From a virus, in IMG/VR virus record IMGVR_UViG_3300005056_000020, positions 1 to 30,095 of that record: a stretch of 30,095 bases of DNA; one strand, given 5' to 3'. Of this stretch, positions 1 to 30,095 are shown piece by piece. A program made the translations under genes and the position numbers. The notes beneath the pieces are model-generated. The model ran no database searches, was not told the origin of the DNA, and saw only the letters and a list, made by a program, of their open reading frames with translations. The first letter of the stretch is position 1; each line of letters begins with the position of its first letter.

Positions 1-69
1 GCGATTGGCGGTTTAGTTTGCACGATAATCGGTCTTATTTGGAAACGACAAAAGAGGAAAACAGCATGA
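1..69 (+). CDS. C-terminal end of a membrane protein, possibly a holin (partial)
   Basis: The open frame enters at base 1 and ends at TGA 67-69, giving 22 residues. They read as one hydrophobic segment (about residues 1-14, ending IIGLIW) followed by a lysine/arginine-rich tail (KRQKRKTA). A transmembrane helix with a positively charged cytoplasmic tail is typical of small phage holins and other inner-membrane lysis proteins. The stop overlaps the ATG of the next gene (ATGA at 66-69), so the two are probably translationally coupled. The holin identity is an inference, since only the C-terminus is present. Confidence 0.45.
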   Translation, partial: AIGGLVCTIIGLIWKRQKRKTA

Positions 70-542
70 AACATTATAAATTCAGTTTAACAACCGTCTT
101 CATGGCGGTTTTTTTATGTCTCCCATTTGTGGGGTGTTCAGTACTGGACACAATCGGTGAATTCATCGATGAAAGTCAGACCCTATCAAATATCGCCACA
201 TCCCAAGCAGTAGGGCGGTATATCACCAAGGGTAAAACTGAGGCTAAACAAATAGAACGTGCACAGGCTGTTAAAGATCGGGTGACAATCATCATCGGAT
301 TTATCGACGGTAACCCCGAAACCACAATTGATGGCCTCATGTCTGCGATTGATAAAGCGATTGATTGGGACAAGTTGAAACCGATGGATAAATTATTGGT
401 TCAGGATCTCGTTTCATTGGTTGAAATGGAAATTCGGGGCAATTATCCCCCTGATTGGCAAATCGAAGACACTGCAAAAATTGCAATCAAGTCATTGCTT
501 GAACGTGCTGTTTTATCCGCTGAAATGTTCTTAGGTAACTAA
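66..542 (+). CDS. putative phage lipoprotein
   Basis: Predicted 158-residue protein. The ATG at 66 is preferred over the upstream ATG at 18 because it has an AGAGGA ribosome site 7-12 bases upstream and begins exactly at the signal peptide. The N-terminus is MKHYKF, then a hydrophobic core (TTVFMAVFLCLPFV), then GC, which fits a lipobox with the lipidated Cys at about residue 24. The mature part is mostly helical and mixed charge, with no domain I recognise. Its place straight after a holin-like membrane gene suggests a lysis or envelope role. At 158 residues it is much longer than a typical Rz1 spanin, so I do not call it one. Confidence 0.7.
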   Translation: MKHYKFSLTTVFMAVFLCLPFVGCSVLDTIGEFIDESQTLSNIATSQAVGRYITKGKTEAKQIERAQAVKDRVTIIIGFIDGNPETTIDGLMSAIDKAIDWDKLKPMDKLLVQDLVSLVEMEIRGNYPPDWQIEDTAKIAIKSLLERAVLSAEMFLGN

Positions 543-544
543 TC

Positions 545-925
545 ATGCCATTTAAGAGTGATTTAGAAGTTCGTTCAGTCAAAAACGGCGAATGGGAATT
601 AACCCGTGAATTAAATTACACAACTAAAGGGGGCGCGAGGGTCTTTGTCCCAAAAGGTTTTAGAACTGATTTAGCGTCAATTCCTTCGCTATTACGGCCC
701 TTTATTTCAGTAAATGAAGAGCATCGTAAAGCCGCTGTTTTACATGATTACGGATATCGAAACGCGGGTAGATACCCCGGTTTATATAATGCATGGACTC
801 GTGGCCGTGTTGATGTTGAATTTTATTACGCGATGGAATCAAGCGGCGTGGGTAGAGTGAAACGAACGCTTATGTATCACGGGGTTCGTCTGTTTGGATT
901 AAAACATTGGAAGAGTAAAAAATGA
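545..925 (+). CDS. DUF1353 family phage protein
   Basis: 126 residues. The pattern of an N-terminal beta-rich segment, the block VPKGFRTDLASIPSLLRP (about residues 36-53), and then the HDYGYR motif (about 74-79) is characteristic of DUF1353, a small family common in phages near lysis or tail genes. The invariant Asp of the FRTDLASIP motif and the HD pair look like a conserved polar site, but no activity is established for the family. AGGT about 8 bases upstream serves as ribosome site. The gene follows the lipoprotein by two bases and overlaps the next one (ATGA at 922-925), so all are probably one transcript. Confidence 0.85.
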   Translation: MPFKSDLEVRSVKNGEWELTRELNYTTKGGARVFVPKGFRTDLASIPSLLRPFISVNEEHRKAAVLHDYGYRNAGRYPGLYNAWTRGRVDVEFYYAMESSGVGRVKRTLMYHGVRLFGLKHWKSKK

Positions 926-1353
926 TGGATGGATTTCATACAAAAATTGCTGATGCCGACGATGTTTTAACGGCTGCTAATGCCGACGTTCAATTGGCCT
1001 TAGAAGCTGCTTATACGTTATTAGTGGCTCAAGGAGTAAACAGCACTCCCGTGATCAAGAAAACTTACACCGACTTTGGCAATCAGGCGGGGGCGGTAGC
1101 AGCATCACAACTCCAAATACGAGTTCAGGCTACTCAGGCACCTTGGGTAAATGATGCTCTAAGTAATAACGGCATTGATATTAACAATCCCCAAGTTGCA
1201 GGCTTGGTTAATAGCATGATCGATGCAAATTTCACACAAGATATGGCCGATGCAATTCTAGCGACTGGTGTAGTTACTACGAAAACATTCCCTAGTTTAC
1301 AGTTAGGACATTTACAAAATGCACGTGAACAACGTGCTTCTGAAACTGTATAA
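922..1353 (+). CDS. hypothetical protein
   Basis: 143 residues, family not recognised. It begins with a double ATG (922 and 925) overlapping the preceding stop. The sequence is Ala-rich and acidic at the N-terminus with helical character (ADADDVLTAANADVQLALEAA), followed by a central segment rich in Gln, Asn and Ala. There is no signal peptide, membrane segment or cysteine. The tight overlap on one side and the strong AAGGAG site of the next gene on the other place it in the same operon as the DUF1353 and structural genes. It may be a minor virion component, but that is only positional inference. Confidence 0.65.
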   Translation: MMDGFHTKIADADDVLTAANADVQLALEAAYTLLVAQGVNSTPVIKKTYTDFGNQAGAVAASQLQIRVQATQAPWVNDALSNNGIDINNPQVAGLVNSMIDANFTQDMADAILATGVVTTKTFPSLQLGHLQNAREQRASETV

Positions 1354-1364
1354 GGAGAATTGTC

Positions 1365-1823
1365 ATGTCAGGTGAAGCTATTTGGAAGAAAGGTACGGTT
1401 ATTATTGTTATGACTAGTGGCGGTTCTTTAGCCACAGGAGCTTTTGGAGAATGTACTAGTGCAGACCGTGAGGCTGCGAATGATGCGGGTTATGCTCATG
1501 CCCTATTTGAACTAGACACAGCAGCTACAGGTTTTAGTGGTGTCCCTACATCAGGCGGTACGATTAACGTCTATGAACGAAAGAAGAACTCAGTAGGTAA
1601 TTACGCTCCGGTACCCGGGGCTACAAATAAGGCGGGGTTTATTGGGTCACTTAATGTAGATCCTTTAAACGATCAGAAGTACCTAACATCTGACCCTTTG
1701 CCGATACACGTAGATGGTGCGAAGTATTACATTGAATGGGTAGATGGTGGTTCAGGTGTTGTTAGTCTTTCGGCAGCATGGGCATTACGTTTAATCCCTG
1801 TGACTATAGGGCCAGCAGCGTAA
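1365..1823 (+). CDS. hypothetical, probable virion or tail accessory protein
   Basis: 152 residues, preceded by a strong AAGGAG site that overlaps the upstream stop and lies 7 bases from the ATG. The protein is rich in Gly, Ser, Thr and aromatic residues with alternating hydrophobic stretches (GTVIIVMTSGG; KYYIEWVDGGSG), suggesting a beta-sandwich rather than an enzyme. It has no signal peptide or membrane helix. It stands directly before the Trp-repeat structural gene, so a decoration or fibre-accessory role is plausible. I do not recognise the family. Confidence 0.65.
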   Translation: MSGEAIWKKGTVIIVMTSGGSLATGAFGECTSADREAANDAGYAHALFELDTAATGFSGVPTSGGTINVYERKKNSVGNYAPVPGATNKAGFIGSLNVDPLNDQKYLTSDPLPIHVDGAKYYIEWVDGGSGVVSLSAAWALRLIPVTIGPAA

Positions 1824-1876
1824 TCTTTTTAAAGCCGTCTTTAGGGCGACTCTACATTACCTAGAATGAGCCTCAA

Positions 1877-3607
1877 GTGTCTAATCATACCAATTTAATT
1901 TTACCTAAACAGTTCAGTATAAAATACCCTGCTTATCCCGGTGCGAGTACGGGCGCAATACTAGACGTTAACAAGACACCAAGCACCACAGTCTTACCAA
2001 GGCCTACCGAGTTTCAGGTTGTAAGCGGTGGATACAATACAGCTTTATTTACAGACCCTAAGCGCACTGGAAAATTTGTAGTTGAAATCCAGTTATTAAC
2101 TACATCCTCTAGTAATGGTACGGGGATTGGTTTGTGTAAATCAGATCATTCACTAACTGATTATATGGGTCATAATAGTGAGTCGATTATCGCGTGGTGG
2201 CCTACATGGGGCGTTTATAAAACTCCAGGAGGTAATGTAAGTAGTGCACCTAATTTAGGAGCTTTCACCTCTATGGTGTTGGCGATTGATTTAACAGGAA
2301 CCTACCCTGTTTTGCATTGGGTTAGAGGCACTGAGAATTCAATAAACTTTTCATACACCTATGACGGTATAAACACATTGGAAGATGATGTGTATCTTGC
2401 TGTATCTGGTAGTCCAGGAGACCATACCTTAACAAACACAGGCGACGGTACTTGGATCAACCCACATATAGCCGAATTGTTCCCTGATTACACATTAGGT
2501 TGGCCTGCTAAAGTTCTAGAAATACCTATTTATTTTACTCCTGTTTCAGGCGGGACAACCACTGCACCTGTACAAAATGCATTAAATTTAGATTGGAATA
2601 TGGTTTCAAGTGTTGCGAATAATCGTGCACTAATTTGGAACCTGTTAAATCCGGTCACAAGCACGATCCGTGTTGATTGGGATTTATTACAAACTGCACT
2701 GAAGAGTGCTGATTTTAACTGGTCCCTAGTTGAGTCAATTAACAATTCTACCCAAATCGATTGGGATCTACTTTCCGTTGTAGGTAACTCAAACAATTTT
2801 GATTGGTCATTATTAGAATCTGTTGAATCGTCAAAATCCTACCAATGGGATTTGATTGAACATATTTCAAATGATGTGAATGCAGTTTGGGATTTACTAG
2901 CAGCGGTTAGTAATACGACCCAAATAGATTGGGATTTACTACATTCCGTCATTACTAATACAGCATTTGAATGGTCATCACTGAACAGTGTGACCGGTGA
3001 AACCCAAATTGATTGGGACGTACTTTCTTCATTAGCAAGCGTGACAAATTCAACTCAAATCGATTGGAATATGCTGAAACTTATCAGCAATACAGTCGAT
3101 TTAGATTGGTCATTACTGCAGACAACAGAAAACGGTACAGACCTTAGATGGTCCTTACTTAACCAAATTAATCAAAGCTTAAAAATTGATTGGGATCTAC
3201 TCGTAAAAGTAGATTCAACGATCCAACTTGATTGGGATTTACTTTCTAACTTAGCCAGTGTGTCGAACGGGGTTCAATTCCGTTGGAGTTTGATTGCTCA
3301 AGTTAGTAGTCAGTTAGCCGCACAATGGGACTTGCTCGAATCGGTTGGTGTTTCACTGTCAATGCTTTGGAATTTGTCCACTGCAGTCGCTACACAGATC
3401 GAAACACAGTGGGATTTGTTAGTAAAAACTGAATCAAACATCGAATTGACATGGGATTCCATCGCAACCACCGAAAACGGTTTGGTTCTCAACTGGAATC
3501 TTCAACAAGACACTATTCAAATCCCCATAAATTTGATGATCGTAACAGATGAAAATAGGACGGTTTACATTCTTCCTGAAAATCGAAACATGAAAATTTT
3601 ACATTAA
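1877..3607 (+). CDS. Trp-repeat structural protein with N-terminal lectin/SPRY-like domain
   Basis: 576 residues from a GTG at 1877. The nearby ATG at 1866 is in another frame and stops after ten codons; the ribosome site is weak. Residues about 1-215 look like a jelly-roll or SPRY-like beta domain (KFVVEIQLLTT, AVSGSPGDHTLTNTG). Residues 239-545 contain 22 tryptophans on a 14-residue period, consensus about W-[DNS]-L-L-x-x-V-x-N-x-x-x-[ILF]-[DEQR]. The tail (545-576) has short beta motifs, VTDENRTVYIL and PENRNMKIL, of a kind seen at the ends of phage accessory proteins. Its place between lysis-side genes and the portal suggests a virion appendage or host-surface binding protein. The function is inferred from architecture. 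Confidence 0.7.
   Translation: MSNHTNLILPKQFSIKYPAYPGASTGAILDVNKTPSTTVLPRPTEFQVVSGGYNTALFTDPKRTGKFVVEIQLLTTSSSNGTGIGLCKSDHSLTDYMGHNSESIIAWWPTWGVYKTPGGNVSSAPNLGAFTSMVLAIDLTGTYPVLHWVRGTENSINFSYTYDGINTLEDDVYLAVSGSPGDHTLTNTGDGTWINPHIAELFPDYTLGWPAKVLEIPIYFTPVSGGTTTAPVQNALNLDWNMVSSVANNRALIWNLLNPVTSTIRVDWDLLQTALKSADFNWSLVESINNSTQIDWDLLSVVGNSNNFDWSLLESVESSKSYQWDLIEHISNDVNAVWDLLAAVSNTTQIDWDLLHSVITNTAFEWSSLNSVTGETQIDWDVLSSLASVTNSTQIDWNMLKLISNTVDLDWSLLQTTENGTDLRWSLLNQINQSLKIDWDLLVKVDSTIQLDWDLLSNLASVSNGVQFRWSLIAQVSSQLAAQWDLLESVGVSLSMLWNLSTAVATQIETQWDLLVKTESNIELTWDSIATTENGLVLNWNLQQDTIQIPINLMIVTDENRTVYILPENRNMKILH
2591..3508 (+). repeat. 22 x 14-residue (42-bp) Trp-centred coding repeat
   Basis: In the 1877-3607 protein, Trp residues occur at 240, 254, 268, 282, 296, 310, 324, 338, 352, 366, 380, 397, 411, 425, 439, 453, 470, 484, 498, 512, 526 and 540. 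Every step is 14 except two steps of 17 (380-397 and 453-470). Both of those carry the same three-residue insertion (SLASV and NLASV). The DNA copies have diverged, so the register is held by selection on the protein rather than by recent duplication. Confidence 0.9.
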
Positions 3608-3624
3608 TCACAGAGGTTTCAATC

Positions 3625-4134
3625 ATGCCAATTATTGCAACAGACATAAAATTCTATCTTTCTGGCGGTGCCTCGAATGCTGATGTGAATGCATCACTTG
3701 GTGGTGTCGTCAGTTCAGTAGAAATAACCACTGCGACATTACACAACTTATTTGATGTGGTCAGTAGTGCAGAAACAACAGCCGGTGACGTTGAGTATCG
3801 TTGTATCTATGTGCAAAACACACATGCAACGTTGACCCTTCAGAATGCACAAAATTGGATTTCATCCAATACACCGAGTGCTGATACCAATGCAAATATT
3901 GGTTTAGGAACGTCAGCGATTGCGGCTACAGAACAAACGGTTGCAGATGAATCAACGGCACCCGCAGGTGTGACATTCACCGCACCGGCATCACAGGGTT
4001 CAGGTTTAAGTATTGGTAATTTAGCGCCGGGTGAAACAAAGGCTATTTGGGTACGTCGCACAATTAATGCGGCGGCAGGTGCTTACAACGGTGACACGAT
4101 GACCATCAACGTCGGCGGCGATACAGCAGCATAA
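3625..4134 (+). CDS. probable phage virion structural protein
   Basis: 169 residues with an AGAGG site about 8 bases before the ATG. The N-terminus (IKFYLSGGASNADVNASLGG) is of a type I associate with conserved structural proteins found next to portal genes in tailed phages. The rest is Ala-, Thr- and Ser-rich with low charge, and the second half reads like an immunoglobulin-type beta-sandwich (LAPGETKAIWVRRTI followed by DTMTINVGG). It overlaps the next gene by one base (TAATG). It is likely a capsid or appendage decoration protein, but no precise role can be assigned. Confidence 0.65.
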   Translation: MPIIATDIKFYLSGGASNADVNASLGGVVSSVEITTATLHNLFDVVSSAETTAGDVEYRCIYVQNTHATLTLQNAQNWISSNTPSADTNANIGLGTSAIAATEQTVADESTAPAGVTFTAPASQGSGLSIGNLAPGETKAIWVRRTINAAAGAYNGDTMTINVGGDTAA

Positions 4135-4433
4135 TGGAATTTATACACAACGGTTTTGACATTCCCGACGCACCACCAAAAGACCCGAATTCAGTGGCCG
4201 ATTATGGTTGTGATTGGTCTGCGTGGTTACAGACAGGTGAAACTATTTCTGTGTCTGCATGGGTTATACAGGCAGGTTTGACCCAAGACTCAGATGTTAA
4301 TAGCGGTGTGATTACGGGTGTGACCTTATCCGGTGGTACTGAATATGATGAATACCTCATAACAAACCGTATCACCACAAGTCTCGGACGTATTGAAGAT
4401 CGTTCAATGAAAATATTTTGTCGGAATAAATAA
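4134..4433 (+). CDS. small probable structural protein, Ig-like
   Basis: 99 residues. The motif DPNSVADYGCDWSAWLQTGETIS followed by alternating strands and EYLITNRITTSLGRIEDRSMKI is the pattern of small phage proteins with one immunoglobulin-like fold, in which a short chain leads into D[YF]xxDWxxWL. Its start shares a base with the preceding stop, and it ends two bases before the portal ATG, so the three genes are co-translated. Such proteins are usually virion decorations; the assignment rests on context and fold impression. Confidence 0.6.
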   Translation: MEFIHNGFDIPDAPPKDPNSVADYGCDWSAWLQTGETISVSAWVIQAGLTQDSDVNSGVITGVTLSGGTEYDEYLITNRITTSLGRIEDRSMKIFCRNK

Positions 4434-4435
4434 CC

Positions 4436-5884
4436 ATGGCGAATGACGTAACTTTTCAGCGTGAAGATTTTAAACATTCATTAACTGATTGGGTGTTAGT
4501 GTCCGACGTTTGCGAAGGTGAGCGCGCCATTAAAGCTGAAGGTAAAGATTACACACCTGTCTTAAACGCCGTTGATAAGTCCGAGAAGAACAAGGCCAGA
4601 AACAAAGCGTATAAACAACGTGCTGTTTTTTACGGTGCAACAGGTCGAACGCTTCAAGGTTTGATTGGTACAGTATTTAGGAAAGTACCTGTGTTCACTA
4701 AACCGGCGCTTTTAGATTATATGGATAAAGACGTTGATGGCTTTGGTGTCAGCATCTTCCAACAGTCACAACAAACCTTATCCCATGTGATGAAAAAGGG
4801 TCGTCATGCGCTCTATGTTGATTATCCGAAGACTGAAAAACAAACATCTAAAGCAGAACAAAAAACGGGCTTAGTCCGTGCAACTATCATTTCAGTGGAT
4901 GCGTCAAACGTCATTAACTGGCGTACTGAAAAACAAGGTGGTGTTCATAAACTTGCATTAGTGGTTATCAAAGAAACATCCACAAAAGTCACTGAGGATG
5001 GTTTCGGTCAAGAGAAAGAAAGCCAATACCGCGTACTTCGACTAATTAAAAATAAATATAAGGTTGAAGTATGGCGTGAGGTGACTGACGGGAAGGTGGG
5101 AAGTTCTTGGAAAATTATTGAAGAGAAGTTCCCAACAGATGGTAAAGGTAAACTTTGGGATATCATTCCGTTTACTTTTGCCGGTGCTGAAAACAACGAT
5201 ACGATTATTGATAAGAGTCCGTTGTTAGACCTTGCAACGCTCAATATTGCACATTATCGAAATTCAGCAGACTACGAGGATTCAGCCTTTTTTGTAGGAC
5301 AAGCTCAACCCTTTATGTCAGGTTTAGATGTTGAATGGCGTGATAAGTTGATAGAAGAAGAAATCGTCGTAGGCTCTAGAGTTATAATACCTCTCCCTGT
5401 AGGCGGTACTTTTGGCTATGCACAAGTTAACCCGAATATGCTTGTTAAAGAAGCGATGGACCAGAAAGAAAAACAAATGGTCGCTTTGGGTGCGCGTCTG
5501 GTCGAAAAAGGTCAGGCAATTAAAACCGCTACAGAGGCACAGCATAATAACGAAGCAGAGCATTCAGTTCTTTCACTCGCTACGTCAAACGTAAGCGAAG
5601 CTTATACGCTGGTCCTGATGTGGTCAGCACGGTTTATGAATGCTGATGAAGATATCGAATATAAAATACATCAAGAGTTTGGTGACAAGGGTATCGATGC
5701 ACAAATGCTGACAGCGTTAATTGCAGCATGGCAAGCGGGTAGATTACCAAGTTCTGACTACTGGGCTCAGTTGAGAAAGCACGGCTTAATTGATTCAGAG
5801 AAAACAGATGACGAAATTGAAACTGAAATAAATAATGACCCGAACGGTTTAGACTTGGATGACGATGAATCAGTCGCTGCTTAA
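4436..5884 (+). CDS. portal protein (DUF4055 family)
   Basis: 482 residues, within the usual range for a phage portal. The portal forms the twelve-fold ring through which DNA enters and leaves the capsid. The N-terminal third shows the block AVDKSEKNKARNKAYKQRAVFYG followed by RTLQGLIGTVFRKVP (about residues 45-87), which is the signature of the DUF4055 portal-like family. The middle part has alternating strands, and the C-terminal part is helical (ALGARLVEKGQAIKTATEAQHN) with an acidic tail. It is followed, with a 26-base overlap, by the MuF/gp7 minor head gene, the usual partner of a portal. No terminase precedes it in this window. Confidence 0.85.
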   Translation: MANDVTFQREDFKHSLTDWVLVSDVCEGERAIKAEGKDYTPVLNAVDKSEKNKARNKAYKQRAVFYGATGRTLQGLIGTVFRKVPVFTKPALLDYMDKDVDGFGVSIFQQSQQTLSHVMKKGRHALYVDYPKTEKQTSKAEQKTGLVRATIISVDASNVINWRTEKQGGVHKLALVVIKETSTKVTEDGFGQEKESQYRVLRLIKNKYKVEVWREVTDGKVGSSWKIIEEKFPTDGKGKLWDIIPFTFAGAENNDTIIDKSPLLDLATLNIAHYRNSADYEDSAFFVGQAQPFMSGLDVEWRDKLIEEEIVVGSRVIIPLPVGGTFGYAQVNPNMLVKEAMDQKEKQMVALGARLVEKGQAIKTATEAQHNNEAEHSVLSLATSNVSEAYTLVLMWSARFMNADEDIEYKIHQEFGDKGIDAQMLTALIAAWQAGRLPSSDYWAQLRKHGLIDSEKTDDEIETEINNDPNGLDLDDDESVAA

Positions 5885-7862
5885 CGCAACTGTTCGGAAT
5901 CAGGTTTATCTCGAATCACTAAAAACCGAACAGGTGGGGCGTTTCACTCGTTTCTTGAAAGTCATCGATAAAGACTTAAAAAAGCGTCTGACTTCAGAAG
6001 ATTTAACCGAGTATTCACGTACACGGTTTGAACGTTTATTAAGTTCGATTGGTCAAAATCTGGATCAAACGTTTAGTAAATTTAGGGACGAATTTGAAAC
6101 AGATTTAACCGAAATCGGAATTTATGAATCTGAGTTTGAAGCTAGAAGCCTAGTAAATACCATTGATACAGCGGGTTTCGAGTCTGTTATTCCATCGGCT
6201 CGACAAGTTAAATCAGCCATTTATTCTCAACCATTATCTGTACGTGGCGCCGATGGTGGCAAACTATTAAAGCCTTTCATCAAAGATTGGTCAGTTTCAG
6301 ACAAAAAACGAATCATTGGATCGATTAGACAGGGATTTTTTGAAGGTAAAACAAACTTTCAGATCATAAAGGACATTAGGGGGACAAAAGCAGCCAATTA
6401 TTCAAATGGTGTATTGGCTGTTGTGAATCGTCATGCTGATGCAATTGTCAGAACCTCAATTCAACATGTCGCCTCTGTTTCTCGATTTGAAACTTGGAAG
6501 CAAAACAGTAATGTAGTTAAAGGGTATCGTTGGGTGTCGGCTCTTGATAGTCGCACTACGGATGTTTGCCAAGCATTAGACGGTCAGGTTTTCACAGTTG
6601 GGAATGGACCCAAGCCGCCAGCGCATATTCGCTGTCGATCCACCACGATTGCTGAACTTGATAGTAAGTACGATTATTTGAAAGAAGGTCGTACACGTGC
6701 AGCTAAAGGTGGACCTGTAGACGGTAACAAAGATTATTATCATTGGTTGAAAGATCAATCGATAGAATTTCAAGATGATGTATTAGGACCGGTAAGAGGT
6801 CGTTTATTCCGTGACGGTGGTTTAAGTATTCAACGGTTTAAAGAACTCCAACTTGATAAGAAATTCAGACCAATAACGTTGGCTGAAATGCGGAAGAAAG
6901 AACCTACTGCATTTGATAAGGCATTCAGTAAACCGGGTAAATCGAAGGCTACATCAACAGGGTTTCAACCTTCACCCGCTGGTAAGTGGCATGAAAAGTC
7001 ATTTGTTAAGTCTCGACCACTGGCCAATAAAATAGCGAAGAACAACCAGGATGTGAGTGTCGTTAAAGAACGTGGTTCGGCATATGCTCAAGCGGGTCAG
7101 AAAATTAACATGGCTCAATACGACAGAAGTACAAAACAGGGTCAGGAGATATGGCGGCATGAGTTCGGTCATATCATCGATGTTCGTATTGGGCGTAAAA
7201 ACAAAACAAATTATGTGTCGAGTGGTCGAAAGTTTCTAACTGCTTCTAATAAAGATTCCGAAAACCTGAAAATGTTGTCAGGTCGTGGGAAACGTAGCAA
7301 AGAAAGCTTGAAGGCTGAAGCGACTAAACAAGTTGCATACACCCATATTGAAAATTCAGTCGGTGGCATTGGTGTTGAAAAACGTATCAAGTTTAATCGA
7401 GACTTAGCACTAAACGCGGGTCTTGATTACGATAAGTTGAAGGACTTGATGAATGAAACAACCGGTATTGGTAACGATGGTTCATTGACTCAAACGTTTA
7501 GAATGGCACATATCATTGAGGCTATCCGGTTACAGGATGTTGAAACATTCTTTAACTATATAACGTTTAAATACACGAATGACTTCACCAAGTATAAGCA
7601 AACCTTGGATGTTGACGGTGTTTACGGGTCTATCTCTGATTTGATTGGTTCGTGTACTCGAAACGTCGTTTGTTCACAGAATCGAAGCTATCCGGGACAT
7701 ACGGATAGTTATTACAATCGACACCCAACGTCAGCACCAACAGAAAGTTTTGCTAATTTAATGGCAACATATGGGCACCCGAACTACTATGTTTTCGAAA
7801 TCGTTCAGCGATTCGCCCCAAACATTACAAAAGCCTTCTTGGAAATTATCAGTGACTACTAA
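5859..7862 (+). CDS. MuF/SPP1 gp7-type minor head protein fused to a putative zinc metallopeptidase domain
   Basis: 667 residues from ATG 5859, inside the portal gene. Residues about 143-267 are the MuF/gp7 head morphogenesis domain: a helical run, then DSRTTDVCQALDGQVF and PPAHIRCRST with the family's conserved Cys and His. Ordinary gp7 proteins end soon after. Here about 390 further residues follow, containing HEFGH at 434-438, a match to the HExxH zinc motif of zincin peptidases. ESFAN at 629-633 could supply the third ligand. MuF proteins with C-terminal toxin or effector domains are an established class in temperate phages. The metallopeptidase assignment rests on the motif, and its target is unknown. 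Confidence 0.8.
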   Translation: MTMNQSLLNATVRNQVYLESLKTEQVGRFTRFLKVIDKDLKKRLTSEDLTEYSRTRFERLLSSIGQNLDQTFSKFRDEFETDLTEIGIYESEFEARSLVNTIDTAGFESVIPSARQVKSAIYSQPLSVRGADGGKLLKPFIKDWSVSDKKRIIGSIRQGFFEGKTNFQIIKDIRGTKAANYSNGVLAVVNRHADAIVRTSIQHVASVSRFETWKQNSNVVKGYRWVSALDSRTTDVCQALDGQVFTVGNGPKPPAHIRCRSTTIAELDSKYDYLKEGRTRAAKGGPVDGNKDYYHWLKDQSIEFQDDVLGPVRGRLFRDGGLSIQRFKELQLDKKFRPITLAEMRKKEPTAFDKAFSKPGKSKATSTGFQPSPAGKWHEKSFVKSRPLANKIAKNNQDVSVVKERGSAYAQAGQKINMAQYDRSTKQGQEIWRHEFGHIIDVRIGRKNKTNYVSSGRKFLTASNKDSENLKMLSGRGKRSKESLKAEATKQVAYTHIENSVGGIGVEKRIKFNRDLALNAGLDYDKLKDLMNETTGIGNDGSLTQTFRMAHIIEAIRLQDVETFFNYITFKYTNDFTKYKQTLDVDGVYGSISDLIGSCTRNVVCSQNRSYPGHTDSYYNRHPTSAPTESFANLMATYGHPNYYVFEIVQRFAPNITKAFLEIISDY

Positions 7863-8034
7863 ATACGAAGTATTTGAAAAATACATAATACAGTTTAGTG
7901 AAGACCCACCAATACCGATGGGTATTGACGATGATGAAGTGGTTAAAGTTGTCGCTTTGCACATGGCACTAAACAAACCGATACCAGACGATTACGACTG
8001 GTATGAAGATTTGCCCGATAGGGCAGACGCTTAA
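7852..8034 (+). CDS. small acidic protein, candidate immunity partner of the MuF C-terminal domain
   Basis: 60 residues from a GTG at 7852 preceded by GGAAA. Longer in-frame starts at 7771 or 7777 would sit well inside the MuF gene and lack a ribosome site. The coding sequence overlaps the MuF stop by 11 bases, so translation is probably coupled. The protein is strongly acidic (15 Asp/Glu against 5 Lys/Arg), with a run GIDDDEVV and an end DDYDWYEDLPD. Toxin-immunity proteins are often small, acidic and encoded immediately behind the toxin domain, and this gene has exactly that position. It is followed by a terminator. The family is not recognised, and the immunity role is an inference. Confidence 0.6.
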   Translation: MTTKYEVFEKYIIQFSEDPPIPMGIDDDEVVKVVALHMALNKPIPDDYDWYEDLPDRADA

Positions 8035-8051
8035 ATAAATAGTTCAAACAT

Positions 8052-8075
8052 AACCCGCACTTAGCGGGTTTTTTT
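8052..8075 (+). terminator. rho-independent terminator
   Basis: A perfect 7-bp stem, AACCCGC (8052-8058) and GCGGGTT (8064-8070), with a 5-base loop is followed by an unbroken run of T to 8075. It lies 18 bases after the small acidic gene and separates the portal/MuF block from the scaffold and capsid genes. Confidence 0.9.
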
Positions 8076-8112
8076 ATGGCTGGTCGGTGACCGCAAATAG
8101 GGGCAGTGCCTA

Positions 8113-8814
8113 ATGTTAAAAGCAATATTGGAATCTTTAGACGGATTAAACGACGACTTTCAAAAATTGTATGTTGAGAAAGACGGTAAATTTCACCTTC
8201 AAGTTGATGGTTTGGAAGATACAGGAGCGTTGAAACGTGCGAAAGAACACGAGAAAACAGCGAGACAAACAGCGGAAACAAAAGCGAGTGATTTACAGGC
8301 TCAACTCGACACGCTGAATGATGACATCAACAAGAATAAAGACAATAAATCACGTGAAAAAGGTGATATTGAAGCACTCGATGCATCTTGGCAGGAAAAA
8401 ATGACCAAGCGTGAAGGTGAGTTCAATACAACTATTGAGGGTTTGAACAGTAGTTTAAATGGGCTCTTGGTTGATAACGTTTCTGTTCAAATGGCCGCTG
8501 AAATCTCGGTTGAAGGTAGTTCCAATGTTCTACTTCCTCACATCAAAGCGCGTTTAGGCGTTGAAGAACGTGATGGAAAAATGGTCACAGTCGTAAAAGA
8601 TGGACAAGGTAAAACATCAGCGTTGACAGTCGCTGAATTGAAAAAAGAGTTTCAAGACAATCCGATGTTTGCACCTGTGATTGTCGGAAGTAAAGGGTCA
8701 GGCGGCGGTGCCGGTGGCGACGGAGGTGACGGTGTCACTACAAAACAGATCGACTTAAATACGGCATCCACTAAGGATTTTGTCGCACATATAAAAACGA
8801 AACAAGGTAATTAA
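8113..8814 (+). CDS. capsid scaffolding protein
   Basis: 233 residues with AGGGG about 10 bases upstream of the ATG. The middle (about residues 35-120) is highly charged and helical (KRAKEHEKTARQTAETKASDLQ), reading as a coiled coil. A C-terminal Gly/Asp-rich linker (about 198-210) leads to a basic end. This composition and the position two bases before the major capsid gene are those of phage scaffolding proteins (gp20-like minor structural family). They guide procapsid assembly and then leave. No protease motif is seen, so scaffold removal by a separate fused protease is not supported here. Confidence 0.8.
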   Translation: MLKAILESLDGLNDDFQKLYVEKDGKFHLQVDGLEDTGALKRAKEHEKTARQTAETKASDLQAQLDTLNDDINKNKDNKSREKGDIEALDASWQEKMTKREGEFNTTIEGLNSSLNGLLVDNVSVQMAAEISVEGSSNVLLPHIKARLGVEERDGKMVTVVKDGQGKTSALTVAELKKEFQDNPMFAPVIVGSKGSGGGAGGDGGDGVTTKQIDLNTASTKDFVAHIKTKQGN

Positions 8815-8816
8815 TT

Positions 8817-9773
8817 ATGTCTTTATCTGACTTACAAGTATTTCAAGAATATGCCCAAAGTGCTGCAACAGAAATGCAGGACCAACAGGTTCAAAAATTT
8901 AACGGTGCGTCAGCGGGGACGTTTATTCTTCGTTCGGCGGCACATTCCGGTGATTTCTCAGAGTTTGCACTATGGGGCAAAATTGCCAATTTAGTTCGAC
9001 GTCGTAATTCATACGGTGCGGGTGCTGTAGCAATGCAAACTTTGCAACAGTTACTAGACCGTTCTGTAAAAGTTGCTGCAGGTACACCACCTGTTGAAAT
9101 CAATCCCGGTATGTTGAAATGGATTCAAAAGAGTCCAGAAGAAGCAGGGGTCATCATTGGTAAGCAATTAGCTGAAGACAAGTTATCAGACATGTTAAAC
9201 CTTGGTTTACGTGTCTATGTTGCAGCGGTTGGTCAAAACGCAGCACTTGTTCATGACGGTACAGCAGCAACAGCATCACTTGCCGCACTCAACACAGGTG
9301 CTTCAAAGTTTGGTGATCGTTCTCAAGCGATTAGTGCATGGTTCATGCACTCCAAGTGCTTGTTCGACCTTTACGGGACGTCTTTGGCGAATGCAAACCA
9401 GTTGTTCCAATTCGGTAACGTGAAAATTATCGAAGATGGTTTTGGACGTCCTTTGATAATCACGGACTCACCTGATTTGGTCACTGCGGGTGTTCCTGAC
9501 ACATACCATATTTGTGGTATTTCTTCGGGTGGCATCTTGATTGATGAAAATAATGACTTTACGTCGAATGTTCAAACCACGAATGGTGATGAAAACATTC
9601 TTCGCACCTACCAAGCTGAATGGTCGTATAACGTTGCCTTGAAGGGTTTCAAATGGGATTCAACCAATGGTGGTAAGTCTCCAAATGATACCGCATTGGG
9701 TACAGCAACTAACTGGGATCAGTTTCTATCGTCTGATAAAGACACAGCCGGTGTACTTGTTAACGTCCAATAA
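8817..9773 (+). CDS. major capsid protein (HK97 fold)
   Basis: 318 residues, AAGG site upstream, two bases after the scaffold gene and followed by a strong terminator, as expected for the most abundant virion protein. The sequence shows MSLSDLQVFQEYAQSAATEM at the N-terminus. Further on are a mid-region ISAWFMHSKCLFDLYG (about 180-195), the hallmark of coat proteins with an Ala/Trp-Met-His-Ser spine-helix block, then GFGRPLIITDSPDL and GISSGGILIDENNDF. The length and the block order fit an HK97-fold coat protein working with a separate scaffold. Identification is from motif order and context rather than a specific family name. Confidence 0.88.
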   Translation: MSLSDLQVFQEYAQSAATEMQDQQVQKFNGASAGTFILRSAAHSGDFSEFALWGKIANLVRRRNSYGAGAVAMQTLQQLLDRSVKVAAGTPPVEINPGMLKWIQKSPEEAGVIIGKQLAEDKLSDMLNLGLRVYVAAVGQNAALVHDGTAATASLAALNTGASKFGDRSQAISAWFMHSKCLFDLYGTSLANANQLFQFGNVKIIEDGFGRPLIITDSPDLVTAGVPDTYHICGISSGGILIDENNDFTSNVQTTNGDENILRTYQAEWSYNVALKGFKWDSTNGGKSPNDTALGTATNWDQFLSSDKDTAGVLVNVQ

Positions 9774-9778
9774 TCAAT

Positions 9779-9805
9779 AAAAGGGTTCCTCTGTGAACCC
9801 TTTTT
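9779..9805 (+). terminator. rho-independent terminator behind the major capsid gene
   Basis: AAAAGGGTTC (9779-9788), a 6-base loop CTCTGT, and GAACCCTTTT with a T run ending at 9805 form a perfect 10-bp stem with a U tail. It starts six bases after the capsid stop and would limit read-through into the connector and tail genes. Confidence 0.9.
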
Positions 9806-9835
9806 CATGCAATTTAAAAAGTTAAAGGTGAAGAT

Positions 9836-10072
9836 ATGTCCACATTGTATTTTATCGGCGGTGCAGCTTCCGATGAACAAAAAGCGTTAGCTAAAAAAAC
9901 AGGTGCCAAAATCCGAAACTCAAAGGCGTATCACAAAGGCGATTTCTTAGAATCGTGTGATTATGTTATGGGTGATGTACCGAAAGAATATGCTGACAAA
10001 TTCAAATCCGCTAAAGCTTCAGACGCAGCTAAAAAGCTGATTAAGACAGTTGAAGTGAAAATAAAAGAGTAA
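9836..10072 (+). CDS. small conserved phage protein downstream of the capsid gene
   Basis: 78 residues with GGTGA six bases before the ATG. It is a small mixed alpha/beta protein: MSTLYFIGGAASDEQKALAKKTGAKIRN, then a short FLESCDYVMGDVP block, ending in a basic helix and strand (KKLIKTVEVKIKE). Proteins of this form (strand, helix, 'GDxLExCDxVxGDVP') are common between the major capsid and connector genes of siphophages. Their function is unknown, and a connector or internal head role is only a guess from position. Confidence 0.65.
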   Translation: MSTLYFIGGAASDEQKALAKKTGAKIRNSKAYHKGDFLESCDYVMGDVPKEYADKFKSAKASDAAKKLIKTVEVKIKE

Positions 10073-10078
10073 ATATAC

Positions 10079-10600
10079 ATGGCTTTAATCATAGAAGATG
10101 GTGCAGGAACTGACCAAAACGCTAATTCATATCATACAGCGCTAGAACTGCGTGACTATGCGGAGTTGCGAGGGTTAGAAAACATTGCACAACTAGACAA
10201 TAAGAAGCTAGAAGTGTTGTTGATTAAAGCCATGGATTTCTTGGAAGCTCAACGGTCTAAGTACAAAGGGGTGAAAACCAGTTCTGAACAACCCCTTGAA
10301 TGGCCGCGTAAAGAAGTTTATGACGTTGAATTACCGGGTGCTTTAACACCCAATGATCATATACCGCGCTTACTTCGTTACGCACAATTAGCTTTGGCGA
10401 TTGAAGCGGTAGAACATGACTTACAGCCTAATGCCAATTTGACCGGTCAAGGTGCAGTCCTAAAGCAAAAGATTGGCCCTATAGAAATATCTTATTCGTC
10501 AGAAGAACCTAAGCAAAACTTTGTCCATGCCTTTAGTAAACCCGCTGGATTGTTGTCTTCTCTTTATAAAAAATCTGGATTAACACTCATACGAACATGA
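10079..10600 (+). CDS. head-tail connector-type protein (DnaT-like domain family)
   Basis: 173 residues. The opening ALIIEDGAGTDQNANSYHT, a helical segment with DNKKLEVLLIKAMDFLEAQRSKYKG, and then EQPLEWPRKEV are the pattern of the phage family that databases call 'putative DnaT-like domain'. These proteins sit where a gp6-type head-tail adaptor is expected, between coat and tail-completion genes, as here. I take it as the connector protein that docks under the portal. It overlaps the next gene by four bases (ATGA). The DnaT label should not be read as a replication role. Confidence 0.75.
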   Translation: MALIIEDGAGTDQNANSYHTALELRDYAELRGLENIAQLDNKKLEVLLIKAMDFLEAQRSKYKGVKTSSEQPLEWPRKEVYDVELPGALTPNDHIPRLLRYAQLALAIEAVEHDLQPNANLTGQGAVLKQKIGPIEISYSSEEPKQNFVHAFSKPAGLLSSLYKKSGLTLIRT

Positions 10601-10941
10601 ATATATTTGACTCAACACTACGCATGATCAATGAACATGGCGTGGCGCTTTCGCTTGTCCGTAAAACAGGGGGCGACGTTGACCCTGTGACAAGTATCAG
10701 AGCCGACGATTCCGAAACTTCATTCACCATTCACGGTGTTGAAATAACAAGTACGGTAGAAATGACCAAAGAGTTTGGTGACGCTGTTGCTACCGATGCG
10801 GTCTTCATTACTGATACCAGTGTTGAACCTGAAATAGGTGATAAGTACACCGTGAATAACAAAACGCTCACGTTGAAAGAGTACAAGACACAATATTTTG
10901 AAAATAAAGTCCTCATTTATACGATTAGGTTAGTTAGTTGA
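10597..10941 (+). CDS. probable head-closure (stopper) protein
   Basis: 114 residues, overlapping its neighbours by four bases on each side. It is beta-rich: an N-terminal helix (FDSTLRMINEHGVALSLVRKTGG), then alternating strands with a VNNKTLTLKEYKTQYFENKVLIYTIRL end. This matches the layout of small OB- or barrel-like head-closure proteins, which sit between the connector and the HK97 gp10-like gene in siphophages. No sequence family was recognised. The role is inferred from gene order and fold impression. Confidence 0.6.
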   Translation: MNIFDSTLRMINEHGVALSLVRKTGGDVDPVTSIRADDSETSFTIHGVEITSTVEMTKEFGDAVATDAVFITDTSVEPEIGDKYTVNNKTLTLKEYKTQYFENKVLIYTIRLVS

Positions 10942-11327
10942 GTTTCGCTTCTCAATTGAAGACAGCCAGAAAACAAATCATTAAAGAAGTAGACGAAACC
11001 CGCCAAGCAACAACGATTGAGCTATTCAGTTCAGTAATTTTAGATACACCCATAGATACAGGCCGCGCACGAGGTAATTGGCAGGTGTCTATGAATGCAC
11101 CCATAAAATCAGAAATAGACCGATTAGACACGAGTGGTAACAAAGCGGTTCAGGATGTTATCGATACTGTTATGAAATCCTTTTTCGATGGGACCATTTA
11201 TCTAACTAATAACCTGCCATATATCGAAGCTTTGGAATTTGGTTCATCTAATCAAATGCCAGAAGGAATGGTTAGGCGAAATGTAAACCGTATTCAACAG
11301 ATCATAAGAGCACAAGCCATAAAATGA
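10938..11327 (+). CDS. HK97 gp10-like tail completion protein
   Basis: 129 residues starting at TTG 10938, which overlaps the preceding TGA. There is no better ATG or GTG nearby. The motif TPIDTGRARGNWQVSMNAP (about residues 37-55) is the HK97 gp10/minor-tail signature (TPVDTGxLRxSW), and the later LPYIEALEFGSSNQMPEGMVRR is the other conserved block, normally Y-x-x-x-x-E-x-G. Proteins of this family join the neck to the tail in long-tailed phages. The TTG start in a tight overlap suggests coupled translation. Confidence 0.85.
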   Translation: MSFASQLKTARKQIIKEVDETRQATTIELFSSVILDTPIDTGRARGNWQVSMNAPIKSEIDRLDTSGNKAVQDVIDTVMKSFFDGTIYLTNNLPYIEALEFGSSNQMPEGMVRRNVNRIQQIIRAQAIK

Positions 11328-11737
11328 GCCTTTTTAAAATACGATCCGCATTGGCGACAGCCTTTTCAAGCGGAGGTTTTGACCTGCCTGTTAATTATGA
11401 CAATGCCAAAAAAGTAGATGTTAAATGTGATCTACCGTGGTGTGAATTCTATTTCATCCCGACTCAACCGGTGGTCTCAACACTTGGTGACCAGGGTGAA
11501 GATGAACATTTAGGGATTGTTCAAATTAACCTGAATTACCCAATTAACGAGGGTATGGGCAACCTGTTAAAGAAAGCTGACGATATACGTGCAGTGTTTA
11601 AAGCCGGTACATCGCTCACTTATCAGACACAAGTAGTACGCATCACATCGTGTGGTATTTCAAGAGCCGCACAAGTAGTTAACGGGTTTTACCAATCAAT
11701 CTTAACAATCGAATTTAGAGCATTAACCGCACGATAA
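11324..11737 (+). CDS. tail terminator-type protein (DUF4128 family)
   Basis: 137 residues, starting in a four-base overlap with the preceding gene. The sequence shows IRSALATAFSSGGFDLPVNYDN, then WCEFYFIPTQPVVSTLGDQGEDEHLGIVQINLNYP, and ends in a strand that closes the sheet. This is the DUF4128 'bacteriophage related' pattern. Its position, after the gp10-like gene and before the tail tube, is that of the lambda gpU/tail terminator, which caps the finished tail and joins it to the head. Function follows from family position rather than direct demonstration. Confidence 0.8.
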   Translation: MSLFKIRSALATAFSSGGFDLPVNYDNAKKVDVKCDLPWCEFYFIPTQPVVSTLGDQGEDEHLGIVQINLNYPINEGMGNLLKKADDIRAVFKAGTSLTYQTQVVRITSCGISRAAQVVNGFYQSILTIEFRALTAR

Positions 11738-11750
11738 CGAGGGTTTTACC

Positions 11751-12662
11751 ATGGCAGATACTAGCCGACATAGTTTACGAAAAATTGCTGAAACAACGTA
11801 TGGGGTAACTCCCGCAACGCCGGTATTTAGAACGCTTCGACAAACAAGTACAAGTTTATCGTTGAGTAAAAATACATCTAAATCAGAAGAAAAACGGGCA
11901 GATCGACAAATAGTTGATTACACCCATGGCGCCTATCAAATCGGGGGAGAGTTCGGTTTTGAATTGTCGTGCACATCCTTCGATGATGAATTACAAGCGG
12001 TCTTATGTGGAACGTGGACAGCTAACGTACTTAAAGCGGGTACGGTTCGACGCTCTTTCACACTAGAGCGTTATTTTGCTGACCTTGGTAGTTCTAATAA
12101 CCCCTATCACCGCTTTCCGGGGTGTGAATACAACACATTGAGTTTGTCAGTTAAACCGGATGCTCGAGTAACGGGTTCATTCGGTATTATTGGTAAATCC
12201 ATGTCTACCAATGCGGCCATTGTGACCGGTGCGACGTATCCCGCAGCCTCAACCACACCTGTTGTGTCTTCATTCACTGGGACCATACGAGAAGGTGGTT
12301 CTTTAATTGCTGTTATTACCGAACTCTCACTGAACCTGAATAACGGTATGGCGGCGAAGTTTGTTGTTGGTAGTAATGAAACCATTCGACCATCCATCGG
12401 TGAATCAAATGTGTCGGGTTCAATCACGGCGTATTTTGAAAACTCCACACTTCTAAACAAATTCATCAATGAAACAACATCCAGTATTGAGTTTTCACTA
12501 CCTGACGGGACCGGTAAAAGTCTTACGTTTTTGATGCCAAGAGTTAAGTACAACGGAGGGCAACCGGATGTGTCAGGTGATGGTGCGATTCAATTGACTA
12601 TGCCATTCCAAGCGTTGTACGACTCTGTCGAAGAAACTAACTTAAAAATCACGAGGGTTTAA
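11751..12662 (+). CDS. major tail tube protein
   Basis: 303 residues with ACGAGGG seven bases before the ATG. The N-terminus MADTSRHSLRKIAETTYGVTPATPVFRTLRQTS, and the later SKSEEKRADRQIVDYTHGAYQIGG block, are typical of the phage tail tube 2 family. The rest is alternating strands consistent with the tube beta-barrel. At about 300 residues it includes an additional C-terminal domain beyond a minimal tube. It is placed between terminator and chaperone genes as in lambda gpV. Confidence 0.85.
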   Translation: MADTSRHSLRKIAETTYGVTPATPVFRTLRQTSTSLSLSKNTSKSEEKRADRQIVDYTHGAYQIGGEFGFELSCTSFDDELQAVLCGTWTANVLKAGTVRRSFTLERYFADLGSSNNPYHRFPGCEYNTLSLSVKPDARVTGSFGIIGKSMSTNAAIVTGATYPAASTTPVVSSFTGTIREGGSLIAVITELSLNLNNGMAAKFVVGSNETIRPSIGESNVSGSITAYFENSTLLNKFINETTSSIEFSLPDGTGKSLTFLMPRVKYNGGQPDVSGDGAIQLTMPFQALYDSVEETNLKITRV

Positions 12663-12664
12663 TC

Positions 12665-13132
12665 ATGGGATCAATGACAAAGTTTTACACCCGTGAACAA
12701 GGTAACGAGGGGATAAAAATCCCTCTTACAAATTTAGATGGTACAAGCAGCAATGAATACTTAATCATACGTAGTATTGATTCAGATGAATTCCGCTACG
12801 CAGAAACGGACAGTAAGCGTGATGTGTACAAAGCATCAATGATTGATGACGTCGAAGAACGTAAAAAAATGGCAAAGGTTGCAGGTTTACGGTTGCAAAT
12901 AGCGTTAGTCAAAGGTTGGTCATTTACTGAAGAATTTAACAATGAAAACGTTGAAGCTTTCTTAACTGGTGCACCTCACATAGCCGATGCTATTGATTTG
13001 ATTGCAACCAAGCGGGGTATGTTTCTCACAAAAAAGCCGAAAAGTTCCGGGCGTTCGCAAGATTCGAAAAAGAAGGTCAAAAAATCCCGGAAGGTTCCAG
13101 CGTCAGCAACAAAGACCATGAAAAGCAATTAG
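12665..13132 (+). CDS. tail assembly chaperone, short form (gpG-like)
   Basis: 155 residues from ATG 12665, with GAGGG nine bases upstream; ATG 12674 is a second possible start. It has a compact N-terminal alpha/beta part, a middle helix, AFLTGAPHIADAIDLIATKRG, and a lysine-rich tail that is read only in the unshifted frame. It is the shorter product of a G/GT pair: the frame-shifted product replaces this tail by another 97 residues. The chaperone coats the tape measure and helps tube subunits assemble, and is not part of the finished virion in lambda. Confidence 0.85.
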   Translation: MGSMTKFYTREQGNEGIKIPLTNLDGTSSNEYLIIRSIDSDEFRYAETDSKRDVYKASMIDDVEERKKMAKVAGLRLQIALVKGWSFTEEFNNENVEAFLTGAPHIADAIDLIATKRGMFLTKKPKSSGRSQDSKKKVKKSRKVPASATKTMKSN

Positions 13133-13329
13133 CCAAAACCCTAAACCGTCCTGTTAAAACTGGTCCAATGTGCCCGGAAGAACTCCGTTATCTTTGGGAT
13201 TGGTATCAAGAAGTCTATTACTTCGAACCCCTCACATTCCTAGAAGTTCAAGCATGGTCAGAAATGACCATGAAACACCTGCACTCATGGGAAACGCATT
13301 TGATTATTGAATTGAGTAGATATGCATGA
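12665..13329 (+). CDS. tail assembly chaperone, long frameshift form (gpGT-like)
   Basis: Joined coding sequence 12665..13036 and 13036..13329 (124 + 97 residues). In the -1 frame the sequence stays open without a stop from 13036 to TGA 13327-13329, and this region has no other gene. The extension reads KKAEKFRAFARFEKEG and later PEELRYLWDWYQEVYY, then LTFLEVQAWSEMTMKHLHSWE, an aromatic helical T-like domain. The end overlaps the tape-measure ATG (ATGA, 13326-13329), as GT genes usually do. The T domain normally recruits tape measure and tube proteins. The heptamer at 13030-13036 is the proposed shift site. Confidence 0.85.
13030..13036 (+). promoter_or_regulatory. -1 ribosomal frameshift site (A AAA AAG)
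   Basis: The heptamer A AAA AAG is in the correct register (codons ACA AAA AAG, with ACA as codon 122 of the 12665 frame) and is the same as the well-known E. coli dnaX slippery site. A GGGG run at 13014-13017, 12 bases upstream, could serve as an internal Shine-Dalgarno stimulator. I see no clear stable hairpin just downstream. Confidence 0.85.
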
Positions 13330-16073
13330 AAGCAAAAACAGCAGGTTTAGAAATTCGTGTTGACTCATATGGTGTTCACGCGGCAGAGGCAGGTTTAGAG
13401 CGCCTTGAAAAAACGGGTGAACGTGCCGAAAAAGCAACCGATGGTGTCACCGAAGGCTTTAAACGTATTGATCGTTCTAGTGACGGAGTAGAAAAGGCAA
13501 CGGAGAAAGTCAGACAAGGTTTAGACGATGTTGAAAAGTCCAGTAAACGGACAAAGCGCGCAACCGATGAACTGAACGAAGAGTTTAAACGTATTGATCG
13601 TTCAAGTGACGAAGTAAAAAAAGCGACGAAGAAAGTCACCAAAGGTTTAGACGATGTTGAAAAATCAAGCAATCGAACTAAACGTGCTACGGATGAAGTC
13701 AATGAAGAGTTTAATGAAGTAGAACGCACAGCAAAACGTGCCAAGAAAGCTACAACTGACTTTTCAAAAGGTCTCAAGTCTGTGGAGAGTTCAGGCAAAA
13801 AGGCCAGAAAAGCCACGGATGCTGTTAATGACGAATTCAAGGAAGTTGAAAGTTCAGGTAAACGTGCGGCACGTGCAACAGATGGTGTTACAGCCGCATT
13901 GACACGGGTTCTTGGTCCCGCTGCGTTGTTATACGCAACTGGTAGAGGTCTCAAGAAGATATTTGATGTTACACGTGAATATGAGATTTTTGCAGCAACT
14001 TTAGAGACTGTGACAGGTTCCAGTGTAAGTGCAAATATTGCATTTCAAGCCCTTGAAGGCTTCGCTGAGAGGACTCCCTTTGTACTTGAGCAGTCAGTTG
14101 AAGCATTTATTAAATTAACCAACCTCGGTTTGACGCCTTCAGAGCGAGCCTTAGTTTCGTATGGTGATACAGCTTCATCTATGGGTAAGGATCTTAACCA
14201 ACTGATTGAAGCGGTTGCAGATGCAGCGACTAATGAATTCGAACGTCTTAAAGAGTTTGGTATTAAAGCAAGCCAACAAGCTGACACTGTTTCGTTCACA
14301 TTTAGAGGTGTCACTACCACGGTTAAAAAGAATGCCGAGGAAATTCAGGAATACTTAATCAAGTTAGGTGAAACAAACTTCGCCGGTAACATGATCAAAC
14401 GAATGAAAGGTGTGGACGGCGCCGCGTCAAACTTCGAGGACACTTGGAACTCTGTGTTTCGAACAATTAGTGAAAAGGGTGTCGGTGATGTGATCACATC
14501 AAGTATTCGAGGGGCTACTGATGCGCTTCAATTCTTTGAAGATGCACTCGACTCGGGTCAAGTTGAACAATCGATTACAGCAATTGGTACAACATTTATT
14601 AGTATAAAACCATTCATAGACGAAGCAACATTCTATATTGAAAACGCATTCATTTACTGGTCAAAAATAATTGATTCAGTGACCGATTCTATGTCTAAAA
14701 ACATTGACCTGAATATTTCACATATACCTGAAAACATACGCGGGGCTATGCAACTCGCCGCTGTGGAGTTCGCTGTTTTAGTGGATTACGGGAGCATATA
14801 CGGTGAAGCGTTCGGGAAAGCATTTGGTGCCAAGCTCGCCAACTTAGTAGATAAAACGGCAATTTACGCGAAGGAACTAATCGATATATTGAATGTGTTT
14901 GACGGTGATTCTTTCGACCATGTGGCGGCGTTAAAAGCAGGTGAAGAAATTCTCGTTGATATGTCTGACTCATACTTCGAGGAAGCTCAGCGTCAAATAG
15001 AAGTAACAAGAAAAGCGAGAATAAGTAGCCTTATCTCAATCGTAGATGAACATGATAAAAAAATTGAAGTTATAGATAAAGAAATTAACAAAATTGCCGA
15101 ACTTGGTAGAGCATACCGAGAACATAAAAAGAATAGTGCGGTAACAATTGATGATATACCGAAAGTTTCAACAAAAGTTGAAGAAGGTAAAACAAATCCA
15201 GACCTTCAGTCACAGCGTGATTTTAATCAGTTAATTGATAATGTTATTCCCCCTGCAGAGCGCATAAACGCAGTATTTGAAAAGCGTTTAGCCCTCATTG
15301 AAGAAAACACTATTGAGGGGAGCGCGAAACAGGCTGACTTGATCGAACGCTTGAACCGTGACTATGCAACACAGGTGCTTGAGGGGTTCAACGTTGAAGT
15401 AGAAGAAAATGATTTCGATGCTCGTGCTGCAGTCATCAATGCTGATTATGATAAACGTCGTAAGTTAATACTTGCGAACGCAGAAATAACCGAAAAGCAG
15501 CAAACGGATTTAATACTTAGGTTGACCAAAGTACGAGGGCAAAAATTAAACAAAGTTGAAGTGCAGCGTGTAAATGCCCAACGATCAATTTTGGTAGGTG
15601 GGTTAGATAACCTTTCATCATTGATGAATTCGAAAAGTCGAAAATTGTTTGAGATCGGCAAAGTAGCTGCAATATCCAGCGCAGTTGTATCAGGAATTGA
15701 GGCAGCGGTTCATTCATATAAATTTGGTGCTCAAATAGGTGGACCATTTGTAGGGGCAGCGTTTGCGGCTACATCAGCCATAGCTACAGGTGTCCAAATA
15801 CAAGCGATTGATGCACAGCAATTTGGGGGCGGGGCTAGTTCAATTCCTTCCGTGAGCGGTGGTTCATCTGCTTCTTCCTTCACACCTTCACCACAACCAA
15901 GACAATCAACTTCTAATCAATCATTTGATAAACCTGCAGTGACTGAATTCCACTTCCACGGTGATTGGCGTGTGAACAATATGCGCGAGTTCTTACAAGA
16001 AATGGATGAATACATTGAAGAGTCTGACCACATTTCGGCATCAACTGTTTACAGAAACCAAAGGGCAGCGTAA
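13326..16073 (+). CDS. tail tape measure protein
   Basis: 915 residues, the second largest gene here, right after the chaperone GT gene and before the tail-tip genes. Residues 24-191 are eight 21-residue charged repeats forming a long coiled coil. A following segment contains YEIFAATLETVTGSSVSANIAFQALEGFAERTPF, a block common in tape measures. Near residues 780-830 an Ala/Gly-rich hydrophobic region (KVAAISSAVVSGIEAAVHS and ATSAIATGVQ) matches the hydrophobic region near the end of many tape measures. At the usual 0.15 nm per residue it predicts a tail of about 135-140 nm (rule of thumb). The start overlaps the preceding TGA and the end overlaps the next ATG. Confidence 0.92.
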   Translation: MKAKTAGLEIRVDSYGVHAAEAGLERLEKTGERAEKATDGVTEGFKRIDRSSDGVEKATEKVRQGLDDVEKSSKRTKRATDELNEEFKRIDRSSDEVKKATKKVTKGLDDVEKSSNRTKRATDEVNEEFNEVERTAKRAKKATTDFSKGLKSVESSGKKARKATDAVNDEFKEVESSGKRAARATDGVTAALTRVLGPAALLYATGRGLKKIFDVTREYEIFAATLETVTGSSVSANIAFQALEGFAERTPFVLEQSVEAFIKLTNLGLTPSERALVSYGDTASSMGKDLNQLIEAVADAATNEFERLKEFGIKASQQADTVSFTFRGVTTTVKKNAEEIQEYLIKLGETNFAGNMIKRMKGVDGAASNFEDTWNSVFRTISEKGVGDVITSSIRGATDALQFFEDALDSGQVEQSITAIGTTFISIKPFIDEATFYIENAFIYWSKIIDSVTDSMSKNIDLNISHIPENIRGAMQLAAVEFAVLVDYGSIYGEAFGKAFGAKLANLVDKTAIYAKELIDILNVFDGDSFDHVAALKAGEEILVDMSDSYFEEAQRQIEVTRKARISSLISIVDEHDKKIEVIDKEINKIAELGRAYREHKKNSAVTIDDIPKVSTKVEEGKTNPDLQSQRDFNQLIDNVIPPAERINAVFEKRLALIEENTIEGSAKQADLIERLNRDYATQVLEGFNVEVEENDFDARAAVINADYDKRRKLILANAEITEKQQTDLILRLTKVRGQKLNKVEVQRVNAQRSILVGGLDNLSSLMNSKSRKLFEIGKVAAISSAVVSGIEAAVHSYKFGAQIGGPFVGAAFAATSAIATGVQIQAIDAQQFGGGASSIPSVSGGSSASSFTPSPQPRQSTSNQSFDKPAVTEFHFHGDWRVNNMREFLQEMDEYIEESDHISASTVYRNQRAA
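13395..13898 (+). repeat. eight 21-residue (63-bp) coding repeats in the tape measure N-terminus
   Basis: Residues 24-191 divide exactly into eight 21-mers (three heptads each), with the consensus [LF]-x-x-[VIL]-[ED]-[KR]-[ST]-[SGA]-x-[RKG]-x-x-[KR]-A-T-[DEKT]. Units 2 and 4 (FKRIDRSSD type) alternate with 3 and 5 (LDDVEKSS type), giving a 126-bp superrepeat. The opposite strand is open across most of this region, but only as a by-product of the repeat composition. Confidence 0.9.
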
Positions 16074-16480
16074 TGGCAGTATTTAAGTATTTCGCAGTGG
16101 ATCGGGGTGACTTAATTAGCGGTCATTCGGAGGGGACAGAATATTTAATTGAAATTCCCCTTAGTGAATGGACGCCTTACAAAACTAAAAAAGAGTCTGT
16201 TATTGAACCCATGGAAGGTCCAGTTCACACGCTTTTGTTGAGTATCAGACGGTATTTTTCATTCTCAACTACATCAACAGGTGACGCAACAATGATTACT
16301 GAACTTGAGGAAATGTTCGACAGCGTGTCAGCCGGTGAAACCTTCGTGATTGATCCTTATGGCACGATTGCCACACCCGGAACATTTATAACGGTTGTTA
16401 TGAAAGGGAAGCATTCATCGTCACGGGATGGACAAATTGAATTCAAATTTAGTGCAAGGGTAGAGAAGTATGAGGCTTGA
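16073..16480 (+). CDS. minor tail protein, distal-tail type
   Basis: 135 residues, overlapping the tape measure stop by one base and the giant hub gene by eleven. It is beta-rich (KYFAVDRGDLISGHSEGTEYLIEIPLSEW, then ETFVIDPYGTIA, and GQIEFKFSARVEKYE), without cysteines or membrane segments. In compact siphophage tails one or two small beta proteins connect the tape measure tip to the hub, and this gene has exactly that place. I do not recognise the family, so distal-tail or tip-attachment is a positional assignment. Confidence 0.65.
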   Translation: MAVFKYFAVDRGDLISGHSEGTEYLIEIPLSEWTPYKTKKESVIEPMEGPVHTLLLSIRRYFSFSTTSTGDATMITELEEMFDSVSAGETFVIDPYGTIATPGTFITVVMKGKHSSSRDGQIEFKFSARVEKYEA

Positions 16481-19400
16481 TAACGACGAATTTGCAGAAA
16501 AAAATACTCGACTGAATAAAGAACCAATCTTTGTTGTTGAAATAGCATTTGATGAATTGAATACAGATGTGATGTATTTCACGAACAAAACCGTGACAGG
16601 TTTAACCGGTACCATATTTAATAAAACCTTGGTGAGTCTATCCGCTACATCTCAAGACCTGACACCTGAAAAAGCCCATTGTTCGATTGGTAACATCAAA
16701 TTCAAATGTAAAGACGAAGGTGTTTCAGACTTCATAAAAGCTAAAACTGATTTAGGTGTGGGGCTCAAAGGTAAGAGAATGAGAGTCTATGCGGGTTACA
16801 AGGGCTTAAACTGGTCTGACTTCGTCATCACTCAAACCCAAATAGTGTCTAAATCTATTGACCTATATAAAGGTGCTCTAACATTTCACGGTGCAGATAT
16901 TTCGCGCCAAATGCGTAAAACCTTATTCATCCTGAAAGAAACCGCACTTATTAAGTCATTGGTAAAAACTGATTTAACCATTCAAGTTGAAAATACATCT
17001 GTTTTTGAAACCGTATTCCAACCACCCACTGCAACATCAATTGCCCCCTCTCAAGAAATTGGCATCATCAAAATTGAAAATGGTGATGTATTCGAACTAA
17101 TTCAGTGGACCAGTAAAGACGCGACACACTTCTATGGGTGTACTCGCGGCATCTTGGGAACACCAATTATTGAAGTGGTCGTCATACCGGGTGAACGTGG
17201 TGAAACTGTTCAAGAATTTGTTTATATGTCAGCACCTGCACTTATGGTTGCTTATGCTTTGATGACTGGTTCTTGGTATGGTTATGCGGGTAAATTCCTT
17301 CCTGAACATTGGAATTTAGGCATCAGTACGAACTACATTAAAACAACGGACTTTATCGATATTCCTGATTTGTGGGATATCAACGATATTAACGCTGGTA
17401 TACCCGCACTCGTTCAAGACGTAAGTGAAGTAGAAGGGAAGGCATTCATTGAAATTCAATTGTATTTCATGCTTTCCGTGTACCCACCAATTAACAACAA
17501 TGGTGAGATTGGCTTAAGGCGTTTAGCGGCTATATCCGAATTAGGTACAGCGGAATTAGAATTAACACCCAAAGACTTTGTTTCACACGGACAACTCAAA
17601 GAAGATCTAAATGCAGTAGTGAACCGTTATGTTATTAAGTGGGATTGGTCGGTTACTCGCCAAATATTTAGACGTACAACAATACTCGTTGATCAGGGAT
17701 CTATCGATTTTTACAAAACGACGAAAACACAGGTTATCGAGTTACGTACTCTTTATGGTTCCGCTGATTCCCTTAAAGTTATTTACAATAACTTCAATAA
17801 TATCCGTACCAGGAGTGCTTATGCACCATCTCGTTTAAGTGGTGTATTAACGCCAAATCATAATGCGCTTGAAGTGGGTGACGTACCTCGAGTAAAGCTT
17901 CACACATTGAACAACCTTAACCGTAACTTTGAAATTCAATACACCGCAATTGATTGGGTTAAAGGAGGCATACAAGTAGACTTATTCGGGTCCAACGGTC
18001 TTGTTGGTCCTTTGATACCTGAATCAACGACATTGGTCGATACAGCATTTTTAGCGACTAATGTACCTCTAGCAAATTGGTTAACACCCACGAATTTCCC
18101 CGGAAAAATAACATCAGCCGATGGAGTTACCCATATAACCGGTGATATCACGTTAACAGGAAATGACCTGTTAAATGATGTCAGTTGTATTTATTACTGT
18201 GACGAGGATTTGATTCAAGATTTGGGCGCTGTCATTACCCATACCAAAAATATCCAGATTCGGGCTAAAGGTTACTTTACATCGTACCAAGATCTCAACG
18301 GAAAGGGTCAAGGTTATCCGGGTGGTGTTGACACTAGTACAATTGGTGATGTGTTTAGCCCTCATATTCCTCGAAATGTACCCGGTAAAGGTACTGTGGG
18401 CGGTGTTGGTCGATGTTCAGCCGGTGCGGGAATAGAATTTGAACGTCGTGGCAGTATCAGCGGTAATGGTCGGAAATGGGGGGATGCAGTAACCCACTAT
18501 GGCACAACGGAAGCCCGTGATTATTATAGGTTGCCGAATACATATGAGTTACGAATACAAGATAATGTATTAGTTGGTTTACCGAATTCATTGATTGGTT
18601 GTTCTGGTACGTGTGGTGGTGGTGTCAATTTCAACTATAAAACATCATACAAAGAAAATAGAGCCCGTGGCGGTGACGGCGGTGCAAGTGGTGCGGGTCT
18701 GGTAATTATATCAGCGGGTTTCAATCAGGGTGAAAATGCTAAAATTGACTTGTCAGGTATTGATGCAACACCGGGTGAATCATTCTATACGCATGGTATG
18801 ACGTTCCATGCAGGCAGTGGTGCAGGTGGTTCTTCAGGTGGTTTGATTATTATCTCTACTGATTCAGCACAGTACACAGAGACACGAACAGAGTTTAATA
18901 CGTTACTGATTAATGGGGTAACAAGTATACCAAGTAATATTATTACCCATAGTTGGGGTGAAATTTCATCTGGTAACTCTTATAAAGGTTCACCAAGTGG
19001 TTACCCGCAAGAAGTTGAAAATGATTATGAAAATTTTGCACGATTAATTTATCTCGACGCTTCGTCAACGTTTACCGAAGAACTTCCCGATTATGTTGAA
19101 ACGGAACCAAATTTCACATTAACAACGTATATAAAAGAAGAAAATTCGTCCATTGAAGTCACTGTCACACCGCCACCGGGTGACGTTAATTATGTGTATT
19201 CAGAGGTGTACTGGCGTGTAAAAGGAACTTCAGCGTGGATACCTGCCGAATCTGCATCACATGAATCTGTTTTTATCGTTCCAAGTAATGGGGCGATTAT
19301 TGAAGTTGAAATCAGACCAGTTTCGAAAGCACTTGTTGCGACGGTGACAGGGTACGTGAAAGAAATCATGGTTGCTGATAGGTTCGGACGAACAGATATT

Positions 19401-22400
19401 GAATTGGCCGTTGTTTACCCATTCGATCCAATTACTAATCTGAAAATCAAAGGTATTTCAGGGACTGTTTTCAGTACAAAAGATGCCGAATTTGAATGGT
19501 CAGGTGACAATAACAGTCATGATTATTTCAATCTGTATGATGTTGAAATCTACAGCGGTGCCCAATTACTGAGAACTGAAAAAAGTGTCCTACCTTTATA
19601 TACCTATTCATATGATAAAAACGTTTCTGACTATCTGAGGCTTAACAGTATCAGTGGTGTCTATTTATCAATTGAAATTTCAGTGAAGGCGACTTCAAAA
19701 TATTATAATTTAGATGCTGTGTTATACAGTGGACCACAGGTGATTTTCTCTTCAACAGCATCAACCTTTAATTCACCTGATAACCTTCGCTTTGTACAGT
19801 CAACACGGGACCAAATAGCAACAGACATTAGTGCTGCAGAACAGAGTGCTAAAGACTACGCAGATACAAATTTTGTAACTCAGGTTACGCTAAGCAGTGA
19901 TCTAGCGGGCTTACAGTCACAAATTGACGGGAATATTACGACATGGTTTTATACTGGAATACCAACGGTCTCAAATGCTCCCGCTTCTAACTGGACCACT
20001 ACAACAGAAAAAGATAACCAATTAGGTGATCTTTACTACGATAAAAATACAGGGTACGCATACCGGTTCATGGTTGAGTCTACTGTATATAGTTGGCAAC
20101 AACTTGCGGATTCAGATATAACAACAGCACTCGCAAATGCTCAAACCGCACAAGATACAGCGGATAGAAAACGTCGAGTTTTCAACGTGACACCAGTTCC
20201 CCCCTATGATGACGGCGATTTATGGGACACCGGGAATGGTTTAAAACGTTCAACAGTGAATAGGGTTACTACTTACACGGCCAGTGATTGGATCGAAGTT
20301 GCTGACAGGACAAATTATTCTGATAGTCGAATCGACAACACACAACAATTATGGGACGAATTAACGGACCGTCCTGCAGATTCTCAGTTGTTAAATAACA
20401 TGCTTGACTGGTCAGATTGGCAAGCGGGAACAACCGGTGATACGGCTAGTTATACAGCAATCGGTGTATCAGCTAGTAATAATCGTGAAATAGTTGAAGG
20501 TCCGTTTGGTGAAGATACTATCGTGTGGGAAGCAGAAGACGACACGGGTTTTATAACACCTGCTGTACCTGTGGACCCAAGTAAAACATATAGAATTTCG
20601 TTATGGATTAAAGTTGTGGGGACTGTTTCCACGGGAAATATTTATTTTTATGGAACGGGTGCAAATAGATATCAAGAATTAAATAATGACAGTACGTCAT
20701 TTGCATTTTTCTACAATACAACACCAACTTTGTCACAGCGGGATAGGTGGGTTTTATTAGTGGGGTATATTTTACCTCACAACACAACGAGAACAGTAAG
20801 CGGCACACTACTCGGTGGGTTATATGATCCCGAAACAGGATTGCAACAGGGTGTTTTATCCGGTAATACTAAATTTTTATCAACGACAACTGATATGCAA
20901 TTCCGTGCGTATACTCCGAGTGGTGATCTTGGGAAATATACGTTATTTGCAAGACCTAGAATAGATATTCTTGATGGTAATGAGGTTTCATTAACTAGCC
21001 TGTTACTTGGTGCAAAGACGTCTAATTTACTAAATACGAACACTATATGGGATAATGTTAGTGGTACACCTAATGCTCCCGCAGATAATGCAGATGTTAC
21101 TAATTACATCGACCCAAGAATAAGTAATGATGAATTAAATGGTGTAATTGCAGCAGCCGCAGCAGCCGGTGCCACAAATCAACAGATATTTGATATACAA
21201 GCAGCTTACAATGAAGGTGCTACAACACAACAAATTTTAGATATTACAGCCGCTGCATTAAGTGCAAATTGGGCTCAAGTGACTGGAGCGGGTCGGCCTG
21301 CAGACAATGCGGATATTACTAATTACACCGACACAAGAATAAGTAACGATGAATTAAATGGTGTAATCGCTGCAGCAGCGGCAGCCGGAGCCACAACCCA
21401 ACAAATATTTAACATTCAAGCAGCATATGACCAAGGTGCGACTAATCAACAAATTTTAGATATCACAGCCGCTGCAATTAGTGCAGATTGGGCTCAAGTA
21501 TCGGGGGTAGGTCGCCCCGCTGATAACGCTGATGTGACCGCAAACAACACAGCCAACGACACGGTGAATGTTGGTGGTACACCTGCAACCCAAATAATAA
21601 GTGATTTAGCCGGTGTTAAAGCACAATGGTCTGTTAAAACTGTCATTGCCGATTTAGAAGGTGGTGTCGGTTTTTATAACGATGGCCTAGTGACGAGGTG
21701 GATGGTCAACGCCCAACTTTTAGGGCTAGGTGAAAATGCGGGAATAAGTAACCAAGGGGCCAATTCTTTAGCGATAGGGAATGATGCCGGATCAATAAAT
21801 CAAGGTGCTAATAATGTCGCCATTGGTAAATCAGCGGGATATCTCGGTCAACAATACCAATCTGTGGCAATTGGTTTTGAAGCATCTAAAACAGGCCAAG
21901 GTGCATTTAGTGTATCGATTGGATATAAAACCTCTGAGGTTGCACAGTCAACTTTTGCTGTCGCTATCGGTCACACTGCCGCTCAAAACAATCAAGGTTC
22001 AAAATCTATAGCGATAGGTCAAAATGCCGCGAATACCAATCAAGGTCCGGGTGCTATTGCTATAGGCCGAAACTCAGGCGCTAATAACCAAGGTGAAAAT
22101 GCTATTGCACTTGGTTATAGAGCCGGTGTGATAAATACAGATACCCAAGGCGTTGATAGTATCGCAATTGGTACGAATTCAAATAGTAAAGGTCTAGAGT
22201 CACTCGCAATCGGTTATGGTGCGTCAACTACTGGTTTGAACGGGATTGCTATTGGAAAGCAAGCAGGTGCGGGTAACTACTTTCCAAACTCTCCTTATAA
22301 TAATTGGGTTGCCTTAGGTGCTAATTCTTATGTAAATGGGAGCAACGAAATTCAATTAGGTGATTCAATAACAACCGTCTATGCATATGGGTCTGTTCAA

Positions 22401-22787
22401 AATAGATCAGATCAACGTGACAAAGCAGATATTAGAGATACTACATTAGGTCTAGATTTCATTGACTCTGTTAGACCGGTCGAATTCAAGTGGGACTATA
22501 GAGAAGACTATGTTGAACAGACTCTCAATGAAGATGGGACAACTACAACAATCAATCATCCTGAAGATGGTAGTAAAAAACGTAGTCGGTATCACCAAGG
22601 TTTTATAGCACAAGAAGTAAAAGCGGTCATGACTGCACAAAATATTGATTTTGGTGGATATCAGGACCATTCAATTAATGGCGGTGCTGATGTTAAATCA
22701 CTTGGATATGAAGAGTTCATCGCACCAATCATAAAAGCAATTCAAGAATTAAAAGCTGAAATCGAATTACTTAAAAATCCTCTTTAA
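16470..22787 (+). CDS. giant tail hub/central fibre protein with YadA-like stalk and S74 intramolecular chaperone
   Basis: 2105 residues, overlapping the previous stop. In order: residues 1-560, a baseplate-hub-like beta module; about 610-800, a Gly-rich segment with clusters such as GGDGGASGAG; about 870-975, a fibronectin-III-like domain (VNYVYSEVYWRVKGTSAWIPA); about 1100-1550, fibre domains (NAQTAQDTADRKRRVF, YDDGDLWDTG). Residues 1550-1695 are two copies of a 73-residue unit. About 1751-1967 hold a run of 13 YadA-head-like AIG motifs. About 1976-2105 form a Peptidase_S74 domain, with candidate dyad Ser1980 and Lys1985 in NRSDQRDK. S74 domains trimerise the fibre and then cleave themselves off. 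This is the likely receptor-binding protein, acting in place of separate lambda J and side-fibre genes. Confidence 0.85.
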   Translation: MRLDNDEFAEKNTRLNKEPIFVVEIAFDELNTDVMYFTNKTVTGLTGTIFNKTLVSLSATSQDLTPEKAHCSIGNIKFKCKDEGVSDFIKAKTDLGVGLKGKRMRVYAGYKGLNWSDFVITQTQIVSKSIDLYKGALTFHGADISRQMRKTLFILKETALIKSLVKTDLTIQVENTSVFETVFQPPTATSIAPSQEIGIIKIENGDVFELIQWTSKDATHFYGCTRGILGTPIIEVVVIPGERGETVQEFVYMSAPALMVAYALMTGSWYGYAGKFLPEHWNLGISTNYIKTTDFIDIPDLWDINDINAGIPALVQDVSEVEGKAFIEIQLYFMLSVYPPINNNGEIGLRRLAAISELGTAELELTPKDFVSHGQLKEDLNAVVNRYVIKWDWSVTRQIFRRTTILVDQGSIDFYKTTKTQVIELRTLYGSADSLKVIYNNFNNIRTRSAYAPSRLSGVLTPNHNALEVGDVPRVKLHTLNNLNRNFEIQYTAIDWVKGGIQVDLFGSNGLVGPLIPESTTLVDTAFLATNVPLANWLTPTNFPGKITSADGVTHITGDITLTGNDLLNDVSCIYYCDEDLIQDLGAVITHTKNIQIRAKGYFTSYQDLNGKGQGYPGGVDTSTIGDVFSPHIPRNVPGKGTVGGVGRCSAGAGIEFERRGSISGNGRKWGDAVTHYGTTEARDYYRLPNTYELRIQDNVLVGLPNSLIGCSGTCGGGVNFNYKTSYKENRARGGDGGASGAGLVIISAGFNQGENAKIDLSGIDATPGESFYTHGMTFHAGSGAGGSSGGLIIISTDSAQYTETRTEFNTLLINGVTSIPSNIITHSWGEISSGNSYKGSPSGYPQEVENDYENFARLIYLDASSTFTEELPDYVETEPNFTLTTYIKEENSSIEVTVTPPPGDVNYVYSEVYWRVKGTSAWIPAESASHESVFIVPSNGAIIEVEIRPVSKALVATVTGYVKEIMVADRFGRTDIELAVVYPFDPITNLKIKGISGTVFSTKDAEFEWSGDNNSHDYFNLYDVEIYSGAQLLRTEKSVLPLYTYSYDKNVSDYLRLNSISGVYLSIEISVKATSKYYNLDAVLYSGPQVIFSSTASTFNSPDNLRFVQSTRDQIATDISAAEQSAKDYADTNFVTQVTLSSDLAGLQSQIDGNITTWFYTGIPTVSNAPASNWTTTTEKDNQLGDLYYDKNTGYAYRFMVESTVYSWQQLADSDITTALANAQTAQDTADRKRRVFNVTPVPPYDDGDLWDTGNGLKRSTVNRVTTYTASDWIEVADRTNYSDSRIDNTQQLWDELTDRPADSQLLNNMLDWSDWQAGTTGDTASYTAIGVSASNNREIVEGPFGEDTIVWEAEDDTGFITPAVPVDPSKTYRISLWIKVVGTVSTGNIYFYGTGANRYQELNNDSTSFAFFYNTTPTLSQRDRWVLLVGYILPHNTTRTVSGTLLGGLYDPETGLQQGVLSGNTKFLSTTTDMQFRAYTPSGDLGKYTLFARPRIDILDGNEVSLTSLLLGAKTSNLLNTNTIWDNVSGTPNAPADNADVTNYIDPRISNDELNGVIAAAAAAGATNQQIFDIQAAYNEGATTQQILDITAAALSANWAQVTGAGRPADNADITNYTDTRISNDELNGVIAAAAAAGATTQQIFNIQAAYDQGATNQQILDITAAAISADWAQVSGVGRPADNADVTANNTANDTVNVGGTPATQIISDLAGVKAQWSVKTVIADLEGGVGFYNDGLVTRWMVNAQLLGLGENAGISNQGANSLAIGNDAGSINQGANNVAIGKSAGYLGQQYQSVAIGFEASKTGQGAFSVSIGYKTSEVAQSTFAVAIGHTAAQNNQGSKSIAIGQNAANTNQGPGAIAIGRNSGANNQGENAIALGYRAGVINTDTQGVDSIAIGTNSNSKGLESLAIGYGASTTGLNGIAIGKQAGAGNYFPNSPYNNWVALGANSYVNGSNEIQLGDSITTVYAYGSVQNRSDQRDKADIRDTTLGLDFIDSVRPVEFKWDYREDYVEQTLNEDGTTTTINHPEDGSKKRSRYHQGFIAQEVKAVMTAQNIDFGGYQDHSINGGADVKSLGYEEFIAPIIKAIQELKAEIELLKNPL
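21117..21554 (+). repeat. tandem pair of 73-residue (219-bp) units in the fibre protein
   Basis: Units at 21117-21335 and 21336-21554 start at RISNDELNGVIAAAAAAGAT and end at RPADNAD(I/V)T. The protein copies match at nearly all positions, while the DNA differs at many third codon positions, so the duplication is old. Each holds two short helical motifs of the form GATxQQIxxIxAA, spaced 16 residues apart. Confidence 0.85.
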
Positions 22788-22801
22788 CTTCTAAGTTTAT
22801 T

Positions 22802-22848
22802 TTGCGTCTATCCCCCTGCAGGGGGATATATTCCATAAAGGAACGCAA
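22802..22848. promoter_or_regulatory. nested inverted repeat: 20-bp GC-rich palindrome inside a 6-bp outer stem
   Basis: TATCCCCCTG (22809-22818) is followed immediately by its exact reverse complement CAGGGGGATA (22819-22828), a PstI-centred perfect palindrome without loop bases. It is enclosed by TTGCGT (22802-22807) and ACGCAA (22843-22848). It lies 15 bases past the fibre stop, but is followed by TATATTCC rather than a T run, so it is not a classic intrinsic terminator. A protein-binding site or an mRNA 3'-end stabilising hairpin are both possible. Confidence 0.55.
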
Positions 22849-23006
22849 GTACAATAACTACATGCATCAAACCCCAACAGCGCAGTTTACAAAGTAGGTA
22901 CATTATGTGAACATAGCTTTATTACTGGTCATTAACACCATGACTAAGGAAAAACCTTTATCGGTTTTAGGCCTCGGAGGTAATAAAGTCCTAGACGGGA
23001 ACAGTA

Positions 23007-23026
23007 TCAATTAGATATCTAATTGA
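23007..23026. promoter_or_regulatory. 20-bp perfect palindrome, candidate operator
   Basis: TCAATTAGAT (23007-23016) and ATCTAATTGA (23017-23026) form an uninterrupted perfect palindrome. Its right half overlaps TTGAAC (23023-23028), which resembles a -35 element, upstream of the small gene at 23086. The symmetry suggests the binding site of a dimeric regulator. The regulator and the promoter itself are not proven. Confidence 0.45.
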
Positions 23027-23085
23027 ACTAATCAACACGCCTAAGATTTTATTATTTCAAATCAAGGGCATAAAAAGGTATGGTT

Positions 23086-23226
23086 ATGTCCCTTAAAAAT
23101 CTCGAATACCAATTACAACTGTCCCAAAAAGATCTGACTTCACAAGAGTATTCAGAACTTCTTTCCAAATTAGAACAATCAATCACACGAATATTAGTTG
23201 TTAACGACAATGAAAAAGCGGCGTGA
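23086..23226 (+). CDS. small hypothetical protein (46 residues)
   Basis: 46 residues from ATG 23086, with AAAAAGG seven bases upstream. The in-frame ATG at 23080 lies directly beside the ribosome site and is less likely. The protein is helical and polar (MSLKNLEYQLQLSQKDLTSQEYSELLSKLEQSITRI), ending in VVNDNEKAA, and could form a short coiled coil. It is the only well-formed gene in the 820 bases between fibre and integrase, and it starts 60 bases after the 23007-23026 palindrome. A regulatory or excisionase-like role is possible only by position; there is no recognisable helix-turn-helix. Confidence 0.5.
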   Translation: MSLKNLEYQLQLSQKDLTSQEYSELLSKLEQSITRILVVNDNEKAA

Positions 23227-23256
23227 TTAAATCGGTTCTACCAAGTCATATTTTTC

Positions 23257-23312
23257 ATGGTGTACTGGATCTTAAAGAATCCTTATATATTGGTACACCA
23301 TTTATACACCAT
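23257..23312. repeat. left cluster of ATGGTGTAC-type 9-mers
   Basis: Three copies lie here: ATGGTGTAC on the plus strand at 23257-23265, the exact inverse GTACACCAT at 23293-23301, and a one-mismatch inverse, ATACACCAT, at 23304-23312. They lie just upstream of the predicted integrase promoter. Confidence 0.7.
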
Positions 23313-23322
23313 GACCGTTTTT

Positions 23323-23352
23323 TAGACTTCCTAACTATTTGATATTTATAAT
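23323..23352 (+). promoter_or_regulatory. predicted sigma70 promoter for the integrase
   Basis: TAGACT (23323-23328, 4 of 6 matches to TTGACA), an 18-base spacer and a perfect TATAAT (23347-23352) precede the integrase by about 250 bases, with no other open gene between. The 9-mer clusters flank it at 23257-23312 and 23523-23585, so regulation by a 9-mer-binding protein is plausible. Confidence 0.45.
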
Positions 23353-23522
23353 TATGTATTGGTTAGTCAGTCCACTCCATCATCGGAGCGATGCAAAAGC
23401 GCCTATCTACCGTATTGCTAGTGTTTACGGGGTGTTTCATTGATTCTACTGCGTTTTCATTAGTCATAAATTGTTTGATATATGGTCTATTTTGGGCGGT
23501 TTTGGGTGAAATTAAGATTTCA

Positions 23523-23585
23523 GTACACCAATGGTGTACTATTTATGGTGTATTTTATTCATGGTGTACCGTTCCTATGGTGTAC
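23523..23585 (+). repeat. right cluster of ATGGTGTAC-type 9-mers
   Basis: A near-inverse copy, GTACACCA, at 23523-23530 directly abuts ATGGTGTAC at 23531-23539, giving a 17-bp palindrome with one central base. Plus-strand copies follow at 23545-23553 (last base T), 23561-23569 and 23577-23585. The last four copies are spaced 14, 16 and 16 bases. The cluster ends 24 bases before the integrase start. Confidence 0.8.
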
Positions 23586-23609
23586 CGTAAGTATTAAGGA
23601 ATGGCACCG

Positions 23610-24761
23610 ATGGCTACAATTATACCAAGAGTTCGCGCAGATGGTACAACCGCGTACCGTGTACAGATCATCATCAAGAAAAAAGGTGAAATAGTACACC
23701 GAGAATCAGCGACTTTTGATAAAAAGCGGGATGCAGAATTGTGGGGTAAAAAAAGAGACACCACCTTAAGTACACCCGACGCTATAGACAAAATCAAAGA
23801 AGAGAAAGCGGCAGATGTGACGGTTAAAAAGTTAATTGAAATGTATGAAGAGAAAGTCGGTAAATTACAGCAATGGGGAAGGAGTAAACAAGCTGTTCTA
23901 AATTCGTGGAAGAATAACGAAGAAGGTTTAGCGAAGGTCACAGACGTTAATTCAGCATGGTTAATTGATTATTGCATCAAACGAAGTGAACAGGGCGCCA
24001 AACCACCAACGATTAACCAAGACATAGTTTTCTTACGGTCTGTGTTTGGTGTAGCCAAGGACGTGCTTGGTGTACCTGTCGGATTACACCCTTTCATCGA
24101 TGTTCAACCCACTTTAAAGAAATTAGGTCTTGTATCGAAAGCAGGTAAGCGGAGTAGACGACCCGAAATCGATGAACTCACTAAAATAATAGAAGTGGCC
24201 CGTAAAAGAGGGAAGACGATAAAACGGCGGGGTATACCTCGTATACCAATCGATAAACTAATCATATTCGCGATGTTCTCAGCGCGTAGGGTGAGCGAGT
24301 CTTGCAGAATACAATGGTCTGACTTGGACTATGACAACAAAAAGATACTTGTTCGGGACTTAAAAGACCCTAAAAACAAAAAAGATAATCACTTTTTAGC
24401 AACTGTACCCGATGAAGCGTGGGCAGTTATTGAATCAATGCCGAAAGTTAAAGGCGAAGACCGTATATTTCCTTATAACAGTGCCTCTGTGAGTGCCGCA
24501 TTCGAAAAGTGTCGAATTAAAGCAGGTCTTTCTTGTGACGACCCAGATGATAACCTCACATTACACGATTTAAGGCACGAGGCTTTGAGCTGGTTAGCTG
24601 AAAAGAATGGTTTACCTGATGAAAATTGGGATATACCACGTTTGCAGATGGTCTCGGGCCATAAGAATTGGGATGTACTGCAAACATACGTGAATCTGCT
24701 TACAGGCAAGCCGGTAGACAGGTGGAAAAATTGGGAATGGAAAACCAAAGTGTTAGAATAA
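23610..24761 (+). CDS. int: tyrosine recombinase integrase
   Basis: 383 residues from ATG 23610, preferred over ATG 23601 because the AAGGA site at 23596-23600 is spaced nine bases from 23610 but touches 23601. MATIIPRVRADGTTAYRVQI is the usual N-terminal arm-binding start. A SAM-like core-binding helical domain lies at about residues 65-150. The catalytic domain shows Arg227 (SARRVSE), His319 and Arg322 (HDLRHE), His351 (GHKNW) and nucleophile Tyr360 (QTYVNL). The set is complete, so the enzyme is expected to be active in site-specific integration and excision. It stands alone on its strand, with control repeats upstream and a terminator behind. Confidence 0.93.
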   Translation: MATIIPRVRADGTTAYRVQIIIKKKGEIVHRESATFDKKRDAELWGKKRDTTLSTPDAIDKIKEEKAADVTVKKLIEMYEEKVGKLQQWGRSKQAVLNSWKNNEEGLAKVTDVNSAWLIDYCIKRSEQGAKPPTINQDIVFLRSVFGVAKDVLGVPVGLHPFIDVQPTLKKLGLVSKAGKRSRRPEIDELTKIIEVARKRGKTIKRRGIPRIPIDKLIIFAMFSARRVSESCRIQWSDLDYDNKKILVRDLKDPKNKKDNHFLATVPDEAWAVIESMPKVKGEDRIFPYNSASVSAAFEKCRIKAGLSCDDPDDNLTLHDLRHEALSWLAEKNGLPDENWDIPRLQMVSGHKNWDVLQTYVNLLTGKPVDRWKNWEWKTKVLE

Positions 24762-24785
24762 AAAACCATTTCACTAAATGGTTTT
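24762..24785 (+). terminator. terminator behind the integrase
   Basis: AAAACCATTT (24762-24771), loop CACT and AAATGGTTTT (24776-24785) form a perfect 10-bp stem directly after the integrase stop. The U tract is only the four T of the stem, and the structure is symmetric, so it could end transcription in either direction. Confidence 0.7.
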
Positions 24786-24804
24786 AGTATATAAGGAGCT
24801 ATTT

Positions 24805-25347
24805 GTGCCAACTGAATATTTAGACATAATCGACACCGCTGTGAAAATTGGTTTTGGTGCTTTAATAAGTGGTATTACCACATATATGATCACACATAAA
24901 AGTCAGAGGGTTGAACTAGATAAAGAAGCTCGAGATAAAAAAATCAAAACATTAGAGTTTTCTATTGAAAATTTAGAGCCATTCTTTTTTGAGTATGAAG
25001 TATTTTTAGCAATACTTGACGGACATTTGAGGTCAAAGAGAATTACCGGAAAAGTTACAGATGATGAATGGTTTGATTTTGGTTATCAGAAGTTTGATGA
25101 TGAGCTAGTAAGCACTAGAAAGAAAAAAAATTCTAGTATTTCAAGGTTGAATATGATTGGGATGTACCCTTTAACGGAAAAGATCTTAGAAATAAATGAA
25201 ATTGAAAATCAGTTTCGTCAGAAGGTCATATTTGAAAAATACATACCAAATGCAGAGGAACTTAGTGAGCATACCAAACCATACCTCAAAGCTAAAAAAA
25301 GTTTTTATGCTGCTGTAAATGAGTCTTTCAACAGTTTATATCGTTAG
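24805..25347 (+). CDS. membrane-anchored accessory protein, unknown function (cargo candidate)
   Basis: 180 residues from GTG 24805, with AAGGAG 7-12 bases upstream. ATG 24778 is in the terminator and is rejected. One hydrophobic segment (about residues 12-30, VKIGFGALISGITTYMI) acts as a membrane anchor. It is followed by a charged helical region (ELDKEARDKKIKTLEF) and a soluble domain rich in Glu, Lys and aromatic residues. No domain is recognised. It has its own ribosome site and sits between the integrase terminator and a convergent replication operon, a usual position for lysogenic cargo such as superinfection exclusion or stress proteins. It is also slightly more AT-rich than the tail genes. 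Confidence 0.6.
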   Translation: MPTEYLDIIDTAVKIGFGALISGITTYMITHKSQRVELDKEARDKKIKTLEFSIENLEPFFFEYEVFLAILDGHLRSKRITGKVTDDEWFDFGYQKFDDELVSTRKKKNSSISRLNMIGMYPLTEKILEINEIENQFRQKVIFEKYIPNAEELSEHTKPYLKAKKSFYAAVNESFNSLYR

Positions 25348-25401
25348 TACCTCAGTGTAATGAAAAAATCTAACAGTGATATGAAGTAGTCTAATTTCAT
25401 C

Positions 25402-25659
25402 TCAAGCCGCATTCATCTTATTCCAAATCTCTTTTTGTTTTAGCCTCGTTTCATCGATAAACTTGGCTAATTCTTCCACATGAATAAACCACTGTGAACG
25501 CTGTTTTCCTAGTCTAAATGCGGGAACAGGCAGCTTGTGATCTTTGGCCTGTCGGTCAGCCTCACTTTTTGTTTTGATCGCGAAATATTCATCAGCAACA
25601 TCATCAAGTGGGATTAATGGATTGTCGTACTGAGACATTAATAAGAATAGTGTGTTCAT
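25402..25659 (-). CDS. PrtN-family pyocin-activator-type regulator
   Basis: 85 residues on the minus strand, starting at ATG 25659 in a four-base overlap with the helicase stop. The pattern MNTLFLLMSQYDNPLIPLDDVADEYF, with a middle LPVPAFRLGKQRSQWFIHVEELAKFID, matches the PrtN family (small proteins of about 90 residues related to PrtN, the activator of Pseudomonas pyocin genes). As the last gene of the replication operon it would make early replication turn on a downstream program, for instance late genes. The binding site here is unknown. Confidence 0.8.
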   Translation of the reverse strand: MNTLFLLMSQYDNPLIPLDDVADEYFAIKTKSEADRQAKDHKLPVPAFRLGKQRSQWFIHVEELAKFIDETRLKQKEIWNKMNAA

Positions 25660-27041
25660 GCCGCCACCTGTGTTTTTAATGCGTTTAACAAGTTGTTTTG
25701 AGTAACTTCCTTACCTTCTAAAGCTTTAATAACTGTGTCATCTACTGTGTTGTCGGCAATCAGTAAATGGCAGATAACGGGTTTTTCTTGCCCTTTGCGT
25801 CGTAGTCTCGCGTTAAACTGTAGAAATAATTCAAGAGACCAATTGAGACCGAACCACACCAAAACGTTACCACCGGTTTGTAAATTTAAACCATGTCCCG
25901 CGCTTGCAGGGTGAGCAAGCAATATAGGTATTTCTCTATTGTTCCATCGTTTCACCGCGTTATCTTCTTTAATCGATATCGCTTTAGGGAAACGCTTTTG
26001 GAGCCGTACAAGGTCAGATTTGAAGTTATAACCGACTAGGACTGGTGCATCTGTTTCAGCAATGATGTGCTCAAGCATATCCAATTTATGATCATGTATA
26101 TGCTCCCAATCTTTGGTGTCATCAATGTAAACAGCACCATTCGCGCACTGTAAAAGCTTATTAGTTAATACAGCGGCGTTGACTGCCGTAACCGTTTTAC
26201 CATTTTCAAGTTCAACAATTAACTCATTGGCTAACTTGGTGTAAAATTTACGTGCTTTAACGCCTAAGTGAATTTGATGAAAAACTTTCTTCAACGGTTC
26301 CATTTTTAAATAATCGTCAGCATCTAAACGAAAAACAATGTCTCTTAATTGATCATGAATTTCATCATCTGCTTTTGGTAATATCGTGTATTGAATATGA
26401 GTATCTAGTCGGTATGTTGAGTAGTATTTACGGCGAAATGCTGTGATGTTCTTACCTAAACGTTTTCCTTTGTCTAATAGATAGATTTGGGACCACACTT
26501 TCATTAACCCGTTTGAGGCAGGTGTACCGGTTAACTGTGTGACTCTATCAATCTGGTCTAACACACATCTAAACTTTTTAAATCTCACCGCATTATGAGC
26601 ACTGAACAGACTTGATTCATCTAATACAACCCAATCGAAAGGCCAATCTTTGTATAAGTTATTCAATAACCAAATGAAATTTTCAATATTAATGATGTAA
26701 ATGTCAGCGTCTGCGTTGATAGCCTTAAATCTGTCTTTAGATTTACCGAGAATCATTGATACTTTTGGTGTGAAAGAAAATAGGTCACGCCATTTTTCAA
26801 TTTCATCTGGCCATGTGGACTCGCAAACAGTTAATGGTGCAACAACTAATACTTTATTGACCATAAACGACATTAACTGATGAGCCATTGCTGTGAGTGT
26901 CACGGCAGTCTTACCCAAGCCACAATCAACCCAAAGCGCGCATTTAGGATTTGCGTTCACGTACTCAACAGCCCGAACTTGATAATCTTCAAGGTCAATC
27001 CGTGATAAGCTTTTCACCTGCTTCAATGCTGTCGATGACAT
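25656..27041 (-). CDS. SF2/SNF2-type helicase
   Basis: 461 residues if started at ATG 27041, the first AUG codon after an AGGG site. A TTG at 27050 is a weaker alternative, and both overlap the VRR-NUC gene. Walker A is in the sequence WVDCGLGKTAVTLT (about residues 36-49) and Walker B is VLDESSLF (about 140). The conserved LTGTPASNGLMKVWSQI block follows. The C-terminal domain shows HPASAGHGLNLQTGG and the arginine-finger region QFNARLRRKGQ, typical of SNF2-like DEAD/DEAH enzymes. A helicase next to a VRR-NUC nuclease is a recurrent phage replication or recombination pairing. Confidence 0.88.
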   Translation of the reverse strand: MSSTALKQVKSLSRIDLEDYQVRAVEYVNANPKCALWVDCGLGKTAVTLTAMAHQLMSFMVNKVLVVAPLTVCESTWPDEIEKWRDLFSFTPKVSMILGKSKDRFKAINADADIYIINIENFIWLLNNLYKDWPFDWVVLDESSLFSAHNAVRFKKFRCVLDQIDRVTQLTGTPASNGLMKVWSQIYLLDKGKRLGKNITAFRRKYYSTYRLDTHIQYTILPKADDEIHDQLRDIVFRLDADDYLKMEPLKKVFHQIHLGVKARKFYTKLANELIVELENGKTVTAVNAAVLTNKLLQCANGAVYIDDTKDWEHIHDHKLDMLEHIIAETDAPVLVGYNFKSDLVRLQKRFPKAISIKEDNAVKRWNNREIPILLAHPASAGHGLNLQTGGNVLVWFGLNWSLELFLQFNARLRRKGQEKPVICHLLIADNTVDDTVIKALEGKEVTQNNLLNALKTQVAA

Positions 27042-27264
27042 GTACTTCAAACCCTAATTTGATTAATCTTTTCATTACGTAAACCTGTAATGGTCTTGGT
27101 TTCTTACCTGTTGCTTTCAATTCAACAAAAACTATTCGCCCCGGTGCTTTCATTAAAACTCGATCCGGAAAACCTGCATGACTGATGACTTTCAGCTTCA
27201 GACACCACCAACCAAGGGTTTCTACGTGCTTTTTAAACGCTTTTTCTATTGGTGATTCAAGCAA
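26995..27264 (-). CDS. VRR-NUC domain nuclease
   Basis: 89 residues. The only start is TTG 27264, because an in-frame stop lies just upstream. It overlaps the polymerase end by eight bases and the helicase by 47 (from 27041). It is a minimal VRR-NUC PD-(D/E)XK nuclease: Glu7 in an N-terminal helix, GFPDR with Asp34, VELKATGK with Glu48 and Lys50, and Gln60. All expected catalytic positions are present. A free-standing VRR-NUC beside an SF2 helicase and a polymerase suggests a role in resolving or processing replication intermediates. Substrate specificity cannot be read from sequence. Confidence 0.88.
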   Translation of the reverse strand: MLESPIEKAFKKHVETLGWWCLKLKVISHAGFPDRVLMKAPGRIVFVELKATGKKPRPLQVYVMKRLIKLGFEVHVIDSIEAGEKLITD

Positions 27265-29239
27265 CCTTTTTTAAACCTTCACGTTCAAGCATCGGTTCTA
27301 TCAATTTGTAGGTTTCTTCAACATAAAATTCTATGTCTAAATTGTCCCTGTCGATGCCTTCGAAGTGGTTGCAGTCAGTGACTAAGCAATCTTTTTCAAC
27401 GTTAAATTCACGTTCACCGTTTTCTTCTTTGTGCTTCAACGGGGGCATGATCTTAATCAAGGTGCCACCGGTTTTAGATATGTAGTAACGGGTGATATTT
27501 TGAAGAATCAGGGTCTCACCTTCGTCTTGGCGATACTCTAAACGAGAAGAGCGGGGTACTTTGACACGTCGGAGGAAGTCGAAGTCGTCTTCATGATTTT
27601 CTATGAAGTCTCGAATGTTCACGTCATCCACAAGGAAGGCTTCAGCGGCCTTTTTAACGACTAATGAACTTGGGTTTTGGTGCCAATCAATATCGTACTC
27701 ATAGGCACCTTTACGTTTCAATTCACCGTCTGTTTTGACTGCTATATAGTTGTTTACATCACGTATGAACATTTTTGAATACTCAACACTTTCCAGTTCT
27801 AAACCGGTCATGAATTCCCATTCAAAGGCGATATTATCAACAAGGTCTGTATTCTCACGAGGTACGATGATTGTTATACCGTCAGTGTTGGCTTGAATCA
27901 TTTCAACGCCGTCAATGGCAAGTATTGATTCAGCCAACATACACAGCATTAGTTGACCGTTGATAGTGACAGCCATGGTGTATTTGGAGTCATAGAAGGG
28001 TGAAAATTTGTCGTTAGACTTACCGTAAATGCCGTTCAAGGCAAGTTTTAATAGGGCGTTTTCAGGTGTCCCTTTAGCATGCTCTTTTCGCTGTTCTTTG
28101 ATATCCGCATAGATAGTGCAATATTTTTTAGTAAGGTGACGCGGGTATAAATCATTTGATATGGCAATAGACGGGTAATAGGAAACAACGTCTAAATCTA
28201 GAATAACGTAGTCATCACAGCTTTCTATTGTTTGAGACTCAACACAACCATGTAAACCACCGGTTCCAAATACAAACTTGAAACCATCAACCACACAGTT
28301 CAACTCTTTTACTTTGCCGGTTGTGAGCTTCATATCACAGTACTGTTCTAGGTCACCCATAGTTTCAATGGGGAGCCTAGAAAGGACTTCTTTGGTGCCA
28401 TGGATAGTGTAGTCATTTAACCAATTATGGATTGCTTGAAATTCAGGGCGTTGAAAGCTGATGTAATCAAAAAGAATACTGTTTACTGGAATAGGGCCGC
28501 GTTTTGTTTGGCGTGGTTCGCGTATACCTTCACAATATTCGTAACAGGGAACACCCATTTCTTCTAGACGAAGTACAAAGTAAGTTTGACCGATTTTAGT
28601 ATCATTGTGGTTCAAAACGCTTTTGTTGAAACGTATTGAAAGCTCTTCTCTGAATTCGATTTCCTTAAGTGAGTGAACATAGAAATCAAACGTTTGATCT
28701 ACATCGTGACCGTTGTATTCAAGTAATACTTCAGTTTCTTCTTCTGTTAACTCAGTACCGGGCTTGAAAGGTAAGTCACGTACATCCTTAGATCTCATAG
28801 CAATTTCTAAGGCTTTCAATGAAGTCATCTTCGCTTTGTTGTCGAAGTGATGAATCAAGAATAGGTCTACTTGCTGCACAACTTGGGCATTTTCCCAAAT
28901 AGCATGTTCAAACTTACGGTTCATTTTCCCGCTTTCGAATATCGCTTGTGACTTCTCATAGATAGCTTTGTTCAGCTTCGCAATGGACCAACTAGACTTA
29001 GTTCGTGTAAGAATAAGGTGCAAAATAGGGTAGTCATAATAGAAGTTATTAAACCCGACCATACGAAAACCAAGAGTCGCCATTTTATGGACTGTTCTGA
29101 CCAGTTCCTCACGATCATTTTTAAGATGACCGATTTGGAAACGTCTATGTAAAGTGGACCCCACACTACGTATCGTCAGTGTGAACACATTCGGGTAAAC
29201 TTCAATATCATAGATAAAATCATCTTTCTCGATCTTCAT
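27257..29239 (-). CDS. family B DNA polymerase
   Basis: 660 residues, with AAGGGGA upstream of the ATG at 29239. The 3'-5' exonuclease motifs are IYDIEVYPN (Asp11, Glu13), GFNNFYYDYP and YNGHDVDQTFDF. Polymerase motifs A (DLDVVSYYPS, about residue 350), B (KLALNGIYGKSND, about 395) and C (QANTDGI, about 450) are in the right order. Motif C has Asn instead of the first Asp of the usual DTD. The second Asp, the metal ligand in well-studied family B enzymes, is kept, so activity is expected. It is the replicative polymerase of the phage, first of a tight run with VRR-NUC, helicase and PrtN. Confidence 0.92.
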   Translation of the reverse strand: MKIEKDDFIYDIEVYPNVFTLTIRSVGSTLHRRFQIGHLKNDREELVRTVHKMATLGFRMVGFNNFYYDYPILHLILTRTKSSWSIAKLNKAIYEKSQAIFESGKMNRKFEHAIWENAQVVQQVDLFLIHHFDNKAKMTSLKALEIAMRSKDVRDLPFKPGTELTEEETEVLLEYNGHDVDQTFDFYVHSLKEIEFREELSIRFNKSVLNHNDTKIGQTYFVLRLEEMGVPCYEYCEGIREPRQTKRGPIPVNSILFDYISFQRPEFQAIHNWLNDYTIHGTKEVLSRLPIETMGDLEQYCDMKLTTGKVKELNCVVDGFKFVFGTGGLHGCVESQTIESCDDYVILDLDVVSYYPSIAISNDLYPRHLTKKYCTIYADIKEQRKEHAKGTPENALLKLALNGIYGKSNDKFSPFYDSKYTMAVTINGQLMLCMLAESILAIDGVEMIQANTDGITIIVPRENTDLVDNIAFEWEFMTGLELESVEYSKMFIRDVNNYIAVKTDGELKRKGAYEYDIDWHQNPSSLVVKKAAEAFLVDDVNIRDFIENHEDDFDFLRRVKVPRSSRLEYRQDEGETLILQNITRYYISKTGGTLIKIMPPLKHKEENGEREFNVEKDCLVTDCNHFEGIDRDNLDIEFYVEETYKLIEPMLEREGLKKVA

Positions 29240-29274
29240 AAAATCCCCTTAAAATTAAAACTCTTTTCCGACAT

Positions 29275-29877
29275 TTAAGAAATTTGTTTGTAAATCTGTA
29301 GGCCCAAATCAGGGTGAACACAGTTTCGTAAAATCTGAGCAGGGCAATGATTTTTTTCGTAATAAATATTTTCTTCGTAGTAAATGCCAAGCCAACTCAT
29401 AAGGGCTTTTTTACCCGCTAGGTTTGCCATGTTTATAAAATTAGGTGGCCTTTTCACATCCTGGGCCCGAAACTCAAAGCTGCTCCAAAACATATGCCTG
29501 CCGACTTTTTGGCTTGGTTCAATCAACGGCTCATAAAATGGCACAACATTTTCAACAATCCATTTACCCTTGAAAAAGTGCTTCAAGAATAGAATCTCTT
29601 CATACAGCGCCATATTTGGAAACTTGCGGTTCTTATGCCTAGTTGCCTTAGCCATTTTTGAATGTGTCTGGCAGGGTGGTGATGACCATATAAAATCGAA
29701 CTCAGCATAGTTAGCTCTCAAGTATTCGTGAGCATCACAAATAATCACTGTGTCGTTTGGATGTAATCGCTGGTACACAGCCGCAATCTTTTCATTGCTT
29801 TCAATTGCTGTCACTTCACAGCCTTCCCAGTGTTTTCTGTTTCCACCGAGGCCAGCGTATAAATTCAGTACTTTCAT
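29275..29877 (-). CDS. short C5-cytosine DNA methyltransferase
   Basis: 200 residues. ATG 29877 has AGAGGA just upstream and is preferred over ATG 29895. C5 methyltransferase motifs are clear: motif I NLYAGLGGNRKHW (SAM binding), motif IV SPPCQTHS with the catalytic Cys69, and motif VI WIVENVVP (Glu109). A motif X-like NCVHPDLGLQIY occurs near the end. Only about 75 residues separate motif VI from motif X, and no QxRxR motif VIII is visible, so the target-recognition part is much reduced compared with 300-400-residue enzymes. It could protect phage DNA from host restriction or act as a reduced modification enzyme. Confidence 0.85.
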   Translation of the reverse strand: MKVLNLYAGLGGNRKHWEGCEVTAIESNEKIAAVYQRLHPNDTVIICDAHEYLRANYAEFDFIWSSPPCQTHSKMAKATRHKNRKFPNMALYEEILFLKHFFKGKWIVENVVPFYEPLIEPSQKVGRHMFWSSFEFRAQDVKRPPNFINMANLAGKKALMSWLGIYYEENIYYEKNHCPAQILRNCVHPDLGLQIYKQIS

Positions 29878-29907
29878 ATTGTTCCTCTTCGACATTTCAG
29901 ACTCTTG

Positions 29908-30095
29908 TTAAATTGCATGGTGCTCTATACATGCGCTGGAACTTTTAAAAACTAGTTCTCTACCGGAGAGTTTCAGGCTCAGCCCCATCCCTTTCGCTAA
30001 ACGAACAAAACCATTATTTTCTCCGTTCATGAGCATGTGACCGGCGCACTGTAAGTCTGTTTTTTTATGGCAAACAAATGAGTCTTGCTTCAAAA
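29908..30095 (-). CDS. conserved Cys/His phage protein, DUF6283-like (partial)
   Basis: The minus-strand frame is open to the end of the window and ends at TAA 29908; the TTG at 30093 is unlikely to be the real start, so the N-terminus is missing. The visible 61 residues show FVCHKKTDLQCAGHMLMNGENN, then LSGRELVFKSSSACIEHH: a CH...C/H pattern with two pairs of Cys and His. A C-terminal part of this type is known from small phage DUF6283-like proteins, in which further Cys lie upstream. It precedes the methyltransferase by 30 bases, in the same direction. A metal-binding role is an inference, and the family call is tentative. Confidence 0.5.
   Translation of the reverse strand, partial: LKQDSFVCHKKTDLQCAGHMLMNGENNGFVRLAKGMGLSLKLSGRELVFKSSSACIEHHAI

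Follow-up and report, generated by a model that had tools for sequence, protein, structure and literature searches.

The dusA-specific tyrosine integrases are a published family. More than 200 bacterial genomes are reported to carry such an integrase at dusA (PMC4482086; Farrugia et al. 2015), and the integrases and their islands are termed DAIs. A replacement 5' end of dusA, supplied by the element itself, has been reported for an island, and RdfN is described as the directionality factor of a dusA-specific island, where it is needed (both PMC8409611). The direct repeats to which directionality factors bind are spaced by one turn of the helix (PMC7498355). Arm-type sites are classical, and the domains that bind them are described as being made up of three strands and a helix (PMC8138268). 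For the dusA-specific family, arm sites appear to be undescribed; no description of them was found in the open-access papers searched.

The stretch of DNA analysed here (30,095 nucleotides, the whole of IMG/VR virus record IMGVR_UViG_3300005056_000020, called the window) contains two clusters of a repeated 9-mer upstream of an integrase gene (int). The features of this region are collected in Table 1. Like the DAIs (PMC4482086), the element has a tyrosine integrase by a core matching the 5' end of dusA and brings a new dusA start; however, arm-type sites, which go unmentioned in the DAI paper (the word 'arm' does not occur in it), can be delimited in the window. With IMEVchUSA3, as described in PMC8409611, it has in common int, the dusA core and a PrtN-domain directionality factor, but IMEVchUSA3 is a mobilizable island whereas the window is a phage, and the rdfN homologue of the window is located on the opposite strand to int, about 640 bases past the int end. 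As in the attP of phage lambda (PMC4880445), putative arm-type sites flank the core and a small N-terminal domain would read them, although there are eight sites rather than five, and both their sequence and their orientation are different. A further difference from lambda is that the target lies in a protein-coding gene and that no conserved IHF site was found. The two clusters are very probably arm-type sites, one set on the P arm and the other on the P' arm of an intact phage attP, and would be bound by the N-terminal domain of the integrase.

Table 1. Features of the putative attP region, with positions in the window.
Feature	Position	Strand	Remarks
P-arm arm-type site (putative), outer, exact	23257..23265	+	L102 also has an outer inverted site
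P-arm arm-type site (putative), exact, first of tandem pair 11 bp apart	23293..23301	-	several relatives have 11-bp P-arm tandem pairs
P-arm arm-type site (putative), one mismatch, second of tandem pair	23304..23312	-	repeat search
att core encoding RRFCIAPMMEWTD, conserved DusA N-terminus	23366..23404	-	motif in 118/128 loci
Short ORF MTNENAVESMKHPVNTSNTVDRRFCIAPMMEWTD plus stop, would give new dusA 5' end on integration	23363..23467	-	
TTTTGGG, repeated directly at 10 bp; phased bend or sites for RdfN (candidates)	23490..23506	+	
P'-arm arm-type site (putative), one mismatch	23523..23531	-	repeat search
P'-arm arm-type site (putative), exact	23531..23539	+	repeat search
P'-arm arm-type site (putative), one mismatch	23545..23553	+	repeat search
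P'-arm arm-type site (putative), exact	23561..23569	+	repeat search
P'-arm arm-type site (putative), exact	23577..23585	+	repeat search
Tyrosine integrase of the dusA-specific family, 386 aa; residues 4-56 are the predicted N-terminal domain for arm binding	23601..24761	+	
85-aa protein with a PrtN domain, probably the recombination directionality factor (homologous to RdfN)	25402..25659	-	PF11112, phrog_1300

The repeated 9-mer, ATGGTGTAC, forms two clusters between 23257 and 23585, with five exact copies and three copies with one mismatch. This is the array claimed by the sequence-only reading, and comparison with shuffled sequences places it far above chance. Counted over the full record, exact copies occur only in this stretch: all five lie inside it and none outside. 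Allowing for one mismatch, the window holds 18 copies, whereas shuffles have 7.1 on average and none of 100 reaches 18; eight of the 18 are located within the 329 bases of the array, while the remaining ten are about the number expected by chance. The best repeated 9-mer family of 23257–23586 has a score of 13, with a maximum of 7 in 300 shuffles of the stretch. When 373 stretches of 330 bases over the whole window are compared, the best score that does not come from the array is 8 (at 2641), which bears out the claim that there is no comparable cluster elsewhere in the window. Clustering by chance or low complexity, with no function, would be in keeping with the ten one-mismatch copies found elsewhere, but is extremely improbable in view of the score of 13 against at most 7 and of the comparison with relatives; it was ruled out on these grounds. 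In the right-hand cluster the start-to-start spacings are 8, 14, 16 and 16 bases. With eight sites the window has more than most of its relatives, and the pattern of orientations on the P' arm is peculiar to it. An ORF of 46 amino acids with no PHROGs match (23086–23226, plus strand) precedes the P arm and stops 31 bases short of its first site.

Between the two clusters, the minus strand encodes RRFCIAPMMEWTD, followed by a stop codon. This sequence is that with which tRNA-dihydrouridine synthase A (DusA) begins, a conserved N-terminus. To the left of the array, a protein of 2105 amino acids with S74 and YadA-head matches ends at 22787. As phage genes are thus present on both sides of the core (this protein on one side, int on the other), the window is taken to contain an unintegrated attP. 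A search for a host attB in 369 genomes from the same class as that of Marinobacter koreensis found none with the core within three mismatches. Among phage records, a search for DNA relatives gave only two 42-base matches. A tRNA or tmRNA attachment site was considered and rejected, as none was found in the window; the only Rfam match up to an E-value of 1 is weak, below the gathering score and located elsewhere in the window. This match, to the Trp operon leader family at 7993–8077 (plus strand; 26.9 bits, gathering score 41), is probably due to chance.

The integrase matches PF00589. Residues R230, K255, H322, R325, H354 and Y363, which we take to be the catalytic residues of a tyrosine recombinase, are invariant in alignments of 13 and of 31 integrases, and the aligned integrases are 33–41% identical to that of the window. 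Scans with the single integrase sequence found no relatives; alignment-based scans did. The predicted structure has a mean pLDDT of 90.8, with an N-terminus formed by three strands (residues 4–11, 17–27 and 30–39) and a helix (residues 42–56). Residues 4–56 of the predicted structure match the description of arm-binding domains in PMC8138268. Compared by structure, the predicted integrase has lambda Int as one of its best matches. Rci-type recombinases are given as the nearest characterised relatives of DAI integrases; for the integrase of the window, shufflon recombinases come up among weaker hits. Directly downstream of int is an ORF of 189 amino acids (24778–25347, plus strand) without Pfam or PHROGs match. 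The PrtN-domain protein matches PF11112 (E-value 4.8e-20) and the excisionase family phrog_1300 (E-value 5.7e-24); it is probably a homologue of RdfN and a recombination directionality factor.

In the proposed mechanism, the N-terminal domain of the adjacent integrase would hold the arm sites, while its core-binding and catalytic domains would act on the dusA-like core between the clusters. Bending of the DNA would join arms and core, leading to the integration complex. Int subunits would bridge arm sites and core, and the integrative and excisive complexes would use overlapping sets of sites, both as in lambda (PMC4880445). The PrtN-domain protein would shift the reaction to excision, and on integration dusA would receive its new 5' end from the short minus-strand ORF, which runs from 23467 to 23363. 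IHF was considered as the bending protein. A match to its consensus, presumably WATCAANNNNTTR, is well placed in the window, at 23332–23344, between the P sites and the core, but is not conserved: any match is present in only three of 19 attP loci (360 bases upstream of int), and IHF was not adopted as the bending protein. Over the whole window the consensus is matched nine times against 2.7 expected, a number reached by none of 100 shuffles.

Related loci were gathered from phages (16), bacterial genomes (the best 80 of 334) and IMG/VR (the best 80 of 562). The integrase is present in 177 loci, the window included, and the counts rest on the 128 in which the sequence before int extends over 130 bases or more. 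On the same strand as in the window, the dusA motif lies upstream of int in 118 of the 128 (window included), and in 81 it continues into an ORF of at least 120 amino acids; two such downstream ORFs were tested and both are DusA, far over the cut-off of NCBIfam NF008774. A repeated 8-mer family is present in the 130 bases before int, equalled by at most one of 100 shuffles in 75 of the 128 loci and by at most five in 94. A stricter rule for the layout, with at least three copies of the word and a minus-oriented copy downstream of plus-oriented ones, holds for 108 loci, compared with four shuffled controls and 17 stretches from inside int (128 of each). At a score of at least 5, these numbers become 101, 0 and 2; 20 of the 128 loci have no array by the layout rule. 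Relative to the int start, plus-oriented sites are mostly located at about -60 and -45, minus-oriented ones at about -33 and -14.

The word is specific to the element, with TTGCTACA, GTGGTACA, GGTACTGC, GTGCTCCA, GTGCGCCA, GTACACCA and others found in different loci. Elizabethkingia phage EKP1 (L021), Marinobacter phage AS1 (L006) and the IMG/VR contig L102, the closest relative, have the same family of integrase and the same array layout. In EKP1 the core word GTACACCA is common with the window, in AS1 the word is GTGCTCCA and in L102 it is GTGCGCCA. The sequence-only reading had named conservation in close relatives as one of its tests: in the closest, L102, array and layout are kept, but the letters of the 9-mer are not, and ATGGCGCAC stands in their place. 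The same integrase family is present in the small, tailless Vibrio phage 10N.286.55.A5_PE002 (L016; Tectiliviricetes, 14 kb), where a gene noted as Thoeris ThsB adjoins that of the integrase.

The word found on the P' arm was also searched for on the other side of the core. Of 19 loci with an attP, 16 were used, and of 81 that are integrated, 61; those in which the P' word was reached by more than five of 100 shuffles were excluded. The 16 attP loci comprise two (L015 and L017) in which the picked word resembles the phased repeats described below rather than an arm word, and two bacterial genome loci (L059 and L094) that count as attP only provisionally. The P' word is present on the P arm in 14 of these 16, with 25 sites against 3.1 expected, and in several attP relatives it forms an 11-bp tandem pair there, like in the window. 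In the integrated loci, where the P-side stretch is host dusA, it is present in four of 61, with four sites against 9.1 expected. Far ends of prophages were inspected for four prophages and five ends, and two of the four prophages are positive. These are Azorhizobium (L078) and Bradyrhizobium (L064), where the second copy of the core, at a distance of 54 and 62 kb, respectively, has the word twice beside it, 67–82 bases off, with about 0.2 expected. At the far end of L058, the second core copy has no word beside it. L218, a further candidate end of L064, has a single distant match only, and the far end of L022, for which the automatic word was unsuitable, was excluded from the count.

For the comparison of word and integrase domains, 108 loci were reduced to 57 (integrase identity below 85%). 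The similarity of the words correlates with the identity of the integrase N-terminal domains (r 0.55). When the remainder of the integrase is controlled for, the partial correlation for the N-terminal domain is 0.35, reached in none of 2000 permutations that modelled the tree only partly, while with the N-terminal domain held fixed that for the rest of the integrase is 0.03 (648 of 2000 permutations). On the evidence of these sequences, the word co-varies with the N-terminal domain beyond the rest of the protein. Such covariation is expected of arm-type sites and not of the operators of another protein, which favours the arm-type reading. Arm-type sites and operators had both been offered by the sequence-only reading; the former are supported by this tracking, by the core between the clusters and by the recurring layout. 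Points against them are the 20 loci with no array, the two of four prophages whose far ends gave no usable match, the change of the exact word in L102, and the high number of sites and their P' orientations in the window.

An operator array would serve a phage repressor, or the autoregulation of int or of the promoter of the replacement dusA, and the P' cluster does lie directly upstream of int and also upstream of the replacement dusA start. However, the P cluster is located beyond the core and would be separated from int on integration, and in relatives the layout occurs in association with the att core. Nor is there a promoter above chance. The integrase promoter that had been placed between the clusters corresponds to the hexamers TAGACT-18-TATAAT, which are present at 23323–23352, but promoter-like sites are no commoner there than in shuffles (two against a mean of 3.6) and the hexamers are located beyond the core, about 250 bases from int; this promoter was rejected. 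An operator array is highly improbable as an explanation, although it partly overlaps with that by arm-type sites, as Int bound to them could also repress int.

It is also very unlikely that the 9-mers are sites for RdfN, loaded on the attachment site for excision, rather than sites for Int. A PrtN-domain gene is present and the P-arm pair, with its 11 bp, resembles the one-turn repeats of PMC7498355, but the 9-mers point either way, are located on both arms and are spaced by up to 21, and the word tracks the N-terminal domain of Int and not the rest of it. Moreover, a separate array of direct repeats at 10–11 bp suits RdfN better. In the window this second array is the T-rich direct repeat TTTTGGGCGGTTTTGGG, between the core and the P' sites, and in relatives T-rich repeats are located in the same interval, at about -150 to -58 from int. 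Direct repeats agreeing in at least seven of eight bases occur at an offset of 10 in 46 of 118 loci and at an offset of 11 in 25, compared with about 3.5 in shuffles. After dereplication of the 118 loci by DNA identity to 57, the z of the autocorrelation is 12.0 for an offset of 10 bp and 7.2 for one of 11 bp; leaving out T, z at 10 bp is 7.3. Inside int there is no autocorrelation peak at 10–11 bp. Some of the pairs at 10–11 bp are arm sites that extend into the stretch, for example in L102. As direct repeats at one turn are the targets of directionality factors (PMC7498355), the T-rich array may bind RdfN, the foremost candidate; phased T-tracts that bend the DNA are an alternative candidate.

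With the clusters read as arm-type sites, an unexplained repeat becomes a complete integration module with testable sites. An alphabet of arm sites for dusA integrases helps in the search for attP and for the ends of prophages, and in the choice of integrases without cross-reaction. As word and N-terminal domain co-vary, the relatives also offer natural data on the reading of DNA by arm-binding domains. More tentatively, and with the balance somewhat against it, the attP of the whole family may follow one plan, for which no description was found in the papers searched: arm words co-vary with the N-terminal domain of Int, and a second, helically phased array of T-rich direct repeats (10–11 bp), located on the P' arm between core and arm sites, is bound by RdfN. 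If this is true, the phased array also being upstream of the start of the replacement dusA, Int and RdfN would govern excision together with the expression of dusA, a host gene for tRNA modification.
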